Assembly: GCA_903822545.1 (NCBI GenBank)
Contig: CAIJPN010000024.1
Location: 1 to 64,000 of the forward strand
Length of the DNA: 64,000 bases
Reading direction: 5' to 3'
Origin: an uncultured Anaerolineae bacterium
GTDB taxonomy: Bacteria > Chloroflexota > Anaerolineae > Anaerolineales > Villigracilaceae
Shown: one piece after another, positions 1 to 64,000 of the stretch
Numbering within the stretch: the first letter of the stretch is position 1
Layout: each line of letters begins with the position of its first letter
The notes under the pieces: generated by a model
What the model saw: the letters and a program-made list of their open reading frames with translations, nothing else
Databases searched by the model: none
Told to the model about the DNA's origin: nothing
Position numbers and translations under genes: made by a program

Positions 1-3000
1 GGCGATGCAGCCAAACGGTTGGAGACAGAGCACATTCGTCACGCCGTTGCGCGCAAACGAGGCGATTTCACCGGCAATCAGCCAGCCTTCGCCGTACTGA
101 TGGTTCAGGCTCAGGATTTCCTGCGCGCTGTTGGCGATTTCATGGACGCTGGCGTGCTTGTGATAGCGCGCATAACCCTGCCGCACGGCGTCGAACTCTT
201 TCAGGAAGTAGCCCATCATCTTTTGCGCCAGCAGGTCAATCAGCCAGCCGGTATCGCGCCGTTTCATGTGTGTCTTGACCGCGTGGTCGCTGCTGACCAG
301 CCCGCCCTCGAAAAACTCCAGGAAGGTGGGCATGACCACTTCGATGCCCTGCTCCATCAGCCATTTGGCGACGTGGTTGTTGGAAAAGGCGTTGTATTTA
401 ACGTAAATCTCGCCGACTATACCAACACGCGGATGGAAACCTGGTTCCGTTTCGATGGCATTAAAGTCGCGGACGGCTTTTTCCAGCCACTCCAGCAGCC
501 CGGATTTGGTCACCGGAATCGTCCCGTCCATGTACCAGCCGATATATTTATCGGCCACGGCCTGGGTTTCGCCCTTGTTTTTCTCACGGATGATGGTTGA
601 ATGATACATATCAGATAGCGCATCGTTGAACATCATGCCGATGGCGCCTTTATAGATGTAATCGCGGCGGTTGAAGGCAAAACCGGGCTGGTCGTTGAGC
701 GAAGTCAGCCCCAGGTTGGTGGAAAGCGTCACCACCGGCACATTGTCAATCCCAGCCGCCACCAGCGCCTTTTTAATCATCGACGGGTAACTCGTGGCGC
801 GGCACTGCCCGCCAGTCTGCGAAAAGCCAATCGCGGTTTGCGACAGGTCATAGTCGCCGGATTGGAGGGCCTTGACCAAATCTCCCAGCGTGATGATGCC
901 GGGGTAGCAAATCTCGTTGTTGGTGTATTTCAGGCCGACATCCACCGAGGCGTGGTTCGGCTCGGGGAGTTGGACAATCTGGTAGCCCAGGTCGATGAAC
1001 GGGCGCACAATCGGCGGGGAGGTGAACGGGGAGAAGTCCGGCACGATCAGCGTGCGGACGCGGTCCTCTTCCAGGTAGGATTTGGTCGTTTTGCGCGGAA
1101 CCAGGATACGGGTAGCGTGATGGTCAGCCCGTCGCAGCGATTCCATCATCGAGCGCAGGCGCAGTTTCGTCGAGCCGGTGCTTTCTATCTCGTCAATCCG
1201 AATGATGGTGGGGCGTTTGCCGTATTCGGCCAAAATCGCACGGACTTCGTCCAACAGGAACGGGTCGGGGCCGCAGCCAAAGGAGTTGAGTTGCACCAGT
1301 TCGACGTTTTCGTGCTGCCCCACCCAGCGCGCGGCGTGGAAGTAGCGGTTCATGTACTCCCACTGCGTCATGACGTGGCGGTTGTTGAGCGTTTCGCCGT
1401 CCATCGGGATGCAGTCCTCGGTCAGCACGTCCACGCCGAAATCGGTCAGCAGGTCGGGGATTTTGTGGTTGATGAGCGGGTCGATGTGATAGGGGCGTCC
1501 CATCAGCAGGATGAGCGGGCGGCCACTTTCGGCGGAATCGCGGATGACTTCCTCGCCCAGGGCGATGACCTGCTCTTTGAACTCTGCCTGCGCCTCGCGG
1601 GCTTTTTTCAGCGCCTTTTTGATGACCCCGGGCTTGATACCGATTTCGGACAGGTACTGGCGACAGGCTTTGTCGAGCAAATCGTCGTCGCGGAAGGTGA
1701 TGGCGGGCATATCCAGCGGGATGCCGTACTTTTCCGCCGGGTTGATGGCCGAGCGGACAACGTCCGGGTAGCCGGAGACCACCGGGCAGTTGAAACTGTT
1801 GTTGGCGTCGGTGAATTCGGCTTTTTCGTAGAACACCATCGGGTAGAAAATGCGGTCGACTTTGGCGGCCACCAAATCCATGATGTGCCCGCTGACCAGT
1901 TTGCCGGGGAAACACAGGTTCTCCGACATGATGTGCGCCGCCCCGCCCTGGTAAAGCGCATTGCTCGACGCGGCGGAGAGATGCACGTTGATTCCGCATT
2001 CGGTGAACAGGGCGTGCCAGAAGGGGTAGTTTTCGTACATGTTCAGCACGCGGGGGATGCCGATGGTAATCCCCGTCGCGTAGGGGCGAGCCGCCGGCTC
2101 GCCCCTACCATTGCCATCACGTTCAAAAAGGAGCGCGTATTTGAGCGCAGGAACACTGATGCCCTTCCGCTCGGCCTTGCCACCGTTGGAATAGATTTTC
2201 TCGCAGCGGTTGCCCGAAAAGAAACTATTCCCGTTCGGGAACCCGAGTTTGGTCACCGAACACTGGTTTTCGCAGCCCCTACAGCGGATTTCGCGCCGTT
2301 TGTATTCGCCCAGCGCATCGACATTTTCAAGCCCGATGAAGCAGCTCTCGCCCTCACCCCCTGCCCCTCTCCCGGTGGGAGAGGGGGGCAAGTCCCCTCC
2401 CCCTTTGGGGGAAGGCGGAGGGTGAGGGAGAGACTGCCACGCATCCCGCGCCGTCAGCGCCGCGCCATACGCGCCCATCAACTCCGCCAAATCCGGGCAG
2501 ACCACCGGACGCCCAATCAACGTCTCGAGCGCCTTCTGCACCGCCGGGTTGCGGAACGTCCCGCCCTGCACGACGATATGCTCGCCCAAAATCTCGGTAT
2601 TCGTAATCTTGAGTACCTTATGCAGCGCATTCTTAATCACTGAATACGCCAGCCCCGCCGAAATATCGTTGATTTTCGCGCCTTCGCGCAGCGCCTGCTT
2701 GACGCGCGAGTTCATAAAGACCGTGCAGCGCGTCCCCAGGTTGTACGGGCTTTCCGCCGAGCAGGCCAGTTGCGCAAAATCCGCCACGCCGTAGCCCATA
2801 TTGCGCGCAAACGACTGGATAAACGAGCCGCAGCCCGATGAGCAGGCCTCGTTTATCTCGATATTCTGGATTTGCCCTTCCTTGATGAAAATCGCCTTCA
2901 TATCCTGCCCGCCGATGTCCAAAATGAACGTCACTTGCGGGTCAAAAGCCTTCGCCGCGCGGAAATGCGCCAGCGTCTCGACAATCCCCTCGTCCATGCC

Positions 3001-4233
3001 GAAGGCCGCGCGGATTAAATCCTCACCATAGCCTGTTACCACACTACGGGCAATCCTAAGCCCCTTCCCGGCCTCCCCAAAAAACGGGGAAGCGCCGTTT
3101 TTTGGGGAGGAGATAACCTCCCGCAACTTCACCAACCCATCCTGCACCGCCTTAATCGAGTTCCCGCCGTTGTTGGCATAATGACTGAACGCCACCCGGC
3201 CTTTTTCATCGATTAAGACGACTTTTGTCGTTGTCGAGCCGGAATCGATGCCCAGGAAATACGCCCCGTCGCCGCCTTCCGATATGTCAACTTTTTCTAT
3301 CTTGTGATTTTTCTGATTCTCCACCCAATCCTGATACTGCTCCGATGACTGGAACAGCGCCCCATGCCGGTTCACCTGCGCCTGGTGGTGGACTTTCTCC
3401 ACCGAGAGCGATTCAATCAACCCGGAGATTGTCCCCGCGCCGCGATTGGCACTTTCAGCCAGGGCCGCACCCAACGCTGGCAGCAACTCCGGCGCTTCGG
3501 CGTTGACCACCTCATTCTCTGTCAGGTTCAACACCTTGAGAAATGCCCGTTTGAGCGACGGCATAAACGTAAACGGCCCGCCGCTGAACAACAGGGTCGG
3601 GCGCACATCCCGCCCGCGCGCCAGGGTGGCCAGCGTTTGTAATACCACCGCATGGAACACCGATGCCGCGATATCTTCCTTATGCACCTGCCGGGAGAGT
3701 AGATTCTGCAAATCGGTTTTGGCAAACACCCCGCAGCGTGAAGCCATCGGGTAAATGGTGGTCGATTGGGTGGCGAGATTATCCAGTTCCGAAACAGGAA
3801 CCCCCAGCAGGGTCGCCATCTCATCGATAAAGGCCCCCGTCCCGCCCGCACAAGAGCCATTCATGCGGATGTCGGGGCGATACTGCTCGTCAAAGAAAAT
3901 GATTTTCGCGTCCTCCCCGCCGATGTCGATCAGCGTTCGCACCGCCGGGTAGCGCCGGTGGATGACTTCTGCCGAAGCAACAACTTCCTGAATAAAGGGT
4001 AAATCATAGGTTTCGGCCACGCCCATCCCCGCCGAGCCAGTCAGCAGGAATTTGATCTCGGCGTCGCCGAGTTTTGTCATGGCGTCACGCAGGATTTCTT
4101 GCAGCGTGGCCAATGTTTCAGCGTTGTGGCGGCGGTAGGCGGTAAAAGCGGTTTCGCCATTGGGGGAGAGAAAAACCGCTTTGGCAGTGGTTGAACCAAT
4201 ATCGATCCCTAACCGGTAAGAGTTTTTGTTCAT
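1..4233 (-). CDS. Giant acyl-CoA dehydratase activase (HgdC/BadF-type ASKHA ATPase), 3' end cut by window edge
   Basis: The frame stays open from ATG 4233 to the window edge, giving 1411 codons without a stop. The N-terminus has an ASKHA phosphate loop (LGIDIGSTTAKAVFL), then RMNGSCAGGTGAFID; a second ATPase copy follows with LGIDSGSTTTKVVLI and EACSSGCGSFIQ, whose cysteines match [4Fe-4S] ligands of the family. Next come CRGCENQCSVTKLGFPNG and a long C-terminal half of the DUF2229/COG3580-3581 type, ending at LQPFGCIA. Family members activate 2-hydroxyacyl-CoA or benzoyl-CoA reductase-type dehydratases by ATP-driven electron transfer; the substrate here is unknown and no dehydratase subunit is adjacent. 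Usual family length is about 1400-1450, so little is missing. Three palindromic repeats are inserted in frame (about 2080-2108, 2349-2435, 3057-3120). A TetR gene lies upstream and a promoter with a palindromic operator precedes it. Confidence 0.9.
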   Translation of the reverse strand, partial: MNKNSYRLGIDIGSTTAKAVFLSPNGETAFTAYRRHNAETLATLQEILRDAMTKLGDAEIKFLLTGSAGMGVAETYDLPFIQEVVASAEVIHRRYPAVRTLIDIGGEDAKIIFFDEQYRPDIRMNGSCAGGTGAFIDEMATLLGVPVSELDNLATQSTTIYPMASRCGVFAKTDLQNLLSRQVHKEDIAASVFHAVVLQTLATLARGRDVRPTLLFSGGPFTFMPSLKRAFLKVLNLTENEVVNAEAPELLPALGAALAESANRGAGTISGLIESLSVEKVHHQAQVNRHGALFQSSEQYQDWVENQKNHKIEKVDISEGGDGAYFLGIDSGSTTTKVVLIDEKGRVAFSHYANNGGNSIKAVQDGLVKLREVISSPKNGASPFFGEAGKGLRIARSVVTGYGEDLIRAAFGMDEGIVETLAHFRAAKAFDPQVTFILDIGGQDMKAIFIKEGQIQNIEINEACSSGCGSFIQSFARNMGYGVADFAQLACSAESPYNLGTRCTVFMNSRVKQALREGAKINDISAGLAYSVIKNALHKVLKITNTEILGEHIVVQGGTFRNPAVQKALETLIGRPVVCPDLAELMGAYGAALTARDAWQSLPHPPPSPKGGGDLPPSPTGRGAGGEGESCFIGLENVDALGEYKRREIRCRGCENQCSVTKLGFPNGNSFFSGNRCEKIYSNGGKAERKGISVPALKYALLFERDGNGRGEPAARPYATGITIGIPRVLNMYENYPFWHALFTECGINVHLSAASSNALYQGGAAHIMSENLCFPGKLVSGHIMDLVAAKVDRIFYPMVFYEKAEFTDANNSFNCPVVSGYPDVVRSAINPAEKYGIPLDMPAITFRDDDLLDKACRQYLSEIGIKPGVIKKALKKAREAQAEFKEQVIALGEEVIRDSAESGRPLILLMGRPYHIDPLINHKIPDLLTDFGVDVLTEDCIPMDGETLNNRHVMTQWEYMNRYFHAARWVGQHENVELVQLNSFGCGPDPFLLDEVRAILAEYGKRPTIIRIDEIESTGSTKLRLRSMMESLRRADHHATRILVPRKTTKSYLEEDRVRTLIVPDFSPFTSPPIVRPFIDLGYQIVQLPEPNHASVDVGLKYTNNEICYPGIITLGDLVKALQSGDYDLSQTAIGFSQTGGQCRATSYPSMIKKALVAAGIDNVPVVTLSTNLGLTSLNDQPGFAFNRRDYIYKGAIGMMFNDALSDMYHSTIIREKNKGETQAVADKYIGWYMDGTIPVTKSGLLEWLEKAVRDFNAIETEPGFHPRVGIVGEIYVKYNAFSNNHVAKWLMEQGIEVVMPTFLEFFEGGLVSSDHAVKTHMKRRDTGWLIDLLAQKMMGYFLKEFDAVRQGYARYHKHASVHEIANSAQEILSLNHQYGEGWLIAGEIASFARNGVTNVLCLQPFGCIA
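2080..2108. repeat. 29-nt perfect palindrome inserted in frame in the activase gene
   Basis: Arms GTAGGGGCGAGCCG and its exact complement flank one central base. On the coding strand it reads RGEPAARPY, inserted between ERDGNG and ATGITIGIPRVLN. It has the same size and design as the palindrome at 4526-4554, and its outer half matches the arms of the elements at 18519 and 43261. Confidence 0.85.
2349..2435. repeat. Double-hairpin repeat inserted in frame in the activase gene
   Basis: Two imperfect hairpins (CCCTCTCCC/GGGAGAGGG and CCCCTTTGGGGG) lie side by side. The coding strand reads a Pro/Gly-rich stretch of about 30 residues (start SLPHPPPSPKGGGD, end GRGAGGEGES) between ALTARDAWQ and CFIGLENVDALGEY. 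The end GGTGAGGGC and the hairpin before it match the insert in trpC at 32185-32241. Confidence 0.8.
3057..3120. repeat. Palindromic repeat inserted in frame in the activase gene
   Basis: Perfect 16-base arms at 3072-3087 and 3095-3110 (CCTCCCCAAAAAACGG and complement) with a 7-base loop. The coding strand gains about 20 residues, ISSPKNGASPFFGEAGKG and then LRIARS, between GLVKLREV and VVTGYGEDLIRAAFG, where relatives would continue directly. The frame is kept. Confidence 0.8.
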
Positions 4234-4242
4234 GGCATACTC

Positions 4243-4258
4243 CAACAATAAATTGTTG
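4243..4258. promoter_or_regulatory. Small palindrome just upstream of the activase ATG
   Basis: CAACAAT-AA-ATTGTTG, a perfect 7-base inverted repeat 10 bases before the start codon on the minus strand. It shares the CAACA/TGTTG half-sites with the operator at 4404-4420, so it may be a second regulator site. It also overlaps the expected ribosome-binding region. Confidence 0.35.
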
Positions 4259-4375
4259 TCGTTGCGCGCCGCCCACTTTGCGGCGAAGCAATCCCCATTT
4301 AAACAACATACACTATTCGGCTGGTGTTACCCGTTTAATGGGAGCTTGCTTCGAGCTATCGCCCTGGCAATGACA
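4258..4375. repeat. Dispersed palindromic repeat in the activase leader
   Basis: The ends are similar in inverted orientation: GTCGTTGCGCGCC then CGAAGCAATCCCC on the left, and GGAGCTTGCTTCGAGC then GGCAATGACA on the right. This resembles the widespread bacterial repeat built on TCATTGCGA and GAAGCAATC. It occupies most of the roughly 190-base untranslated leader between the promoter and the activase ATG. Confidence 0.6.
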
Positions 4376-4403
4376 TGGAATTCGGAAACTTTTATCCGAA
4401 TTT

Positions 4404-4420
4404 ATCAACAATGTGTTGAT
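4404..4420. promoter_or_regulatory. Candidate TetR operator at the activase transcription start
   Basis: ATCAACA-ATG-TGTTGAT, a perfect 7-base inverted repeat of 17 bases in total. It begins 9 bases past the -10 box at 4429-4434, so it covers the predicted +1 region. A TetR gene lies just upstream on the same strand, so repression by blocking initiation is a natural reading. Confidence 0.6.
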
Positions 4421-4428
4421 TTTTTTGC

Positions 4429-4457
4429 AGTATAGTGATGGATGGGGGAATCGTCAA
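4429..4457 (-). promoter_or_regulatory. Sigma-70 promoter for the activase gene
   Basis: Read on the minus strand: -35 TTGACG (4452-4457), a 17-base spacer, -10 TATACT (4429-4434). This is the best promoter match in the region. Transcription would start near 4421, leaving a leader of about 190 bases. Confidence 0.7.
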
Positions 4458-4525
4458 CAATCAAAATCCCTCAAAATGACGCTTAGTAAACACTTTTGAA
4501 CAGATTGTTTATTATCTTTGTTTCT

Positions 4526-4554
4526 GTAAGGGCGCAGCATTGCTGCGCCCTTAC
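4526..4554. repeat. 29-nt perfect palindrome after the tetR gene
   Basis: Arms GTAAGGGCGCAGCA and exact complement around one T. It lies 8 bases past the tetR stop and may work as a weak terminator, but no T-run follows on the minus strand. Length and outer bases match the palindrome inside the activase gene at 2080-2108. Confidence 0.75.
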
Positions 4555-4561
4555 TTCGAGG

Positions 4562-5176
4562 TTATCCTGGCATCACAAATCCCGTCATCCGAATCGCTCC
4601 ATGCAGCGATAGTTTCGATAAAATAATCGCCATCTCGTGTGGTGACTCTTTGCAGCCGTTTTGTAGCCAGATCTGTACCACGCCGAAATGTGCTGAAATA
4701 ATGTAACTGATCAGGTATTCGCTCGGGACCAGGAAGTTTTGCGCTTTCAACCCGGCCAGGAAGCCCAGTTTCAGGTTTTTCTCAATTTTGGCGCGCAACC
4801 GGGTCAGGAAGGCGAAATCTCCTTGCAGCCCCAGGACAGCGTGCATGAGGGTGGCGTTTTCTTTCATGTATTCGAACACTGAAACAACGATGGGCAGGGG
4901 GTTGTCGGTGCTGTTGAAATCGGCAAAGTTGAGCGAATTGGCCTGTAAGACGATATTTTCCATATCGTTGATGATATCGGCCTCGGTCTGTTCGAGCAAA
5001 TCGAATTTATCTTTGTAGTGCAGGTAAAACGTGCCCCGGTTGATATCTGCCCTGGATGTGATGTCGCTGACCGACAGCGCCCCAAAGCCCTTTTCCTGGA
5101 TCAGCGCTACCAGCGCCTCGCGAATGGCTGTTTTTGTGCGCATAATGCGCCGGTCTATGGATAAATTTCCCGTCAT
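4562..5176 (-). CDS. TetR/AcrR-family transcriptional regulator
   Basis: This 204-residue protein has the TetR N-terminal helix-turn-helix: RTKTAIREALVALIQEKGFGALSV, then DITSRADINRGTFYLHYKDK at about residues 15-55. The C-terminal ligand and dimer domain is all helical and divergent (FEYMKENATLMHAVLG, FGVVQIWLQNG), of the type seen in DhaS/TetR_C_8-like regulators. The start is supported by AGGAGG six bases before the ATG. It is followed on the same strand by the activase gene, whose promoter carries a palindrome at +1, so the activase is the likely target. The ligand is unknown. Confidence 0.9.
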   Translation of the reverse strand: MTGNLSIDRRIMRTKTAIREALVALIQEKGFGALSVSDITSRADINRGTFYLHYKDKFDLLEQTEADIINDMENIVLQANSLNFADFNSTDNPLPIVVSVFEYMKENATLMHAVLGLQGDFAFLTRLRAKIEKNLKLGFLAGLKAQNFLVPSEYLISYIISAHFGVVQIWLQNGCKESPHEMAIILSKLSLHGAIRMTGFVMPG

Positions 5177-5282
5177 CAGGTTCCTCCTATTATTCAGCCA
5201 ATGTTTCCCAAGAGAGCCATCACCGTCTTGTCAGTTTATAAAATCGGCATTTTTCATTTCTCCATCACGGATGAAACCGAGA

Positions 5283-7376
5283 TTATTTCAACACCTGGAA
5301 CAGGTTACTGAAATCATCTGTCCAAAGGCGGATATTCAGATGGGAAGTATCAAGGGACATGCTCTGAGCAACGATTTCAGGTGCAGAAAGCAGTTCCGGG
5401 TTGTGCGCCATCAAGACCCACTGCGAACCGCTGGCTTCTGGATGTTCCACCAGGTCTGGCAGGATCATCACCACCCTCATGGATAGATTAAACTCTTGGG
5501 AAATCTGGTACAGTACCGGGGTCAAATCCAGGTGTCGGTTAGAAATGTTGGCAGCAATCATCCCGTCACGGTCAAGATGTTCGAGGTACAAAGCAAAAGC
5601 CTCGCGGGTAACCAAATGAACCGGGATGGAATCGCTGCTAAAGGTATCCAGCACCAGCAGGTCGAAATCCTGTTTCTGACCGGCAGCCAGCTCCTGTTCC
5701 AACGAAATACGCGCATCGCCCAGCACTACGCTCACATCGGCCTGCGAATCATCTAAAAACGAAAAATAATCACCCTGGCCTTCGGCTACTGCCACTACCA
5801 GCGGGTTTATTTCATAAAAACGGTAGCTATCGCCGGGTTGGGCATAGGCGGCCAGCGTCCCAACGCCCAGCCCAAGCACACCCACTCGCATCCCCTGCCC
5901 GTAGCGTGGATGGTTCTTAATCGCCAGCCCCACCCCGCTACCACGCCAGAAATAACTGGTTGGCGTATCGCGCCTGGCCGGGTCGATAAATTGGAAGCCG
6001 TGCAGCGTTGCTCCATGCACCATGTTATAAGCATTTTTGGTGTTATCGTAGCGCACGCGCAGAACACCAAAAAAGTTGCGTTCTGAGTACAGATCCAGGC
6101 GCAAGGTCTGGTAAATCGAGTAAGTCGAAACAATCGTGACCAAAACCGCCATCGATCCTACCAGGGCATCATGCCAAAAGCGCCAGCGTGGTGCCAACCC
6201 GGTAGTGGGGCGTACAAACGTCAGGATCGCCAGCAAAACCCACAGCAGCGCCCAGGTGATATAAAACTCCCAGTAATTGTTAAAAACCAGCGGCATGACA
6301 AAATTGATCAAAATACCGCCCAGCGCGCCGCCCAACGAGACCACCAGGTAAAAACGGGTCAAAAAAGCCGGTTCGGGCCGCAGCCGGTACAGCTCACCGT
6401 GTGCCACCATCCCAAAAACGAACAGGAAAAAGGCATAGAACACCACCTGGAAGGCGATATTCACCCGCGCATCCCACAAGACCCATACCATAACGACCGA
6501 AACCAGCGCCAGCAGTACGCTAAAAAGCGGGCGGCGGTACCAACCTTCACTCGAAAAGGCCAGCACAAACGTTAGCAAGTAAACCGCCAGAGGCAGCACC
6601 CACAAGAACGGGATGACCGCCACCTCCTGGGTCAACTGGCTGGTGACGGCCAGCAGCGCCAGGGAAGCTGCCGCGCTAAGCGCCAGCCAGAAAATTTGGA
6701 TAAAAACAGGTGGGTTCGACACCCTGGTATTGACCGGCAAGTCCCCGGCAGGGCCGGCATCCCGGGCAATTTTCCGCGCGGAACGCGCCGCCCCGAAACC
6801 TGCCAGCGCTACGAACAGCACATAGCCCCCGGCCCAGAGCCAGCCTTGCTGGCGCAGCGTTAGCAGCGGCTCGATCAAAACCGGATAACTGAGCAGGGCC
6901 AACAGTGACCCAACGTTCGAAAGCGCATACAACCAATAGGGAGATTTATCGGGAAAAGCGCGCGCGAACCAGGCCTGCATCAATGGGCTGTTCGTAGACA
7001 GGATGAAATAGGGCAGCCCCACCGAAACCAGCAGCAGCACAAAAATCTGCCAGATGGGCCAATCGAGTTGGGCAGGTTTCCAATTAGCCCCAGGTGTAAT
7101 GGGTGATGGCCAGAAAATGCCCAGCATTATCACCAACGCAAGTGAAATTGCCAGCACAACCATGTGAATTCGTCCCTGGCTGGATGCGCGCACACGGCCA
7201 GCCAGCCAGTAAGCATAGGCATATCCACCCGTCAGCAAAACCTGGAAAAACAACATGGTTGTTGACCAAACTGCCGGTGTGCCGCCAAACCAGGGCAAGA
7301 TCACGCGGGCAATCATTGGCTGCACCTGGAAAATCAAAAAGGCCGAAAGGAAAATGCTCAAAACATATAGCATCAT
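5283..7376 (-). CDS. Fused MFS/spermidine synthase-like membrane protein
   Basis: 697 residues. The first ~420 residues form about ten hydrophobic segments (starting LYVLSIFLSAFLIFQVQPM, typical of these fusions). The remainder is a Rossmann methyltransferase-like domain of the spermidine synthase class, with VGVLGLGVGTLAAY, YRFYEINPLVVAVA, VVLGDARISLEQE and LLVLDTFSSDSIPVHL at about residues 510-620. Family members are called polyamine aminopropyltransferases, but most fused proteins have no demonstrated activity, so the substrate is open. The start has AAGGAG nearby and a second ATG directly after. A palindrome (CTTATT/AATAAG, about 7438-7454) lies in the divergent region shared with the next gene. 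No close functional partner is visible. Confidence 0.85.
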   Translation of the reverse strand: MMLYVLSIFLSAFLIFQVQPMIARVILPWFGGTPAVWSTTMLFFQVLLTGGYAYAYWLAGRVRASSQGRIHMVVLAISLALVIMLGIFWPSPITPGANWKPAQLDWPIWQIFVLLLVSVGLPYFILSTNSPLMQAWFARAFPDKSPYWLYALSNVGSLLALLSYPVLIEPLLTLRQQGWLWAGGYVLFVALAGFGAARSARKIARDAGPAGDLPVNTRVSNPPVFIQIFWLALSAAASLALLAVTSQLTQEVAVIPFLWVLPLAVYLLTFVLAFSSEGWYRRPLFSVLLALVSVVMVWVLWDARVNIAFQVVFYAFFLFVFGMVAHGELYRLRPEPAFLTRFYLVVSLGGALGGILINFVMPLVFNNYWEFYITWALLWVLLAILTFVRPTTGLAPRWRFWHDALVGSMAVLVTIVSTYSIYQTLRLDLYSERNFFGVLRVRYDNTKNAYNMVHGATLHGFQFIDPARRDTPTSYFWRGSGVGLAIKNHPRYGQGMRVGVLGLGVGTLAAYAQPGDSYRFYEINPLVVAVAEGQGDYFSFLDDSQADVSVVLGDARISLEQELAAGQKQDFDLLVLDTFSSDSIPVHLVTREAFALYLEHLDRDGMIAANISNRHLDLTPVLYQISQEFNLSMRVVMILPDLVEHPEASGSQWVLMAHNPELLSAPEIVAQSMSLDTSHLNIRLWTDDFSNLFQVLK

Positions 7377-7633
7377 AAAAACTCCTTGTTCTTTTGTTTG
7401 AGAACATCAAGTTAAAAAGCACCAGCGCAATTTTATCCTTATTTGGCCAATAAGTTTTATCTCATCTTTACGCGGGATTAAGAACGGCTTTACAGGCGAA
7501 CACCAGCCGCTTCGATATACTAATGATGGCGTTCCTGTGCGAGCGCTGCCCCAAACTGCAATCATATTGCCAGCCTACGCGCCATTTCTTGCTATAGAAT
7601 TCATCATCCAAACTCATTTCTTCCGGGTGAAAG

Positions 7634-9265
7634 ATGCTACCTGAACTCAAAGTCCGCAAAATCCTGGGTCGAACTTACCTCAACGAAAACCGCCTGCCTG
7701 AAGCGCTGGATGTTTTTAGCAAAGTGTTGATGGACTATCCTGAAGACCTCGAAACACTGCTCATCCTCGGCAACTTCTACCTGGCCAGCGGCGATGGGAA
7801 AACCGCGAAGAATATCTACCTGCGCGCCAGGAAGGTTGACCCTGAAAACCGAAGCATTGAACACCAGATTAACCTGGCCGATGCTGTGGGCGGGGATGTG
7901 CCCGAAGAGCCTGTCCCCACTGACCTCCTGGCAGTATCGCGCCTGCTGCAACGCCTCACCGGGCAGCCCAAAGCCATCAACGAGGAAAATGTTATTCGCG
8001 CCGCTTCACTATTGGAAAAAATCATTCATAGCGAAAACCCTGCCGATGTGGTGGCCGAACGGCTGGACGAAATTGACGAATTGCTCCCCGCGCTGATCGA
8101 ACTGAACATCCGCCAGGCACAGGCTGATGGTCGCCACGAATTAGCCGAGGCGCTGCGAGGGCTTCAGCTCAACATTGATTACCAGCTGGATGTTAAAGAC
8201 AACGATCAAACCGCCACGGAAAAAACAGTGGCAGCTACGCCCCTCTTCAAGGGCAATATCCTACTGCTCCTGCCTGATACAGAAAAAAAATCGCGCCGCA
8301 TGGCTTTGCTCAAACCGGCGCTGGAAGGGCTTGGTTGCCATGTCAGTGAAAAAGGTAACTTCACGCCAGGGCGGGATGCCAAACCCGATGTGGTGATTGC
8401 CAGCAACCCACATACCAACCCGGCGATGGGCCAGAGTCTCGCAACACTTTCCACGCTGGGCGTGCCTATTATCCTTGACCTGGATTCAGATTTTGAGAAA
8501 CAGCCGGTTTTCCACCCTGAATATGCCACGCGCGGTCTGGGAACCCAAACGCGCAGTAATGTTTACACATCGGCACTGTCCCTGGCAAAAATTGTCTCTG
8601 TGCCATCTGAAACCCAGGCGGCTTCGCTCAAAGGGGTGGTCGAACAGGTTTGCTACATCCCAGATGGATGGTCGCAAAAGAACAAATTATGGGACAAGAA
8701 TCCCCCAGCGCGTAGCTCCATCAACATTGGGTGGGTTGGCAGCAGCGGTCAGCTGGAAGATTTGCTCTTCGTCCGCCGCTACATCTTGCGCATCATGCGC
8801 GAATTCCCCGACACCCGCATCGTTATCACCGGGAATCCACAGGCCTACCGCCTGTTTGAAACCCTGCCCGAAAACCGGCGGCTCTACCTGCCGGTTGTCT
8901 CACATGAAGAATTTCCCTACCTGCTCAGCCAGATGGATATTTTGCTGCTGCCACTGCGTAACCTGCCCTACAATCTTTCTGCTCCAGACACATTGCTTGT
9001 AGATGCCGGGGCTCGTAGCATTCCGTGGATTGCTTCACCCATGCCAGCCTTCAGGCGCTGGTCAGCAGGAGGCATGATTGCCGAAACGCCGGATGAATGG
9101 CATCTCAACTTGCGTCACATGGTAAAGGATCACGAACTGCGCAGCAACCTGGGTCGCGCCGGGCGTTATGCTGCCCGTACACGCGAAATGGAACAGGTTG
9201 GCCTGCTTTGGCTGGAAACTATTGCCCAGGCCGCCAGCGCCGGCATTTTTTCACAGCGCAAATAG
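7634..9265 (+). CDS. TPR-domain glycosyltransferase-like protein
   Basis: 543 residues. Residues 1-90 contain TPR-like repeats (LGRTYLNENRLPEALDVFSK, LILGNFYLASGDGKTAKNIY), followed by a linker and a GT-B-like half: NILLLLPDTEKKSRRMALLK, INIGWVGSSGQLEDL, IVITGNPQAYRL, PYLLSQMDILLLPLRNLPY and LLVDAGARSIPWIASPMPAF. The last motifs resemble the nucleotide-sugar side of GT4 enzymes. No signal peptide, so it is cytoplasmic. It leads a three-gene operon with a second glycosyltransferase-like gene (18-base gap) and a SUMF1-fold gene, suggesting a surface glycan or glycoprotein role. The acceptor cannot be told from sequence. The upstream -10 is weak (TATAGA near 7593) and the ribosome site is poor. 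Confidence 0.75.
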   Translation: MLPELKVRKILGRTYLNENRLPEALDVFSKVLMDYPEDLETLLILGNFYLASGDGKTAKNIYLRARKVDPENRSIEHQINLADAVGGDVPEEPVPTDLLAVSRLLQRLTGQPKAINEENVIRAASLLEKIIHSENPADVVAERLDEIDELLPALIELNIRQAQADGRHELAEALRGLQLNIDYQLDVKDNDQTATEKTVAATPLFKGNILLLLPDTEKKSRRMALLKPALEGLGCHVSEKGNFTPGRDAKPDVVIASNPHTNPAMGQSLATLSTLGVPIILDLDSDFEKQPVFHPEYATRGLGTQTRSNVYTSALSLAKIVSVPSETQAASLKGVVEQVCYIPDGWSQKNKLWDKNPPARSSINIGWVGSSGQLEDLLFVRRYILRIMREFPDTRIVITGNPQAYRLFETLPENRRLYLPVVSHEEFPYLLSQMDILLLPLRNLPYNLSAPDTLLVDAGARSIPWIASPMPAFRRWSAGGMIAETPDEWHLNLRHMVKDHELRSNLGRAGRYAARTREMEQVGLLWLETIAQAASAGIFSQRK

Positions 9266-9283
9266 TTTTTTGGGAGTGTCGCG

Positions 9284-10372
9284 TTGATCATCACGTATAT
9301 TTACTCAAATTGCCTGGCCGACCAGATCCGTGCGCAAGTGCGCTGCCGGAACCTGGTCGATGCCATCAATCGGGCGGGCAGTCATCAGGCCTACCTGCTG
9401 AGTTTTGATGCGTTTGTTCAGAACACACCTGAATCACAGAGAATTTGTGCCGCATCTGACCTGCTGGTCATTTACCGTTACCTGTACGGCCCGGCCCTGG
9501 CAGCGGTTCAGTATTGGAAAGCGCGCGACAAAGCTGTGATTGTCGATTTTGATCAGGCTATCAACTTCCTCACCAAAGATATGCCCGGATACGGCTTCTG
9601 GTACCAGGGCCTGCCACCTAACGAATGTGTGGCAGGCCTCGGCCACATCGAATACCCCATCGACCCTCCGCCTATTGAACAATTCAAATGGGGGCTTGGC
9701 ATGGTGGATGCTGCAACCGTTGCATCTACCCGCCTGGCTGATGATTGGTCGCAGTTTACCAGGGTATACGAACTGCCCGATTACATCAATACCCATCATT
9801 ATCCCGTATCAGAGCATAACCACGAAAACGAAATCTGGATCGGTTTTGGGAATGAAATGGAATGTATGCACCTGGATGCTATCGGGTTGAAGACTGCATT
9901 GGAGAATGTCTGCCAGGCGCGCCCACAAGTCCGGTTACTATTGTGCGATTGGCAGGAAAAACCAGCGATGAACTGGAATATTCCACTTTCACAGGTACAC
10001 ACCCACGCCCTGTATTATTTCGATGAGTGGGTCAGCCTGTTGCTTAAGTTAGATATTGGGCTTTTTCCTATCATCAGGGATTATGATGTGCGCTCCAGCC
10101 CCAACAGCCTGGTTGAATTTATGATTTCAAAAATCCCCTGGATCGCCAGTGAACAGCCTGGTTACCATCGCTTCGCGCCCTATGGTCAATGGGTGCAAAA
10201 TTCACCCAAAGCATGGGAAAATGCCATCCTGGACATGGTCGATCATCTCAGCCAGTACAAAAAACGCGCAGCCCGGGAACCGTTCCTGTTCGCTCTCAGT
10301 CAGGATATCAGCGTCAATATCGATAAAATCTTGCGCGTATATGATCTGATTCTCCAAAAAGGCAACAGGTGA
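9284..10372 (+). CDS. Glycosyltransferase-like protein (GT-B fold)
   Basis: 362 residues from a TTG start preceded by GGGAG. The N-terminus MIITYIYSNCLADQIRAQVR and the phrase ASDLLVIYRYLYGPALAAVQ, followed by KAVIVDFDQAI, resemble proteins annotated as family 1 glycosyltransferases. The C-terminal half has IWIGFGNEMECMHLD, LDIGLFPIIRDYDVRSSPNS and LVEFMISKIPWIASEQPGYH, where a donor sugar would be bound. It lies between the TPR glycosyltransferase and the SUMF1-fold gene with short gaps (18 and 3 bases), so the three are likely co-transcribed. The start could also be a few codons downstream, but no ATG offers a better context. Exact sugar and linkage are unknown. Confidence 0.7.
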   Translation: MIITYIYSNCLADQIRAQVRCRNLVDAINRAGSHQAYLLSFDAFVQNTPESQRICAASDLLVIYRYLYGPALAAVQYWKARDKAVIVDFDQAINFLTKDMPGYGFWYQGLPPNECVAGLGHIEYPIDPPPIEQFKWGLGMVDAATVASTRLADDWSQFTRVYELPDYINTHHYPVSEHNHENEIWIGFGNEMECMHLDAIGLKTALENVCQARPQVRLLLCDWQEKPAMNWNIPLSQVHTHALYYFDEWVSLLLKLDIGLFPIIRDYDVRSSPNSLVEFMISKIPWIASEQPGYHRFAPYGQWVQNSPKAWENAILDMVDHLSQYKKRAAREPFLFALSQDISVNIDKILRVYDLILQKGNR

Positions 10373-10375
10373 TCC

Positions 10376-11206
10376 ATGCCTTCTTCCAACTCTAAACTGA
10401 ACGCTGAAGGTTGGGAGGTGACCCCCTCCGAACAGGCGCACAAGGCCAAGACTCCCACAATGTTTGAGATTGCGGCGGGAACTTTTTTGATGGGTACCAG
10501 CGACGAAAACATTAAACAATTGCAGCTAAAGGAACCAGATTGGGCGTATGAATGGTCAGACAATAACCTGTTTGCTGCCGAGCAGCCCCAGCACCCGGTC
10601 ACGCTTTCAGCGTTCGCAATTGCCCAATTCCCCGTGACAAATGCTGAATATCACACCTTTATATGGGATTCTGGTCACCGCATTCCGCGCAGTTGGGTTG
10701 GGTATACCTTTCCAAACAATGCGGAAGAACATCCGGTGGCGGGGATTTCAAAAAACGATGCTGAAGCTTACATCCGCTGGCTTAATCAAAAAACCGGGAT
10801 GACGTTCAGGCTGCCCACCGAGGCCGAATGGGAGCGCGCAGCCCGTGGCGATGATGGCCGCATCTATCCATGGGGCAACACTTTTGACCCGTGGCGATGC
10901 AACACTGCCGAGAGTATCAAAAAAGGAACAACGCCAGTTGGAACGTATTCTCCCAGCGGTGATAGTATTTATGGCGCTGCTGATATGGTTGGGAATATCT
11001 GGGAATGGACGCAGTCGTTGTTCCTACCCTATCCATACCGCCCCAATGCCAACCGCGAAGAATCCAAACCGAATGGGCGTTATGTGGTGCGCGGGGGGGC
11101 CTGGTATTACACCCGCAAACTGGCGCGCTGTTCTGTGCGCGAAGGTGTTTTACCCGATCACGTTTCTCCGTTGATTGGGTTTCGGCTGGCTCGTTCTATC
11201 GAATAG
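10376..11206 (+). CDS. SUMF1/FGE-fold protein lacking the catalytic cysteine pair
   Basis: 276 residues with the formylglycine-generating-enzyme fold: FEIAAGTFLMGTSDEN, HPVTLSAFAIAQFPVTNAEY, FRLPTEAEWERAARG, YPWGNTFDPWRCN, DMVGNIWEWTQSLF and VVRGGAWYYTRKLARCSVRE, ending IGFRLARS. True FGE enzymes have two cysteines in the segment after RGGS; here tyrosine and alanine stand at those positions and only one cysteine follows later. It is therefore probably not a sulfatase-activating enzyme; C-type-lectin-like binding or an EgtB-like role is possible. The ATG follows GGTGATCC and lies 3 bases from the upstream stop, so translation is probably coupled to the glycosyltransferase gene. Confidence 0.85.
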   Translation: MPSSNSKLNAEGWEVTPSEQAHKAKTPTMFEIAAGTFLMGTSDENIKQLQLKEPDWAYEWSDNNLFAAEQPQHPVTLSAFAIAQFPVTNAEYHTFIWDSGHRIPRSWVGYTFPNNAEEHPVAGISKNDAEAYIRWLNQKTGMTFRLPTEAEWERAARGDDGRIYPWGNTFDPWRCNTAESIKKGTTPVGTYSPSGDSIYGAADMVGNIWEWTQSLFLPYPYRPNANREESKPNGRYVVRGGAWYYTRKLARCSVREGVLPDHVSPLIGFRLARSIE

Positions 11207-11223
11207 AGCTTGCTACCCGGGGG

Positions 11224-12858
11224 TTATTGCTCGTTCTGGTCGCTATCTGGCAGGATGATGATGAATTTGGTGCCTTTGCCAGCCTTTGTCTCGAAGTGAA
11301 TTTCCCCATTGTGTTCTTTGATAATCTGTGAACTGACGTATAGCCCCAGCCCGGTACCCTTCCCAGATTCTTTGGTGGTAAAGAATGGCTCGAATATCCG
11401 CTCCTGGTGTTCAGGTTGGATGCCATTCCCATTATCGGAAAAAGCGATACGGTACTCGTTGTTTTCGTACAGGCTTGAAATTGAGATGATCCCCTTATTC
11501 GACTCAACCGCCCCCAGGGCATTTATGATCAAATTCAGCCAGACTCCTTTGAGCTGGTTTTTGTGACCGTAAAGTGGGGGAATGTTTTCATCCAGTGCCA
11601 GCTTTATCATAATGGAGCGGTTTTTAATTTCATAATTTGCCACGGCAATGGCATCACGGATCGATTGATTCAAAGAAAACTCTTCGAATTCATCTCGTTT
11701 TTCCCGGCGGGCACTATCTAGCAGGCTGCCCACAATTTTTGCGGCGCGCACTCCGGCAGTTTCGATCAGTTTGAGTGAGTCGAGGGTGTCTTCATCTGCA
11801 TTGGGCAGGTCACGCAGTAACAGTTGGGCATTGGCAATGATGGCTGCCAGCGGGTTGTTGATCTCGTGGGCCACATTGGCTGCCAGCTGCCCAATGGAAG
11901 CCAGCTTTTCAGATTGGATCAGGTTTGCTTCCAGGATCCATTTCTCGGTAATATCTTCATCAAAAACAATCGCCCGGTTAACCTGGTTGGCGCTTTCCCG
12001 AATCGGGATGGTTGTGATTTCCCAGTGGACGAAGGTTTCTTTGGGGCCCCACTCTCTCAAATTGCGCACCGCCGGGATACCCTGGAAGGCTTCTTGTACC
12101 CGGCATAAAGCACAGGGCGTGGCATTGCCGAATAATTTTTCGTAACATTTTCCGCCGACCAATTCGTGTGGCAGCTTGTTGACCCGTTCACTGCGACGGC
12201 TGTTGATGGCCATAATGGTGTACGAGCGGTCAACAATATAGACACAGATGGGGATATTATCAAAAAATGTGCGCAGGGTGTTGCGCGAGTTGACAATTTC
12301 CCACTGGCTGGCTTCCAACTCTGCCTTGCTGATAATGAGCTGGTGATTGTGTTCGACCGCGAAAATGGCGTTTGCTGTGGCGTTCACCATTAGCTGCAAG
12401 AAGCGGCTGCGCTTTTGGTCTGTAAAATCGAAGGCTGGGTTAATAAACACTATGCTCCCTAGCACGTTTTTTTCCACGCACAAGGGGGCCACGATAATAT
12501 TTTTGATTGACTCGACAAGTGTATCTGCAAAAACCGGGTCAGCCTCAGAGATTTGACGCGCATTCATCTCGATCAGTCTGGATGTCTCGGTAACAGCCCC
12601 ACATAGCGGGCTGGATTTGAGCAAGAAAGCGTTCTCAGACCTCCAGCTTTGACCATCGCCCAGGTTTTTTTTGTGTGCCAATAGTTCCGGATGGTCAAAA
12701 TCAAACAAAATTAACGATGCTTCTTCTGCGTTGATATATTTACTGATATGGCTGGTGGCGCTTATTTGCAGGGCGTTTTTGTCGCCAGGGTGGTTTTGCT
12801 CACTGATCAACGCCTCAAAAAAAACGAAGCCGACTTCATCAAATAAAGTTTCAGGCAT
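11224..12858 (-). CDS. Sensor histidine kinase with GAF and PAS domains
   Basis: 544 residues, no membrane segment. GAF-like domain at about 20-170 (VAPLCVEKNVLGSIVFINPA), PAS at about 190-300 (FFDNIPICVYIVDRSYTIM) with an internal cysteine motif NATPCALCRVQEAF, HisKA at 313-380 with the phosphorylated His331 in NVAHEINNPLAAI, and HATPase_c to the end (NLIINALGAVES, FSDNGNGIQPEHQ, FEPFFTTKESGKGTGLGLYV). The PAS cysteines could hold a metal or sense redox state; that is inference. It is the partner of the response regulator 12 bases upstream on the same strand. It converges with the SUMF1-fold gene across 17 bases without a visible terminator. Confidence 0.92.
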   Translation of the reverse strand: MPETLFDEVGFVFFEALISEQNHPGDKNALQISATSHISKYINAEEASLILFDFDHPELLAHKKNLGDGQSWRSENAFLLKSSPLCGAVTETSRLIEMNARQISEADPVFADTLVESIKNIIVAPLCVEKNVLGSIVFINPAFDFTDQKRSRFLQLMVNATANAIFAVEHNHQLIISKAELEASQWEIVNSRNTLRTFFDNIPICVYIVDRSYTIMAINSRRSERVNKLPHELVGGKCYEKLFGNATPCALCRVQEAFQGIPAVRNLREWGPKETFVHWEITTIPIRESANQVNRAIVFDEDITEKWILEANLIQSEKLASIGQLAANVAHEINNPLAAIIANAQLLLRDLPNADEDTLDSLKLIETAGVRAAKIVGSLLDSARREKRDEFEEFSLNQSIRDAIAVANYEIKNRSIMIKLALDENIPPLYGHKNQLKGVWLNLIINALGAVESNKGIISISSLYENNEYRIAFSDNGNGIQPEHQERIFEPFFTTKESGKGTGLGLYVSSQIIKEHNGEIHFETKAGKGTKFIIILPDSDQNEQ

Positions 12859-12870
12859 TAGGCTGCTCCG

Positions 12871-13659
12871 CTATCCCATGCCTCCATTGATGGAATACCC
12901 ATAGCCCTGGATGGTCTTGATAAATACAGGATTCTTCGGGTCTGCCTCAATGCTCTCGCGCAGGTTTTTGATATGAACGCGGACCAGATCAGTACTGCCT
13001 GTATCCGCCGGATAGTCCCAAACCTCTTCCAGCAGCAGCGAAGGGGAAAAGATTTTATTGGGGTGCGTCATCATATGGTATAGCAGGGAATATTGGACAG
13101 GTGTCAGGCGGAACTTTCCTTTGTGCGGGCTGGTGAACATATAGGTATGTGTATCCAATAAATAATCACCAATGCGGATAATCCCATCGCTGTCAGCCTG
13201 TTCGCCCTGCGCAAACTTAATCTCCACTTCTGGCGGTAACTTGGCATCCACGGTAACCCCATTGCTGCTGCTTTTGGTACGGCGCAAAATCGCCTTCACA
13301 CGCAACAGCAACTCATCCACATTAAACGGCTTCCGCAGGTAATCATCTGCGCCCACGCTCAGGCCGACGATGGCATCTTCTACCTTCACCTTGGCTGTCA
13401 GGAATAACACCGGCACATCCTTGAGTTGGGCGTCTTCCCTCATCTCTTTGCAGACGGTATAACCGTCCATCCCAGGCATGATCACATCCAAAATTACCAG
13501 GTCTGGTACCTTGCGGCGAGCCGCACGTAACCCGGCAACCCCTGTATTGGCGATTTGTACCTTGTACTCATTCCCTCGCAGGCAACGCTCAACAGTTTTT
13601 GCAACAATTTCGTCGTCATCGATGATCAAGATATTGGCAGTGTTCATACATTCCGGCAT
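12871..13659 (-). CDS. OmpR-type response regulator
   Basis: 262 residues. The receiver domain (about 8-125) has the acidic pair DDD, the phosphoacceptor Asp58 in LVILDVIMPGMDG, a threonine in LFLTAK and lysine in YLRKPF. The C-terminal winged helix (about 165-260) has FRLTPVQYSLLYHMMTHPNK, then LVRVHIKNLRESIEADP and IKTIQGYGYSI, typical of OmpR/PhoB. The linker between them is long (about 40 residues) and acidic. It precedes the sensor kinase gene in the same transcript. The start is uncertain: ATG 13659 follows GAAGG without a gap, while ATG 13647 gives the usual receiver N-terminus (MNTANILIIDDDE). Confidence 0.93.
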   Translation of the reverse strand: MPECMNTANILIIDDDEIVAKTVERCLRGNEYKVQIANTGVAGLRAARRKVPDLVILDVIMPGMDGYTVCKEMREDAQLKDVPVLFLTAKVKVEDAIVGLSVGADDYLRKPFNVDELLLRVKAILRRTKSSSNGVTVDAKLPPEVEIKFAQGEQADSDGIIRIGDYLLDTHTYMFTSPHKGKFRLTPVQYSLLYHMMTHPNKIFSPSLLLEEVWDYPADTGSTDLVRVHIKNLRESIEADPKNPVFIKTIQGYGYSINGGMG

Positions 13660-14251
13660 CCTTCGACAAGAAAAACAGGTTCCAGCAACAAAGACTTACA
13701 TTGCCAGGGCTGGCGCCAGTTTTTTGGTAAGTTACTACATCTGAGCACTTTCTGTGCTAGGCAGAGCACCCTTTGACTGTGTTTAGCGTACACAGCCCAG
13801 AGCGCAGTGCGGGAAATGCGCTCCAACACCCGTTTGGGGCGGCAATCTTTTGAAAAAAGAGCGAACTTGAAGCGCAATTTCAAAAGGTGGAAACTTGAGT
13901 TAATGATCAATTCTTATGAAAAATGTGCTTTGTGCCAGGCAAACCAAGTTAAAAAACATATATTAATAATTATACAAGCAACTCTTAGAGTCATGTGTTT
14001 GATGCACACTCCAAATTACTCTCCCCGCGAATAGCCAGGCTGCCAAACTCAGCCTATATTGAGGCGCCAGCATGCCGCGGAATTGCCCTGCCAGGCAGCA
14101 TTTGGGGCAACAGAAGAAATATACAATGCACAGCACTGCCCATAAATGGGTGGAAACCCCCATCTTTTTTCAGGTCTCTCATACTACGGACCTTATCATG
14201 CCCAGGGTTGCAAATTGAGATTTTTCTTTAACTGGCAAGGATCAATTTATA
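13660..14251. other. Long intergenic region without a convincing gene
   Basis: Divergent promoters for the two-component pair (minus) and lycopene cyclase (plus) must lie here. I see only short, family-less open frames. A small hairpin (ATGGG/CCCAT, 14146-14163) followed by CTTTTTT resembles a terminator on the plus strand, but no gene precedes it. AGCAC/GTGCT repeats near 13743-13758 could be a regulator site. Confidence 0.5.
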
Positions 14252-14278
14252 ACCCTGGCAGGGTATATTCAGTATAAT
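14252..14278 (+). promoter_or_regulatory. Promoter and palindrome before the lycopene cyclase gene
   Basis: A consensus -10 TATAAT at 14273-14278 lies only 9 bases before the ATG, so the mRNA would be leaderless or nearly so, and there is no ribosome-binding site. The -35 position is taken by a 13-base palindrome, ACCCTG-G-CAGGGT (14252-14264), and not by TTGACA, which suggests activator or repressor control. Confidence 0.5.
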
Positions 14279-14287
14279 TCCATAGCC

Positions 14288-15082
14288 ATGACATATTTTG
14301 GATTTCTGCTACGCTTCGTTTTCATCCCCATCCTGGGCATGCTTGTCATCACCTGGCTGGATATGCGCCAGAACCGCCCTGCCACGGGGTTCGATAACCG
14401 CAAATATTTCCCCATCCTGGCAGTTCATATCATCCTGGCGCTGGTTTACACCACCCCCTGGGATAACTACCTGGTTGCCACCGGTGTCTGGTATTACAAC
14501 CCGGCGCTGGTCACCGGCATCGTTTTTGGTTATGTTCCTCTCGAAGAATATACCTTCTTCATCGTCGAAACGATTTTATCTGGCCTGTGGTGGTGGTTCC
14601 TTGCTCGCCGGTTGGATTTACCCAAGCCAGGAACCTTTCGCCGTAACCCAACGCTGGTGGCCTGGTCGAGCGGGTTGATGCTGGCCGCCTGGCTTTTCTT
14701 TACCTACTTGTTTTTCTTCGGCGCCCCGGCATACACCTACCTCAGCATCACACTCTTTTGGGCGCTGCCGGCCATCCTGCCGCAACTGCTTTTTGGCGCA
14801 GATATCTTGTGGCATTACCGCAAGCTGGTTTTTTGGACGATCTTCCCGCCAGCGTTGTATCTTTCTCTGACTGACATCATAGCCCTGGGGGCAACCACCT
14901 GGTCGATTTCTCCCACCCAAACCACCGGGATCTTGTTTTTTGGCATCTTGCCGCTCGAAGAAGTGGTGTTTTTCTTCATCACCAACCTGCTGATTGGCTT
15001 TGGCATGACCCTGATGCTTGCCAATATCAGTCACGCAAGGCTGGCAGCGTGGCGGGCGCGTAACTTCAAAGGGCTACCGTAG
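14288..15082 (+). CDS. Lycopene cyclase (fused CrtYc-CrtYd type)
   Basis: 264 residues with six to seven hydrophobic segments. Two tandem cyclase-domain copies are visible: the first with TTPWDNYLVATGVWYY and GYVPLEEYTFFIVETI (about 55-100), the second with ISPTQTTGILFFGILPLEEV (about 200-220). The PxEE motifs are shared by the heterodimeric CrtYc/CrtYd cyclases of actinobacteria and the CarR domain of fungi; here both halves are in one chain. It would cyclise lycopene ends in the membrane to beta-carotene or gamma-carotene. No other carotenoid gene is in the window. The mRNA is probably leaderless. A perfect hairpin terminator follows. Confidence 0.88.
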   Translation: MTYFGFLLRFVFIPILGMLVITWLDMRQNRPATGFDNRKYFPILAVHIILALVYTTPWDNYLVATGVWYYNPALVTGIVFGYVPLEEYTFFIVETILSGLWWWFLARRLDLPKPGTFRRNPTLVAWSSGLMLAAWLFFTYLFFFGAPAYTYLSITLFWALPAILPQLLFGADILWHYRKLVFWTIFPPALYLSLTDIIALGATTWSISPTQTTGILFFGILPLEEVVFFFITNLLIGFGMTLMLANISHARLAAWRARNFKGLP

Positions 15083-15110
15083 CCTGTACGGGCACAGAAA
15101 GCGGCAATAG

Positions 15111-15153
15111 AACACAAAGGCTGGGCGTTATCGCAACGCCCAGCCTTTGTGTT
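15111..15153. terminator. Bidirectional terminator between convergent genes
   Basis: Perfect 19-base arms (AACACAAAGGCTGGGCGTT and complement) around a 5-base loop, with A-rich and T-rich flanks. It lies between the lycopene cyclase stop and the stop of the 108-residue protein and can serve both. Confidence 0.85.
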
Positions 15154-15168
15154 TGTTCCCTGCTAAAA

Positions 15169-15495
15169 TTATTCGCGTGGGGTAAGGATCGAGATCAGGC
15201 GTTCCAGCATCTCGGCGCGGTAATCAATCGCGGATTGAACATTCTGCTGGTGCAGGTCGAACATAACGGTATCGATGACCAGTTCGCCATCCGCGCTTTT
15301 TTTCATCGGGACGATGTTGTCGCTATCGCCATCCAGCTTGACGACGGTGCGGGCGGCCAGTTTTGCGCCATCCAGGGCCGCGCCCATTTCTACATAGTGG
15401 GTTTCGACAGCCATTTCAGAAGCATCTTCGATGTATTTGGCGATCTTTTCAGCCGCAGTCTTGAGGGCTTCTTTCAATTCGGTAGGGGTTGCCAT
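15169..15495 (-). CDS. 108-residue stand-alone copy of the peptidase C-terminal domain
   Basis: This small protein aligns along nearly its whole length with residues 575-683 of the clan CD peptidase two genes upstream. Shared positions include an EDA(S/T)-x2-(L/M)-x-VET segment, VTRVTIDGD versus VVKLDGD, GE(I/L)-x-IDT, LH or HLD, and a final helix (SRAELMKTLLSAI versus YRAEMLERLISIL). Such a shared domain suggests homotypic contact between peptidase and small protein, for example as an adaptor or inhibitor. It has no signal peptide or membrane segment. AAGGAG lies 9 bases before the ATG. It is the last gene of the conflict locus and ends at the terminator at 15111-15153. No named family is recognised. 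Confidence 0.8.
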   Translation of the reverse strand: MATPTELKEALKTAAEKIAKYIEDASEMAVETHYVEMGAALDGAKLAARTVVKLDGDSDNIVPMKKSADGELVIDTVMFDLHQQNVQSAIDYRAEMLERLISILTPRE

Positions 15496-15551
15496 GATTT
15501 ATTTCTCCTTTTGGGTTTTGGTTGAATAAGCGGGGGATTGCTCCCCAGATT

Positions 15552-16400
15552 TTATTGCGAAAGTTCCTGATACTGCTTGACCTGATCCATGATCTGGCGC
15601 ACGTACTTGTATACTACTGGCAGCGCCAGCACCGCGCCGCCGGGGGTAGCCATCAGTGCTGAAAGTTTTCCCGCACCGCCAGCAATGGTCATGACCATTT
15701 GCATTTTCAGCGCCCGGCTATGGGTGGCAAAACGCAGGGTGCGCCGGTGCAGCTCGATCTGTGCTTCTGAGATCGCAGCATCCCAGACGGTGACGGCATC
15801 GCCGCTCCAATCGATGGTCGTGCGGGCCAGGGTTTTGTCTGAGGTGGCAGTCTCGACCCAGGCAAAGTGCAGCACCTCGCGGTTGACTTGCTCCAGCAGG
15901 GCGTTGAATTGGGCCTTGGCTTGCTCCAGCGCGGGGTTGATGGTGTCTTCCATGATGCCAAAATGCACTTCTTCGCTGGCAGCTTTTGGCTGTCCTTTAT
16001 CGGCATCGTTTAACAGGCTGAGCAGGTCGGCTTCGGCGGCATCTTCTTGCGGGGTTTCATCGCCAATGCCAAAGTGGACTTCACCACTGGTAGATTGGGG
16101 GCGTGCCTGGGTGCGAGTAACCAGCGCATCGATGCGGTTGGGAACATCATCCAGCATTTTGGCCGAGGCGGCCATGCGCGCTTCTTGCTGGCGGAAGGCG
16201 GATTCAGCATCGGCGGCGTTGTCGGGGAATTTGATGCGATAGACAGGCGTATCAGGTGGCGGGGCGGATGGTTGTTCGTCGCCAATCCCAAAGTGGACGG
16301 TTTCATCCGCCGGGGCCGGGGATGATGCCCAAAGGCCGAGCGGGTCATCCATCCCCGTGCCGGTAACTTCAAATTTGACGGTGTTTTTTGCGCTGTCCAT
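15552..16400 (-). CDS. 282-residue protein with three HFGI motifs and a hydrophobic C-terminal segment
   Basis: No family recognised. The N-terminal half is acidic, Pro/Ala-rich and probably disordered. It carries three copies of an HFGI motif: ETVHFGIGDEQ (from residue 33), GEVHFGIGDET (from 107) and EEVHFGIMEDT (from 144). A related STDHFGVAEGID lies at residues 57-68 of the neighbouring peptidase. The C-terminal half (about 150-282) is helical and contains a Gly/Ala-rich apolar stretch, MVMTIAGGAGKLSALM then ATPGGAVLALPVVYKYV, that could insert into a membrane. I infer a peptidase substrate or membrane-active executor with recognition motifs in the flexible part. The start lies 14 bases after the peptidase stop, without a clear ribosome site. 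Confidence 0.75.
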   Translation of the reverse strand: MDSAKNTVKFEVTGTGMDDPLGLWASSPAPADETVHFGIGDEQPSAPPPDTPVYRIKFPDNAADAESAFRQQEARMAASAKMLDDVPNRIDALVTRTQARPQSTSGEVHFGIGDETPQEDAAEADLLSLLNDADKGQPKAASEEVHFGIMEDTINPALEQAKAQFNALLEQVNREVLHFAWVETATSDKTLARTTIDWSGDAVTVWDAAISEAQIELHRRTLRFATHSRALKMQMVMTIAGGAGKLSALMATPGGAVLALPVVYKYVRQIMDQVKQYQELSQ

Positions 16401-16414
16401 GCTTTTTCGCGGCG

Positions 16415-18466
16415 TTACTTGAGGCCGGGGATGCTGTTGATGGCCGAGAGCAGGGTTTTCATCAGTTCAGCGCGGCTGGCCTGGGCCTGTTTGACCATAT
16501 CCAGGTGCACCTGCCAGATGGCGGTGTCGATCTCGCCATCTTCGTTTTGCGGGATGCAGACTTTGGTGTCGCCGTCGATGGTGACACGGGTGACGGCGCG
16601 CAGACTGGCGTTGGTGAATTTGCCGCCTTCAAAGCCGACCCCGGTCAGGTCATTGCTGACGTAGGTTTCGACTTCGAGGGTGGTGGCATCTTCGAGGGCT
16701 TTGCTCATGTATGAGCCCAATTTGTCGACAAATTCTTTGAAGACACCGCCGCCTGCGCTGCCTGTTGCCGCCGGGGCAGAACCTTCTCCTGCTGGGGCAG
16801 TTGGGGTGGCTGGAGTGGCCGGGGCTGCTTCTTTTTTGCCGCCGCCGAGCAGATCGAGTACGCTGTAGTTTTCACCGGGGCCGCCAGAAGCTGCTTTGGC
16901 TGCCGGGGTGCGATCGACCACATCGGGCTGGAATCCGGCTGATGCACCGGAAACACTTGCCGGGAACTGGGTCACGACTGAGCCAAGGCTGGCGCGTTCG
17001 GCCTTGGGGGTTTCCTTTTCTTCAACATTCAAGCGCACCGCCGGGTCGCCGATGAAGGCGTAGTTGCGGGCGTCGTTGTTGGATGTCCACATGCCGGCGA
17101 TCTTGATGTCGTCCTGGGTTTCGGGGGTGGTCTGGTCGAGTTCTTCGGTTAGCATGGTGGAGATTTCGGCGTAGCGTTCGTTGAAGTATTCGGTGCCGAC
17201 GCCCGCCGGTTTGCCCTTTAGCAGGGCATCTATGGTGGATTTGAAGGTTTCCGTATCGGCAACTGCGCCATCCCATGCAATGGATGATCCCCAGGCGCGT
17301 TCTACATGCGCAAATACGCCCAGTGCGCCGCCTTTGGGATGCGAGAGCAGGCGCAGTGGCATTTGCGAGATGAAAGCGTAGGGGGCGATGTCTTTTTGAA
17401 CACCGAAGGCCTGGCGGTAGAAGTTATCAGCTTTGGGGATGCCGCCGCCGTAGCAGGCGAAGATGAAGGCAATCATGCCAAAGACATCGGCGTCGGATGC
17501 GATGTCATCTGCCGAGAAGTACAGGCTGTCGGTGATCGGTACGCGCGCCTTGGGGCCGGGCCAATCCTGGCACAGGATGGAGCCGGTGTGGCGCAGCAGG
17601 CGGTTATCGTCCAGCTTGAAGTTCATGCCGTGTGAGGCCGTGAAGAGCAGGGACGGGGTTTCTGCACCACCCATGTAGTTCGCCAGGTTGGCTTTGGTGG
17701 CATTGGCAGGCTCGATTACTTTGGCGTTCCAATCTTTGAACTCGCCCATGTGTTCGGCCAGCGGCAGGATCAGGCTTTTGGAGCTCATCTGGGTGGCTTT
17801 GTCATCGGGGTTGCCAACGCCAAAGAAAGCGGCTTTCTTGGCGCGCGCAACCTTTTTGGTTTCATATTCCACTACGCTTTTGGCATATTGGTAATAATCT
17901 TCGAGCTTGTCAAAGTAGATGCGGCCGACTGCATACTGCACATCGAGCTGGTATTGGAATGAATAAGAGATGGTTTCTGGTGAGCCTACGATCAGGGCAT
18001 AGTACGGGAAAAACTGCGGGTCAGCCGGGCCAGGGCCGCGGCCAAAACGCTTCAGGAAGTCGTTTTTGGTTTCGCCGTTCTTGACACCGCCTTTTTTCTC
18101 ATCTGTGCCGATGACTTCTTTGTAGAAAGTTTCATCGATGGCAGAAGCCTGGGCTTTGCGATGATCCAGCAGCGGTTTAAGGGCTTCTTTGATGCCATCT
18201 ACTGATTTTTGCGGCAAGCCCGCCGGGAAAATTACCGCCCAGCCAGTTTCATCCAATTTGGTGTTGTCAATGCCTTCGGCTACACCAAAATGATCAGTGG
18301 ATGCAGACGATAACTGCTTCTTCATCTTGGCATCGCGCAAGTCTTCAGGCGTAATTTTTTGCCCGCGCGCGACCTTGGCGATCATATCGGTGGTAATGAC
18401 AACATCATCGCCATCAATCGGGCCGCCGGTGGAAGCGTTGACACCGTTTAGATTAAGTTCTGCCAT
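16415..18466 (-). CDS. Clan CD cysteine peptidase (C25/caspase-like) of a conflict system
   Basis: 683 residues from ATG 18466, chosen because AAGGAGA precedes it; an in-frame ATG 18 bases earlier lacks one. The peptidase core holds the histidine in LLFTASHGMNF (His279) and the cysteine in FIFACYGGGIP (Cys338), the usual dyad order for gingipain and caspase folds. Other landmarks are FFPYYALIVGSPETISYSFQ, LDVQYAVGRIYFD, GSILCQDWPGP and the late YAFIGDPAVRLN. A Pro/Ala/Gly-rich linker (about 500-574) leads to a C-terminal domain (575-683) homologous to the stand-alone 108-residue protein. The N-terminal segment contains one HFGV motif (59-62). No secretion signal, so it acts in the cytoplasm. 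Substrate specificity is unknown. Confidence 0.85.
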   Translation of the reverse strand: MAELNLNGVNASTGGPIDGDDVVITTDMIAKVARGQKITPEDLRDAKMKKQLSSASTDHFGVAEGIDNTKLDETGWAVIFPAGLPQKSVDGIKEALKPLLDHRKAQASAIDETFYKEVIGTDEKKGGVKNGETKNDFLKRFGRGPGPADPQFFPYYALIVGSPETISYSFQYQLDVQYAVGRIYFDKLEDYYQYAKSVVEYETKKVARAKKAAFFGVGNPDDKATQMSSKSLILPLAEHMGEFKDWNAKVIEPANATKANLANYMGGAETPSLLFTASHGMNFKLDDNRLLRHTGSILCQDWPGPKARVPITDSLYFSADDIASDADVFGMIAFIFACYGGGIPKADNFYRQAFGVQKDIAPYAFISQMPLRLLSHPKGGALGVFAHVERAWGSSIAWDGAVADTETFKSTIDALLKGKPAGVGTEYFNERYAEISTMLTEELDQTTPETQDDIKIAGMWTSNNDARNYAFIGDPAVRLNVEEKETPKAERASLGSVVTQFPASVSGASAGFQPDVVDRTPAAKAASGGPGENYSVLDLLGGGKKEAAPATPATPTAPAGEGSAPAATGSAGGGVFKEFVDKLGSYMSKALEDATTLEVETYVSNDLTGVGFEGGKFTNASLRAVTRVTIDGDTKVCIPQNEDGEIDTAIWQVHLDMVKQAQASRAELMKTLLSAINSIPGLK

Positions 18467-18518
18467 AACTTTTCTCCTTATCAAAAATTTGGGTTTTCAG
18501 GAATAGTTTTGTTTTTTT

Positions 18519-18672
18519 GCTCTACCGTTTTTGGTGTGAAAATCTGTAGGGGCGACCCTTCAAAGCATAAACAGGCGCATTTTTGCAGGGAATTCAAGCA
18601 CAAAGCCACGATTTTTTCGCACGGGGCGGGTCGCCCCTACCCGTTCCCCATTAAGAACGGGAGAGCCGTTTT
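18519..18672. repeat. Dispersed element, copy A
   Basis: GTAGGGGCGACCC (18546-18558) is repeated inverted at 18628-18640. The left flank GCTCTACCGTTTTTGGTGTG, then AAAA, and the right end AACGGGAGAGCC both recur, in opposite orientation, at 43261-43361. The element starts right after the STAND gene stop and separates it from the peptidase gene. Confidence 0.75.
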
Positions 18673-21600
18673 TTATGGAACCCGAGGAACCAGGAAAGTA
18701 ATGAACTGGTCAAAGATGTTGGGTGTGTGGAAGTTTTCACAGGTTTTCGACAGGTATTCGGCGCACTCATCTGGCATCATACTGCGTGGAATATCCGCCA
18801 GGCGCTGGCGGGCCAGGTTTTCCAGATCGGTTGGATCGAGCGTGAAGATGTGTACGGTATGATCCACTGAAGAGCTGGCTACGTGCCTGCCATCCGGGCT
18901 GAATGTAACCTGATTAATGCGGTCAGTGTTGCCATAAAGCGGGACTTTTGCGCCGGTGGTAAATCCGCGGGGATCAGACGAATCTGTTTTTAAGTCGATG
19001 ATGTTCACAAACCCGTCTGCTCCGCCGGTTGCAATCAGGTAACTGTTGGGGCTAAACTTGACATCGAAGATGCTGCCGATGTGATAGCTTCCAAACTTCG
19101 CTGCCACCCGTTTTGTGGCCAAATCATAGATAATCAAATAGCCATCTTCGCTGACCGAGGCCAGGTATTTCATATCGTAGCTAAATGATACGCCCTGGAC
19201 AAAATCCTGATGCTCGTTAAAGGCCATTCCATCAACGATTTTCTCTTCCTTCCAGTCCCAGACAGCAACCGCATAGGGTTTATTGTAATAGGCCACGCCC
19301 ACGTATTTATCGTCAGGGGAAAATGCGATGTAAGTCACTGTGACAGCAGTAATATCCTTGAAATCATACACAGGAGCGCCATCTTTCATCTGCAACGGGC
19401 CTTCTTTCAGGAAATCAAGGCTGGATTTCTGTTCACCAGTGGCAATATCCCACACCCGCACCAGGCCATCGTCGCCACCAGTGGCAGCGATTGACTGGTC
19501 ACGAGTCATGGTCAATCCAAAAATCGCTTTGCCATTGTGCGCTTTGATGGCATCATCTTTCCCAAACGGCTGGCCAAAAATCCGAATCGGCTTCCCGGCA
19601 GTCACATCCCACTGGATGAATCGTCCGTCACGACCGATGGAAAGAATCTCTTTATCCTGGTTGCGCCAGAGAAGCCCCTCTATACCGTACTGGTGGCCAT
19701 CTGTTACCAGTTTGCCAAGCACTTCACCGGTTTTAGCATCCCAGATGGTGATGGCATTTCCCGCCCCGCCAGTGGCGATCCGAGCGCCATCAGAACTATA
19801 AGCCAGGGCATAACTCTTATCGCCGGTGTCCAGCGTCAGGTCTTCGCGCGCGCCGGTGAGCGAAATATCCCAGATGCGCACGGAACTATCCTGTCCAACA
19901 GAAACCAGGTGTTTGCCATCGACGCTTACGGCAATGTCATACACCTGGCTGGTGTGACCCACCAGGCGCATTTTCTCGCGCCCATACAGCGTATCCCACT
20001 CACGGATGGTGCGGTCGGAACTGGCAGAATAGATCGAATTCCCATCTGCGGAGTAGGCCACAGAATAAACCCAGTCAAAATGTCCGGTAATGGTCATTGC
20101 CAGGCTTTCTGAAGCAATATCCCAAACTTTGACAGTGCGATCCGCGCTGGCGCTGGCAATTTTGGTGCCATCCGGGCTGAAAGTCACATCGTTGACGGCT
20201 TTATCATGCTTGTGAGGATCATTGAATCGCACAAGTAATTTGCCGCTCTGGGCATCCCACAACCTGACAAAATTATCTTCCCCGCCGGTTGCAATCAATT
20301 TGTTATCGCGGCTGATTGCCACGCTGTTGACGGTATCTGAACTGAAAAGACCGCACTCCTGAATAGAAGCACAATTGGCTTTGCCCAGGCTCGTTTTCAG
20401 TTCCAACGTGGATGCATCCCACACTTTGGCAGTGTAATCTCCGCCGCCAGTAACAAAGAATGCGCCATCCGGGCTGTAGTTAAGTCCCCATACAACATTA
20501 TCATGCGCCTGGAAGTTGGTAACTTCCTTCCATGTGCTGGTATCGAACACATGAACTTTGCCATCTTCCCCACTCGCGAGTAGCCGCTTGCCATCTGGAG
20601 AAACAGCGCTGCCGGTTACGCCCAGATCATTGGCAGGGTCGGTCTTATACAACTGGATTTCAGCAATCTTTTGGCTTGTTTCCAGGTTCCAGACGCGCAC
20701 ATAACCATCGGTGCCGCCAGATGCCACCCAATCATTGCCTGGCCCATAAACAACGGTGTAAATTTTGTAATCGTGCGCATTATTGATGATGCGCACGATC
20801 CGCATGCCAGGCAGCGCCCGGTGCAGCGCTCGCACATTTTCGGCGGTCAGATCGCCGGTTTTTACTGTGCTATCCAGCGCCAGCATCACCCCTAAGGATG
20901 GGTCACGCTCCAGGCTGCTGACAGATGATGCGGCCAGCTCACGCGCAATCGCCCGGAACTGCGCCACCTGCGCCAGCAGGAAGAAAACCACTGCCACAAT
21001 CGTTGCCACAATCGAAAAAACCAGCATCCAGCGCACTATCAGGTTCATGCGACGTTCGCGAATATCGTTTTGATGGGCTTTGGATGATGCGTTATAAAAA
21101 TCAGTCTCCGCGGCGATCATAATGGTCGCGTTTTGTTTGGCCCATTCCTGCATCTTTAAAAAGTCTGGGCCAATCACCAGCATGCCATCCGGGCGGCCTT
21201 CTTGCTGCCACACATCCGCCTGGCGCTGGAGTGGGCTGAGATTTTCATCAAACCACCTGGTATTATCATCACGAATGGGGGCGATCATGCGGTCATGCGA
21301 CAGTTCGAACCAGGTTGCCCCGCCGCGTTTTTCGGCGCGGATCAGGTAAGCTTTCTCCAGTGCCCAAATGGCGCGGTTGTCCAGGCCATCGCTCTGGCCT
21401 TTACCCATCAACACCTGCCCGCGAATGCCCGCCGGGGTGATGAGTTTGCGGTTGAACCATTCGCGGATTTCGCGCTCTTTAACCCTGGTTTGTCCGGCTA
21501 CAGACGCCACCTGGAGAGAATAGTAATCGCCGAGCGCGGTATTGACATCGCCGAGGCTTTGCACTTCTTCCAGCGTGATGTCATTATCATCGTTTGTGAT

Positions 21601-22473
21601 TTCGCTCCACAGGCGTCGGCAAACCACCTGGAGCTGCACCGGTTCAAGGTGCGGGCCAAGCTCGGGCCGGGTGGAACCATCTGGCTGTTGCACCTGGGTC
21701 AAGCGCAAATCGTCGAGTAGTTTCCGGGCCGCATCATCTTTGAAATCGACGCCGTTATCACGCGCTGGCCCGCGCATCGCTTCCAAGCCGCCTTTCACTT
21801 CGAGCAGGTTCAGACGGTAGCGGTTGGCAAAACGGCTGGGGATGGGCATCACGTACGGGTCGAGCGCCGCCAGGTAATCCTCGCGGATACAGCACATGGA
21901 GAAAATCTGTGGGTCGTTCAGCGCTTCGCCAAGTTGGATGAAAAAGTCTTTCTTAACGGCCTGGTCGGTGGGGTTAAGCGTAAGAATCTCTTCCATCTGA
22001 TCGACGATTAGCATCAGGAACGAGAAATCACTGTAGTTGGGGTTGTTCTGGCGCTCGCGATCACGATAACGGGCCAGGTAGGCTGTCAGGTGAATTGTAT
22101 AAAGCTCGTTAACCGGGAAGCGCAAATTTTCGGGGATACTCTCCTCGAGAGATTCGATCAGGCTGAAAATATAGCGATTAAAGCCAGGCAGTTCTACCGC
22201 TTCATCGGGTGGATCCATGTTGACGCGCATCACCGGCAAGACCTGGTAGCCTTGCTGCTGCAAACCAGGTATTACTGCTGCGTTCACCAATGAACTTTTC
22301 CCAGCCCCGGATGGTGAATGCAGCAGCACAATGCGCTCAGCCATGATCAGGTTAACCAGTTCAAACGTTTCGCGTTCGCGCCCGTAGAGTTTTTCACCCG
22401 TCTTAAAGGAACGCGGCCCGACATAGGGATTTGGGCGAGAAATTATTGTCACATTGGAGTTCGAGTTTGTCAT
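18673..22473 (-). CDS. STAND NTPase (nSTAND1-like) with transmembrane segment and 14-blade WD40 region
   Basis: 1266 residues from the ATG that overlaps the CHAT-SIR2 stop as ATGA; an ATG 18 bases earlier is less likely. The NTPase domain (about 15-400) opens with NPYVGPRSFKTGEKLYGRER, has Walker A in HSPSGAGKSSLV (56-62), Walker B in LMLIVDQMEEIL, and CCIREDYLAAL. After a winged-helix-like part comes one strong transmembrane helix (MLVFSIVATIVAVVFFLLAQ, about 480-505). Fourteen WD40 blades follow, enough for two seven-blade propellers, ending in the common tail RSMMPDECAEYL. No effector domain is fused at the N-terminus, so output probably goes to the CHAT-SIR2 and peptidase partners. The propellers are the likely ligand sensor. 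Its position in the operon supports a conflict role. Confidence 0.92.
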   Translation of the reverse strand: MTNSNSNVTIISRPNPYVGPRSFKTGEKLYGRERETFELVNLIMAERIVLLHSPSGAGKSSLVNAAVIPGLQQQGYQVLPVMRVNMDPPDEAVELPGFNRYIFSLIESLEESIPENLRFPVNELYTIHLTAYLARYRDRERQNNPNYSDFSFLMLIVDQMEEILTLNPTDQAVKKDFFIQLGEALNDPQIFSMCCIREDYLAALDPYVMPIPSRFANRYRLNLLEVKGGLEAMRGPARDNGVDFKDDAARKLLDDLRLTQVQQPDGSTRPELGPHLEPVQLQVVCRRLWSEITNDDNDITLEEVQSLGDVNTALGDYYSLQVASVAGQTRVKEREIREWFNRKLITPAGIRGQVLMGKGQSDGLDNRAIWALEKAYLIRAEKRGGATWFELSHDRMIAPIRDDNTRWFDENLSPLQRQADVWQQEGRPDGMLVIGPDFLKMQEWAKQNATIMIAAETDFYNASSKAHQNDIRERRMNLIVRWMLVFSIVATIVAVVFFLLAQVAQFRAIARELAASSVSSLERDPSLGVMLALDSTVKTGDLTAENVRALHRALPGMRIVRIINNAHDYKIYTVVYGPGNDWVASGGTDGYVRVWNLETSQKIAEIQLYKTDPANDLGVTGSAVSPDGKRLLASGEDGKVHVFDTSTWKEVTNFQAHDNVVWGLNYSPDGAFFVTGGGDYTAKVWDASTLELKTSLGKANCASIQECGLFSSDTVNSVAISRDNKLIATGGEDNFVRLWDAQSGKLLVRFNDPHKHDKAVNDVTFSPDGTKIASASADRTVKVWDIASESLAMTITGHFDWVYSVAYSADGNSIYSASSDRTIREWDTLYGREKMRLVGHTSQVYDIAVSVDGKHLVSVGQDSSVRIWDISLTGAREDLTLDTGDKSYALAYSSDGARIATGGAGNAITIWDAKTGEVLGKLVTDGHQYGIEGLLWRNQDKEILSIGRDGRFIQWDVTAGKPIRIFGQPFGKDDAIKAHNGKAIFGLTMTRDQSIAATGGDDGLVRVWDIATGEQKSSLDFLKEGPLQMKDGAPVYDFKDITAVTVTYIAFSPDDKYVGVAYYNKPYAVAVWDWKEEKIVDGMAFNEHQDFVQGVSFSYDMKYLASVSEDGYLIIYDLATKRVAAKFGSYHIGSIFDVKFSPNSYLIATGGADGFVNIIDLKTDSSDPRGFTTGAKVPLYGNTDRINQVTFSPDGRHVASSSVDHTVHIFTLDPTDLENLARQRLADIPRSMMPDECAEYLSKTCENFHTPNIFDQFITFLVPRVP

Positions 22474-24629
22474 TTTGCCACCTTTGCCCATTCGGCGCTC
22501 AGGTCTTTCAGGAAGTCGGCTGAATCTCCCCAGTATATTTCGAATTTGTCAGCGCCGAAATACTTTTCCAGGTATTTTCGGGCGCGTTCCGGCTGCATGG
22601 CGCTCTGCTCATCAAGAGCAAGCTGGATGCCAAAGCGCGGGAAAGCCGGCGGACGTTTGCGCACATCTTCATCGATCATGGCGCGGTAAAAAACGCGGAA
22701 CGACCAGTCATTCATTGAAAACCCGGTCAGCAGCAGCGCGCCATTGGCAACCGCTGCACGAACACGCGCCGGGATGAGCTGGTAGAGTTTGGCCTTGCCG
22801 CTGATAAAGTCGAAATAATCATCCTGGGTCAGCACCAGCGATTCGGGCACATCCCAGCGCCCGAACAGGTGGTAGACCATTGGTTTGTCAGCAGTCGGCA
22901 TGGTGTCTGCGCCAACCATGGCGGCTTCTTTGAGCGACTCTTTCCACGGGCAAATGACCGAAACCGGCTGTTTGCCCTCGGCCTTGAGCGCATCTTCCAT
23001 AATAGTATCGAAATTGGTGGAAATATAAATCTGGAGCGGCAGTTTGGCCAGAATGCGATGCTGCTCATTGGGGTCTTTGGTGCGCAAGTGCTGGCCCACT
23101 TTGATGAGCATCTGATCCACTGCAGATATCTTTGGCGCACCACCAGCCGCTGCTGGGTCTGCGAACGGGTCGGCAAATGGGTCCGCGAATGGGTCGGCGG
23201 CTGCGCTTGCGCCGCCCCCCTTCAGGTCATCCGGCAGGATGCTGCCATAGCGCTCGACCAGTTGTTTCTGGATGTAGGTTTCCAGCGTTTCATAGGGGAA
23301 GCGCGAAGTCTGCTGCACGCTCAGGTATTGCGCCACTTGTGGCAGCATGTTCTTCTGGTGTGGCGAAAGCGGGTAAGCGTATTCTTCGGCCCACTTGTTG
23401 GCGATCTCGCCAAATGAACCATAATAAGCATTCAGCAGGCCTGGCCCAATCACCGGTACTACCGCCTGGCGTTGGACGGCATTCAGCAAAGCCGGCCACT
23501 TCTCAAAACCGCCGCCTTCTGCGCCAAAACCGGGTACATACCAGATTTTGCCACTTTTCAGGCGCATAAACAGCACCGGCATCCAGAAATCGTGAGCAGT
23601 GCGCACCGTGCCGCGCGAAACCGCCAGGGCGCGATCGATCTGCCCGTCTTTTTGCAGTTCGCCGAAGAAGACCGGCATGAATTTTTTGACGCTGTCCATG
23701 CTGATGTTCCCCTGCATGGCGATCACCGCCGGGATTCCGCCCTGGGCCAGTTGTGGCCCGAACGCCTGGAGCGCGTTGCCGTTCCCTTTTCCGGCGCTCT
23801 GGCAGGAGGCCAGCACCACCAATCGGGGAGGGTTCATCATCTCGCGGATGCGTGTGACTACCTGGCTAGCCGGGGTGCGGGCGCTTTTGCCCTCCTCGTC
23901 TTGCAGCCAGATGACGGCTTCGCCGGTGGCAACCGTTCCATGTGCAGCCAGGTACAGGATGTCATAGCCATCGCGCAGGCGCGCAGCCAGGTTGTTTAGT
24001 GTGGCTTTTTCATCGGGTTTGGCTGGCAGGTCGGTGATGGGGATGTTGCCCAGGGCTTCGTGGGCGCGTGCCATTTCACCGGCCACATCCACCGCTGCAA
24101 GTTTGTAGCTGGCCAAATCGGATGGGTTGGAGATAAAGACCAGGGCCTTAAGATCACCTTTGGGGCGCAATTTCACCGGCCGCCAGTCGTTGCTGCTCAG
24201 GTAGCGCGAGAAGAGCACATTTTCGCTGGTGGTGAGTTGCGATTTATCCTGCGGGTCGCGCAGGGCTTCCCAGTAAAGCGAGTTCAGTTCTCCGGCGCTG
24301 GGGCCAACCAGCAGGCGCACACGCAAGGGAGCTTGCAGGCTTTGGGCAGTGGCGCGGGCCTGGGCCCAGGCAGCCAGCACATTCGGGTCGGCAAATAGGG
24401 ATTTTGCCAGCTCATCGCCATATTCATCCGGCGTGATGATCAAATCTTGCAACGTCACCAGGTCAATCTGCGCGGTGAGTGACTGCCCCTGTCCAAGACG
24501 AATATCTGCGTCGCTATTGGGCTGAGTCAGCCGCATTTCGATGTTGTATGTATTGCCATCTCTACGATGCAAACTTATTTCCAGGTCGGCAAAATCGGTC
24601 ACGGGATTCTCTCCGGGATAATATGGCAT
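22470..24629 (-). CDS. CHAT peptidase-SIR2 fusion protein
   Basis: 719 residues. The CHAT domain (about 100-360) has the His in LYLAAHGTVATGE (His230) and the Cys in VVLASCQSAGKG (Cys276), then GIPAVIAMQG. It is joined to a SIR2-like domain (about 382-710): VVPVIGPGLLNAYYG, IYISTNFDTIMEDAL, VYHLFGRWDVPESLVLTQDD and ALLLTGFSMNDWSFRV. SIR2 effectors in phage defence degrade NAD+; CHAT domains are caspase-like proteases. Between the SIR2 motifs lies a tandem repeat of the tetrapeptide DPFA (about 479-492). The start codon lies in the 3' arm of a 13-base hairpin. Its stop overlaps the STAND start, so the two are translationally coupled. I infer a two-output effector under STAND control. Confidence 0.92.
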   Translation of the reverse strand: MPYYPGENPVTDFADLEISLHRRDGNTYNIEMRLTQPNSDADIRLGQGQSLTAQIDLVTLQDLIITPDEYGDELAKSLFADPNVLAAWAQARATAQSLQAPLRVRLLVGPSAGELNSLYWEALRDPQDKSQLTTSENVLFSRYLSSNDWRPVKLRPKGDLKALVFISNPSDLASYKLAAVDVAGEMARAHEALGNIPITDLPAKPDEKATLNNLAARLRDGYDILYLAAHGTVATGEAVIWLQDEEGKSARTPASQVVTRIREMMNPPRLVVLASCQSAGKGNGNALQAFGPQLAQGGIPAVIAMQGNISMDSVKKFMPVFFGELQKDGQIDRALAVSRGTVRTAHDFWMPVLFMRLKSGKIWYVPGFGAEGGGFEKWPALLNAVQRQAVVPVIGPGLLNAYYGSFGEIANKWAEEYAYPLSPHQKNMLPQVAQYLSVQQTSRFPYETLETYIQKQLVERYGSILPDDLKGGGASAAADPFADPFADPFADPAAAGGAPKISAVDQMLIKVGQHLRTKDPNEQHRILAKLPLQIYISTNFDTIMEDALKAEGKQPVSVICPWKESLKEAAMVGADTMPTADKPMVYHLFGRWDVPESLVLTQDDYFDFISGKAKLYQLIPARVRAAVANGALLLTGFSMNDWSFRVFYRAMIDEDVRKRPPAFPRFGIQLALDEQSAMQPERARKYLEKYFGADKFEIYWGDSADFLKDLSAEWAKVAK

Positions 24630-24661
24630 CCCGCCTGCCCGAAAATCAGGCAGGCGGGATG
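24627..24661. promoter_or_regulatory. Hairpin that encloses the CHAT-SIR2 start codon
   Basis: Perfect 13-base arms CATCCCGCCTGCC (24627-24639) and complement (24649-24661) around a 9-base loop. On the minus strand the ATG at 24629-24627 is the last three bases of the 3' arm, and the GGCGGG before it is also paired. The hairpin begins about 19 bases past the upstream stop, so it could limit translation of the effector or act as a partial terminator. Confidence 0.6.
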
Positions 24662-24679
24662 AATACGTTTACAGATTGT

Positions 24680-26110
24680 TTAGCAATCGTCGGGGCTGAC
24701 CTGCGGAACCGGGTCTGCCGGGCGTTCTTTTACCAGCCAGGCAGCCACATAACCTTCGTTGTCCTTCAGGTCGCGGACTTTGATCCATTCGCCGCTCTTG
24801 CCGATTTTGCTGGCCGCCACATCTTCGGGTTCGATGGCGATCAGTTCGGAATCTTTGGGCAGGCGCTGGATGAGCGTATCTTTGGAGATGTAAGCCTGCG
24901 AACGGAAGGCCACGTTATCTTCCACGGTGCGCAGGATGACCGGCAGCACTTCGCCAACCGAGAAGTTGGGGCCGGATGTCTGGCGCTGGGCCTCGGGGCC
25001 AAATGCGCCCAGGCTGACGATGGTCACGTACCAGGCAGCCACCACGCCCTGTTTGCCTTCCACGTCTGACACTTTGAGCCACTCGAAGTTGACACCGACT
25101 TTGCGCTTGACTTCGGATGGGGCTTCGAGCACTTTGAGTTCGGTGCCGATCGGGTAAATCTTCATGATGGTGGCCTCGGTGTTATCGGGGCGTGAGCGCA
25201 GTTTGAGCGCATCGACGGTGGTCTTGACAACCGGGGCATCTTTTGGAACAGGCACAGCCGCCGGGGGAGTGCCCGGAGCGGGAGCGGCGGTATTTTTGGA
25301 TTTGGAAATCAGCCATCCGGCGGTGTAGCCTTCGGTGCCATCGGGGGCTTTAACGGGAATCCACTGGTTCTGGGTACCCACTTTGGGGCCGGCAGTGGCA
25401 TCTGCTTCGAGGACTTTGAATTCGGTGTTAACGGGGAATCGTTTGAGCAGGGTGAAATCCGTCACCATCGGTTGGGAGCGCAGGGCCAGGTCATCCGCGG
25501 TGGCATAGACCGGGAATGATGCGTATACGCCCTTATCCAGCTTGGGTGGGGTGGGCGGGTCGATCTTCATCGCGCCGCGTGTAAAGAAGCAGCCGGTGAT
25601 GATGCGTGAGGGGTCTTTGCTGCCCGCTAACTGGGCGTATTTGGATGTGCTGAGTTTGATCTGCCCGTTCGTAACGGGGAAGGGATAGGGATCGTAAACG
25701 AGGTAATCGTCGCCTTCTTTAGCGTAGGCAACCATATAGTGGGTCTGAACACCCGCGGAAGGCGACCAGTCAGCTTCGATGATGACCGGGCGGCCCTGGG
25801 CTAGGGACGCATCGATTTCCGCAAGGGGGGCGGGCGCGCCAGCGCACTGGCGATAATCCACGCTCATGCCAGGGACGATGCTGCCGATGCACCAGCCGAT
25901 CAGGTAGGCTGTGCCAGCCTGAAAGCCATTGACAGCTTTGAGTTTCTCGTTGAGTTGCTCAGGGGTTAGATCGGGTGCGCCATAGTGCGTGGCGCACATG
26001 GTAATGCTGGTGAGCAAGCACCCATAGCCGCCAATCGTTGACGACTTATCGAAACCCAGAAGTTTGCTTTTCCAGGCTGGGTCGGTCTGTGAAAACTGCT
26101 TGATGGTCAT
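24680..26110 (-). CDS. C39-like cysteine peptidase with three SH3-type domains
   Basis: 476 residues from ATG 26110, preceded by GGAGG; an upstream in-frame ATG at 26158 has no ribosome site. The papain-like C39_2 domain (1-200) shows Cys31 in GGYGCLLTSITMCATHYGA, His124 in GVQTHYMVAYAKEGDDYLVY and Asp140 in YDPYPFPV. Three bacterial SH3-like repeats follow (about 205-285, 295-370 and 390-470), each with LALRSQP, LKLRSRP or VAFRSQA and a final GY(T/V)A-type strand. There is no signal peptide, although SH3b domains usually bind cell wall; an intracellular role is therefore possible. It is the first gene of the conflict operon, with its own promoter, and lies 50 bases before the CHAT-SIR2 gene. 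Confidence 0.85.
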   Translation of the reverse strand: MTIKQFSQTDPAWKSKLLGFDKSSTIGGYGCLLTSITMCATHYGAPDLTPEQLNEKLKAVNGFQAGTAYLIGWCIGSIVPGMSVDYRQCAGAPAPLAEIDASLAQGRPVIIEADWSPSAGVQTHYMVAYAKEGDDYLVYDPYPFPVTNGQIKLSTSKYAQLAGSKDPSRIITGCFFTRGAMKIDPPTPPKLDKGVYASFPVYATADDLALRSQPMVTDFTLLKRFPVNTEFKVLEADATAGPKVGTQNQWIPVKAPDGTEGYTAGWLISKSKNTAAPAPGTPPAAVPVPKDAPVVKTTVDALKLRSRPDNTEATIMKIYPIGTELKVLEAPSEVKRKVGVNFEWLKVSDVEGKQGVVAAWYVTIVSLGAFGPEAQRQTSGPNFSVGEVLPVILRTVEDNVAFRSQAYISKDTLIQRLPKDSELIAIEPEDVAASKIGKSGEWIKVRDLKDNEGYVAAWLVKERPADPVPQVSPDDC

Positions 26111-26146
26111 ATTTTGTCCTCCGGGGGAATTTGAAAGGCTTGAAAA

Positions 26147-26208
26147 ATTATACAACACTTCATTGCAGATTCATAACAATGCTATCCGAATGTATTAATA
26201 GGATAGCA
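26147..26208 (-). promoter_or_regulatory. Promoter and inverted repeat before the conflict operon
   Basis: On the minus strand a consensus -10 TATAAT lies at 26152-26147, 37 bases before the ATG. The -35 is poor (TATGAA at 17 bases). Just upstream is an 8-base perfect inverted repeat, TGCTATCC (26180-26187) and GGATAGCA (26201-26208), 13 bases apart. A weak -35 with an adjacent palindrome suggests regulation by a DNA-binding protein that is not encoded next door. Confidence 0.5.
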
Positions 26209-26210
26209 CA

Positions 26211-26442
26211 AAATATTTTTTCATTGGTGGTTTGACGCATAGAATAAAACTTGTTTTGGCGCGAAAAACCCGGTATCAGCGTGGAATATTGCCAGGTGTA
26301 GCGCGGATTGCCAATGTGCGGCGCAGAGCCGCACGGGGAAAAGGTGTCTAACCTGAGCGCCCTGGCGACTTTGCGTTAATAAAGTATTCCAAACGAAGAC
26401 CAAAAGCCAAAGGCAGCAGTTTGGGTTATTTTTAAAATTAAA
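26211..26442. other. Intergenic stretch upstream of the conflict operon
   Basis: No gene is supported. A small hairpin, GTGCGGC/GCCGCAC, lies near 26315-26333. Base composition is lower in GC than the neighbouring genes. Confidence 0.5.
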
Positions 26443-26467
26443 GATAGCCAGCGGTTGGCTGGCTATC
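26443..26467 (-). terminator. Terminator after the zinc-ribbon gene
   Basis: Perfect 10-base arms GATAGCCAGC and complement around a 5-base loop; on the minus strand it is followed by TTTAATTTT. It lies 60 bases past the zinc-ribbon stop. Confidence 0.7.
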
Positions 26468-26528
26468 CGTTTTATCCCTACTCTATTGGGTAATTTACCC
26501 TATGATCGGGTGGAGGCGCAAGGGATGA

Positions 26529-26897
26529 TTATAAGGTTGTTCCGCAGTGCGGGCAGTTGTTCCAGCCGGGCTGGGCGGGTTGCCCACAAGCCGGGCAGAC
26601 GCGGCCCACTGCCGGGGCGGAGGTTTTGGTGTTCTTTGCCAGGGTGTAAATGCCAAAGGCCAGCAATCCCAGCACCAGCAGCGGAATCCAGCCCATCCCA
26701 AAGAAACCGAAAGGCATGAAGCTGAAACCGCCCATCATGGGGTGAACCAGGCCGGAGCCGAATCCGCCAAAACGCCCGCCCATCATGCTGTAACCATAAC
26801 CAGCTGCGGGGAAAGCCAATCGATAAGCGAACGGAAGCGCGAACAAAACGACCAGCACCAACGCGATGCCGATGAACCATTTTAAGGAATTTTTCAT
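26529..26897 (-). CDS. Small membrane protein with C-terminal zinc ribbon
   Basis: 122 residues from ATG 26897, preceded by AGGAG; longer upstream frames begin without one. Two hydrophobic segments are visible (KWFIGIALVLVVLFALPFAY at 5-24 and FGMGWIPLLVLGLLAFGIY around 65-85), with a Gly/Phe/Met-rich stretch in between. The C-terminus is a zinc ribbon, CPACGQ then CPHCG, with the cysteine pairs 13-14 residues apart. Proteins of this layout are common but without known function. It is divergent from nadD, whose promoter lies within 100 bases, and is followed by a terminator. Confidence 0.75.
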   Translation of the reverse strand: MKNSLKWFIGIALVLVVLFALPFAYRLAFPAAGYGYSMMGGRFGGFGSGLVHPMMGGFSFMPFGFFGMGWIPLLVLGLLAFGIYTLAKNTKTSAPAVGRVCPACGQPAQPGWNNCPHCGTTL

Positions 26898-26984
26898 TTT
26901 TTCTCCTGTTGAATTTCTCCTATCATAGTGCGCCGACATAAAGGTTTGGTAAAGCCTGGCGCACAATTGCTTAAAGAAACGCGA

Positions 26985-26990
26985 TATACT
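26985..26990 (+). promoter_or_regulatory. -10 box of a probably leaderless nadD transcript
   Basis: TATACT lies 7 bases before the nadD ATG; no ribosome-binding site is present between them. The -35 region has no good match. Confidence 0.45.
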
Positions 26991-26997
26991 ACATCTC

Positions 26998-27600
26998 ATG
27001 TCCGATTTGATTGGCGTTTATGGCGGCACTTTTGACCCGCCCCACCTGGGGCACCTGATCCTGGCAGCCGAAACCCTGCGCCAGCTCAAACTCCAGCGTT
27101 TACTGTGGATGTTGACGCCCGATCCCCCGCACAAACCGGGCCGCCCCATCACCGTTGTCCAGCACAGGCTGGCCATGGTGATGCGCGCAATTGCCGAAAC
27201 CCCCGAATTTGAACTCAGTACCATCGAAATCGACCGCCCCGGCCCGCACTATACCTTCCACACCCTGGGGATATTGCGGAATCTCTACCCGCAGGCTGGT
27301 CTCGTTTTCCTGCTGGGTGGCGACTCTTTGCGTGACCTGCCATCCTGGAACAACCCCCTCGATATTTTGGCAGCCTGCCGTTACCTGGGCGTGATGCGCC
27401 GCCCCGGCGATACCATTGACCTTGCGTCATTGGAAAAAGTGCTGCCCGGGTTGACCGAGAAAGTGCGCTTTGTGAATGCCCCGTTAATTGAAATCTCTTC
27501 CAGCGAAATCCGCAAGCGCATTGCGGATGACGCCTCCTTCCGATATTACCTGCATCCAAATGTCTATGACTACATCCAACGAAACAACCTTTACCGATAG
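26998..27600 (+). CDS. nadD: Nicotinate-nucleotide adenylyltransferase
   Basis: 200 residues, full length for the family. It converts nicotinate mononucleotide and ATP to deamido-NAD in NAD synthesis. The nucleotidyltransferase signature is clear: GVYGGTFDPPHLGHLILA with the HxGH-type motif at residues 16-19, the phosphate-binding LTPDPPHKPG, the FLLGGDSLRDLPSWNNP block, and the second motif ISSSEIRKRIADD near the C-terminus. The mRNA appears leaderless. The 3' end overlaps the MFS gene by about 40 bases, and a terminator-like hairpin lies 20 bases past its stop, inside the MFS reading frame. Confidence 0.96.
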   Translation: MSDLIGVYGGTFDPPHLGHLILAAETLRQLKLQRLLWMLTPDPPHKPGRPITVVQHRLAMVMRAIAETPEFELSTIEIDRPGPHYTFHTLGILRNLYPQAGLVFLLGGDSLRDLPSWNNPLDILAACRYLGVMRRPGDTIDLASLEKVLPGLTEKVRFVNAPLIEISSSEIRKRIADDASFRYYLHPNVYDYIQRNNLYR

Positions 27601-28780
27601 CAAACCCGCCAGCCGTTCACCGTTCAGCATTTTGCTGAACGGCGTTTTTTCATCGGTGGCGCTGGGCCATTTTAGCGTGGATATGCTTAACGGCACACGC
27701 CCCATTTCGCTGACCTTCCTGAGCGCCTCGCTCGGGCTGAGCAACACCACCCTGGCGGCCATCAGCACCGGCTACGTCTGGACATCTGCTGCCACCCAGC
27801 CCATCTTTGGCTGGATTGCCGACAAAATCGGCACGCGCTGGCTGGCGGCCATCGGTATTTTGTGGATGTTCACCTTTTTTTCGCTTTCGATGGTGATCAG
27901 TGGCCCGCTTTCCATCTTTTTCCTGCTATTTGGCAGCCTTGGCTCGGCGGCTTTTCATCCCGCTGGGGCCATGGAAGCCACGTTGGTGGGCCGCGATCTG
28001 TATGCCGGGCGTGAAACCACCGCCGCATCATTCTTTTTCTTTGCCGGGCAGTTTGGCCTGTTCATGGGCCCGGTGATGAGTGGCCCGCTGCTCGACAGAT
28101 TTGGCGATATCGGCCTGGTAATGCTGGCAATGCTCCTTCTGCCGGTTGGCCTCAACGCTGGCTGGCAGCTGCGTGACCGGCATACGGCCCACGCCGAACA
28201 CAAACAGTCCACCCCGACCATCTCGCGCAAAGACGCCAACTGGAAGATCATCATCCTGCTGGCGCTGATCGGCGGCATCCAGGCCTGGACACAGCAAAAT
28301 ATGATCACGTTTGTGCCCAAATACATCAGTGACCTGGGGCAGAGCGCCGCCACTTACGGGCTAATCTCCGGCCTGTTCATGGGCGGCTCGGCCATTGGGA
28401 ATGTGCTGGGCGGTAACCTGGCTGATCGATTCGGCAAACAGCGCGTGGCGATGACCATGCTTGGGCTGGCGGTCATTCCCCTTTTCATGGTATCGGTTGT
28501 CGGTTGGTCACCCTGGCTGTATGGGTTCGTCCCGTTGGCGGGCATTTTTACGGGGTCTGTGCATAGCATCATTGTGGTGCTGTCACAACGTTATCTGCCG
28601 GTAGGAATGGCTACCGCATCTGGCATCACACTGGGATTTGTCTTCTCTGCCGGGGCACTGGGAACACTACTCACCGGCCCCCTGGCTGACCAGTGGGGCT
28701 GGCCGCCAGTCTTTGCGCTCACCGCCGGGCTGGCCGCCATCGGCGCACTGCTCACGTTGGGGTTGCGCGAAGTCGCATAA
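27560..28780 (+). CDS. MFS transporter (fosmidomycin-resistance-like)
   Basis: 406 residues from ATG 27560 (27566 is an alternative); both lie inside nadD. About twelve hydrophobic segments follow. Typical features are ALGHFSVDMLNGTRPISLTF, FGWIADKIGTRWLA between helices 2 and 3, GGNLADRFGKQRVAM between helices 8 and 9, and LTGPLADQWGW. These resemble the Fsr-like drug exporters; the substrate is unknown. The first ~30 residues (up to SPFSILLNGVFSS) include a region that is also a perfect terminator hairpin. A GTG near 27656 just after the hairpin could be a later start, but it has no ribosome site. Confidence 0.85.
   Translation: MSMTTSNETTFTDSKPASRSPFSILLNGVFSSVALGHFSVDMLNGTRPISLTFLSASLGLSNTTLAAISTGYVWTSAATQPIFGWIADKIGTRWLAAIGILWMFTFFSLSMVISGPLSIFFLLFGSLGSAAFHPAGAMEATLVGRDLYAGRETTAASFFFFAGQFGLFMGPVMSGPLLDRFGDIGLVMLAMLLLPVGLNAGWQLRDRHTAHAEHKQSTPTISRKDANWKIIILLALIGGIQAWTQQNMITFVPKYISDLGQSAATYGLISGLFMGGSAIGNVLGGNLADRFGKQRVAMTMLGLAVIPLFMVSVVGWSPWLYGFVPLAGIFTGSVHSIIVVLSQRYLPVGMATASGITLGFVFSAGALGTLLTGPLADQWGWPPVFALTAGLAAIGALLTLGLREVA
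27620..27650 (+). terminator. Terminator hairpin inside the MFS coding region
   Basis: Perfect arms CCGTTCAGC (27620-27628) and GCTGAACGG (27634-27642), a 5-base loop, then CG and six T. It lies 20 bases past the nadD stop and about 60 bases inside the predicted MFS gene. It can stop nadD transcripts or attenuate MFS expression. Confidence 0.75.
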
Positions 28781-28818
28781 ACAGGCCTGGGGGGCATTCC
28801 ATCCAGTCTGTGAATGCC

Positions 28819-30012
28819 TTACAGCTGCCCTAACTCTTTGATGACGGTATTTAAATCTTTATCCCCCCGCCCTGAAAGATTAACCAGAATCACCTGGTCT
28901 TTTCTCATCCCAGGCGCTCGCTTGAGCGCTTCTGCCACAGCGTGAGACGATTCGAGCGCCGGGATAATGCCCTCGGTGCGGCACAAGGTCTGGAAACCTG
29001 CCAGCGCCTCACGATCGGTGGCAGATGTGTAGAAGGCGCGTTCCATATCACGCAGTTGAGCATGCTCCGGGCCAACCGCCGCATAATCCAGCCCCGCCGA
29101 AACGGAATGGGTCTCGGCAATCTGCCCGTCTTCAGTTTGCAGAACGTAGGTGCGCGTGCCGTGGATAACGCCCACACGCGCCTTCGAAGGGTCGCCAAAG
29201 CGCGCAGCGTGCTTGCCAGATGCAATCCCACTGCCACCCGCTTCGACGCCGATCAACTCGACCTCGGCATCATCCACAAAGCCGCTGAAAACGCCAATTG
29301 CGTTCGAGCCGCCGCCCACGCAAGCGATGACGGTGTCGGGCAGTCGCCCCACCTCGGCCAGCATCTGCTCGCGCGCCTCGCGCCCGATCACGCTCTGGAA
29401 CGTTCGCACCATGGTCGGGTAAGGGTGTGGCCCGAGCGCCGAGCCGAGCAGGTAGTGCGTGTCACGCACGTTCGTCACCCAGTCGCGGATGGCCTCGTTG
29501 ATGGCATCCTTGAGGGTCTGGGTGCCGCTCGTTACCGGGCGCACTGTGGCGCCGAGCAGTTTCATGCGGAAAACGTTCGGTTCCTGGCGGGCAATGTCCA
29601 CCGTTCCCATATAAACCACACATTCCAACCCCAGCAACGCCGCGGCAGTGGCCGATGCCACGCCATGCTGCCCCGCGCCGGTTTCGGCCACGATGCGATG
29701 CTTTCCCATGCGCTTGACCAGGAGCGCCTGCCCGAGCGCATTGTTGATTTTGTGCGCGCCGGTATGCGCCAGGTCTTCGCGCTTCAGATAGATTTGCGCG
29801 CCGCCGAGCTGTTCCGAGAGCCGTTTGGCATACGTTAATGGTGTGGGGCGGCCAACAAACGACGCCATGAGCTTGTCAAATGTGCGCTGGAACTCGGGGT
29901 CATTTTGCGCCGAGACAAAGGCCGCTTCCAGTTCGATCAGTGCGGGCATCAATGTTTCGGGCACGAATTGCCCTCCGTAGGGGCCAAATTTGGGGGGTAA
30001 TAAGGTTGGCAT
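28819..30012 (-). CDS. trpB: Tryptophan synthase beta chain
   Basis: 397 residues, the normal size for TrpB1. It condenses indole with serine using PLP. Conserved blocks: [20 protein letters not shown], the PLP lysine in [16 protein letters not shown] (about residue 87), [17 protein letters not shown], the phosphate-binding [10 protein letters not shown], and the end [17 protein letters not shown]. The start is supported by GGAG six bases upstream. It is the last gene of a trpC - oxidase-like gene - trpF - trpB run; trpA lies about 9 kb away on the other strand. It converges with the MFS gene over 38 bases. Confidence 0.97.
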
Positions 30013-30022
30013 CAGTTCTCCA

Positions 30023-30078
30023 AAAAAATCGATATTCGCGATTGGGTATTCGAATATCGTCTACCGAATATCGAGTAT
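30023..30078. repeat. Degenerate heptamer/octamer repeat between trpF and trpB
   Basis: CGATATTCG and its complement CGAATATCG occur three times within 50 bases, together with related units (TATTCGA, CGCGAATA). The array makes up the trpF-trpB spacer and encodes the last residues of TrpF (LDIR). Confidence 0.6.
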
Positions 30079-30681
30079 TGCTTTGACAAACGCCTTCATC
30101 TTCACGGGATCTTTCGCCCTGGCGCTTGCTTCCACGCCAGATGCCACATCCACGCCCCAGGGGTGAACCTGCCGCACCGCCGCGCCGACATTTTCGGGCG
30201 TTAATCCACCTGCCAGCAGCAGCGGGACACGCTTCGATAGTTTTTCCGCAGCTGACCAGTCTGCTACCACGCCTGAGCCGCCGTATACGCCCTTTACAGC
30301 GGCATCCACTAACAGGGCGGGAGCAGCGCTGCGGGTCAGACCTGTTATCTCATCTGGGACTCCGCGAAAGGCTTTGAAGGCCCTTTTCCCCAGCGCGGAT
30401 AACATTTCGGGGGTTTCATCTCCGTGCAGTTGGGCCAGCGCCAATCCGCAGGTATCGATCGTAGCGCGAATTTCGGCTACCGGGGCATTGACGAACACGC
30501 CCACCAGTGTGACGTTGGCATGCCGTTTGCATAAAACCGCTGCAATTCCCCGGCAGATGCCAATCTCGATATAGCGCGGGCTTTTGGGGTAAAAGTTGAA
30601 CCCGATCATGTCTGCGCCCGCATCAGCCGCGGCGAGAGCGTCATCCAGGTTGGTGATTCCGCAGATTTTGATTTTGGTCAT
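30061..30681 (-). CDS. trpF: Phosphoribosylanthranilate isomerase
   Basis: 206 residues from ATG 30681, which gives the standard N-terminus MTKIKICGITNLDDALAA; the longer frame upstream is not homologous. It is a TIM barrel that isomerises phosphoribosylanthranilate in tryptophan synthesis. The catalytic Cys sits in KICGIT and the general acid Asp in ALLVDAAVKGVYGGSG. Other landmarks are GFNFYPKSPRYI, LAQLHGDETPEML and LLAGGLTPENVGAAV. The C-terminus is encoded by the repeat array that separates it from trpB. An 80-base gap with a palindrome (30702-30724) precedes it. Confidence 0.96.
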   Translation of the reverse strand: MTKIKICGITNLDDALAAADAGADMIGFNFYPKSPRYIEIGICRGIAAVLCKRHANVTLVGVFVNAPVAEIRATIDTCGLALAQLHGDETPEMLSALGKRAFKAFRGVPDEITGLTRSAAPALLVDAAVKGVYGGSGVVADWSAAEKLSKRVPLLLAGGLTPENVGAAVRQVHPWGVDVASGVEASARAKDPVKMKAFVKAILDIR

Positions 30682-30701
30682 AAAACTCGCTTTGAGGGTG
30701 T

Positions 30702-30724
30702 CGTTCCCGACGATATCGGGACGA
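30702..30724. repeat. Short palindromic repeat upstream of trpF
   Basis: Imperfect inverted repeat with arms CGTTCCCGA and TCGGGACG around a short AT-containing centre. It resembles other small palindromes of this window and lies in the gap between the oxidase-like gene and trpF. Confidence 0.45.
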
Positions 30725-30761
30725 TGTGCGCGCCGCCTGGTTTTTGCGGATCGCAATGACA

Positions 30762-31412
30762 TTATCTTTTATAGCTGGCAACATAAGCCGGGACGGGGGT
30801 TTCGGCTGGCAGTCTTTCATCGCGGATGGGGGCCTGGGGCAGGATTTGCAGGGGCAGCACGCCAGCCCAAAGCGGCAGGGCGTAGTCTTCTTCATCATCG
30901 CCGGGCAGGCCGGTGCGCAGTTTGGCCGAGGCTTCATCGATTTTGATGGAGACTACCAGGGTGGCGTCCAACTCTTTGGGGTTGGGCAGGCGTGCTTCGC
31001 TCCAGCGGCCAGGGATCAGGTGTTCCACCACGGCTTTCAGCGCGGCCATTTTCTCCTGGTCATCTTCCAGCAGGCGGCCCGTGCCAAACAGCACCACCGA
31101 ACGGTAGTTGACCGAGTGGTGGAAAACCGAACGCGCCAGCACCAGCCCATCGACGATGGTGGTTTCGATGCAAACCGGGTTCCCCGCGGCGATGTGTTTG
31201 AGCATTCGGCTGGCGGGCGCACCATGCAGGATGATGGTATCCTCTACGCGGGCGAAGTTGGTGGGAATGACAAAAGGCTGGCCGTTTTCTACAAAGCCAA
31301 CGTGGCAGATCAGGGCTTCATCAATGATCTGGTAGATGGTTTCGCGGTCGTAATGTCCGCGTTTGGGCAGGCGGTGGATGCGGGTCTTTTGGGTTTGGGG
31401 AAAGTCGGGCAT
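30762..31412 (-). CDS. Pyridoxamine 5'-phosphate oxidase-family flavin-binding protein
   Basis: 216 residues of the split-barrel fold (COG3467, NimA-like). Visible blocks are LPKRGHYDRETIYQIIDEAL at 15-34, HVGFVENGQPFVIPTNFARV, IILHGAPASRMLKHI, PVCIETTIVDGLVLARS, HHSVNYRSVVLFGTGRL, and a C-terminal PLWAGVLPLQILPQAPI. The family binds FMN, F420 or heme, and some members reduce nitro compounds; this one cannot be assigned further. It lies between trpC and trpF on the same strand, yet no step of tryptophan synthesis needs it. AAGGA lies about 8 bases before the ATG. Confidence 0.85.
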   Translation of the reverse strand: MPDFPQTQKTRIHRLPKRGHYDRETIYQIIDEALICHVGFVENGQPFVIPTNFARVEDTIILHGAPASRMLKHIAAGNPVCIETTIVDGLVLARSVFHHSVNYRSVVLFGTGRLLEDDQEKMAALKAVVEHLIPGRWSEARLPNPKELDATLVVSIKIDEASAKLRTGLPGDDEEDYALPLWAGVLPLQILPQAPIRDERLPAETPVPAYVASYKR

Positions 31413-31461
31413 AGGATTTTCCTTGTAGGGGATTCTGCCAGTGGGATGGCGCTTTTTTGTG

Positions 31462-31526
31462 GGGCGGATTGTTAATCCGCCCGGTGCGGAACATTGTTCT
31501 CGTAGCGGGATAACATCCCGCGCTAC
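31462..31526. repeat. Two palindromes at the trpC 3' end
   Basis: GGGCGGATT/AATCCGCCC (31462-31482) and GTAGCGGGAT with ATCCCGCGCTAC (31502-31526). The second overlaps the gene and supplies the TAG stop codon of trpC. They could act as a weak terminator or RNA-stabilising structure. Confidence 0.65.
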
Positions 31527-32365
31527 GCGCCCGAGAGTTCTCTCACCTTCGCTGCAATATCTGGCGCGGTGACGAGGGCTTCGCCGACGAGGATGGCATC
31601 TACACCGGCATGGGCGAGGCGCGAGACATCGTCTGCGGTGAAGATGCCAGATTCTGCAACGACTGTGATCTCGGGGGGGATCAGCGGGCGCAGGCGTTCG
31701 GTGGTTTCGAGCGCAACCTCGAAGGTGGCGAGGTTGCGGTTGTTGATGCCAATCATCTGGATGCCGGGAATCTGGAGGGCGCGTTCGGTTTCGTCTTCGT
31801 CGTGGACTTCGACCAGGACGGCCAGGCCGAGGTTGAGGGCGCAGGCGTGCAATTCGGCGAAGTGGGCATTCATGGGCAGGGCTGCGGCGATGAGCAGGAT
31901 GGCGTCGGCTCCGTGGGCGCGGGCTTCGTAGATTTGGGTTTCGTGGATGATGAAATCTTTGCGGAGCAGTGGTAAGTGAAGAGTGGAAGGTGGTAATTGG
32001 CGGGTGCGGAGTTCGCGGAGCGTGCTGATGTTGCCGAGGAAAAATTTTTCGTCGGTGAGAACCGAAATAGCAGCTGCGCCGTTTTTAGCGTAGATGTCAG
32101 CTACCTGGAACAGGTCGAGGTGCGGGGCGAGGAGGCCTTTGGATGGGCTGGCACGTTTCAGTTCGGCGATCAAGGCAATAGAACTGGCCCTCACCCCTGG
32201 CTCATCTCCTGCCGGGAGATGGGAACGCCCCAGGCTGGGCGTGATGACGGCGCGGAAATCCCGAGGCGCAGGGGCAGCTTCGGCGGCGCGGCGTATGGTT
32301 ACAGCGTCGAGCGCCGCGATTTCCAACTGTTTTTGTGCCAGGATTTTCTCGAGGATGTTGGTCAT
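31523..32365 (-). CDS. trpC: Indole-3-glycerol phosphate synthase with repeat-derived insertions
   Basis: 280 residues. It closes the indole ring from carboxyphenylaminodeoxyribulose phosphate. Core blocks: LIAELKRASPSKGLLAPHLD with the catalytic Lys, SVLTDEKFFLGNISTLRELR, LLRKDFIIHETQIYEARAHG, ADAILLIAAALP, LVEVHDEDETERAL, IGINNRNLATFEV, VAESGI and ILVGEALV. Two oddities: about 20 extra residues (TPSLGRSHLPAGDEPGVRAS) between RDFRAVI and IALIAELK, encoded by a palindromic element, and a loop RTRQLPPSTLHLPLLRKDF encoded partly by heptamer repeats at 31969-31996. Both keep the frame and lie outside the active site. It starts 2 bases after the lipoprotein stop with no ribosome site. Confidence 0.96.
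   Translation of the reverse strand: MTNILEKILAQKQLEIAALDAVTIRRAAEAAPAPRDFRAVITPSLGRSHLPAGDEPGVRASSIALIAELKRASPSKGLLAPHLDLFQVADIYAKNGAAAISVLTDEKFFLGNISTLRELRTRQLPPSTLHLPLLRKDFIIHETQIYEARAHGADAILLIAAALPMNAHFAELHACALNLGLAVLVEVHDEDETERALQIPGIQMIGINNRNLATFEVALETTERLRPLIPPEITVVAESGIFTADDVSRLAHAGVDAILVGEALVTAPDIAAKVRELSGA
31969..31996. repeat. Four heptamer repeats inside trpC
   Basis: GTGGTAA, GTGAAGA, GTGGAAG and GTGGTAA stand directly in tandem. On the coding strand they encode part of the loop QLPPSTLHLP just before the conserved LLRKDF. Confidence 0.65.
32185..32241. repeat. Palindromic element inserted in frame in trpC
   Basis: Hairpin CATCTCC/GGAGATG (32203-32221) flanked by GCCCTCACCCCTGG on one side and CGCCC/GGGCG on the other. 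The CCCTCACCCC edge and the hairpin match the insert at 2349-2435 in the activase gene, so both belong to one repeat family. Confidence 0.7.
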
Positions 32366-32367
32366 AT

Positions 32368-34395
32368 TTATCGGGGGATGACGGCATAGATGCGGATACC
32401 TTCATCGCTGGCGATGGCGAGGTAGCGGCCTTCGGGCGAGAAGGCGATTTTGTGGATGGGGCTGTGGAAAGCCTGGAAAATGGCATCCAATTGTAGCTTG
32501 GGGTTGGCCAGGATGACGCTGCCATCTTGCATGCCGATGGCGAGTACGCCGTTGGCTTCGGCCATGGCATTGGGGCGCGCAGGCGTGTGGATGGTGGTGA
32601 GAACGGTGGTTTCGTAGGTTTTGGGTGCTATGGAGACAATGGAGACCAGCCCGCCGGTGCCGTCATCTTGCAGGTAGTAGACTGTGCCGTTAATATCCAT
32701 GGCCAGCGGTTTGAAGATCAGGTAGCCGCGTTTCTGGAAAAGCACATTGCGTGGCACTTTTTGGATGCCGGTGATGGCGGTTAACCCGGGGCTGATGGTG
32801 GTGCCGATGACAAGTGTATTGGTATTTTCAGCGTAGGTTGTCATTGGCCCGGCGATGGAAATGGACGGCAGTTTGAAGTTGCGCACATAGATGTCGGTTG
32901 TGTAGGTGCGGATGTCCATGATGACGAAATTTCCATCACGGCTGATTGCCATGACGGGGCGCGGGTCAGTGCTGATGACGGTCTCGCCGCTGTTCCATTG
33001 CGTCAGGGTGGTGCTGTATTTTTCGCGGGTTTCGCGGAATGCCTGCATGACGGATGAGAATACACGGTTGTTGCGGTCTTTGTAGCAGCGAATATCGCCG
33101 GTGGGGATGGTTAGCCAGCAAGCGCTGTGTTCTTCATTGATGATCAACATATCGCTGGTGGCAAACTGGAAGTTGACGTAGGTTCCCAACTCCAGGTTAT
33201 CTTGTGAGGGGGTTTCGATTTCGGGGATGCCCCATAGCACATTGAGCATATCCGGCTCGATCAATTCCTGGGTTTCGGCGCGCAGGCGTTCGCCAGTGTT
33301 GATATCCCATTCGATTTTGTCGAGGACCAGTCGGGTGTTGAAGTCAAACCAGCGCATCCCGAAGCCGCCCAGGGTGCTGTTATCGTTAAAGCGGATCATC
33401 CAACTGCGCGGGGGCGAACTGTAGGATGATAGCGCAACCTCGCGTATGGGTTTTTGCGTTTCCAGCGAGTACACTTTCAGCCGGGAACTGGTCAGGAAAG
33501 CGATGGATTTTTCATCGGGCGAAATGGCGAATTCGCCGCGTTCACTTGGGCTGCTGATGTTCAGCGTGATGGCATTTTTCCAGCTTTGGGTGGGATAAAG
33601 CGTCAGGATATGTCCATTGCGGATGACCAGCCAGGTGCTGGCAGGTGAGAATGATACCGTTTCGGCGCTGCTGCTGTAGCTGAAAACTTCGCCGCCGGTA
33701 GCGATATCGATAATGGAGAGTGTATCTTCGCCGATGCTGTAGGCCAGCAAATTCCCATCTGGTGAAAGCGCCAGACGGGCCTCGTTGGATGTGCCGGTGT
33801 ATGCGCCTGTCACCGGGATGGTCAGCCGGATTGTGGCATCGATGCCGGCGACATCAAAAATCTGGATTTCCCATTCGCCAACATTGCGGGCTACCAGCGC
33901 AAAACGGCTGCCATCACCATTGACGGCCATGCAATAAGCGCACGCATCGCTGATGGTGAACAGCTCAGGCCAGTTGGTCACCAGTCCGCCGCCGACATGG
34001 TAGACATAGATGCCGTTCGATGTGGCCACGAAGAGTTTTTGCCCATCAGCGCTGACCATGCTCTGCCAGATTTGTTTTTGCGGGATGCTCATGACCGGTT
34101 TCAAATCGGCAGCGTCGGCCACCTGGATGGGTTGGAAGCCAATATCCAGCACGCCGGTGGCGGCTCCAACCGGGTAGGGCGATTTCCGGGTGGGGCGGGG
34201 GGTGGCGGTGGCGGTAGGCGCTACAGTCGGCCTGGAATATGTGGGGGTCGCGGTGGCAGTGGCAGCGGGCTCGCTAACATCCACCGGGCCCGCACCTGGC
34301 AGGGCGGGTATCTCAAAGGGCAGCTCAACGCCCGAGCAGGCTGCCAACCCAAAGAGCAGGATGATTCCCAGCACAATCGGACGGATTTTCATCAT
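32368..34395 (-). CDS. Beta-propeller lipoprotein
   Basis: 675 residues from ATG 34395 (GGAGG upstream; a second ATG follows). The signal peptide IRPIVLGIILLFGLAAC ends in a lipobox, then a Thr/Pro-rich linker (about 35-80). The rest is WD40/TolB-like: repeated blades with SADGQKLFVATSNGIYVYHV, ALSPDGNLLAYSIGEDTL, ISPDEKSIAFLTSSRLKVYS and, at the end, FSPEGRYLAIASDEGIRIYA. It should be anchored outside the membrane. Function is unknown; it may be a structural or binding protein. The gene lies between a YHS-like gene (about 20-base gap) and trpC (2-base gap), so it is probably co-transcribed with trpC. Confidence 0.85.
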   Translation of the reverse strand: MMKIRPIVLGIILLFGLAACSGVELPFEIPALPGAGPVDVSEPAATATATPTYSRPTVAPTATATPRPTRKSPYPVGAATGVLDIGFQPIQVADAADLKPVMSIPQKQIWQSMVSADGQKLFVATSNGIYVYHVGGGLVTNWPELFTISDACAYCMAVNGDGSRFALVARNVGEWEIQIFDVAGIDATIRLTIPVTGAYTGTSNEARLALSPDGNLLAYSIGEDTLSIIDIATGGEVFSYSSSAETVSFSPASTWLVIRNGHILTLYPTQSWKNAITLNISSPSERGEFAISPDEKSIAFLTSSRLKVYSLETQKPIREVALSSYSSPPRSWMIRFNDNSTLGGFGMRWFDFNTRLVLDKIEWDINTGERLRAETQELIEPDMLNVLWGIPEIETPSQDNLELGTYVNFQFATSDMLIINEEHSACWLTIPTGDIRCYKDRNNRVFSSVMQAFRETREKYSTTLTQWNSGETVISTDPRPVMAISRDGNFVIMDIRTYTTDIYVRNFKLPSISIAGPMTTYAENTNTLVIGTTISPGLTAITGIQKVPRNVLFQKRGYLIFKPLAMDINGTVYYLQDDGTGGLVSIVSIAPKTYETTVLTTIHTPARPNAMAEANGVLAIGMQDGSVILANPKLQLDAIFQAFHSPIHKIAFSPEGRYLAIASDEGIRIYAVIPR

Positions 34396-34414
34396 GGCTG
34401 CCACCTCCGCATGC

Positions 34415-34612
34415 TTATTCTTCTTCGATTGGATGGTCGATTTCGCCCGCCATGAAGCGTTCGGGGTCTTGCTCAAAGGCGCGCAGGCAGGCTTTGTTAC
34501 AAAAATACACCTGCCGGCCCTGGAAAACGGCACTTGGATAATCCTGCGGGTTGTTGATCTCGCCTCCGCAGGCGGTGAGATACTGGGTGGGTGAGTTGGG
34601 TGGGGTTTTCAT
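34415..34612 (-). CDS. Small YHS-like metal-binding protein
   Basis: 65 residues from ATG 34612 (MKTPPNSPTQ); an upstream in-frame ATG lies before the -10 box and is therefore excluded. YHS-type pattern: a single cysteine in LTACGGEINNP, aromatic residues in FQGRQVYFCNKAC (two cysteines), then LRAFEQDPERFMAG. YHS domains bind copper or other heavy metals and often occur on metal exporters. Here the domain stands alone, at the head of the transcript that continues into the beta-propeller lipoprotein and trpC. The mRNA is probably leaderless. Confidence 0.75.
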   Translation of the reverse strand: MKTPPNSPTQYLTACGGEINNPQDYPSAVFQGRQVYFCNKACLRAFEQDPERFMAGEIDHPIEEE

Positions 34613-34619
34613 GGGTTGT

Positions 34620-34648
34620 ATTATAGTTGTCTGGAAAAGCTTTTTCCA
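34620..34648 (-). promoter_or_regulatory. Promoter with palindrome for the YHS-lipoprotein-trpC transcript
   Basis: On the minus strand -10 TATAAT (34625-34620) is followed by seven bases and then the ATG, with no ribosome site. Immediately upstream is a palindrome, TGGAAAA-GCT-TTTTCCA (34632-34648), in the spacer and -35 region, a typical repressor location. Confidence 0.55.
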
Positions 34649-34796
34649 AGTAGATTTTGCTCTCGCGTGCAAATCGGCGGTTTTCCACTGCGGATTTCCT
34701 TTAAAACGGTTTTTGCCATGTGGGGTGCGCAGAGTCCGCTGGGTTTTAAATTACCTGGCCCAACACCTTTCGGCCCACTTCGCCGTGGGCAGAAGC

Positions 34797-34838
34797 CGGA
34801 TGGGTGAACAACTATATCGGATGGGTGAACAACTATAT
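34797..34838. repeat. Two perfect tandem copies of a 21-bp unit
   Basis: The unit starts CGGATGGGTGAACAACT and ends ATAT; it is repeated head to tail without mismatch. It lies about 70 bases upstream of the dnaE -10 box, between divergent promoters. Confidence 0.85.
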
Positions 34839-34903
34839 TTGTTAACACGAACACCCGTTCGAGATATTTTAAGCCAATCGTCAGGTTTGCCAATCTCGCC
34901 GGA

Positions 34904-34912
34904 TGCTATAAT
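34904..34912 (+). promoter_or_regulatory. Extended -10 promoter of dnaE
   Basis: TGCTATAAT fits an extended -10 element with consensus hexamer at 34907-34912. No good -35 is seen, as usual for extended -10 promoters. The start would lie near 34919 and the leader would contain the repeat array at 34954-35012. Confidence 0.55.
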
Positions 34913-34953
34913 CTCTTTGGGTATATAAGTAGGCACGGAAGCAAGTATCACGC

Positions 34954-35012
34954 TTGTGTACCTGTTTCCTTGTCTACTTGTCCCTCATCACTTACCCCTT
35001 ATCCCTAACCGA
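34954..35012. repeat. Octamer/heptamer array that fills the dnaE leader
   Basis: Units in order: TTGTGTAC, CTGTTTCC, TTGTCTAC (octamers), then TTGTCCC, TCATCAC, TTACCCC, TTATCCC and TAACCGA (heptamers). The array ends exactly at the dnaE ATG, leaving no ribosome-binding site. Confidence 0.7.
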
Positions 35013-38000
35013 ATGTCCTTCGTCCACCTTCACACCCACACTGTCTATTCCCTGCTCGACGGCTTCTCGAACATCAAGAAGCTGGTCAAACGCGCCAAAG
35101 AAATGGATATGCCCGCCCTGGCCATCACCGATCACGGCACGATGTTTGGCGTGGTCGAGTTCTATAACGCCGCCAAAAGCGAAGGCATCAAGCCCATCAT
35201 CGGCGTGGAAACATATATGGCCGCTCGCCGCATGAGCGACCGCGATTCTAAGCTGGATAAAAAGTCCAGCCACTTGCTTTTGCTGGCCGAAAACGAAACC
35301 GGCTACAAAAACCTGCTCAAGCTGACCTCCGCCGCCCAGATGGATGGTTTTTACTACTACCCGCGCATCGACCACGAATTGTTGGCGAAACACTCCGAGG
35401 GTATTATCGCCACTTCGGGTTGTATGTCGGCTGAAATTCCGCGCCACCTGTTGGAAGAAAAGCCCGAAGAAGCCGTCCGCCGCATGAACTGGTACTATGA
35501 CGTTTTCGGCCCCGACCGCTTCTACGTCGAACTCCAGCAGCACAACATCGCCGAGATGGTCGACCTGAACAAGAAACTGGTCGAACTGGGCGCAAAATAT
35601 TCGGCCAAATTCGTCGCCACCAACGACGTGCACTACATCAACCTGGAAGATGCTCAATACCAGGATGTGCTGCTTGCCGTCCAGACCGGCAAACTACTCA
35701 GTGACCCCGACCGGATGCGCTACGACAGCCAGACCTTCTACTTGCGCTCGCCGCAGGAGATGAGCCGTCTGTTCGCTGAAATCCCCGAAGCGCTGACCAA
35801 CACCCTCGAAATTGCCGAACGCTGCGAGGTGGATTTGGGCTTCAAGGGCTACCACCTGCCGGAATTCCCCGTCCCAGATGGCTTTACCGCTGAAACCTAT
35901 CTGCGTCACCTGTGCGACCAGGGCCTGGAATTGCGCTACGGCTCCCGCAAAAACGATCCAGAAATCCAGGAACGCCTGGCTTTTGAACTCAACACGATCG
36001 GGACGATGGGCTTCAACGCCTACTTCTTGATTGTGTGGGATTTGTGCCGTCACGCCCGCGAAAATGGGATCTGGTACAACACCCGCGGCTCTGGCGCCGG
36101 TTCGTTGGTCGCCTACTCGCTGTTCATCACCCTCGTCGACCCGATTCATCATCACCTGCTCTTTGAGCGTTTCCTCAACCCGGGCCGCGTCTCCATGCCC
36201 GATATCGACCTTGACTTCCGCGACGACCGCCGCTCCGAGATGCTGGTCTACGCTGCCCAAAAATACGGCGACGATAAGGTGGCGCAAATTATCACCTTCG
36301 GCACCATGGCTGCCCGCGGCGCGCTGCGCGATGTGGCCCGCGTTATGGACATCCCCATCCCCGAAGTCGATAAGGTTGCCAAGCTCGTCCCGAACATCCC
36401 CGGCAAACCTATGTCGCTTTCCGAAGCGCTGGCCGAAGTGCCGGATTTCAAAACCGCTTACGACTCCGACCCGAAGGTCAAAAACCTGATCGATGTCGCC
36501 ATTCACATGGAAGGTGTTGTCCGCAATGCCGGGACTCACGCCGCCGGGCTGGTCATCTCCGACAAACCCATCACCGAATACCTGCCGATTCACCGGCCCA
36601 CGTCCGGGTCAGAAGAATCCCCCGTCAAAACCGTCACCCAGTTCGAAATGGGCATCCTCGACAGCATGGGGATGCTCAAGGTGGATTTCCTGGGCCTGTC
36701 CACGCTGACGGTGATGGCCCGTGCCTGTGACATGATCAAACTGCGTCACGGCAAAGATTATGACCTGAACAACATCCCGCTCGATGACTCGGCCACGTTC
36801 AAACTGCTCGGGGAAGGTAAAACTGCCGGGGTCTTCCAGTTAGAAGGCACGGGGATGACCCGCTGGGTGGTCGAGATGAAGCCCAAGAACCTCGACAACA
36901 TCATCGCCATGGTGGCGCTCTACCGCCCCGGCCCGATGGATTTCATCCCCAGCTATATCAAGCGTATGAACGGCGAGGAGCCGATTGAGTACCGCCATCC
37001 CTCGCTCGCCCCGATTTTTGGCGATACCTACGGCATTCCGGTCTACCAGGAACAAATCATGCGCGCCTCGGTCGAAATCGGCGGGTTCACCCGCTCCGAA
37101 TCCGACGACCTGCGCAAGGCCATCTCCAAAAAGATGGCCGACAAAATCGCCAAAAACAAGGAAAAGTTCATCAAGGGTGCAGTCGAACGCGGTGTGATGG
37201 ACAAAGAAACCGCCACTGGCATCTTTGAAGACTGGGAGCAGTTCGCGCGCTACGGTTTTAACAAATCCCACGCCGCCGACTATGGCCTGGTTTCTGTCCA
37301 AACGGCCTACCTGAAAGCACACTACCCCGCCGAGTATATGTCCGCGCTGATGTCAGTCTTCAAGGACTCCAGCGAAAAGGTTTCACTCTACATCGCCGAA
37401 GCCAAATCACTGGGCATCGACGTGCTCCAGCCCGATATCAACCACTCGCTGCTCGATTTCAGCATTGAAGATCGGAACGATGAAAAAGGTCAGAAACGCA
37501 CCGCCATCCGCTTTGGCATGAGCGCGGTTAAGAATGTTGGCGAAGGCCCGGTGACTTTCATCCTGGAAGGCCGCCGCGAAAAAGGCAGCGACAGCCCCTT
37601 CCGTGACCTGACCGATCTGGCCCACCGGGTTGACCTGAAAGCTGTTGGCAAGCGCGCCCTGGAATGCCTCGTCAAAGTCGGCGCGTTCGACAGCTTTGGC
37701 GAACGCGCTGCCTTGCTCGCTGCACTCGACCAACTTGTCGCGGCCAGTTCCAGCCACTTCCGCGCCGCCGAAAGCGGGCAGATGTCGCTGTTTGGCGCAT
37801 CCACCGGGGTGCAGGTGCAAAATATCAGCCTGCCCAACCTGAAAACCGATAAAAAAGAAGCCCTGGCCTGGGAGCGCGAACTCATCGGCTTGTATCTTTC
37901 CGACCACCCGCTCAAGGCTTATGAAAAGTACCTGACCCAGAGCTTCATTACCAACTCGGCCAACCTGGGCGAACTGGCCCACCAGCAGCCCGTCCGCGTG

Positions 38001-39116
38001 GCGGGTCTGGTTGTTTCCAGCCGCCCCTACAAGACCAAAACCGACAAAATGATGGGTTTTGTGACGCTGGAAGATATGACCGGCAACCTCGAACTGGTCA
38101 TCTTCCCAAAAACCTGGGAAAAATTCCGCCCGTTGTGCGAAGACGGAAAAGTCGTGCTGGCCATTGGCAAAGTGGATTCCAGCACCACCCCGCCCAAAAT
38201 CCTGGTGGATGAAATCCGCACCGATTTTACGGTGTATCTTTCGGCGGATGAACCATCTAACAGTTTTCCCGTTGACCAGTTCTCCGGTTTCCCGCCGGAG
38301 CCGCCAGTTTATCAACCGAACAACCGGATAACCGGACAACCGAATAATCGTCCAACCAGCCAGCCCGATAACCGGCCAGCCATCGTTAAACCGACATCTG
38401 CTACGCTGCCCCGGCCCCCGGCCCCGCCCGTGCCCCAGCCAAACCCGCAAACGTCAAAAGTCGAAAGTCCCGTTTCGCAAAAACCAGCTTCGACCTTTGA
38501 CAGTCGACCTTCGACGCCTAAAACTGCCGAACCTGCCCCCATTCAAACTGCGGATGACGAGTTCGACGACATGCCCCCCGAGCCCGACTTCCCCGATGAC
38601 TGGCATCTTAACGAACCGGCCCCGGCGTATGTCGCGGCTCCAGCCACGCCCATGGATGATATGCTAACGGCAGAGCGGTTAGAGAAACCGCTCGAAAGTC
38701 AAAGGTCAAAGGTCAGCATGACAGTTCCGACTCCCGACCTTCGACCTGTCGATGGCGCCCAGGGCAGGCCTTCGACCTTTGACGCTGCCCTGCCCATCCA
38801 GCCGCCGCACTTGCAGCCGATCGTCTCACCGCTGGCCGAAAAAACGGATGATGGTCAACCGCCGCGCATCATAACCATCTTCCTGCGCCCATCCGGTGAC
38901 CCGGAGCGTGACCGCCGCCGCATCAAAAACGTTTACTTCATCCTGCATTCCAAACCAGGCAAGGACCGCTTCCAGTTCCAGATTTTTGAAGGCGGCAAAG
39001 GCCACCTGATCGACTTCCCCAACGACAACACCCGCCTGACGGCCGAAACTTTCGAGCGGCTGAAAAACCTGCTCGGCAGCGAAGACTGGCGGGTGGAAGA
39101 GATCACCTTCCAATAG
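35013..39116 (+). CDS. dnaE: DNA polymerase III alpha subunit
   Basis: 1367 residues from ATG 35013; the longer frame upstream is repeat sequence. Catalytic subunit of the replicative polymerase. PHP domain at the N-terminus (FVHLHTHTVYSLLDG, ITDHGTMFGVVEF), palm with the catalytic aspartates in MPDIDLDFRDDRR (about 395), YRPGPMDFIPSYIKRMNGEE, VYQEQIMRASVEIGGF, HhH region and an OB fold (VRVAGLVVSSRPYKTKTDKM) at about 990-1060. It then has an unusual linker of about 200 residues rich in Pro, Asn and Ser, coded by octamer and heptamer repeats, before a C-terminal domain (IITIFLRPSGDPERDRRRI to the end) seen in related alpha subunits. The neighbour trpA follows after a hairpin. Confidence 0.96.
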   Translation: MSFVHLHTHTVYSLLDGFSNIKKLVKRAKEMDMPALAITDHGTMFGVVEFYNAAKSEGIKPIIGVETYMAARRMSDRDSKLDKKSSHLLLLAENETGYKNLLKLTSAAQMDGFYYYPRIDHELLAKHSEGIIATSGCMSAEIPRHLLEEKPEEAVRRMNWYYDVFGPDRFYVELQQHNIAEMVDLNKKLVELGAKYSAKFVATNDVHYINLEDAQYQDVLLAVQTGKLLSDPDRMRYDSQTFYLRSPQEMSRLFAEIPEALTNTLEIAERCEVDLGFKGYHLPEFPVPDGFTAETYLRHLCDQGLELRYGSRKNDPEIQERLAFELNTIGTMGFNAYFLIVWDLCRHARENGIWYNTRGSGAGSLVAYSLFITLVDPIHHHLLFERFLNPGRVSMPDIDLDFRDDRRSEMLVYAAQKYGDDKVAQIITFGTMAARGALRDVARVMDIPIPEVDKVAKLVPNIPGKPMSLSEALAEVPDFKTAYDSDPKVKNLIDVAIHMEGVVRNAGTHAAGLVISDKPITEYLPIHRPTSGSEESPVKTVTQFEMGILDSMGMLKVDFLGLSTLTVMARACDMIKLRHGKDYDLNNIPLDDSATFKLLGEGKTAGVFQLEGTGMTRWVVEMKPKNLDNIIAMVALYRPGPMDFIPSYIKRMNGEEPIEYRHPSLAPIFGDTYGIPVYQEQIMRASVEIGGFTRSESDDLRKAISKKMADKIAKNKEKFIKGAVERGVMDKETATGIFEDWEQFARYGFNKSHAADYGLVSVQTAYLKAHYPAEYMSALMSVFKDSSEKVSLYIAEAKSLGIDVLQPDINHSLLDFSIEDRNDEKGQKRTAIRFGMSAVKNVGEGPVTFILEGRREKGSDSPFRDLTDLAHRVDLKAVGKRALECLVKVGAFDSFGERAALLAALDQLVAASSSHFRAAESGQMSLFGASTGVQVQNISLPNLKTDKKEALAWERELIGLYLSDHPLKAYEKYLTQSFITNSANLGELAHQQPVRVAGLVVSSRPYKTKTDKMMGFVTLEDMTGNLELVIFPKTWEKFRPLCEDGKVVLAIGKVDSSTTPPKILVDEIRTDFTVYLSADEPSNSFPVDQFSGFPPEPPVYQPNNRITGQPNNRPTSQPDNRPAIVKPTSATLPRPPAPPVPQPNPQTSKVESPVSQKPASTFDSRPSTPKTAEPAPIQTADDEFDDMPPEPDFPDDWHLNEPAPAYVAAPATPMDDMLTAERLEKPLESQRSKVSMTVPTPDLRPVDGAQGRPSTFDAALPIQPPHLQPIVSPLAEKTDDGQPPRIITIFLRPSGDPERDRRRIKNVYFILHSKPGKDRFQFQIFEGGKGHLIDFPNDNTRLTAETFERLKNLLGSEDWRVEEITFQ
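38313..38384. repeat. Octamer array in the dnaE linker
   Basis: Nine consecutive octamers: CAACCGAA, CAACCGGA, TAACCGGA, CAACCGAA, TAATCGTC, CAACCAGC, CAGCCCGA, TAACCGGC, CAGCCATC. Three units equal eight codons, so the protein repeats QPNNRITG, QPNNRPTS, QPDNRPA. Confidence 0.8.
38453..38783. repeat. Heptamer clusters in the dnaE linker
   Basis: GTCAAAA-GTCGAAA (38453-38466), CTTCGAC-CTTTGAC-AGTCGAC-CTTCGAC (38488-38515), GAAAGTC-AAAGGTC-AAAGGTC (38694-38714) and further CTTCGAC/CTTTGAC units near 38737 and 38769-38783. All are variants of one heptamer, in both orientations. Confidence 0.75.
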
Positions 39117-39133
39117 GTGTTTTGAAATACCTT

Positions 39134-39180
39134 CTTTCCACTTTCATCTTTTTTTGCAAAAGAAAGATGAAAGTGGAAAG
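39134..39180. repeat. 18-bp perfect inverted repeat between dnaE and trpA
   Basis: Arms CTTTCCACTTTCATCTTT (39134-39151) and complement (39163-39180) around 11 bases. It follows the dnaE stop and may terminate or process the transcript. Its units are again heptamer-like (GTGGAAA, GATGAAA) and resemble the inverted repeat in the O-antigen ligase gene. Confidence 0.8.
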
Positions 39181-39199
39181 ATTTTTCCCAGGAGCCATG

Positions 39200-39973
39200 A
39201 TGAGCAGACTCGATAATGCCTTCCAAAATAGACCGATTTTCATGCCCTATTACCCGGTCGGCTACCCTGATTTGGAGACATCCATCGATGTGCTGGAAGC
39301 GCTGGCAAAAAACGGCGCAGATTTGATCGAAGTGGGGTTATCTTTTTCTGACCCGCTGGCCGATGGGCCGATCATCCAGAAAGCCACACAAATCGCCCTG
39401 GAGCAGGGTGTGACCACCAAACAGGTGATCGCCGCTGTGGCAGAGTTGCGCAAGCGCGGCGTGGAGATTCCCCTGGTGCTGATGGGTTACTACAACCCGA
39501 TGCTGGCTTACGGGCTGGAGAATTTTATCCGCGAGGCAGCTGATGCCGGGGCAGATGGTTTTATCATCCCGGATTTGCCGCCGGAAGAATCCGCTGAATT
39601 TGCACATGCACTGAGCGGAACGACCTTGCCGCAAATCACCATGCTGGCCCCCACTACCCCCGGCGCGCGCATGGAAAGCATCGCCCGCCATGCGCAGGGA
39701 TTTATCTATCTTGTCAGCGTGACCGGCGTAACCGGCGCGCGAACAGGTGTGGCGGAAGGGTTGGCAGAACTGGTAGCGCGGGTGCGAGAGCATACATCCG
39801 TGCCGGTCTGTGTCGGGTTTGGGATTGGGTCGCCGGAACAAGCCAAAACGGTCGGCGCGCTGGCCGATGGGGTGATTGTCGGCTCGGCCTGCGTGCGGGA
39901 GATTGGGCAGAGTGCAAAACCCGTCGAAACGGCAAAAGAGTTTGCAGGGCGGTTCCGGGCGGCGTTGAAGTAA
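39200..39973 (+). CDS. trpA: Tryptophan synthase alpha chain
   Basis: 257 residues from ATG 39200 (GGAG at 39191-39194; ATG 39197 is an alternative). TIM barrel that cleaves indole-glycerol phosphate. The catalytic Glu is in ADLIEVGLSFSDPLADGP and the Asp in the same block; further blocks are LVLMGYYNPMLAYGLENF, GFIIPDLPPEESAEF, FIYLVSVTGVTGAR, VPVCVGFGIGSPEQA and GVIVGSACV. It is separated from trpB by about 9 kb and lies on the opposite strand, between dnaE and trmD. An 18-base hairpin lies directly before the ribosome site. Confidence 0.96.
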   Translation: MSRLDNAFQNRPIFMPYYPVGYPDLETSIDVLEALAKNGADLIEVGLSFSDPLADGPIIQKATQIALEQGVTTKQVIAAVAELRKRGVEIPLVLMGYYNPMLAYGLENFIREAADAGADGFIIPDLPPEESAEFAHALSGTTLPQITMLAPTTPGARMESIARHAQGFIYLVSVTGVTGARTGVAEGLAELVARVREHTSVPVCVGFGIGSPEQAKTVGALADGVIVGSACVREIGQSAKPVETAKEFAGRFRAALK

Positions 39974-39994
39974 ATCCCCCGGCCCGTTCCGTTA

Positions 39995-40000
39995 TATAAT
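39995..40000 (+). promoter_or_regulatory. -10 box of a probably leaderless trmD transcript
   Basis: TATAAT stands 6 bases before the trmD ATG without a ribosome-binding site. It begins about 20 bases past the trpA stop. Confidence 0.5.
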
Positions 40001-40006
40001 GAATCC

Positions 40007-40747
40007 ATGCGTTTCGACATTTTCACCCTGCTGCCAGAGATTTTCCCGCCCTATTTGCAGTCGAGCATTCTGCAAAAGGCTGCTGCGCGCGGCCTGCTGG
40101 AATTTGGCATTCACAATATCCGCGATTACACTCACGATAAGCACCATACCACCGACGATACGCCTTATGGCGGCGGCGGCGGGATGGTGATGAAGCCCGA
40201 ACCGATGTTTGAAGCGCTGGAAAGTGTGCTTGGCATTCCCCCCGCCTGCCCGGTAATCATGCTCACGCCGCAGGGACGGGTTTTTAACCAAAATATTGCG
40301 CGCGAACTGGCCGGGAAGGAGCACGTGGCCCTGGTTTGCGGGCGCTATGAGGGCATTGATGAGCGCATCCGCGAAAACCTGATTACTGATGAAATTTCGA
40401 TAGGGGATTATGTGCTGACAGGCGGCGAGCTGCCCGCGTTGATCCTGGTGGATGCGATTTCGCGCCACATTCCGGGCGTGCTCGGCGACCCAACCGGGGC
40501 CGATGATGACTCCCACGCATCGGGCCTGCTCGAATACCCGCACTACACCCGTCCGCCAGAGTTTCGCGGCTGGAAGGTTCCCGACGTGCTGCTGAGCGGC
40601 GATCATGCCAAAATCGACAAGTGGCGGCGCGAACAATCACTGGCGCGTACCCTGGCAAAACGGCCAGATATGCTCGAAAATGCAACTTTAAGCGAGTCTG
40701 ACAAAAAAATGCTGAAAGCGATCAAAGAAAAGATGAAAGATGAATGA
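40007..40747 (+). CDS. trmD: tRNA (guanine-N1)-methyltransferase
   Basis: 246 residues, the usual length. It methylates G37 of tRNAs that read CNN codons. SPOUT knot motifs: [20 protein letters not shown] at the start, [52 protein letters not shown] and [16 protein letters not shown]. It is usually clustered with rpsP, rimM and rplS; here it stands between trpA and a transporter instead. The promoter appears leaderless. The end is 53 bases from the following MFS start. Confidence 0.97.
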
Positions 40748-40800
40748 TGCCGTCCCGTTCTCTTTCATCCTTCTTTTTACACCCCCACAGGAGCGAAACT

Positions 40801-42069
40801 ATGAAATTCAGCTACGGCAAGACCTTCCTGCTCGGTTTTGGCTTTTTTGGCCTGAGTATCATCTGGGGCACCTATAACGCCTTCGTGCCGGTTTTCCTGC
40901 AAGATAAATTCGGCATCTCTGCGGGTTGGATCGGCTTTTTTATGACGCTCGATAACATCGCAGCGCTATTCATCCAGCCGCCGGTGGGAGCCTGGTCAGA
41001 TAACCTGCACTCCAAAATTGGACGCCGCATGCCGTTCATCCTGGTGGGCGCGCCAATCTCGGCCCTGGCCTTTGGACTGATCCCCATGCAGGCTGTGTTG
41101 CCGTTGTTTGTGGCCTGCACCAGCACGCTGATCTTGAGCATGGCCTTGTGGCGCACGCCGGTCATCGCGCTGATGCCCGATATCACGCCATCCAAATATC
41201 GCTCACAGGCCAATGGCATCATCAACTTCATGGGCGGCGTCGGCACGATCATCGCGCTCAAGGCGGGCGGATCGCTTTTCAAAATCGACCAATCGTTCCC
41301 GTTCTGGCTGGGTTCTGGGCTGGTGATAGTGGCGGCGCTGCTGGTGTTCCTTTTCATCAAAGAATCGCAGGAGTTTGAAGCCACTGAAAAACCCGATTTC
41401 ATCACCAGCCTGAGAGAAATCTTCCAGGATGAAGAAAAAAGCGCGCTGCGGCTTTTTGGGGCCATTTTCTTCTGGTTTGTGGGCTACCAGGCCATTGAAA
41501 CCTTCTTCACGCTGTATGCAACCAACCATCTCGGTCTTGATGCTGGCGATGGGGCCACCCTGCTTTCGGTGCTGCCACTGTTTTTTGTGATTTTTGCCAT
41601 CCCATCGGGCATTATTTCCGCCCGGATTGGCCGCCGCGTTGCCATTTCAATCGGTCTTTCAGCGCTGGTGGTGCTCCTGACGGCGCTGTATTTCATCCCG
41701 GCCCAGACGCTGCTTTCGCCCATCGCGCCACTGCCGCTGGTAGGCATCCCGCTGGTGGAAGGTGGCGCGCGGATGTTGACGGTGGCCGGGCTGCTGCTGA
41801 TGGTGTGTGGTGTAGCCTGGGCGTTGGTCAATATCAACTCGCTGCCCATGGTGGTAGATATGACCAGCGCCGTGCGCATTGGCACTTTTACCGGCCTGTA
41901 CTACCTGTTTTCCACGCTGGCGGCCATCGTCGGGCCAAATATCAATGGCTGGGCCATTCAGTTGACCGGGAATAACTACAACCTGATCATGATCATTGCC
42001 CCGATTTTCATGTTGGCAGCCCTGCTGATGCTGATCGGTGTGCGGCGTGGTGAGGCCCTGGCAGAATGA
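40801..42069 (+). CDS. MFS transporter (SLC45/GPH sugar type)
   Basis: 422 residues from ATG 40801 with AGGAG 6 bases upstream; the longer frame overlaps trmD and is not hydrophobic. Twelve predicted helices. The N-terminus SIIWGTYNAFVPVFLQDKFG, the loop GAWSDNLHSKIGRRMPFILV, and WRTPVIALMPDITPSKYRSQ then ANGIINFMGGVG are characteristic of SLC45-like sucrose or glucoside carriers. A sugar substrate is therefore likely but unproven. Its stop overlaps the start of the next gene (ATGA), so the BMP lipoprotein is translationally coupled to it. Confidence 0.85.
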   Translation: MKFSYGKTFLLGFGFFGLSIIWGTYNAFVPVFLQDKFGISAGWIGFFMTLDNIAALFIQPPVGAWSDNLHSKIGRRMPFILVGAPISALAFGLIPMQAVLPLFVACTSTLILSMALWRTPVIALMPDITPSKYRSQANGIINFMGGVGTIIALKAGGSLFKIDQSFPFWLGSGLVIVAALLVFLFIKESQEFEATEKPDFITSLREIFQDEEKSALRLFGAIFFWFVGYQAIETFFTLYATNHLGLDAGDGATLLSVLPLFFVIFAIPSGIISARIGRRVAISIGLSALVVLLTALYFIPAQTLLSPIAPLPLVGIPLVEGGARMLTVAGLLLMVCGVAWALVNINSLPMVVDMTSAVRIGTFTGLYYLFSTLAAIVGPNINGWAIQLTGNNYNLIMIIAPIFMLAALLMLIGVRRGEALAE

Positions 42070-43097
42070 ATCTTGTGCGCTGGTTGTCGCTGCTGGTTGT
42101 GCTGGCCCAGCTATTGGGCTGTGCGCCCGCGCCTGCCAGCGTGGATTGTGCCGATGTAACGGTATTTTGCGTCGGGTTGGTGACCGAATCGGGCAAAGTC
42201 AGCGACCCGGGCTTGAATCGCGATTCGTGGCAGGCCATCCTCCAGGCCCAGGAAAAGCATCTTATCGACAAGGCTGCGTTTATTGAAACGGTGGAAAGCC
42301 TTGATCTTGCCAAAAATGTGGATTTTTTCTTGTCGAGGAAGTATGACCTGGTGGTGACGGTTGGTTCCGGGCTGGAGGAGATTTCCCGCGATGCGGCAGG
42401 GAATTACCCGGATGTTTTGTTCATCGGAATTGACCAATCCAACCCGGAGGAATCGCCCAATATGGTCGGTGTCCGTTTTCCTGAAGACCAGGGCGGGTTT
42501 ATGGCCGGGGCGCTGGCGGCGCTGGTGACGCAGACCGGTGTGGTTGGCGCGGCCTGTGAAAGTGATTATATTGACTCGATGTGGCGTTATTGCGAGGGTT
42601 TTCGCGCCGGGGCAACATATGCCAATGCGATGGTTTCGGTGATTGTGCAGTACCGGCCCAGCGGCAGCGGCGAATCGGCATTTCGGGATGAGAAGTGGGG
42701 CGCAGAGGCTGGGGATAATCTGACTAAGGCCGGGGCAGATGTGGTCTTTGGCGCAGGTGGTGATACCGCCGAATCCGCCCTGGAAGCGACCGCCAAGGTG
42801 AAGATGATGGTGATTGGCGGCGGGGCGGATATCCTGGTGCCGCTGCCTGAGCTTGCCCCACAAACCATTTCCTGTGTGGTCAGGCAGGTGTCTGAAGCCC
42901 TGCCGGGATTGTTGGAACAGGCTGCTGATGGCACATTCTCTGCCCCGAATGTGAACGCCCCATTTGCCTTTACCCCGTTTAATAAGAAAATTCCCGGCCT
43001 GACTCGTGCCGTTAAAAACCAGCTGCTCGAAATCACCCGCGGCCTGGCAGATGGCACAATTCTCACCAATGTATCGCCCGAAAAACCCGGTGAATAG
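42066..43097 (+). CDS. BMP-family (PnrA-like) lipoprotein
   Basis: 343 residues. Signal peptide VRWLSLLVVLAQLLGC with lipobox. The BMP/PnrA fold is indicated by VFCVGLVTESGKVSDPGLNR, YDLVVTVGSGLEEISRDAAG, DVLFIGIDQS, VGVRFPEDQGGFMAGALAAL, GFRAGATYAN and GADVVFGAGGDTAESA. Such proteins bind purine nucleosides for ABC uptake, or serve as receptors. It lacks ABC subunits of its own; the complete BMP transporter starts 400 bases downstream. The overlap with the sugar-type MFS is unusual for this family. Confidence 0.85.
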   Translation: MNLVRWLSLLVVLAQLLGCAPAPASVDCADVTVFCVGLVTESGKVSDPGLNRDSWQAILQAQEKHLIDKAAFIETVESLDLAKNVDFFLSRKYDLVVTVGSGLEEISRDAAGNYPDVLFIGIDQSNPEESPNMVGVRFPEDQGGFMAGALAALVTQTGVVGAACESDYIDSMWRYCEGFRAGATYANAMVSVIVQYRPSGSGESAFRDEKWGAEAGDNLTKAGADVVFGAGGDTAESALEATAKVKMMVIGGGADILVPLPELAPQTISCVVRQVSEALPGLLEQAADGTFSAPNVNAPFAFTPFNKKIPGLTRAVKNQLLEITRGLADGTILTNVSPEKPGE

Positions 43098-43260
43098 GTT
43101 TTCATTCTCCCTTTACTTCTATCCGGGATGATGGATCGGGCCTTCATAAAGCTTTAACCAAGATCGCCATGTGTTTATAAAAAACTTGGGGATTTGCTAT
43201 TAAACCTGGCATCATGACGGCTGCTTGTGTGATTTTAAGAAAAGCATGGGATGGGTGGAA
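43098..43260. other. Gap between the two BMP genes
   Basis: No gene is supported. Apart from the repeat element that follows and the promoter at 43407-43435, I see no structure here. Confidence 0.4.
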
Positions 43261-43361
43261 TTTTTGGGCTCTCCCGTTTGCAAGAAGCCCTGGCATAAAA
43301 GAACGATTTCTCACGTAGAACGGGTCGCCCCTACGGGTTTTCACACCAAAAATGGTAGCGC
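43261..43361. repeat. Dispersed element, copy B (inverted relative to copy A)
   Basis: GGGCTCTCCCGTTT at the left and GGGTCGCCCCTAC followed by TTTTCACACCAAAAATGGTA at the right are the reverse complement of the ends of the element at 18519-18672. The middle is shorter and diverged. It lies in the gap between the two BMP genes. Confidence 0.75.
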
Positions 43362-43406
43362 CAATTTTTGTTATAAATGGATGGGTAAACGGTGACATTC
43401 CGCAAC

Positions 43407-43435
43407 TTGCACAACCTTCCAAGAGGCTGTAAAAT
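43407..43435 (+). promoter_or_regulatory. Promoter of the BMP substrate-binding gene
   Basis: -35 TTGCAC (43407-43412), 17 bases, -10 TAAAAT (43430-43435). A small hairpin (TCGTG/CACGA) near 43447-43465 lies in the leader before the ribosome site AGGAGA. Confidence 0.6.
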
Positions 43436-43496
43436 TACCCATGCGTTCGTGGCATTTGTCACGAGTAAAAATGTTCAGATTAAATAGGAGAAGAAA

Positions 43497-44579
43497 ATGA
43501 AGAAGATTTTTGCGTTCTTGAGCCTGTTGGTTGTGGCTTCCATGCTGTTGACAGCATGCGGCGGCACTACCAGCAGCGCATTCAAAGTCGGCCAGGTAAC
43601 AGACCTCGGCGGTATCGATGACAAATCGTTCAATGCCAGCGCCTGGCTGGGCGTCGAAAATGCCCAAAAAGAGCTCGGCGTGACCGGCAAGTATCTCGAA
43701 TCCCAGGGCCAGTCTGACTATGCCAAGAACATCCAGCAGTTCCTGGATGAAGACACCAACCTGATCGTCACCGTTGGGTTCCTGCTCGGTGTGGACACCG
43801 CCAAAGCCGCCCTGGCCAACCCCGAAACCAAATTCGCCATTGTGGACTATGCTTATCCCGACTGCTGGCCCGGCGCTGCGGTTGGTAAAGACTGTGGTTC
43901 TGACAAAGAAATCGCCAACGTCCTCGGCCTGACCTTCCAGACCGACCAGGCCGCTTTCCTGGCTGGTTATCTCGCCGCTGGCATGACCAAGACCGGCAAA
44001 GTCGCCACCTACGGCGGGCTCAACATCCCCACCGTCACCATCTTCATGAAGGGCTTTGAAGCTGGCGTCAAGTACTACAACCAGCAGAAGGGCACCAATG
44101 TGGAAGTCCTGGGCTGGAACACCGCCGCCGCTGATGGCGTGTTTGCTGGCAACTTCGAATCCACCGATGATGGCCGCAGCCTGGCTGAATCCTTCGTCCA
44201 GGAAGGCGCTGACATCATCCTGCCCGTTGCTGGCCCCGTTGGCCTCGGCTCTGCCGCTGTCTGCAAAGAAACCGGCAACTGCCTGGTCATCGGCGTGGAT
44301 GCTGACTGGTACGAAACTGCCGCTGAGTACAAGGATGTTGTCTTGACCAGCGTGCTCAAGAAGATCAATGTCGCTGTCTACGATGCCGTGAAGCGCGCCA
44401 AAGACGGCACCTTCAAGGGTGGCGTTGCTACCTACACCATCAAAGATGGTGGCGTTGACATTGCCCCGTACCATGATTTCGACAGCAAAGTTTCTGCTGA
44501 ACTGAAAGCTGAAGTCGAAGCGGCCAAGAAAGCCCTGATCGACGGCAGCCTGACGGTTGATGGCGTCCTCGCCAAGTAA
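43497..44579 (+). CDS. BMP-family nucleoside-binding lipoprotein
   Basis: 360 residues with signal peptide KKIFAFLSLLVVASMLLTAC and lipobox. PnrA/Med/BmpA fold: FKVGQVTDLGGIDDKSFNAS, VENAQKELGVTGKYLESQGQ, LIVTVGFLLGVDTAKAALAN, FQTDQAAFLAGYLAAGMTKT, GKVATYGGLNIPTVTIFMKG and the late VVLTSVLKKINVAVYDAV. It should deliver nucleosides to the ABC transporter encoded next. Codon use is notably even and rich in GGC/GCC, as expected for a highly expressed gene. A terminator separates it from the ATPase gene, a common way to make more binding protein than transporter. Confidence 0.93.
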   Translation: MKKIFAFLSLLVVASMLLTACGGTTSSAFKVGQVTDLGGIDDKSFNASAWLGVENAQKELGVTGKYLESQGQSDYAKNIQQFLDEDTNLIVTVGFLLGVDTAKAALANPETKFAIVDYAYPDCWPGAAVGKDCGSDKEIANVLGLTFQTDQAAFLAGYLAAGMTKTGKVATYGGLNIPTVTIFMKGFEAGVKYYNQQKGTNVEVLGWNTAAADGVFAGNFESTDDGRSLAESFVQEGADIILPVAGPVGLGSAAVCKETGNCLVIGVDADWYETAAEYKDVVLTSVLKKINVAVYDAVKRAKDGTFKGGVATYTIKDGGVDIAPYHDFDSKVSAELKAEVEAAKKALIDGSLTVDGVLAK

Positions 44580-44598
44580 GTCGCACGATCGCAAAACG

Positions 44599-44630
44599 AA
44601 GGGCCGGGTCATCCCCGGCCCTTTTATTTT
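44599..44630 (+). terminator. Terminator after the BMP binding-protein gene
   Basis: Arms AAGGGCCGGG and CCCGGCCCTT around five bases, followed by a TTTTATTTT run. Partial read-through into the ABC genes is likely. Confidence 0.85.
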
Positions 44631-44672
44631 ATGGTACGATAAAGACAAATTTCACAACACAGGAGACCAGCC

Positions 44673-46232
44673 ATGCCTGTACTGGAACTGAAAGGCATTA
44701 CCAAGGCTTTCCCCGGGGTTCTGGCGAATGATCATATTAGCCTGACACTGGAAGACGGGGAGATTTTGGCCTTGCTCGGCGAAAACGGCGCGGGAAAAAC
44801 CACGCTGATGAATATCCTTTACGGTTTGTATAAGCCCGACGAGGGTGAAATCCTGGTGCGCGGCAAAAATGCCGACATCCATGAGCCTAACGACGCCATC
44901 CGTTGTGGGATCGGGATGGTTCACCAGCACTTCATGCTTATCCCGGTGATGACTGTCACTGAAAACGTGATGCTTGGTATCGAACCTGTCAAAAACGGGC
45001 TGTTCCTCGACCGCGAAAAAGTCGCCAGACGTATCCGCGAGATTTCGGAGCAGTACGGGCTGGAAGTCGACCCAAATGCCTACGTAAAAGATTTGCCGGT
45101 GGGCACCCAGCAGCGTGTAGAGATTATCAAAGTGCTCTACCGCCAGGCCGACATCCTCATCCTGGATGAACCGACAGCCGTTTTGACCCCCCAGGAAGTG
45201 GAAGGGCTGTTTAAGATCCTGCACACCCTGGTACAAAAGGGCAAATCGATCATTTTCATCACCCACAAGCTTAAAGAAGTCATGGCCATTGCCAACCGCA
45301 TCACGGTCTTGCGCGGCGGCCGTTCGGTAGGCACAGTTCTGCCCGCCGAGATGAACCCCGAAAAACTGGCATCACTCATGGTGGGGCGCCAGGTCAGCCT
45401 GGTTGTGGAGAAGGCCGAAGCCAAACCCCAGGGGATGACGCTGGAAGTCAAAGATTTGTTTGTGCGCGATGACCATGGAAACCTGGTGGTGAACAACATC
45501 ACATTTGAAGTTCATGCCGGGGAAGTGCTGGGTATTGCGGGTGTGCAGGGCAATGGACAAACCGAGCTGGTATATTCTCTCACCGGGCTGCTGCCTTCCC
45601 TTAGCGGAACCATCCACGTCGCTGGAAAACCCATCCAGAACACATCCCCGCGCCATATCCTCGAGCAGGGCGTGGCGCATGTCCCCGAAGACCGGCAAAA
45701 GCACGGGCTGGTGCTGACCTTCCCCATCCACGATAACATGGTGCTTTGCACCTATTATCTTGCCCCATTCGCCAGGGGGGTGGTTTTACAGGAACAGGAA
45801 ATTCTTGCCACCTCCGAGAAGCTGGCAAAACAATATGATGTTCGCACGCCCAGCGTGTTTGTTAACGCCGGAACCTTGTCTGGCGGCAACCAGCAGAAAA
45901 TTATCATCGCCCGCGAGTTTTCTCGCCCGATCAAACTGCTGATAGCTTCGCAGCCCACCCGTGGGCTGGATGTCGGCTCGATTGAATATATCCACAACCG
46001 CATCATCGAAAAACGCGATGAAGGCACTGCCGTTTTGCTGATCTCTTCCGAACTGGATGAAATCCTGGCATTATCAGACCGCATCGCAGTGATGTACAAA
46101 GGCCAGTTTGTTGATATTGTTCCAGCTGCCAGCGTGACCAAGGAATACCTGGGCCTGCTAATGGCTGGGATCAAACCTGAAAATGCGCCCGCCGCGCCAT
46201 CCGGGCAGCGCACCATCGAAGTTGACCTGTAG
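44673..46232 (+). CDS. BMP/nucleoside ABC transporter, ATP-binding protein (two ABC domains)
   Basis: 519 residues with two ABC cassettes. The first has Walker A LLGENGAGKTTLMNILYG, signature-like LPVGTQQRVEIIKVL and Walker B ILILDEPTAVLTPQEVEG. The second has a degenerate Walker A, GIAGVQGNGQTELVYSLTG, a good signature LSGGNQQKIIIAREF, and LLIASQPTRGLDVGS in place of Walker B. This asymmetry is usual for YufO/RbsA-type ATPases. ACAGGAG precedes the ATG. The next gene follows after 11 bases. Confidence 0.95.
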   Translation: MPVLELKGITKAFPGVLANDHISLTLEDGEILALLGENGAGKTTLMNILYGLYKPDEGEILVRGKNADIHEPNDAIRCGIGMVHQHFMLIPVMTVTENVMLGIEPVKNGLFLDREKVARRIREISEQYGLEVDPNAYVKDLPVGTQQRVEIIKVLYRQADILILDEPTAVLTPQEVEGLFKILHTLVQKGKSIIFITHKLKEVMAIANRITVLRGGRSVGTVLPAEMNPEKLASLMVGRQVSLVVEKAEAKPQGMTLEVKDLFVRDDHGNLVVNNITFEVHAGEVLGIAGVQGNGQTELVYSLTGLLPSLSGTIHVAGKPIQNTSPRHILEQGVAHVPEDRQKHGLVLTFPIHDNMVLCTYYLAPFARGVVLQEQEILATSEKLAKQYDVRTPSVFVNAGTLSGGNQQKIIIAREFSRPIKLLIASQPTRGLDVGSIEYIHNRIIEKRDEGTAVLLISSELDEILALSDRIAVMYKGQFVDIVPAASVTKEYLGLLMAGIKPENAPAAPSGQRTIEVDL

Positions 46233-46243
46233 GAAGGTGGCCT

Positions 46244-47494
46244 GTGACTGAAAAACCGATCCAACCCAAAAAAGAAGAAAAAGCCCCTGCTAGCGGGCAG
46301 ATCCGGCAAGCCTTGCTTGTTCCGGCGCTGGCAGTACTTACCGGCCTGATCATAGGGGCCATCATTATCATTATTACCAACGAAAAAGCCGCCACTGCTT
46401 ATGGGAACTTCTTTGGCGACCCGTTGGCCGCGCTGTTTGCCAGTTGGGAAGCGGTTGCCACTGCTTATGGTTCGCTGCTGGTCGGCTCTTTTGGCGACCC
46501 GGGCAAAATCATCAATGGCCTGGGCATTCTCTTTTCCACTGGCGATAGCAGCAAATTCATCCGCGCCCTGTATCCGCTCTCTGAAAGCCTGGTGACAGCC
46601 ACCCCGTACATTTTTGCCGGGCTGTCGGTGGCGCTGGGCTTTCGCGCGGGCCTGTTCAACGTTGGCGCAGAAGGACAATTGTTCATCGGCACACTGGCCT
46701 CTGCTTTTGTGGGCTATAGCCTGGTTGGGCTGCCGTGGTTCATCCACCTGCCGCTGGCCATCCTGGCCGGGGCGCTGGGTGGCGCACTGTGGGGAGCCAT
46801 CCCTGGTTATCTCAAGGCCAAAACCGGCGCGCACGAAGTGGTCAATACCATCATGATGAACTGGATAGCCTTTCGCCTGAGTGACTGGCTGCTCAATGGG
46901 CCGATGAAAGCTCCCGGTTTCCGCCCGATCACCCCGCAGATTGAGACATCTGCTGAACTCCCGCGCTTTTTTGCCGACCCGCTGCGCATAAACTGGGGCT
47001 TCATTCTCGCCCTGCTGGCTGCCTACGGCGTCTATTGGCTGTTATTCAAAACAACTATCGGGTTCGAAATCCGTTCAGTTGGTTTGAACCCTGATGCAGC
47101 GCGGTATTCTGGCATGAGCATTGTCCGTAACACAGTGTTGGTGATGGCCCTCAGCGGCGCACTTTCTGGCCTGGCCGGTACTGCTCATGTGCTTGGCGTG
47201 GATCGCTGGGTGGGGCAGGGTTTTTCGGCTGGCTATGGGTTTGATGCAATCGCGCTGGCATTGCTTGGGAACAGCCATCCGCTGGGAGTGGTGCTGGCAG
47301 CCCTGTTGTTTGGCACCCTGCGCAGTGGCGCAACCCGCATGCAATCTATGGCGGGCATCCCGATCGACATCATTTCCATTATCCAGGGTTTGGTGATCAT
47401 CTTTGTCGCTGCGCCAGCCATCATTCGCTGGCTCTACCGCCTGCGCAACATCAAATCAGATACGACCGTTATGGTGAGAGGCTGGGGCAAATAA
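46244..47494 (+). CDS. BMP/nucleoside ABC transporter permease 1
   Basis: 416 residues from a GTG start, with AAGGTGG before it. About nine to ten membrane segments of the BPD_transp_2 family. Landmarks are TPYIFAGLSVALGFRAGLFN then VGAEGQLFIG, GALGGALWGAIPGYLKAKTG, HEVVNTIMMNWIAF, GLNPDAARYSGMSI and GFDAIALALLGNSHPLGVVL. The long extra region between residues 45 and 110 is also seen in YufP-like permeases. It pairs with the second permease one base downstream and the ATPase upstream. Confidence 0.93.
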   Translation: MTEKPIQPKKEEKAPASGQIRQALLVPALAVLTGLIIGAIIIIITNEKAATAYGNFFGDPLAALFASWEAVATAYGSLLVGSFGDPGKIINGLGILFSTGDSSKFIRALYPLSESLVTATPYIFAGLSVALGFRAGLFNVGAEGQLFIGTLASAFVGYSLVGLPWFIHLPLAILAGALGGALWGAIPGYLKAKTGAHEVVNTIMMNWIAFRLSDWLLNGPMKAPGFRPITPQIETSAELPRFFADPLRINWGFILALLAAYGVYWLLFKTTIGFEIRSVGLNPDAARYSGMSIVRNTVLVMALSGALSGLAGTAHVLGVDRWVGQGFSAGYGFDAIALALLGNSHPLGVVLAALLFGTLRSGATRMQSMAGIPIDIISIIQGLVIIFVAAPAIIRWLYRLRNIKSDTTVMVRGWGK

Positions 47495-47495
47495 C

Positions 47496-48746
47496 ATGAA
47501 AACCAAAACATCCTTCACCCGTTCGCGCCTGATTCCCGGTATTGTTATCATTGTTACCGGGTTGCTGATTTTCCTGCTTTTTGCCATCAACACCCAGCCC
47601 CAGGTTACTTCGCGCTTTGGAATGAACATCTCGGCTTCTTCCGAAGCGATTCAAATCCCAGACCTGGTTGTTCCTGCCCAAACGGGCATTTATGTGCTTG
47701 CCCTCGTCACTGTCTTTTTCGGCGCATGGCAAATGGCACGGGGCATTCGCTCCACCGGGGCGCTGATCGGGATCGTGGCCTTCTCGTTTGTGGCATCTTT
47801 CCTGATCTGGGCTACACAGGGTAAATCATTCAACATGGTTGGCATGTTGAGCAGCTCACTGGTGCGCGCCACTCCCATCGCCCTGGCGGCCTTGTGCGGT
47901 GTTATCAGCGAACGCGCAGCAGTGGTCAATATCGGTATCGAAGGCACCATGTTGCTTTCGGCACAGGCTGCCGTCATTTCGGCCACGGTAAGCCACAATC
48001 TTTATGTCGGCCTGGTGGTAGCCATCCTCACCGGCGGGTTGGTGGCGGCTTTCCACGCCTTCATGGTCATCCGTTTCAAAGTCAACCAGATTGTCAGCGG
48101 TGTGGCCATCAACATCTTCGCCACCGGCGCGACAAGTTTCATCTCCTCCCGCTACCTGGAGAAACACACCGACCTGTTCAACAACTCTGGCACATTCCCG
48201 ATCATCTCCATCCCTTTACTTTCAAAAATTCCCATCCTGGGGCCGGTGTTGTTTGAAAACAGCCTGGTGGTGTACCTGACCATGCTGCTGGTGGTTGTTC
48301 TTCAGGTGGTTCTGTTCTACACCCCCTGGGGATTGCGTACCCGCGCAGTTGGTGAACACCCCAAGGCCGCCGACACTCTCGGGATTGATGTGTTCTTCGT
48401 CCGCTATGTGAATGTCATCATCGGCGGTATGATTGCCGGGCTGGGTGGGGCCTACTTCACCATTGGCTCAGTGGGCCGTTTCGACGAGGTTATGACCGCT
48501 GGGAAGGGCTTCATTGGTCTGGCCGCCATGATCTTTGGCAAATGGAACCCGGTCGGGGCGTTCACATCTTCGCTAATCTTCGGTTTCACCGACTCATTGC
48601 AGGTAAAAATGCAGATCCTGGGTACCCCCATCCCATCCGAATTCCTGCTGATGGCTCCATACATCGTCACCATGATTGTCCTGACAGGCATCGTAGGGCG
48701 GGCGATGCCCCCCGCCGCAGATGGCGAGCCATACGAGAAACAGTAA
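47496..48746 (+). CDS. BMP/nucleoside ABC transporter permease 2
   Basis: 416 residues, one base after the previous stop, so coupled translation is likely. BPD_transp_2 family with RATPIALAALCGVISERAAV then VNIGIEGTML, HAFMVIRFKVNQIVSGVAIN, VGEHPKAADTLGIDVFFVRY and GGMIAGLGGAYFTIGSVGRF. The N-terminal 100 residues (two helices and SSEAIQIPDLVVPAQTG) are longer than in many YufQ-like proteins. A hairpin follows the stop. Confidence 0.93.
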   Translation: MKTKTSFTRSRLIPGIVIIVTGLLIFLLFAINTQPQVTSRFGMNISASSEAIQIPDLVVPAQTGIYVLALVTVFFGAWQMARGIRSTGALIGIVAFSFVASFLIWATQGKSFNMVGMLSSSLVRATPIALAALCGVISERAAVVNIGIEGTMLLSAQAAVISATVSHNLYVGLVVAILTGGLVAAFHAFMVIRFKVNQIVSGVAINIFATGATSFISSRYLEKHTDLFNNSGTFPIISIPLLSKIPILGPVLFENSLVVYLTMLLVVVLQVVLFYTPWGLRTRAVGEHPKAADTLGIDVFFVRYVNVIIGGMIAGLGGAYFTIGSVGRFDEVMTAGKGFIGLAAMIFGKWNPVGAFTSSLIFGFTDSLQVKMQILGTPIPSEFLLMAPYIVTMIVLTGIVGRAMPPAADGEPYEKQ

Positions 48747-48750
48747 TTTA

Positions 48751-48778
48751 CAAGGGGCGGCCAACAGGCCGCCCCTTG
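48751..48778 (+). terminator. Hairpin at the end of the ABC operon
   Basis: Perfect 12-base arms CAAGGGGCGGCC and complement around AACA. The T-run is short, so termination may be partial. Confidence 0.65.
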
Positions 48779-48891
48779 ATTTACAGGCTGCCATTTGTTG
48801 AACTGCATTGCACCCCTCTGCAAGCCATTGATCGGCAACGGTAATCTCCCAAATTTGGATTAGAATTATTGCAATTCCCAAAGGAGGAACT

Positions 48892-49626
48892 ATGAACAAA
48901 TTCCAACGTCTATTAATCATACTGACCCTGCTATCTTTGGGGCTGAGCGCCTGCAACCTGCCAGGCTCAGCCACACAGGCTGTATCTCCTGGAGCGGCAT
49001 TCACTGCCGCCGCCCAAACCGTGGAAGCCCAACTGACCCAAAATGCCTTGCTGGTGCCGCCCACCAACACCCCCGCCCCCATCCCGCCCACCGACACCCC
49101 CGTGCCGGTACTGCCCAGCAACACACCTGTTCCGCCGTCGCCCACACCCACCCCCTATTGCGACCTGGCGCAATTTGTCAGTGATGTTACCATCCCCGAT
49201 GGCACCCAGATGCTGCCGGGGCAAACCTTCACCAAAACCTGGCGGCTCCAGAACATGGGTGTATGTACCTGGTCTACCAGCTACCAGGTGATTTTCGATA
49301 ATGGCAATGTGATGGGCGCCACATCCCCACAATCGCTGGCCGGGAATGTGGCACCCAACCAGACCGTCGATATATCTGTTAGCATGACCGCGCCCACCAC
49401 CCCGGGCGCATATCGCGGCTACTGGCGTTTGCGCAACGCCGCCGGTGTGCTCATCCCGATCTTGAACGGCTACCAGGGCCAATCTTTTTATGTGGATATA
49501 AAAGTCGTGGCTCCTACCGCTACTCCAACACTGACGGCAACCCCAACCGCAACCCCCACGGCCACTTTGATCCCGCTAACATTGCTGCCCCTCACCCTGA
49601 TCCCACCGATCATCTTGACCCCTTAA
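48892..49626 (+). CDS. NBR1-Ig-domain lipoprotein 1
   Basis: 244 residues. Signal peptide LIILTLLSLGLSAC with lipobox, a coiled or helical segment (AAFTAAAQTVEAQLTQNA), a Pro/Thr linker, and an NBR1-like Ig domain (about 85-205): CDLAQFVSDVTIPDGTQMLP, FTKTWRLQNMGVCTWSTSYQ, VDISVSMTAPTTPGAYRGYW. The two cysteines, one before the first strand and one in GVCTW, occur in all six paralogs and probably form a disulfide. The C-terminus is a low-complexity TATPTATPTA tail. Function is unknown; surface binding or adhesion is inferred. AGGAGG precedes the ATG; TAGAAT at 48861-48866 may be the -10. Confidence 0.88.
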   Translation: MNKFQRLLIILTLLSLGLSACNLPGSATQAVSPGAAFTAAAQTVEAQLTQNALLVPPTNTPAPIPPTDTPVPVLPSNTPVPPSPTPTPYCDLAQFVSDVTIPDGTQMLPGQTFTKTWRLQNMGVCTWSTSYQVIFDNGNVMGATSPQSLAGNVAPNQTVDISVSMTAPTTPGAYRGYWRLRNAAGVLIPILNGYQGQSFYVDIKVVAPTATPTLTATPTATPTATLIPLTLLPLTLIPPIILTP

Positions 49627-49647
49627 TCTGAGAGCGTACTCGTTCTG

Positions 49648-49688
49648 GCGGAGGCCTCCCAAAAAGGGGCCTCCGCTTTTGTTATAAT
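49648..49688 (+). terminator. Terminator and next promoter between NBR1 lipoprotein genes 1 and 2
   Basis: Arms GCGGAGGCC and GGCCTCCGC with TTTTGTT after them. The -10 TATAAT of the following gene (49683-49688) begins inside this tail. Confidence 0.75.
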
Positions 49689-49713
49689 GCTTACGAAGCA
49701 TGAAAGGATAAAA

Positions 49714-50679
49714 ATGAAACTCGCTATTTACAAGCTATCTACTGCACTGGCACTCCTGGCCCTGCTTTTGAGCGCCTGCAGCAGCGAAACGGCCTCCCAG
49801 CCAACCCCCGACGCTGCCGCCATCGCTACATCAGCTGTGCAAACGGTGGAAGCGCGTTATACCGAACAGGCGCTTGCTGCGCCCACCGCCACCATCGCCA
49901 TTCCGCTTGCTCCCACTGAAACCCCGGTTCCGCCCACACAACCAGCGGCATCCACCCCGGCTCCTCCAGCGGGTGATCAGGGAGCTTGCCTATACGCGAC
50001 TTTTATATCTGATGTCACCATCCCCGATGGACAGGTGGTTGCCCCTGGCGCGACCTTGCGCAAAACCTGGCGCATTAAAAACATCGGCACCTGCCCATGG
50101 GATAGCGGCTACAAGCTTGTTTTCGAGAGCGGCGACCCCATGACCACCACTACCACAGTCGCCCTGCCCAAAACGGTTTACCCCGATGAAACGGTGGATA
50201 TCTCCGTTGACTTAACCGCCCCAGAAAGCTATGGGGTATATACCGGCAAGTGGCGTATTGCCACCCCCTATGGCGGGACGTTTGGCGTTGGCCTCAATGA
50301 CCTGGCGCTGATCGTGATGATCACGGTTGCGAAAAAGACCGAGTTGGGCTTTCGTGTTTTCGATGTCACCTATACCCTTACCCGTGATCCCCAAACCGGC
50401 TGCCCGGAGAGGGGGACAACCTACACGATCACGGCCACTGTATTTGCCAATTCGGCTGGCGAAGTAATCTATCGTTGGGATCGAAACCCCATGGATGAGA
50501 GCGCACCTGAAACTGGTAAGCTGGTTTTCAAAGACGCTGGCAGCCAAACCGTTTCTTTTGTCTGGCTGCTTAAGCCAAAGGCCGTCCAAAATTTCGACCG
50601 TTGGGTGGCACTGAACATTCTCTCGCCAAACGACAAAGAGCAATTTAAGAGAGTCTTGTTTAACTTCTCTTGCCCCTAA
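49714..50679 (+). CDS. NBR1-Ig-domain lipoprotein 2
   Basis: 321 residues from ATG 49714, preceded by AAGGA; an earlier ATG lies inside the promoter. Signal peptide with lipobox LALLLSAC, the helical segment AIATSAVQTVEARYTEQA, a Pro-rich linker, then the NBR1-Ig domain: CLYATFISDVTIPDGQVVAP, LRKTWRIKNIGTCPWDSGYK, VDISVDLTAPESYGVYTGKW. It has an extra C-terminal domain (about 205-321, ELGFRVFDVTYTL to VLFNFSCP) that is homologous to the one in paralog 3 and also ends in a cysteine before the last proline. Ligand and role are unknown. Confidence 0.88.
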   Translation: MKLAIYKLSTALALLALLLSACSSETASQPTPDAAAIATSAVQTVEARYTEQALAAPTATIAIPLAPTETPVPPTQPAASTPAPPAGDQGACLYATFISDVTIPDGQVVAPGATLRKTWRIKNIGTCPWDSGYKLVFESGDPMTTTTTVALPKTVYPDETVDISVDLTAPESYGVYTGKWRIATPYGGTFGVGLNDLALIVMITVAKKTELGFRVFDVTYTLTRDPQTGCPERGTTYTITATVFANSAGEVIYRWDRNPMDESAPETGKLVFKDAGSQTVSFVWLLKPKAVQNFDRWVALNILSPNDKEQFKRVLFNFSCP

Positions 50680-50836
50680 AACTCATTTCCTGGCAGAATT
50701 TATGCCCATCACATCGAATTGCCTTTTTCTGAAGCGCAAACCATCGATCACAAACGTTCCATCGCAGCGATTCAGCCACCAAAACTGATTGCGCTGCCCA
50801 AGATAAATTGACTCGATACCCTGTGGAGAGATTGCC

Positions 50837-51841
50837 ATGAAACAAACAAGCGTACTTGTGACCATTCTCCTGCTGGCGCTTACCTTGGCAGCGTGCAGTA
50901 TGCCGGGGAATGCCGCCCCAACCGCCATCAGTCCCGATTTAATATTCACCCAGGCCGCCCAGACGGTTGAAGTCCAGCTGACACAGGCTGCGATGTTTAG
51001 CACACCCACCCCGGTACTGCCCACCGCTCCTGCCATCCAGCTTGTTCCCACCAATACCACTGCCCCGGCAGATGCTGGCGCAGCCGTCACTTTGCCCCCG
51101 GCGCCAACTGCGGCCATTATAACGGCCACAACAGCGCCGCTGGTGGGCGCATCCGCCTCGCCGCAGGCCACCCAGGCTTGTGACCAGGCCAAATTCATCG
51201 CCGATGTCACTATACCAGACGGGTCACCCATCAACAACGGCGGTGCTTTCACCAAAACATGGCGGCTGAAGAACGTAGGAACCTGCACCTGGACGCCATC
51301 TTACGCTGTGGTCTTTGAATCGGGCGATATTATGGGCGGGCCAGCCTCCATGGCGCTGCCCGGGACGGTTGCACCGGGCGCAGAGATCGACATTTCAGTC
51401 CCAATGAAAGCGCCCGAAGTCCCCAACACCTACCGGGGCTACTGGCGGCTGCGTAACCCTGCCGGGGAATTCATTCCCGTGCAGAGTGGCTTCCAGGGCA
51501 AATCTTTCTATGTTGAAATCAAAGTTGGGGATAGCGGCGGTGGAAAATTTGCTGTGACCAGTGTTTCACTCTCCGTTGACCGCAAGGGAACCTGCGCATC
51601 TGGCAGTTATGTGGTCAGTGCCAAAATTACCGCCAATGGCGCCGGTGAAGTCACTTATAACTGGGTTTTCAGCGATGGGTCGAAAGATACCATCATCCAT
51701 GACCCGATCAAATTCACTGAAGCGGGCTACCAGGTGGTGAAATATGAGTGGAGCACCAACGCGACCGGCCTATGGATGGATATCTACATTGACAAGCCAA
51801 ATCACCAGAATTTCGGCCGCGCCAACCTGAACTGCCCCTGA
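50837..51841 (+). CDS. NBR1-Ig-domain lipoprotein 3
   Basis: 334 residues. Lipobox LALTLAAC, helical segment DLIFTQAAQTVEVQLTQAAM, a longer Pro/Ala/Thr linker, NBR1-Ig domain with CDQAKFIADVTIPDGSPINN, FTKTWRLKNVGTCTWTPSYA and IDISVPMKAPEVPNTYRGYW. The C-terminal domain (about 225-334, VTSVSLSVDRKGTC to ANLNCP) matches paralog 2: ITANGAGEVTYNWVFSDGS compares with VFANSAGEVIYRWDRNP. This may be another Ig-like module. The upstream 157-base gap has no terminator, so it might be partly co-transcribed with paralog 2. GGAGAG precedes the ATG. Confidence 0.88.
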   Translation: MKQTSVLVTILLLALTLAACSMPGNAAPTAISPDLIFTQAAQTVEVQLTQAAMFSTPTPVLPTAPAIQLVPTNTTAPADAGAAVTLPPAPTAAIITATTAPLVGASASPQATQACDQAKFIADVTIPDGSPINNGGAFTKTWRLKNVGTCTWTPSYAVVFESGDIMGGPASMALPGTVAPGAEIDISVPMKAPEVPNTYRGYWRLRNPAGEFIPVQSGFQGKSFYVEIKVGDSGGGKFAVTSVSLSVDRKGTCASGSYVVSAKITANGAGEVTYNWVFSDGSKDTIIHDPIKFTEAGYQVVKYEWSTNATGLWMDIYIDKPNHQNFGRANLNCP

Positions 51842-51848
51842 TCTAACC

Positions 51849-51875
51849 AAAAGCCGGGAATTCCCCGGCTTTTTT
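51849..51875 (+). terminator. Terminator after NBR1 lipoprotein 3
   Basis: Arms AAAAGCCGGG and CCCGGCTTTT with a six-T tail. Confidence 0.85.
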
Positions 51876-51949
51876 CTTGCATCCCCGTTGGAACCAAATC
51901 CTATTCTCCTGCGTCTATACAGTGGCATACCCAAGAAGGAGAATTTTCG

Positions 51950-53314
51950 ATGAAACCCACCTTTAAACAACTCGTCTTTACACTTATCTTCCTGCTAACG
52001 CTTTCTGCTTGCAACCAGCCTGCTGCCACACCCGATGCAGCCGCCACACTCCAGGCCGTTTACACAGCCCAGGCCGCCACTGTGGCTGTGTTGCAGACCC
52101 AGGCTGTCGGCCCAACCATGACACCGCTGCCATCCCCAACCTATGTGCTGCCCACATTACCGGCCCTGCCCACCTTTACACCAGGCGCAGTCCTGCCCAC
52201 CCTGCCGCCCATGCCCACCACCGCCCCGGTGACGCTGTGCGACTCGGCCACATTCATCAAAGATGTGACGGTTTCAGATGGCACAAGTTTTGCCGCCGGT
52301 GAAAAATTCACCAAAACCTGGCGCATCCAAAACGCGGGCACCTGCACCTGGAACAATTCCTACGCTGTCGTTTTTGTCAATGGCAACGCCATGAGCGGCC
52401 CGGCCTCTTTCAACCTGGGCGCCACCGTCAAACCGGGTGAAACCATTGATATATCCGTCAACCTGGCTGCCCCCTCATCCGAAGGTGATTATCGCGGCAA
52501 TTGGATGCTGCGCAATGCATCTGGTGTACTCTTTGGGCTTGGCCAGCAATCCAAAACCGCCTTTTATGTGGATGTCAAAGTCAAAGGCGAGATGCTCGGC
52601 GTCTACGATTTCGTCGCAGAATACTGCTCCGCTGACTGGCGCAGCGCAGCCGGTGACCTGGGCTGCCCTGGCAACACCGAAGGCAAAAAAGGCTACGTTA
52701 CCAAAGTAACCAAACCCCAGCTTGAAAATGGCTCTTTTGAAACCCATGCAGCCCTTTTGACGGTGCCCCAATTCGTCAGGAATGGTTATCTCCAGGGTTA
52801 TTATCCTGAATTCAAAATCAAAGATGGCGACCGCTTCCGGGCTATCATCAGCTGCCAGTATAATGCCAGGGGCTGCAATGCTATCTTTGAACTCAACTAC
52901 CAGATCGGCAACGGCGAGATCAAAACACTCTGGAAGTTCAACGAAGCCTATGAAGGTCAATATTACACAGTGGATGTGGACCTGAGCAAACTGGAAGGTA
53001 AAAACGTTAAATTTATCTTGACCGTCCTGGCAAATGGTTCTGCAGATGACGACCGCCCCCTGTGGATTGCGCCTCGCATCGAACGGGTTGCCAGGCTGGT
53101 TACCCCCACTGCCACCCCCACCAAAACTACCACTGCCAGCCCCACCAAAACCGCCACTGCAACCTCCACAGCAACGGTCACGCCGACCACCACTGCTACC
53201 CCCACATCCACCGCTACCTCCACGGCTACCGCTACCGCAACGGCCACTGCCACTTTGACAGAAACCCCTACGGCCACCCCCACAGAAACCCCCACGGCCA
53301 CCCCCACACCGTAA
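51950..53314 (+). CDS. NBR1-Ig-domain lipoprotein 4 with extra domain and Thr/Pro tail
   Basis: 454 residues, the largest paralog. Lipobox FLLTLSAC, Pro/Thr linker, NBR1-Ig domain with CDSATFIKDVTVSDGTSFAA, FTKTWRIQNAGTCTWNNSYA and IDISVNLAAPSSEGDYRGNW. A further domain (about 215-380) has four cysteines and aromatic residues (YDFVAEYCSADWRSAAGDLG, FRAIISCQYNARGCNAIFEL) and may bind carbohydrate, as inferred from its all-beta look. The last 70 residues are a nearly pure Thr/Pro/Ala/Ser tail (TATPT and TATAT units), a likely glycosylated stalk. GAAGGAG precedes the ATG. Confidence 0.86.
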   Translation: MKPTFKQLVFTLIFLLTLSACNQPAATPDAAATLQAVYTAQAATVAVLQTQAVGPTMTPLPSPTYVLPTLPALPTFTPGAVLPTLPPMPTTAPVTLCDSATFIKDVTVSDGTSFAAGEKFTKTWRIQNAGTCTWNNSYAVVFVNGNAMSGPASFNLGATVKPGETIDISVNLAAPSSEGDYRGNWMLRNASGVLFGLGQQSKTAFYVDVKVKGEMLGVYDFVAEYCSADWRSAAGDLGCPGNTEGKKGYVTKVTKPQLENGSFETHAALLTVPQFVRNGYLQGYYPEFKIKDGDRFRAIISCQYNARGCNAIFELNYQIGNGEIKTLWKFNEAYEGQYYTVDVDLSKLEGKNVKFILTVLANGSADDDRPLWIAPRIERVARLVTPTATPTKTTTASPTKTATATSTATVTPTTTATPTSTATSTATATATATATLTETPTATPTETPTATPTP

Positions 53315-53323
53315 CCCTGAATA

Positions 53324-53373
53324 AAAACAGCATTTACCGGCAGGAATCCACCCCTGCCGGTAAATGCTGTTTT
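53324..53373 (+). terminator. Long terminator after NBR1 lipoprotein 4
   Basis: Perfect 21-base arms (AAAACAGCATTTACCGGCAG, then G, and complement) around 8 bases, ending in TTTT. It is the longest perfect hairpin in this part of the window. Confidence 0.85.
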
Positions 53374-53493
53374 CGTGCCCGTTTTTCAACGGCGCATAGC
53401 GCAAACCATGGATAACGTTTTAACCATTGTTTTCAGTCTGCGCCCAGCGAGAAACGACCCAGCATTATTGCTTACCCATCATTCACGTTAAGA

Positions 53494-53499
53494 TATAAT
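53494..53499 (+). promoter_or_regulatory. -10 box of NBR1 lipoprotein gene 5
   Basis: TATAAT 34 bases before the ATG, with GGAGG as ribosome site in between. No clear -35. Confidence 0.5.
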
Positions 53500-53532
53500 C
53501 ACACAGAAGTTCCAAATATTCCCGGAGGAAAC

Positions 53533-54312
53533 ATGATGCGAACAACAAAGTTCGTCCAACTGATAGCCCTGTTTACCCTGCTGGCAATCCTGTCTGCTTG
53601 CAGTATGGGACAAACTCCCGCCCCCACTCCTACGGCGGTTGACGTCAATGCCATCATCACTGCGGCGGCTGCCACAGCCTACGCCCAGCTTACCCAGATC
53701 GCTTCCCTGGCGACTCCCGCACTCCCGCCCACCGAAGCGCCCACCCAGCAGCCCATCGCCGTTGTCCCCACCACAGACCCTGGCGCTGCCGCCCCTACCC
53801 AGCCGCTTGTCATCCAGATTACTGCTACCGTGGTGGATGTTCCAACCGCTGCCGGCCTGGTGGAAACACCCACACTGGCAATCCCGGTACTGCCTGGCGT
53901 CCCCAGCCTGACCCCGGTTCCCACCATTGCCCTGGGTGGGGCTGTAGCCACATCCAGCGGCCCCCTCTGCAAGAAAATGACTTTCGTTGCAGATATCACC
54001 ATTCCAGATTTCACCGTAATGAAGCCCTGGGAAAAATTCACCAAAATCTGGCGCATGCAAAACACTGGCACCTGCGCCTGGGATGAAGGCTTCGTTTTCA
54101 AAGCCTTTGCAGGTTCCACCATGGGCAAAGGCGACCCTTTCCAAATCAAACGCGAAAGCCAGTTTGTCCAGCCTGGCGCGGTTGTCGATATCGGCATAGA
54201 TTTCTACGCCCCCGGCGACCCTGGTGAATACATACAACATTGGAGCTGGTACGATGATGTTGGCAAGCCTTTCCCGCAAAGCGTGGTTGTCGCCATCAAA
54301 GTCGTCAAGTAA
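53533..54312 (+). CDS. NBR1-Ig-domain lipoprotein 5
   Basis: 259 residues (ATG 53533; 53536 is an alternative). Lipobox LLAILSAC, helical segment AIITAAAATAYAQLTQIASL, a long Pro/Thr/Val linker (about 60-145), then the NBR1-Ig domain with CKKMTFVADITIPDFTVMKP, FTKIWRMQNTGTCAWDEGFV and VDIGIDFYAPGDPGEYIQHW. It is the most divergent copy: DGT is replaced by DFT and the last strands differ. It ends right after the domain. Own promoter and terminator suggest independent expression. Confidence 0.86.
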   Translation: MMRTTKFVQLIALFTLLAILSACSMGQTPAPTPTAVDVNAIITAAAATAYAQLTQIASLATPALPPTEAPTQQPIAVVPTTDPGAAAPTQPLVIQITATVVDVPTAAGLVETPTLAIPVLPGVPSLTPVPTIALGGAVATSSGPLCKKMTFVADITIPDFTVMKPWEKFTKIWRMQNTGTCAWDEGFVFKAFAGSTMGKGDPFQIKRESQFVQPGAVVDIGIDFYAPGDPGEYIQHWSWYDDVGKPFPQSVVVAIKVVK

Positions 54313-54330
54313 ACCTTGCGCAAAACCATA

Positions 54331-54365
54331 AATCCCCGTTTTGCCAGTAAAACGGGGATTTTTTT
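54331..54365 (+). terminator. Terminator after NBR1 lipoprotein 5
   Basis: Perfect arms AATCCCCGTTTT and complement around 6 bases, followed by TTTTT. Confidence 0.88.
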
Positions 54366-54377
54366 ATCTAACCGTTA

Positions 54378-54383
54378 TATAAT
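54378..54383 (+). promoter_or_regulatory. -10 box upstream of NBR1 lipoprotein gene 6
   Basis: TATAAT about 180 bases before the ATG. The leader between them contains no recognised structure. Confidence 0.4.
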
Positions 54384-54561
54384 CTTATTAGGACTATCCG
54401 AAACTGATTACCAGCGGAAATCAAACAAACACTCGGACTGGAAATACAATCTCCACGGGTGAGAATTTACTTCCGCATTAAGGAAAAAGGGCAATTCTCA
54501 TCCACGCTGGGTTCACCAACCACCAACTTTTCTACAAACACGGATTGTCCAAAGGTGAATT

Positions 54562-55155
54562 ATGAAAACCAAACTAACCATCATCTTGTTGTTCACAATC
54601 TTCCTGACATCCTGTTCCAGCGCCACCCCGGCCCCCACCGCCACCCCCGTAGACATCGCCGCGCTCCAGACAGCCGCCGTAGAATCAGTCTTCCAGCAAC
54701 TTACACTCACCGCCGCCTCCTTTACGCCCACCCCGCAGCCCACCCCTGTTCTCCCCACCGAAACCCCGGTTCCGCCCACTGCCGCCCCGGCGCTGCCCAC
54801 CAGCACAGCCACCGAACGCATCTGCGACAACATGCAATTCATCGGCGATGTTACCGTCCCCGATGGCACCCAGATTGCCGCCGGGCAGGAATTCATCAAA
54901 ACCTGGAAAGTTAAAAATACCGGATCCTGCTCCTGGACCACTGGCTATTCTGTGCTCTTCGCGTACGGCTCGCAAGAAATCCGCATCCAGCCCACCTACC
55001 TTTCCGGCGAAGTCCCCACTGGCCAGGAAGTTGAAATCTCAGTCAAACTCAAAGCCCCTGAAAAAGCTGGCAACTACAACGGCACCTTCCGCCTGCAATC
55101 CAACAACAACATCCCATTCGGCGAATACTTCACAGTGGTCATCACCGTTCCGTGA
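54562..55155 (+). CDS. NBR1-Ig-domain lipoprotein 6
   Basis: 197 residues, the smallest copy. Lipobox FTIFLTSC, helical segment IAALQTAAVESVFQQLTLTA, Pro-rich linker, NBR1-Ig domain (about 88-197) with CDNMQFIGDVTVPDGTQIAA, FIKTWKVKNTGSCSWTTGYS and VEISVKLKAPEKAGNYNGTF. The protein ends with the last strand of the domain (FTVVITVP). Its TGA overlaps the GTG of queG (GTGA), so queG is translationally coupled to it, although the two have no evident functional link. AAGGTGA precedes the ATG. Confidence 0.88.
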   Translation: MKTKLTIILLFTIFLTSCSSATPAPTATPVDIAALQTAAVESVFQQLTLTAASFTPTPQPTPVLPTETPVPPTAAPALPTSTATERICDNMQFIGDVTVPDGTQIAAGQEFIKTWKVKNTGSCSWTTGYSVLFAYGSQEIRIQPTYLSGEVPTGQEVEISVKLKAPEKAGNYNGTFRLQSNNNIPFGEYFTVVITVP

Positions 55156-56105
55156 ACCCGGATGCACTCGCCCGCGCCGTAAAAGAACAGTCCCGCCAGC
55201 ATGGCTTCGTGCTGGCGGGTATTACTACACCGCACCCACCGCCGCATTTCAACAGCTTCCAGGCCTGGCTGGATTCAGGCCAGCATGCCGACATGGCCTA
55301 CCTCGCGGATGACCGCTCCCGCGCCCGCCGCGCCGACCCGTGCTTAATCCTGCCCGAATGCCGCTCCATCCTTGTTTTGGGAATGCCCTATTCCAACCCG
55401 CAATCTGCCCCGCTGTCAAATGAGCCAGATACTCCCCGTGGCAGGGTGGCCGCCTATGCCTGGGGCGACGATTACCACCTCGTCATCCCCAAAAAACTAC
55501 AAGCGTTGGTAACCTTCATCGAAGAACAGCTTGGACAGCCTATTCCCAACCGCTATTACACAGATACTGGCCCCTTGCTGGAGCGTGACCTGGCACAACG
55601 CGCAGGCCTGGGATGGATTGGCAAAAACACCTGTCTCATCGCCCCGCAGCAAGGCTCCTACTTCTTCCTGGCCGAAATCCTGCTTGGCCTCGAGCTGCCT
55701 CCCGACCCACCTTTTACACTCGACCACTGTGGCAATTGCACCCGCTGCATCGAATCCTGCCCGACAGGCTGCATCTTGCCCAACCGCACCATGGATGCCC
55801 GGCGCTGCATCTCCTACCTGACCATCGAAAACAAAAACGAAATCCCGCCTGAACTGCGTCCGCTGCTTCAAAATTGGGTTTTTGGATGCGACATCTGCCA
55901 GATGGCCTGTCCTTGGAACAACCGTTTTGCCCCGCTCGCCGGATACCCTGCTTTTGCGCCGCGCCCCGGCATCCCCAACCCTGTCCTGGCTGAAGACATG
56001 GCGCTTTCAGCGGGTGAATTTAACCAAAAATTCAAAGACAGCCCCGTTAAACGCGCCAAACATCGCGGCTACCTGCGCAACATCCTGTCCGTCATAGATA
56101 ACTAA
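55152..56105 (+). CDS. queG: Epoxyqueuosine reductase
   Basis: 317 residues from a GTG that overlaps the previous stop. It reduces epoxyqueuosine to queuosine in tRNA, using cobalamin and two [4Fe-4S] clusters. Family landmarks: CRSILVLGMPYSNP, GRVAAYAWGDDYH, YYTDTGPLLERDLAQRAGLG, WIGKNTCLIAPQQGSYFFLA, the ferredoxin-like CGNCTRCIESCPTGCI and GCDICQMACPWNNRF. It lacks the C-terminal HEAT-like extension of E. coli QueG, as in many bacteria. rdgB follows after 26 bases. Confidence 0.95.
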   Translation: MNPDALARAVKEQSRQHGFVLAGITTPHPPPHFNSFQAWLDSGQHADMAYLADDRSRARRADPCLILPECRSILVLGMPYSNPQSAPLSNEPDTPRGRVAAYAWGDDYHLVIPKKLQALVTFIEEQLGQPIPNRYYTDTGPLLERDLAQRAGLGWIGKNTCLIAPQQGSYFFLAEILLGLELPPDPPFTLDHCGNCTRCIESCPTGCILPNRTMDARRCISYLTIENKNEIPPELRPLLQNWVFGCDICQMACPWNNRFAPLAGYPAFAPRPGIPNPVLAEDMALSAGEFNQKFKDSPVKRAKHRGYLRNILSVIDN

Positions 56106-56131
56106 CCTGGAGTCACAGAACCGGAGTTTTT

Positions 56132-56749
56132 ATGCCAAAGTTACTCATCGCCACAGAAAACCATGGAAAAGTGAAAGAATTTCAGGTGCTGCTTGCCAGC
56201 CTGGGCGTGGAGCTTTTTACCCCCAAAATGCTCGGCATCAGCCTGAATGTGGTGGAAGATGGTTCTACCTACGCTGAAAATGCCGGGAAAAAAGCCCGCG
56301 CCCACGCCATCGCCAGTGGCTTGATTTCCCTGGCCGATGATTCTGGGCTGGAAGTGGATGCCCTGGGTGGCGCGCCTGGCCTGTATTCGGCGCGTTACTC
56401 GCCGAAAGCCGGCGCCACCGATGCTGACCGGCGTGCCTATCTCTTGGAGAATTTGCGTGATAAGCCGCGCCCCTGGCTGGCGCATTTCCATGCTACCATC
56501 GCCATTGCCGTACCTGCTGGGGAGTTGTTTTTTGCGGACGGGAATTGCTACGGGGAGATTCTGCCCACGGAGCGCGGTGACAACGGATTCGGGTATGACC
56601 CGCTTTTTTTTATCCCCCAAAAAGAGCGCACGATGGCTGAGTTAAGTATGGATGAGAAGAATCAACTCAGTCACCGTGCGCTGGCTGTGAAAAATGCCAT
56701 CTCAATTGTGGAAAAGTTGCTTATTCTGCCGCCCCAGGCTGGTAAATGA
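56132..56749 (+). CDS. rdgB: XTP/dITP diphosphatase (non-canonical purine NTP pyrophosphatase)
   Basis: 205 residues, normal for the RdgB/HAM1 family, which hydrolyses ITP and XTP to keep them out of DNA and RNA. Blocks: LLIATENHGKVKEFQVLLAS, YAENAGKKARAHAIASGLIS, LADDSGLEVDALGGAPGLYS then ARYS, GDNGFGYDPLFFIPQKERTM, and LSMDEKNQLSHRALAVKN. GGAG precedes the ATG. The last 29 bases overlap the convergent hydrolase gene. Confidence 0.96.
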   Translation: MPKLLIATENHGKVKEFQVLLASLGVELFTPKMLGISLNVVEDGSTYAENAGKKARAHAIASGLISLADDSGLEVDALGGAPGLYSARYSPKAGATDADRRAYLLENLRDKPRPWLAHFHATIAIAVPAGELFFADGNCYGEILPTERGDNGFGYDPLFFIPQKERTMAELSMDEKNQLSHRALAVKNAISIVEKLLILPPQAGK

Positions 56750-57503
56750 TGCTTTTTAAGAAAAGGTGCAGGGTGCTGGCTACTGCTTGCGGGTTTTCGA
56801 GCATGAGCATGTGCCCGGCACCATCGATGTTTTGCAAAACGGCGGTTTTGATTTTGTCTTTCATCGTTTGGGAATGATGGATTGGTGTCATTTTGTCTTG
56901 GCCCCCGCACATGATCAGTGTGGGGACTTTTATTTTGCCCAGCCTGGGGGTGGCGTCAAAGCTGTCACAGGCGGTCAAGTCACCGAGCAGCACAGATGGG
57001 CGCACTTCCATCAGGCGGCGCAGGGCTTGTTCTTTCAGGCGCGCATCTGTTTCCAGGCTGAAAGACCAGTCTGTGATTTTTTGCGCGGCAATTGGGAAGG
57101 TGGATGGGCTGGCCAGGTCATCGATCAGCGTTGGGTTAACGCGCGGTCTGGCGCTGCTGGATACCAGCCCCAGACCGAGGGTGCGGCGCGGGTGTTCGAG
57201 TGCCAATGTCATGGCGATTGCGCCACCCATGGAGTGCCCGACAAAGATGGCTTTGCGGATTTTGAGCGCGTCCATGAAATCGAGTACGCAGTGGGCATAA
57301 TCAGGGATAGATTGTCGCCCAAACCCTTCCGATTTGCCATGCCCAGGCAGGTCTATTGCATAGATACGCTCTGCGCCCATGCGTCGCACTTCGGGCGGCC
57401 AGTACAGGTGATTGCCTCCTGCGCCATGGATGAGGATGGTTGCCGGGCGTGACCACTGGTCTTCGTTGTTGGAAAAGTAATAGATGCCTGCTGCGATGGA
57501 CAT
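56721..57503 (-). CDS. Alpha/beta hydrolase
   Basis: 260 residues. Oxyanion motif LIHGAGGNHLYWPPEVRRMG, nucleophile Ser in AIFVGHSMGGAIAMTLALEH (about residue 97), acid Asp in LIMCGGQDKMTPIHH and catalytic His in DGAGHMLMLENPQAV. It is a soluble single-domain hydrolase (esterase, lipase or C-C hydrolase type); the substrate cannot be told. Its 3' end overlaps rdgB by 29 bases. A terminator stands between it and the kinase gene upstream, so it has its own promoter. Confidence 0.9.
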   Translation of the reverse strand: MSIAAGIYYFSNNEDQWSRPATILIHGAGGNHLYWPPEVRRMGAERIYAIDLPGHGKSEGFGRQSIPDYAHCVLDFMDALKIRKAIFVGHSMGGAIAMTLALEHPRRTLGLGLVSSSARPRVNPTLIDDLASPSTFPIAAQKITDWSFSLETDARLKEQALRRLMEVRPSVLLGDLTACDSFDATPRLGKIKVPTLIMCGGQDKMTPIHHSQTMKDKIKTAVLQNIDGAGHMLMLENPQAVASTLHLFLKSIIYQPGAAE

Positions 57504-57526
57504 GTTTGGGGGTTCCTCTGTGATAA

Positions 57527-57559
57527 AAAAATGCTTTGCGGCGGGCGCAAAGCATTTTT
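57527..57559. terminator. Terminator between histidine kinase and hydrolase genes
   Basis: Perfect 13-base arms AAAAATGCTTTGC and complement around 7 bases, with T-rich ends on both strands. It lies 10 bases past the kinase stop on the minus strand. Confidence 0.85.
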
Positions 57560-57568
57560 AACGGTTAT

Positions 57569-59356
57569 CTATGATCTGCCGTGGCGCAATTTATCAGATG
57601 CTTCTTCGCTCAGGGGGATATAAACCAGGATTTTTGTGCCTTTTCCCGGCGCTGACTCGATTTGCAGGACACCGTTGACCAATTCGGAGCGCTCGCGCAG
57701 GTTGATCATGCCCAGGCTGCCGCGTTTGTCGTACGATTTGTTGACGCTCTCCACATCGAAGCCGACACCATCATCCACGATCTGCAGCAGCGCGATTTCT
57801 GGCTCACCATTGAGGGCATTGAGCCGCACCCAGATGTGTGTGGACTGGGCGTGTTTGCGGGCATTGTTGACGGCTTCTTCTGCGATATAGAAGATAACCC
57901 CTGATTTGCCCATTTCTAGTTGCTCGGTTAGCTTGGGATCAACCTGGATGATGACATCTTGGGCGTAGGTCTCTTTCATCTTGTCGGCCATCGATTGCAG
58001 CGCCGCAGACAGGCCTTGTGATTCAAGCACCAGCGGGCGCAGTGTGAACAGCATGTGACGGATTTCTTTGGTCGTCCGGCGGGCCAGGTCTTCGATCTTT
58101 TCCAGTTCTTCTATGGCCGCTGGCTGGTTCTTGACCATGATGCGCCGCGCCAGGCTGATGCGCATGGCGATCGCCGCTACTGACTGTGTGGGGCCATCGT
58201 GCAGGTCGCGGGCCAGTTTTTTGCGGGCTTCTTCCTGGGCCTCGGCCATGCGTTCTTTTTCATCAGAAAGATCCTGGTAAAGCCGCGCATTTTGGATGGC
58301 AATAACTGCCTGGTGGCCGATAATATCCAGGATTTCGCGCCGGTCACGGGTGAAATAATTGGCATCTGGATGCCCATACAGCATCACACCGTAAACATTC
58401 AGCCCGCTGCGCAGGGGGAAACAGTACACCGAATTGCATGTAGCCAGTGAAATTAACCGGCTGAGTTCTGGATCTTCGGCTACCTTCCCCGTTACCAGGG
58501 ATTGACCTTCTTCAATGGCGGCTGCCAGAATACCGGCCTTCCCGGGCAGGCTGGTGCGGATATCAGATTGTGAAAGTCCGTTTGCTGCACCCACCATCAG
58601 TTCATCTTCCTGGAACAGCAACACGGAACCGATCAGGCGGTTGCCCTGCTGGGTGAATCCTGCCGAATTATCATGGCCTTCGGTGCGCAGGGCATCTGCG
58701 CTCAGGGCCAGCGCCTGGTCGAGCACGCGTTTGTAGTTGAGAGTGGCGGTCAGGGTGGAACTCAAGTTATAGATGGCGCGCAGGCGATCGCTTTCGGTGT
58801 GGCTGGTTTTTTCGCGCACTTCGATTTGTTGCTTACGTGTCTTGCGTAAATCGGCGATAAGTTCCTGGCTTAAATACCCAAAAATCCCGGCCAGGAAGAG
58901 TGTCACTACGGCGGCAATGCCCACAAAAATCAGATGTGTTCCGTTGACAATAATATCTGCCAGCTGGAAAAGAATCATTCCCCCGGCAGAAGCCAGGCTG
59001 CCGGGTAAGTCAAAATATAGCGCACCAGTCAAGACTGGCAGCAGGATCATCCAGGAGGCAGTACCCGTCAGGCCCCCTTGCAGCCAGAAGAACAACCCCG
59101 AAATTACCACATCTATCGCCAGGCTGATCTGGCGGTGATAGATCAGGCGGCGGCTCAACCCGGCAATCCACGACAGGATCACGTTCCAGATCGTCAAGAG
59201 CAAAACCAACACCAGGCTGGCAATGTAGGTGTATTGGCTTCGATCCATGCTCGAAAATGCCAAAAAGATCGTTGTTCCCAGCAAAACCAACCAGCGCAGG
59301 GAAATAACGAACCAATCAGCAATAAAAGGTGAGTCAGAACGTTGGAATTTGATCAT
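57569..59356 (-). CDS. NarL-type sensor histidine kinase with membrane and GAF domains
   Basis: 595 residues. The first ~165 residues hold five to six transmembrane segments (LRWLVLLGTTIFLAFSSMDR and following), then a coiled segment, a GAF domain (about 200-355), and a HisKA_3 dimerisation helix with the phospho-His in ARKKLARDLHDGPTQSVAAI (about residue 385). HATPase_c follows: FYIAEEAVNNARKHAQSTHI, LQIVDDGVGFDVESV and GSLGMINLRERSELV. The cognate LuxR-type regulator is not adjacent. No ribosome site is seen before the ATG. A terminator follows. Confidence 0.92.
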   Translation of the reverse strand: MIKFQRSDSPFIADWFVISLRWLVLLGTTIFLAFSSMDRSQYTYIASLVLVLLLTIWNVILSWIAGLSRRLIYHRQISLAIDVVISGLFFWLQGGLTGTASWMILLPVLTGALYFDLPGSLASAGGMILFQLADIIVNGTHLIFVGIAAVVTLFLAGIFGYLSQELIADLRKTRKQQIEVREKTSHTESDRLRAIYNLSSTLTATLNYKRVLDQALALSADALRTEGHDNSAGFTQQGNRLIGSVLLFQEDELMVGAANGLSQSDIRTSLPGKAGILAAAIEEGQSLVTGKVAEDPELSRLISLATCNSVYCFPLRSGLNVYGVMLYGHPDANYFTRDRREILDIIGHQAVIAIQNARLYQDLSDEKERMAEAQEEARKKLARDLHDGPTQSVAAIAMRISLARRIMVKNQPAAIEELEKIEDLARRTTKEIRHMLFTLRPLVLESQGLSAALQSMADKMKETYAQDVIIQVDPKLTEQLEMGKSGVIFYIAEEAVNNARKHAQSTHIWVRLNALNGEPEIALLQIVDDGVGFDVESVNKSYDKRGSLGMINLRERSELVNGVLQIESAPGKGTKILVYIPLSEEASDKLRHGRS

Positions 59357-59412
59357 TCGGATTGTTGATTACAGTGTCTAAAAGTAGTTTACCCTATTTC
59401 TTATCAAAAAGT

Positions 59413-60147
59413 TCAGATTTCGTATCCCATCCCTTGCAGGTACTTGCCGAACGTATCTGCAAGGATTTTCTGTTCATCGGCAGAATAGCGCTCTCGAAAA
59501 CGGCCCACCTGACCCTTATAGAAGTGCGTACCCTGCTGATCCTGCACCTGCCCGCCGGGACGATATTTTTCCACTACCGCCTTTACTTTTTCATCGCCAG
59601 CATCTACACCCAAAAAACGGATGAGTTTGCCAGCCTCGCTATCATAATGTTGCAAAAGATCCTCGTAGCGCGCTTTGAGCACCCCCGGAACCTGCATCCA
59701 CTTCTCCCAGCCTTCCACATATTCTACAAAAAAATCCATCGTTTTCTGGAAATTTGTCAGGTGCGAAAAAGCATTCGGGCGGCCTTGTTTTTCGAGCACG
59801 CGCTGGCCGTAATCGTGGGCCGAAAGCATTGCATCGCGCGGATCACGATAAATGTAAGTAGCCTTCATCAACCCACCCTGGATCAGCGCCTGTGCCCAAA
59901 ATGTCGGCGCAGAATGGGCCTTGATGACAAATGTCTTGCCCTGCAAAGCTGGAATACTCACCATTCCCAGCCGCCGCAGGCTGAGTACGCCGATGTTGCA
60001 ATTGACCTCGGTCAAAATGCCTTCCAGCTTATACTGCGCGCGAATATCGCGGGCCTCGGCACAGCCGGTCGTCTCCATCAGGTCATGGATCAAGTTATAG
60101 TGCCACCCCGATCCGGCGCGGGGCATCCCAACAGAAAGAATAATCAT
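59413..60147 (-). CDS. Sulfotransferase-family protein
   Basis: 244 residues. The PAPS phosphate-binding loop is at the N-terminus (IILSVGMPRAGSGWHYNLIH), and the 3'-phosphate region is IYRDPRDAMLSAHDYGQRV at about 95-115. LKARYEDLLQHYDSEAGKLI and the late GRFRERYSADEQKILADTF also fit the family. It probably transfers sulfate to a sugar or lipid. It lies downstream of the membrane glycosyltransferase-like and O-antigen ligase genes on the same strand, so a sulfated surface polysaccharide is a reasonable guess. Confidence 0.85.
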   Translation of the reverse strand: MIILSVGMPRAGSGWHYNLIHDLMETTGCAEARDIRAQYKLEGILTEVNCNIGVLSLRRLGMVSIPALQGKTFVIKAHSAPTFWAQALIQGGLMKATYIYRDPRDAMLSAHDYGQRVLEKQGRPNAFSHLTNFQKTMDFFVEYVEGWEKWMQVPGVLKARYEDLLQHYDSEAGKLIRFLGVDAGDEKVKAVVEKYRPGGQVQDQQGTHFYKGQVGRFRERYSADEQKILADTFGKYLQGMGYEI

Positions 60148-60181
60148 AGGAACTCCAACAAAAAATCAAGAGGCTGTTTTT

Positions 60182-61918
60182 TTATTTACGGATGAGAATT
60201 CGGATATCATTTTCGGCTTTAAATATTTCATTATATTGATTTCCGATGTAAGGCTCGATTAATTTCCAGGCTTTTTCATTTTGAAGGGCTATTTTGTCTA
60301 TATAAATTGCCTGTATGTTTTTAGAAACAAAAAACGTGTAAAGTTCCTCGCTTGTTTGGAAGTTTGTATCAATATCTGCCAGGTTGTAGTATTCCAGTTG
60401 GGCCGCATTTAAGATTTTGGGCGAGCCAGATGCCACCAGTGTGCCGCGTGGCAGCTGTTCTTGCAATAGCACGATGGCCTGGTCTTCTGGCAATTGCCCG
60501 TAGCGGGGCATGGATGGCGGGCCATGTTGTTGAAGCAGTATCCCTGCCATCATGAAAATTGACGATAACGCCAGGTAAGTTCCCAGCTTTTCTTTCTGAA
60601 ACACAAAACATACTGCAATAACGGTCAACAAAACCAGGCTGTCAAAGTATAGGTAATGCAGATTACGCCAGAACCCAACAGCTGTGATTAATACCAGGAT
60701 GGTGGTGATCGCCAGCACAAATTTCTGGTTTTGGATATTTGTGACAAAGGTATGGATGCCAATACAGGCAAAACTCAGCACGATAAAATAGGGGGTCTGT
60801 AAATAGCCGATGCGGAAAAACGTTAAAAAATAAACCCCAAGATAGGTTGTCCAGGCTACCAGGATCGAGAGCAGGGCAAATTGCCGCTTCTTTATCAACC
60901 CGTAAATACCGAGCATCGCCAGGAGAAATATTGCATAAGCCTGCCGCTTTCCATAAGCGAGGTAAATGAACTGCGGTAACTCTTCTTTGGCGATGTAAGA
61001 CAAACGCGAAATAAAAGCTTGTGGATTGCGTTGAATAGCCCTAAAAATGGAATGGTCATTTTCGGCGGGCGTTCCATATAATTTTTGAGCCTCAAGGACG
61101 GCACAGCGAATGGTGCTTTGCTCACAGGATGAATCTCGTTGATATGTGCGCAGTTGCCCTTGTTGAAAAGCCACATAGGCACGTTCTTTGGTTCCAACAA
61201 GAACATATCCCATCACCAGGTAATAAATAAAAATATATCCAACCGTAAGCACAACAAAAGGCACAACGCTGGCTAAAACATGCTTCAATTTTTCAGGGGA
61301 TCGCAACATAAAAATACTAGAAATAACCATGAAAACAGCAAAAATAATCAACCCATCGTTGCGCGATAGCGCGGCCAACCCAATCAAAAACGAAGCCCAT
61401 CCGATCTGACTGGTTTGTTTGGTTTCGTAATAGCTCAAAACCTTCCACAGGGCCAGGCCAGACAGGGCAGCAAAAAGTGAATCGCTGGAGTTATAGAACA
61501 GATCGGCATAAATATTTGTTGAAAAAAGCATCCCAGCCATTAGGATCGGATGAAAGTACTTCTCAAGTCGTTTGGCGAGGTAAAAACTCCCCCACCACAG
61601 CAAGATAAATATCACAATACGCCCAAAAGCGGCACTTTGAACCAACCAGTAGGGAGATTTTTGCAAGATCAGGTAAGCGACCGCATAGAGCATACTGACA
61701 AGCGGATTCCATTCATAATCGGTCATAACCCCTTGGGCAAACAACCTGCCAGCGTTGATGTAATTTGACTCATCCCATGGATTGATATCGCGAATGGTTG
61801 GGAAAATGCTCTGTAGCAAAAAAAAACCCTGCAAAATAAAAAAGATCAGCGCGATTTGGTTAATCGGGTCTTGCACAAATAGATTGGCCTGTTTCCTAAC
61901 ACCAGATAAAAAATTCAT
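60182..61918 (-). CDS. GT-C-type membrane glycosyltransferase-like protein
   Basis: 578 residues with about eleven transmembrane segments. The first periplasmic loop has the acidic motif NPWDESNYINAGRLFAQG typical of GT39/ArnT-like enzymes that use lipid-linked sugars. YNSSDSLFAALSGLALWKVL and FLIGLAALSRNDGLIIFAVF are further family-like segments. The soluble C-terminal part (about 470-578, LVASGSPKILNAAQLEYYNL) is not recognised. GAGGAG lies about 8 bases before the ATG. GC is visibly lower than in neighbouring genes, which may mean lateral transfer of part of the polysaccharide cluster. Confidence 0.75.
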   Translation of the reverse strand: MNFLSGVRKQANLFVQDPINQIALIFFILQGFFLLQSIFPTIRDINPWDESNYINAGRLFAQGVMTDYEWNPLVSMLYAVAYLILQKSPYWLVQSAAFGRIVIFILLWWGSFYLAKRLEKYFHPILMAGMLFSTNIYADLFYNSSDSLFAALSGLALWKVLSYYETKQTSQIGWASFLIGLAALSRNDGLIIFAVFMVISSIFMLRSPEKLKHVLASVVPFVVLTVGYIFIYYLVMGYVLVGTKERAYVAFQQGQLRTYQRDSSCEQSTIRCAVLEAQKLYGTPAENDHSIFRAIQRNPQAFISRLSYIAKEELPQFIYLAYGKRQAYAIFLLAMLGIYGLIKKRQFALLSILVAWTTYLGVYFLTFFRIGYLQTPYFIVLSFACIGIHTFVTNIQNQKFVLAITTILVLITAVGFWRNLHYLYFDSLVLLTVIAVCFVFQKEKLGTYLALSSIFMMAGILLQQHGPPSMPRYGQLPEDQAIVLLQEQLPRGTLVASGSPKILNAAQLEYYNLADIDTNFQTSEELYTFFVSKNIQAIYIDKIALQNEKAWKLIEPYIGNQYNEIFKAENDIRILIRK

Positions 61919-61957
61919 ACTTCTCTCCTCTTATACAGTACCTGAACACAACAGCTT

Positions 61958-63421
61958 TCATCGTTTACGAGCTTCGCTCGCAGCACCGCAAAGTATTCCT
62001 ACATTCACCCACAGATCGGGCATGGCAAACGAATCCTGCGAAAACGCCATCAGTGCCAGCGCCGCCAGCGTAAAAATCGAGGCTGCGCCGAGCATTTTCA
62101 GCCAGTCTTCCTCCCGTCGCAGCCTCGATAAAGCCTCTGCCAGCAGCCCCAGCCAAAAAGCAATGAACAGCGCAAAGCCAGCCAACCCGGTCTCTGCCAG
62201 CAGGCGCACATACAGGTTCTTCGGGTTCGGGTATAGCGTCGAATTCGGCGCAAGCGCATCCGCAATCTCAGGCACACCCATGAGCACGCCATCGGGGATA
62301 TTCTGGTAAATATGAAACCCGCTTGCGCCCAGACCCACGCCCGTCAGCGGGTTCAGGTCGAAAGCCGACATCGCCGCCGCAGCATAGGCCACACGCGGGC
62401 CAAGCGAGGCATCGCTGACATAAGCCCAAAAATCGCTCATATCTGATTTCCACAGGCGCGAAATATAGCCTTTTTGCGCCAGGAACAGGCCTGCCCCGCT
62501 CAAAACGCCAATCACCAGCAGGAATAAAACCACTCTCTGCCCTGCCGCCGTGATTCTTGCCCACAAACCAGAATCGCGCTCGAACTTGAATCCAGCCCGA
62601 ACCCAGCCCCAGGCATTTGCCAACAACCCGCGCCCCGCCGCCACGAAAGTGACCCCCCCCGCGAAAACCGCCACCACCAACCCCGAGCGCGAATATGTGG
62701 CCAGCAGCATAGCCAGTGAAGCCAGCAAAAGCACCCAGACAGCCCACGTTCCACTTTTTATTTTCCATTTTTGGTAGAACGTAGAAAGTGGAACGTGATA
62801 TCCTGTCAGCGCCATCCCCACCAGCCAGGGCAAATACACCAGCGCGAGCTGCGCCGCCAGCCAGGATGGTTCGAAGGCAAACCCCGAGATGCGTTTATTC
62901 TTTACCAGCCCGCGCACCGAGAATAATTCCTGAATCTGTTTAAGTTCACTGCGGTAGCCGTGATTCAAACCGTAAAATTGGATTGCGCCCCAAACCAGGT
63001 GTCCCAGTAGCCCTACCAGCAGCCACTTGACTGAGAATTTCAGATCATCTTCGCCCTGGTTCATCCACGCAGATGCGACAAAGAACATCAGCCCAATGAC
63101 CAGTGTCACCCAGGCACGGATGGCGCGTTCCCAATAATCGGCACCGCGCAGCTCGATTGGCGCAAAAGTTGCGCCCAATGTGGTAGCAGCAGCCGCCGCC
63201 AGCAGAAAAGCCACCAAAACGGTGAAACTGCCCGGCCACGGGTTGCGTATTTCACGCCGGTAGAGCCGATAGAGCAGCACCGGTATCAATGCGGCCAGCG
63301 GGTACAGCGCCAGCGGGCGCACATAGGTTCCGCTGCCCATGAATGGCATGAAGCGAAAACTCGTCACGGGCAGGGTGACGAGGATGAGCGCCCAAAGGAT
63401 GCGGGAAAGGCGGCTCATCAT
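61958..63421 (-). CDS. O-antigen ligase/polymerase-like membrane protein
   Basis: 487 residues from ATG 63421 (63418 is an alternative), 4 bases after the stop of the Wzz-like gene; the longer frame runs into that gene. About eleven transmembrane segments. The O-antigen ligase (Wzy_C) signature is LATYSRSGLVVAVFAGGVTF, and the periplasmic loop has NPLTGVGLGASGFHIYQNIP and NPKNLYVRLLAETGLAGFAL. It would polymerise or attach surface polysaccharide. The loop LTGYHVPLSTFYQKWKIKSG is encoded by a 53-base inverted repeat inserted in frame. Confidence 0.85.
   Translation of the reverse strand: MMSRLSRILWALILVTLPVTSFRFMPFMGSGTYVRPLALYPLAALIPVLLYRLYRREIRNPWPGSFTVLVAFLLAAAAATTLGATFAPIELRGADYWERAIRAWVTLVIGLMFFVASAWMNQGEDDLKFSVKWLLVGLLGHLVWGAIQFYGLNHGYRSELKQIQELFSVRGLVKNKRISGFAFEPSWLAAQLALVYLPWLVGMALTGYHVPLSTFYQKWKIKSGTWAVWVLLLASLAMLLATYSRSGLVVAVFAGGVTFVAAGRGLLANAWGWVRAGFKFERDSGLWARITAAGQRVVLFLLVIGVLSGAGLFLAQKGYISRLWKSDMSDFWAYVSDASLGPRVAYAAAAMSAFDLNPLTGVGLGASGFHIYQNIPDGVLMGVPEIADALAPNSTLYPNPKNLYVRLLAETGLAGFALFIAFWLGLLAEALSRLRREEDWLKMLGAASIFTLAALALMAFSQDSFAMPDLWVNVGILCGAASEARKR
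62745..62797. repeat. Inverted repeat inserted in frame in the O-antigen ligase gene
   Basis: Arms CACGTTCCACTTT (62745-62757) and complement (62785-62797) with 27 bases in between. The right half is built of heptamers (GTAGAAC, GTAGAAA, GTGGAAC), like the repeat before trpA. Confidence 0.75.
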
Positions 63422-63424
63422 GGG

Positions 63425-63470
63425 GTCAAACGTCTCCGACGTTTGACTTTCCAAAATCGGGAGATTTTGG
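63425..63470. repeat. Paired palindromes that encode the tail of the Wzz-like protein
   Basis: GTCAAACGT-CTCCG-ACGTTTGAC (63425-63447) and CCAAAATC-GGGA-GATTTTGG (63451-63470) lie three bases apart. On the minus strand they encode the last residues PKSPDFGKSNVGDV and include the TGA stop. Confidence 0.8.
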
Positions 63471-64000
63471 GTTCCAATACAACGACAAAAATGCCAGCGT
63501 CACCATCCCCAGCGTGGCACCGGCCAGGGTGTAAGTCCCAAGTGGAACGGTGCGAGTGGTTTTCAGGTTTTCGATTTGTGTGGGGGTGATGGTGATGCCT
63601 TCGGGGTGGGCCTTGGCAGAAAACGCCAGGGCCCAATCTCTGGCCAGTTTGGCGGCGAGGCCAGAATCGGCGGAGTCGGCGTAAAAGTGCCAGCCGCCAT
63701 CGCCAGGTTGAGATAACGAGAGGGTGCCTGAGCGTAAATCCACAACACTTAAACGGTTTTTCCCAGAAACTTCCTGTAATACTGCATCTGACCAGGCGAT
63801 TTCTTGCAGCTGGCGGGTTTCGCGGTCGAGGTAGTAGAAGATTTCACGGTCGGGGCTGATCGGGAAGTTCTTTTCGACGTTGAGATCGACCATGACGATG
63901 GCGCGGGCGCGGTAGGCGGGTGGGAAAACGGCATACACTGCCATGCCCAATAGCCCGCCAAGCAGTGCGCCCACAAGCCACAACCGCCAGGCGCGCAGCA
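63426..64000 (-). CDS. Wzz-like polysaccharide chain-length protein, 5' end cut by window edge
   Basis: At least 190 residues; the frame is open to the window edge (LRAWRLWLVGALLGG is the first readable part) and the true start lies outside. A first transmembrane helix (WLVGALLGGLLGMAVYAVFP), then AYRARAIVMVDLNVEKNFPI, a periplasmic region, and a second helix (TYTLAGATLGMVTLAFLSLY) just before the C-terminus. This two-helix layout with the IVMVD strand is that of Wzz/KpsE-type co-polymerases, which set chain length. The last residues are supplied by two palindromes. The O-antigen ligase gene follows after 4 bases. Confidence 0.75.
   Translation of the reverse strand, partial: LRAWRLWLVGALLGGLLGMAVYAVFPPAYRARAIVMVDLNVEKNFPISPDREIFYYLDRETRQLQEIAWSDAVLQEVSGKNRLSVVDLRSGTLSLSQPGDGGWHFYADSADSGLAAKLARDWALAFSAKAHPEGITITPTQIENLKTTRTVPLGTYTLAGATLGMVTLAFLSLYWNPKSPDFGKSNVGDV

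Follow-up and report, generated by a model that had tools for sequence, protein, structure and literature searches.

What does the C-terminal tail of a peptidase do when its domain is also encoded on its own, as a small protein, downstream of the peptidase gene? The question is raised by the window, a stretch of 64,000 nucleotides from an uncultured Anaerolineae bacterium. The original prediction paired the tail of a clan CD peptidase with a stand-alone protein of 108 residues, and proposed that the shared domain may be an unnamed member of the effector-associated domains (EADs), which join partners by homotypic contact. The small protein would then be an adaptor or an inhibitor.

One domain, three copies and a conserved gene trio

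The two proteins belong to a row of six consecutive genes on the minus strand, which encode, in this order, a C39-SH3 protein, a CHAT-SIR2 protein, an nSTAND1-WD40 protein, the C25-like peptidase, a protein that we call MID and the small protein. The identical six-gene order was seen again in relatives from the same family. The genes and their domain copies are as follows:

24680 to 26158, minus strand: C39-like peptidase with three bacterial SH3 domains (PF13529, 4e-7; PF08239, 4e-14)
22470 to 24629, minus strand: CHAT-SIR2 protein, 719 aa (PF12770, 5e-29; PF13289, 1e-21)
18673 to 22491, minus strand: nSTAND1 NTPase with WD40 repeats, 1272 aa (PF20703, 6e-28; PF00400)
16415 to 18466, minus strand: C25-like (clan CD) peptidase, 683 aa (PF01364, E 4.8e-5)
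16418 to 16741, minus strand: C-terminal tail domain of the peptidase, residues ~576-683, assigned by homology to the small protein
15552 to 16400, minus strand: MID protein, 282 aa, with a linker-rich N-terminal part, then a domain copy and a C-terminal hydrophobic helix
15660 to 15935, minus strand: domain copy of MID, residues ~156-247, assigned by the MID-only profile and the AlphaFold2 model
15555 to 15659, minus strand: C-terminal segment of MID, residues 248-282, with the conserved sequence PGGA-x-LALPAxW/Y-K-Y-V
15169 to 15495, minus strand: stand-alone small protein of 108 aa that consists of the domain only, assigned by homology to the peptidase tail

The peptidase carries two catalytic-type motifs, TASHG with H279 and FACYG with C338, and both the histidine and the cysteine are invariant in the family alignment. 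Its assignment to clan CD follows from these catalytic motifs, with HG after a hydrophobic strand and AC after the next, and from the match to the C25 profile, which scored 23.2 bits against a curated cut-off of 23 and reached up to 40 bits in relatives. Beyond C25, the protein gave no Pfam signal. The CHAT-SIR2 protein retains the CHAT His and Cys motifs as well as the SIR2 N and H, and the nSTAND1 NTPase has a Walker A motif (GAGKS at 62) and LIVDQ at 161. Profile searches detected the domain in neither of these two proteins.

We found that residues ~576-677 of the peptidase align with residues 7-105 of the small protein in a single register from end to end (BLASTP, 32% identity, E 2e-11, the value for one single comparison). 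Across genomes, both families conserve the VET block, the (L/I)DGD turn, the ID/D position and the final helix, which bears out the shared elements first read from the two window proteins. Moreover, T32, H82 and R93, numbered as in the small protein, do not vary over 60 diverse copies. The profile-profile comparison that had been proposed as a check was also significant, as the tail and small families aligned with 98% probability (score 80, P 8e-14), while the best of 300 column-shuffled controls scored 24.

The predicted duplication was correct for these two copies but incomplete, since a third, more divergent copy in the C-terminal part of MID had been overlooked. A MID-only profile, built from 58 MID relatives and including no small protein or peptidase, gave small proteins as its first non-self matches among all other ORFs, over the full domain and with E down to 8e-10. 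Small-family hhalign comparisons, with few sequences, gave a modest result for MID and the small protein (score 27.5; best shuffle 19.1) and a weak one for MID and the peptidase tail (score 21.9; best shuffle 19.5; reversed control 21.5). Because of the latter, we rely on the larger MID-only profile. An iterated search mixing all three families was set aside as circular. The homology of the tail, the C-terminal domain of MID and the small protein is near certain.

AlphaFold2 modelled the small protein with a mean pLDDT of 93.2 (60 domain sequences), predicting helices at 4-24 and 76-104 and, between them, strands at 27-34, 45-53 and 58-61/64-66/72-74. In the model of MID (pLDDT 86.5, 38-sequence alignment), the domain is predicted to consist of a helix at 156-177, strands at 180-186, 189-196 and 202-206 and a helix at 212-247, after which a further helix spans 255-281. 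The two separately modelled proteins have in common the order of helix, three-stranded meander and long helix; the predicted fold of the peptidase tail follows from its homology and its position in the alignment used. We read the tail, the MID domain and the small protein as specialised paralogues, three versions of a single unnamed helix-beta(3)-helix domain of ~100 residues, which matches no catalytic family and forms a compact alpha+beta unit in the model.

Scans of all six window proteins against Pfam, NCBIfam and PADLOC yielded nothing above chance for the small protein or MID, and Pfam searches with 60 domain members at E 0.1 returned no family, only 20 scattered chance names. A sequence-profile search of the PDB gave no credible match for the domain or MID, Foldseek against the PDB gave nothing below E 0.001, and the tail domain was unmatched in phage records. 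Three YbaB chains topped the structural list for the small protein, although weakly (Z 5.3, 5.1 and 4.8; rmsd 5.5-6.3, with 6.3 for the match at Z 5.3), and the same three chains matched MID, starting at 153-155 and ending at 238-267 (Z 2.5-2.8). Homology to YbaB was rejected at the sequence level, where hhalign with 31 YbaB sequences covered 18 columns at a probability of 1; PF02575 (YbaB) matched 0 of 60 domain members. Since YbaB profiles have no sequence match, we claim a YbaB-like arrangement, not YbaB membership: the predicted helix-beta(3)-helix order resembles that of YbaB/EbfC (PF02575), whereas a sequence relation is not detectable and the genomic setting differs. A role as a DNA-binding module of the YbaB/EbfC kind, placing the protease on DNA, is highly improbable for the domain, even though YbaB chains take the top three places for the small protein and recur over the MID domain, because neither profile-profile comparison nor Pfam gives a YbaB signal and the structural scores are typical of common arrangements.

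A genome scan revealed 51 loci encoding a C25-like peptidase with the tail domain. Some are cut by contig ends, and the trio counts are based on the 47 whose downstream sequence was long enough. In 44 of these, the peptidase is followed by MID, and in 35 by MID and a stand-alone copy together; about a quarter of the loci lack a detected stand-alone copy. At L103, one of the three loci without MID after the peptidase, MID lies upstream instead. The trio spans at least four phyla (Chloroflexota, Acidobacteriota, Myxococcota and Desulfobacterota), in addition to two MAGs labelled cyanobacterial. The distribution of the domain is rare and patchy. It was present in 18/150 genomes near the species of the window, 18/400 in its phylum, 3/189 in the phylum of Plesiocystis, 2/198 in the Desulfobacterota sample, 2/146 in the phylum of L095 and 1/199 in the Acidobacteriota sample; many Nostoc-type peptidases are without it, and more than one locus per genome is rare. 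Three Chloroflexota genomes encode the small protein with no tail copy detected, indicating that the small type can exist without its partner. The long N-termini of three small ORFs (L087, L103 and L141) look like start-codon artefacts.

Two loci (L148 and L150) encode the peptidase tail as a gene of its own. At two others (L129 and L130), the tail domain stands at the end of a protein whose N-terminal part is a GH108 lysozyme (PF05838, 1.2e-26) and PG_binding_3, and at L144, a distant, weak copy ends a C25-TIR protein (E 2e-5 with the MID profile and 3e-4 with the domain profile). As facts of sequence, the conserved trio and the enzyme fusions are certain. Our literature search found nothing on the combination of C25, MID and the small domain, nor on CHAT-SIR2 with nSTAND1-WD40.

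Sorting of the copies and the effector-associated domain question

EADs are recognised by a copy on a core component, by copies on effectors, by the lack of enzymatic features and by copies in adjacent genes that are each other's closer relatives (Kaur et al. 2020, PMC7159879). Like EAD1-10 and bDLD (PMC7159879; PMC8195603), the present domain is small, non-enzymatic and terminal, and occurs on a peptidase, a lysozyme and a TIR-bearing protein as well as in stand-alone form, often with shared copies in one operon. An alpha+beta character like its own has been ascribed to EAD4, EAD5 and EAD10 (PMC7159879; PMC8195603). We found terminal copies on effector or signalling enzymes (the C25 tail, the GH108 lysozyme and C25-TIR), and no enzymatic features in the small domain. 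Its presence on the GH108 lysozyme and C25-TIR, together with the tail encoded as a separate gene, supports its description as an "effector tail."

A copy on a core component was looked for and not found. Searching 53 STAND-like, 40 CHAT-like and 19 C39-SH3 proteins with the domain and MID-only profiles, filters off, gave a best E of 0.19, and none of these 112 proteins carries the domain. The suggested profile search in other STAND or peptidase genes was fruitful on one side only, recovering further peptidase tails, the lysozyme and C25-TIR but nothing on STAND-like proteins.

We also compared 133 domain copies in a tree, which has few columns and poorly supported forks. The type labels (tail, MID and small) change 5 times on it, with a minimum of 3 and a shuffled mean of 63.9. 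For 71 of 72 tail or small copies, the nearest relative is of the same type from another locus, so that copies in adjacent genes are mostly not each other's closest relatives; tail-small identity is 28% within a locus and 27% between loci. Neither the tails as a single clade nor the small proteins as a single clade is rejected. The distance matrices of tails and small proteins correlate (r 0.78), which is explicable by common inheritance alone. The three types are old separate lineages, sorted by type and not matched within the operon. The sole EAD-like case among these relations is that of the Desulfobacterota lysozyme copies, which lie near the peptidase tails of their own operons (tree distance 0.5).

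In a classical EAD system, like binds like, and the copies would be interchangeable tags that dock effectors on a STAND core. The lysozyme copies fit this explanation, as do the small size, the lack of enzymatic features and the terminal position on several enzymes and in neighbouring genes. We nevertheless consider it unlikely, given that the STAND, CHAT and C39-SH3 proteins searched have no copy, that the copies sort by type and that a genome seldom holds more than one locus. Because no core copy was found and the sorting follows type rather than locus, homotypic coupling is not the best reading. The proposed membership of the EAD class is therefore supported with respect to a small non-enzymatic domain found on the peptidase, on MID, alone, on the lysozyme and on C25-TIR, but not with respect to a copy on an NTPase core; three type-specific lineages in fixed order and the lack of a Pfam model match further set the domain apart from known EADs.

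Linkers, the end of MID and a putative protease assembly

Three long-separated versions side by side are the trace expected from a hetero-oligomer with fixed places, which favours a hetero-complex. We propose, at about even odds (a probability of roughly 0.5), that the three paralogues form a hetero-oligomer, a regulated assembly that holds the C25-like protease or, in a few lineages, a lysozyme or TIR enzyme. The domains would bind each other across types, perhaps via their sheets as in the YbaB dimer; the solved YbaB/EbfC members are dimers. MID could serve as a scaffold or a substrate, with disordered linkers carrying a shared motif that would be read by a partner or cut by a protease, and the small protein may complete, bridge or cap the complex.

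In 46 peptidase linkers, the linker motif, [SNHDTE][FY][GAS][hydrophobic]x[DE], was counted 27 times where 0.6 was expected, and the N-terminal parts of 45 MIDs gave 20 where 1.4 was expected. None was found in 33 small proteins, and the catalytic part, as a control, showed a weaker enrichment (11 against 5.2 expected). The pattern was picked after viewing the sequences, so these figures are somewhat flattering, but the excess over expectation is still large. In the window, the motif takes these forms:

24950 to 24967, minus strand: NFSVGE, in the C39-SH3 protein
16853 to 16870, minus strand: NYSVLD, in the peptidase linker between the catalytic part and the tail domain
16278 to 16295, minus strand: HFGIGD, first motif in the MID linkers, in a low-confidence linker of the model
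16059 to 16076, minus strand: HFGIGD, second motif in the MID linkers, in a low-confidence linker of the model
15948 to 15965, minus strand: HFGIME, third motif in the MID linkers, directly before the domain

The lysozyme protein likewise has DFGLID directly before its domain. The shared motif may be a docking or a cleavage site.

MID differs from the other two copies at its C-terminal end, where hydrophobicity peaks at residues ~246-264. The maximal 19-residue hydropathy is 1.58 in the window MID, with a median of 1.61 over 45 MIDs, and 0.86-0.96 in the other two copies. A conserved hydrophobic end in MID alone among the three suggests that MID could be the released part. MID would then be the effector, as a C25 or CHAT protease would cut the motif-bearing linkers and free the hydrophobic-helix domain to act on membranes in the manner of protease-activated pore formers. 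We regard this as improbable. The segment comes near the threshold for a membrane helix, and the linkers with the repeated motif fall in low-confidence regions of the model; yet the hydropathy is borderline, with 23 of 45 MIDs reaching 1.6, charged residues still lie within the helix, and the motif also occurs in the linker of the peptidase itself and in the C39-SH3 protein, where docking fits as well as cleavage. A broader combination, in which a hitherto undescribed three-paralogue adaptor complex outside the EAD scheme, with a separate version of the one fold in every partner, docks enzymes through the linker motif and the caspase-fold proteases of the operon free MID as a membrane-acting effector, appears quite unlikely as a whole.

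The idea of the small protein as an inhibitor fares similarly. Until removed by a trigger, it would mask the peptidase tail or compete for this tail with MID. The small protein shares the fold and some conserved residues with the tail, and its gene lies downstream of the protease gene, as is the case for many protease inhibitors. Nothing specific to inhibition was found, however, and about a quarter of the peptidase loci keep the peptidase H and C with no stand-alone copy detected, which makes this role improbable, on a par with that of MID as a released effector.

Setting and meaning of the trio

In the hetero-oligomer that we favour, the neighbouring nSTAND1-WD40 and CHAT-SIR2 proteins, where present, would sense a trigger and switch the assembly on in an abortive, immune-like response. 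CHAT or STAND relatives lie near the trio in 20 of the 47 loci only. Thus, the immune-like setting is not constant, and these proteins may act as regulators in some operons without being essential; an immune role is plausible by company only.

Several known systems resemble parts of the locus. The trypsin-co-occurring domains Trypco1 and Trypco2 (PMC7159879) are also small domain proteins encoded beside a signalling peptidase, but here the partner is C25-like instead of trypsin-like, the domain is also fused to the peptidase and there is no Pfam match. In Craspase (CHAT) and the nuclease-protease pairs (PMC12799240), too, a protease, of the caspase fold or another, is encoded together with its possible substrate or an effector, whereas no nuclease or CRISPR part is present here and MID is a putative substrate only. 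The SIR2 part of CHAT-SIR2 matches the PADLOC models of ThsA (2e-14), as in the SIR2 effectors of Thoeris; CHAT-SIR2 and nSTAND1-WD40 are unmatched as a PADLOC system, and their tie to the trio is one of neighbourhood only.

Together, these data define an unnamed domain family, for which more than 80 members were collected, and a gene trio conserved around a gingipain-fold protease. Its hosts are filamentous and other bacteria, in which caspase-like systems are suspected to act in cell death. For domains of this kind, a homotypic "tag" model is usually assumed, and the sorting by type offers a clear and testable alternative to it. A lytic output is indicated by the lysozyme fusion, and the presence of the domain on a cell wall-degrading enzyme in relatives suggests a component for the assembly of a machine centred on a protease. 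If true, the three-paralogue adaptor complex outside the EAD scheme would act as a modular protease switch, to which individual lineages add lysozyme or TIR enzymes.

The domain outside the window

At the Myxococcota locus L242 (8990-10622), we found a tail-like protein, a MID (the counterpart of the window's 282-residue protein) and a small protein encoded by three consecutive domain-bearing ORFs; no C25 peptidase was found in the 19 kb read at this locus. Three other genomes carry the small protein, with no peptidase tail detected, and in all three a ChlI/ChlD-like AAA-VWA gene is convergent with the small-protein gene.

Small protein without detected tail (locus coordinates)
L074 395-745
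L075 7951-8331
L076 235-576

Fusions of the tail domain and peptidase

At two loci, the peptidase gene is directly followed downstream by a gene in which the tail domain is fused to a GH108 lysozyme and a peptidoglycan-binding domain. The C25-like peptidase itself also occurs in fusions.

Fusion proteins (locus coordinates)
L129 7038-7991, GH108, peptidoglycan-binding and tail domains
L130 2912-3919, same three domains
L144 9980-12625, C25-like peptidase, TIR and distant tail copy
L154 9986-13207, C25-like peptidase, CHAT and AAA_35 domain

Linker motifs

In the CHAT-SIR2 protein, the linker that joins the CHAT and SIR2 domains contains a DPFADPFADPFADP repeat (window ~23180-23220). A short motif, [SND][FY]G[IVL]x[DE], is repeated across disordered linkers of three window proteins, and is also present in the linker of the L129 and L130 lysozymes.

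Linker motif (window coordinates)
16278-16295, 16059-16076 and 15948-15965, MID
16853-16870, C25-like peptidase
24950-24967, C39-SH3 protein

Follow-up and report, generated by a model that had tools for sequence, protein, structure and literature searches.

A short-repeat array between a fixed promoter and a fixed start codon in the dnaE leader of an uncultured Anaerolineae bacterium and its relatives

Introduction

How is the gene for the replicative DNA polymerase translated, and how is its upstream region maintained, when nearly everything ahead of its start codon consists of short tandem repeats? The question is raised by dnaE of an uncultured Anaerolineae bacterium of the Villigracilaceae, which lies in the 64,000-nt stretch of contig CAIJPN010000024.1 analysed here and referred to below as the window. 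A preliminary description of the locus, made from the letters alone, had reported octamer and heptamer units running up to the ATG in place of any ribosome-binding site, and had left two options, namely initiation that needs no such site or a translation start elsewhere. Here, we examine the array itself, the dnaE leaders of related genomes and the occurrence of similar arrays at other genes, before weighing the explanations that might account for them.

The repeat array and its setting in the window

The gene occupies 35013–39116 on the forward strand, and its product, DNA polymerase III subunit alpha, matches NCBIfam NF005298 at 1332.5 bits (cut-off 1260) as well as TIGR00594. Upstream of it on the same strand stand four degenerate octamers with the consensus NNCYTGTN (34951–34982), which we split by eye into CGCTTGTG (34951–34958), TACCTGTT (34959–34966), TCCTTGTC (34967–34974) and TACTTGTC (34975–34982), followed by four degenerate, G-free heptamers with the consensus MCTNAYC (34983–35010), likewise split by eye into CCTCATC (34983–34989), ACTTACC (34990–34996), CCTTATC (34997–35003) and CCTAACC (35004–35010). 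The eight units counted in the preliminary description are thus borne out, and the repeats it placed at 34954–35012 are real; the run begins 3 nt earlier than it stated, and the two bases GA, the only ones between the last heptamer and the ATG at 35013, interrupt what had been called a gapless approach to the start codon.

The repeats are weak by the standards of Tandem Repeats Finder (TRF), which returns a period-8 array at 34953–34982 (matches 72%, score 32) and a period-7 array at 34977–35006 (matches 69%, score 32). A banded self-alignment over lags 5–10, used as the array score throughout, gives 31 for 34954–35012, a value reached by one of 5000 dinucleotide shuffles, which confirms the earlier claim of a repeat-filled leader; the score of the whole leader (34919–35012) was matched by none of 5000 (shuffle maximum 25). 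Scored separately the blocks are weaker, the heptamer part being equalled by 106/5000 shuffles and the octamer part by 40/5000. As a background, 374 kb sampled from the same genome, with each locus shuffled once, yielded one score of 28 and none of at least 30. The array thus has the head-to-tail 7–8-nt units of the short tandemly repeated repetitive (STRR) type, by both TRF and the shuffle test; a single sharply conserved unit, such as TAACTGA, was not found, the units matching at 69–72% and differing from genome to genome. No second copy of the window's own octamer pair was found in the 5.5-Mb genome in a search at one mismatch, and this uniqueness suggests that the array arose in place.

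An extended -10 promoter, TGCTATAAT (34904–34912, forward strand), carries TATAAT at 34907–34912, and a conserved upstream promoter element, TTTTAAG (34867–34873, forward strand), lies about 39 nt 5' of it. Judged by the usual -10 spacing, transcription is predicted to start near 34919; with TATAAT placed just 5' of the repeats, the array would make up nearly the whole 5' leader. Inverted copies of the octamers (around 34925–34950) are predicted to pair with the octamer array (around 34955–34981) in a hairpin spanning 34925–34981 of the forward strand. The predicted fold of 34918–35040 has a minimum free energy of -34.5 kcal/mol (z -5.04, with none of 200 shuffles as good) and that of the leader alone -32.7 kcal/mol (z -5.2); it consists of a strong hairpin followed by the G-free heptamer tail, unpaired, ahead of the AUG. 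The preliminary description had recognised the direct units, and had missed the inverted copies, the hairpin, the promoter and the replacement of units across the family described below.

Further upstream, at 34849–34860 on the forward strand, the palindrome GAACACCCGTTC precedes the dnaE promoter; this word resembles a LexA (SOS) box. The motif GAACNNNNGTTC stands 5' of dnaE in 14/113 genomes, as exact GAACACCCGTTC in nine (genera g1, g12, g17 and g20) and as variants in five. In the clade of the window, dnaE may be under SOS control. A 21-mer, CGGATGGGTGAACAACTATAT, is perfectly duplicated in tandem at 34797–34838, in the divergent gap 5' of dnaE.

Two more arrays lie in frame within the coding region of the gene, on the forward strand: one at 38313–38469, in the C-terminal part (score 53), and one at 38692–38752 (score 33), composed of TCAAAGG-type heptamers and inverted copies. 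Coding-region arrays in dnaE with a score of at least 30 occur in 10 of 77 genomes tested, the window's included; ten of the eleven such arrays are at codons 1000–1299, and the relative G016 carries one of 734 nt. Elsewhere in the window, a predicted coding array at 62711–62797 contains a near-perfect inverted repeat (ACGTTCCACTTT ... AAAGTGGAACGT), and coding tandem repeats at 53102–53308 are rich in ACC and CCC codons, with periods of 12 to 24.

Initiation without a Shine-Dalgarno sequence

We gathered dnaE starts from 113 genomes, one per species, 112 from the family of the window (the window included) and one from another family. All 113 have an ATG at the start, followed by a conserved N-terminus, mostly MSF[AV]HL, and a Shine-Dalgarno (SD)-like motif (GGAG, GAGG or AGGA at -20 to -4) precedes only three of them, the window's dnaE having none. 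Taken together, the universal ATG and the near-absence of the motif point to SD-free initiation as the family rule for dnaE and make a different start unlikely. The first of the two options in the preliminary description, that initiation needs no SD, is supported by the same counts and by near-leaderless relatives, in which TATAAT stands 16–20 nt before the ATG (14/109). That the array 'replaces' a ribosome-binding site is too strong, although no SD is indeed present: dnaE of array-free relatives also lacks one, so there may have been none for the array to displace.

Leaderless starts appear, from the spacing of promoter words, to be common in this family. Of 87 TATAAT matches upstream of genes other than dnaE, 20 fall in the 10–14-nt bin before the start, where the control word TAATAT has one match; an SD is missing from 24 of the 26 starts that have TATAAT no more than 22 nt away. 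A case in point is udk, where a -10 word lies 10–16 nt before the ATG in 27/28 genomes; in the exception, G016 (L452), a heptamer array is wedged between TATAAT and ATG. The window's dnaE is not itself leaderless, its TATAAT lying 106 nt 5' of the ATG rather than the approximately 10–15 nt that defines such genes. In the window's genome as a whole, an SD is found at 139/282 genes, against 51/282 after shuffling, leaving about half of the genes without one. When starts were pooled, arrays were significantly more frequent at SD-less than at SD-bearing genes in just one set, the one that includes the relatives' dnaE.

A constant frame and a changing interval

Across the 113 dnaE leaders, the promoter and the ATG are constant and the interval between them is variable. 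In 108 promoters aligned in a set anchored on TATAAT, TGC precedes this word in 97–98%, and TTTAAG occurs within the -50 to -21 stretch in 73. Four of the 113 leaders were dropped, having no TATAAT within 190 nt; in the remaining 109, the interval from TATAAT to ATG ranges over 16–184 nt and, apart from the short class, is mostly 30–140 nt. A further 20 of the 109 were too short for a periodicity test. Of the 89 leaders of at least 25 nt that remain, 57 show 7/8-mer periodicity at p<0.05, where about 4.5 would be expected, and 48 at p<0.01, with periodicity not significant in the other 32. Recurring unit types include TAGTTNNN and TAGTCNNN with inverted copies, an ACGTT type, ACTGRNN heptamers and others. 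TAGTT-type arrays are recognisable in several genera and in one other family; inspection by eye of leaders from other families found an array in 1/13. Folding beats 95% of shuffles in 30/89 leaders, all of them among the 54 that are at least 60 nt long. Positions -30 to -1 are G-poor: of the 57 array-bearing leaders, 55 have unequal G and C there, and in 53 of these G is the lower. Leaders without an array are likewise G-poor.

The units are replaced often. On a tree of DnaE N-termini (109 rows), the minimum number of changes is at least 53 for unit type, as labelled by simple word counts that place the CAGTT type of G016 under TAGTT, and at least 25 for the presence or absence of an array; 200 shuffles of the labels gave means of 67.8 and 36.0, with none as low as observed. 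Since the observed changes lie below all shuffles and are nevertheless many, the arrays are heritable but frequently replaced. Close pairs illustrate this directly: G242 and G203, with N-termini 98.0% identical over 400 amino acids, carry TAGTC and ACTGA arrays, respectively, and unit types also differ within G248/G254 (96.5% identical) and G222/G217 (95.3%). The window's own nearest DnaE relatives follow suit, with G016, G024, G011 and G208 each having an array unlike that of the window, and the near relative G193 having a 33-nt TATAAT–ATG interval classed as array-free.

dnaE as an array hot spot

Similar arrays are dispersed through these genomes. The ACTGRNN pattern has 27 matches in the window's genome (G000), against three for the reversed control, and is present in 25/30 genomes; the TAGTYNNN pattern is present in 23/30, the window's genome not among them. 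Many of the dispersed arrays of these two patterns start no more than a few nucleotides from the preceding gene's stop codon. In sampled gaps other than those at dnaE, arrays were found in 10/232 tandem, 1/53 divergent and 0/48 convergent gaps, a count that wrongly credits G011 and G017 with non-leader arrays and omits a leader array in G024.

Among the genes compared, dnaE is a strong hot spot for arrays. Within the same 30 genomes, a score of at least 28 in the 120 nt upstream was reached at 19/30 dnaE genes, compared with 0/29 for recA and 0/29 for gyrB, both counted from the first start calls and with one of the 30 gyrB loci lost, 3/28 for polA and 0/28 for udk. The starts of the control genes were computer-called and some are wrong, with calls at internal codons in several cases for polA and in a few for recA and gyrB; the polA figure is a recount over 28 of 29 loci, one locus lacking the start motif and the starts in G011 and G015 being set at an internal TTG. 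A phosphatidyltransferase control was excluded, 12 of its 16 starts having been placed inside the gene and four not found. The contrast also holds against other TATAAT-led leaders of at least 25 nt, only 1/37 of which is periodic at p<0.05, compared with the 57/89 for dnaE. In many of these genomes polA is itself SD-less, and an array lies just 5' of its ATG in several of the 28 (L323, L326, L329, L335 and L338). Tolerance alone does not account for the dnaE hot spot.

Explaining the array

Comparison of these sequences shows the array itself, the fixed promoter and ATG, the lack of an SD, the turnover of units and the existence of dispersed arrays. We favour, at a probability of roughly 60%, the reading that the dnaE leader holds one instance of a broader class of arrays: imperfect, often palindromic 7/8-mer repeats scattered through the family's non-coding DNA and remade in place, here between a fixed promoter and a fixed ATG. 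The array would occupy the interval between the extended -10 promoter and the start codon, and it could fill that interval because initiation at dnaE in this family is probably SD-independent. Several relatives are near-leaderless, and the gap from the -10 box to the ATG appears to be precisely where arrays have been inserted or have grown; dnaE would then be read much as udk is, from a start needing a promoter and an ATG alone, with an array grown or inserted between them. The messenger would begin with a 5' hairpin and continue into an unstructured, G-poor tail of C, A and U where the ribosome would locate the AUG, loading there independently of an SD. Growth of the array may proceed through slippage and snap-back copying, and the array is probably tolerated in the main rather than required.

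The strongest competing explanation, which we consider possible but unlikely, is that the leader acts as an RNA element controlling dnaE, in which the hairpin and tail set messenger stability or translation and selection maintains the architecture as the letters change. The folding of 30/89 leaders above 95% of shuffles, the G-poor stretch before the ATG, the marked over-representation of dnaE among array-bearing genes and the spread of TAGTT-type arrays over several genera and another family would all fit such an element. Against it, 11 close pairs read in both directions held far fewer compensatory than broken base pairs, many arrays are hairpin-free (for example G208 and G230, at 0 kcal/mol), 14 relatives have almost no leader, array-free leaders are G-poor too, and Rfam gave no match in 34700–35200 at E up to 1. 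A fixed, conserved RNA structure was dropped altogether, RNAalifold having returned no consensus pair for 14 TAGTT-type leaders and broken pairs outnumbering compensatory ones. We also considered whether an asymmetry of the arrays, with a G-rich 5' half and a C-rich 3' half in 37/44 arrays (34/41 dnaE hairpins and 50/64 other arrays in a second count), reflects an orientation chosen by translation; this was rejected given the G-poor array-free leaders, and because a palindrome is identical on both strands the asymmetry is uninformative about strand choice.

Considerably more doubtful is the idea that the leader is a self-renewing mutable element, in which slippage and snap-back errors of the polymerase remake the arrays and DnaE output in its turn depends on how long the array is and on its hairpin; were it true, replication quality and polymerase dose would be coupled in the family of the window.

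The second option of the preliminary description, translation from elsewhere, is disfavoured. In its concrete form, the true start would be an in-frame GTG at 34956 and the array would encode a 19-residue N-terminal extension, and the frame is indeed open from 34956 through to the ATG; however, the conserved ATG in 113/113 genomes, an in-frame stop within 64 of the 89 leaders of at least 25 nt, the lack of an SD ahead of the GTG as well and the absence of the extension sequence from every relative seen make this highly improbable. Mere coincidence, a pyrimidine-rich, low-complexity leader that only looks repetitive, would suit the degenerate matches and TRF scores of just 32 and is equally improbable in view of the shuffle test, the inverted copies and the periodicity of most orthologous leaders.

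Relation to known repeats and significance

Short tandem heptamers of the STRR type occur in non-coding DNA of filamentous cyanobacteria, and the earlier comparison with them is apt as a resemblance; the present arrays differ in belonging to another phylum, in mixing degenerate octamers with heptamers and in lying between the dnaE promoter and its ATG.

A closer parallel is found in marine Beggiatoaceae, where MacGregor (2015; PMC4679880) describes TAACTGA heptamers just 5' of start codons that are without ribosome-binding sites, and reports such arrays also in Cyanobacteria and Bacteroidetes. As in the dnaE leaders, those heptamer arrays lie within a few nucleotides of start codons, and the ACTGRNN units of several dnaE leaders share their heptamer core with TAACTGA, which reads ACTGATA in another phase. 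The Beggiatoaceae arrays use one fixed unit with a single indirect repeat set, and their downstream genes show no functional pattern (PMC4679880), whereas the present units are of many types and often palindromic, and their arrays recur at a single orthologous gene. In the Nostoc tRNA-Leu intron, the P6b hairpin is described as formed by the pairing of degenerate heptanucleotide repeats (PMC3488679); as in the window's leader, flanking repeat copies base-pair, and hairpin length there follows repeat number, although those repeats form two classes in an intron loop and the dnaE array lies in a messenger leader. As for initiation, leaderless genes with a TA-like signal roughly 10 nt before the start are reported from 4/12 Chloroflexi genomes, at 4.0–5.7% of genes (BMC Genomics 2011; PMC3160421). 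The near-leaderless dnaE and udk of the present family match these, and the array-bearing dnaE leaders, unlike them, are not leaderless.

No published account of such arrays in Anaerolineae or Chloroflexi was found in a search covering few subscription journals. Short tandem arrays before SD-less starts are thus of a known kind; new, as far as we have searched, are their recurrence at one essential gene and the variety of their units. In this family, promoter, start codon and protein of an essential gene persist while the interval between promoter and start is replaced by ever-changing repeat arrays. The dnaE leaders thereby offer a case series for the birth, inversion and loss of 7/8-mer arrays, and a set of natural experiments on the features that a bacterial 5' leader needs in the absence of an SD.
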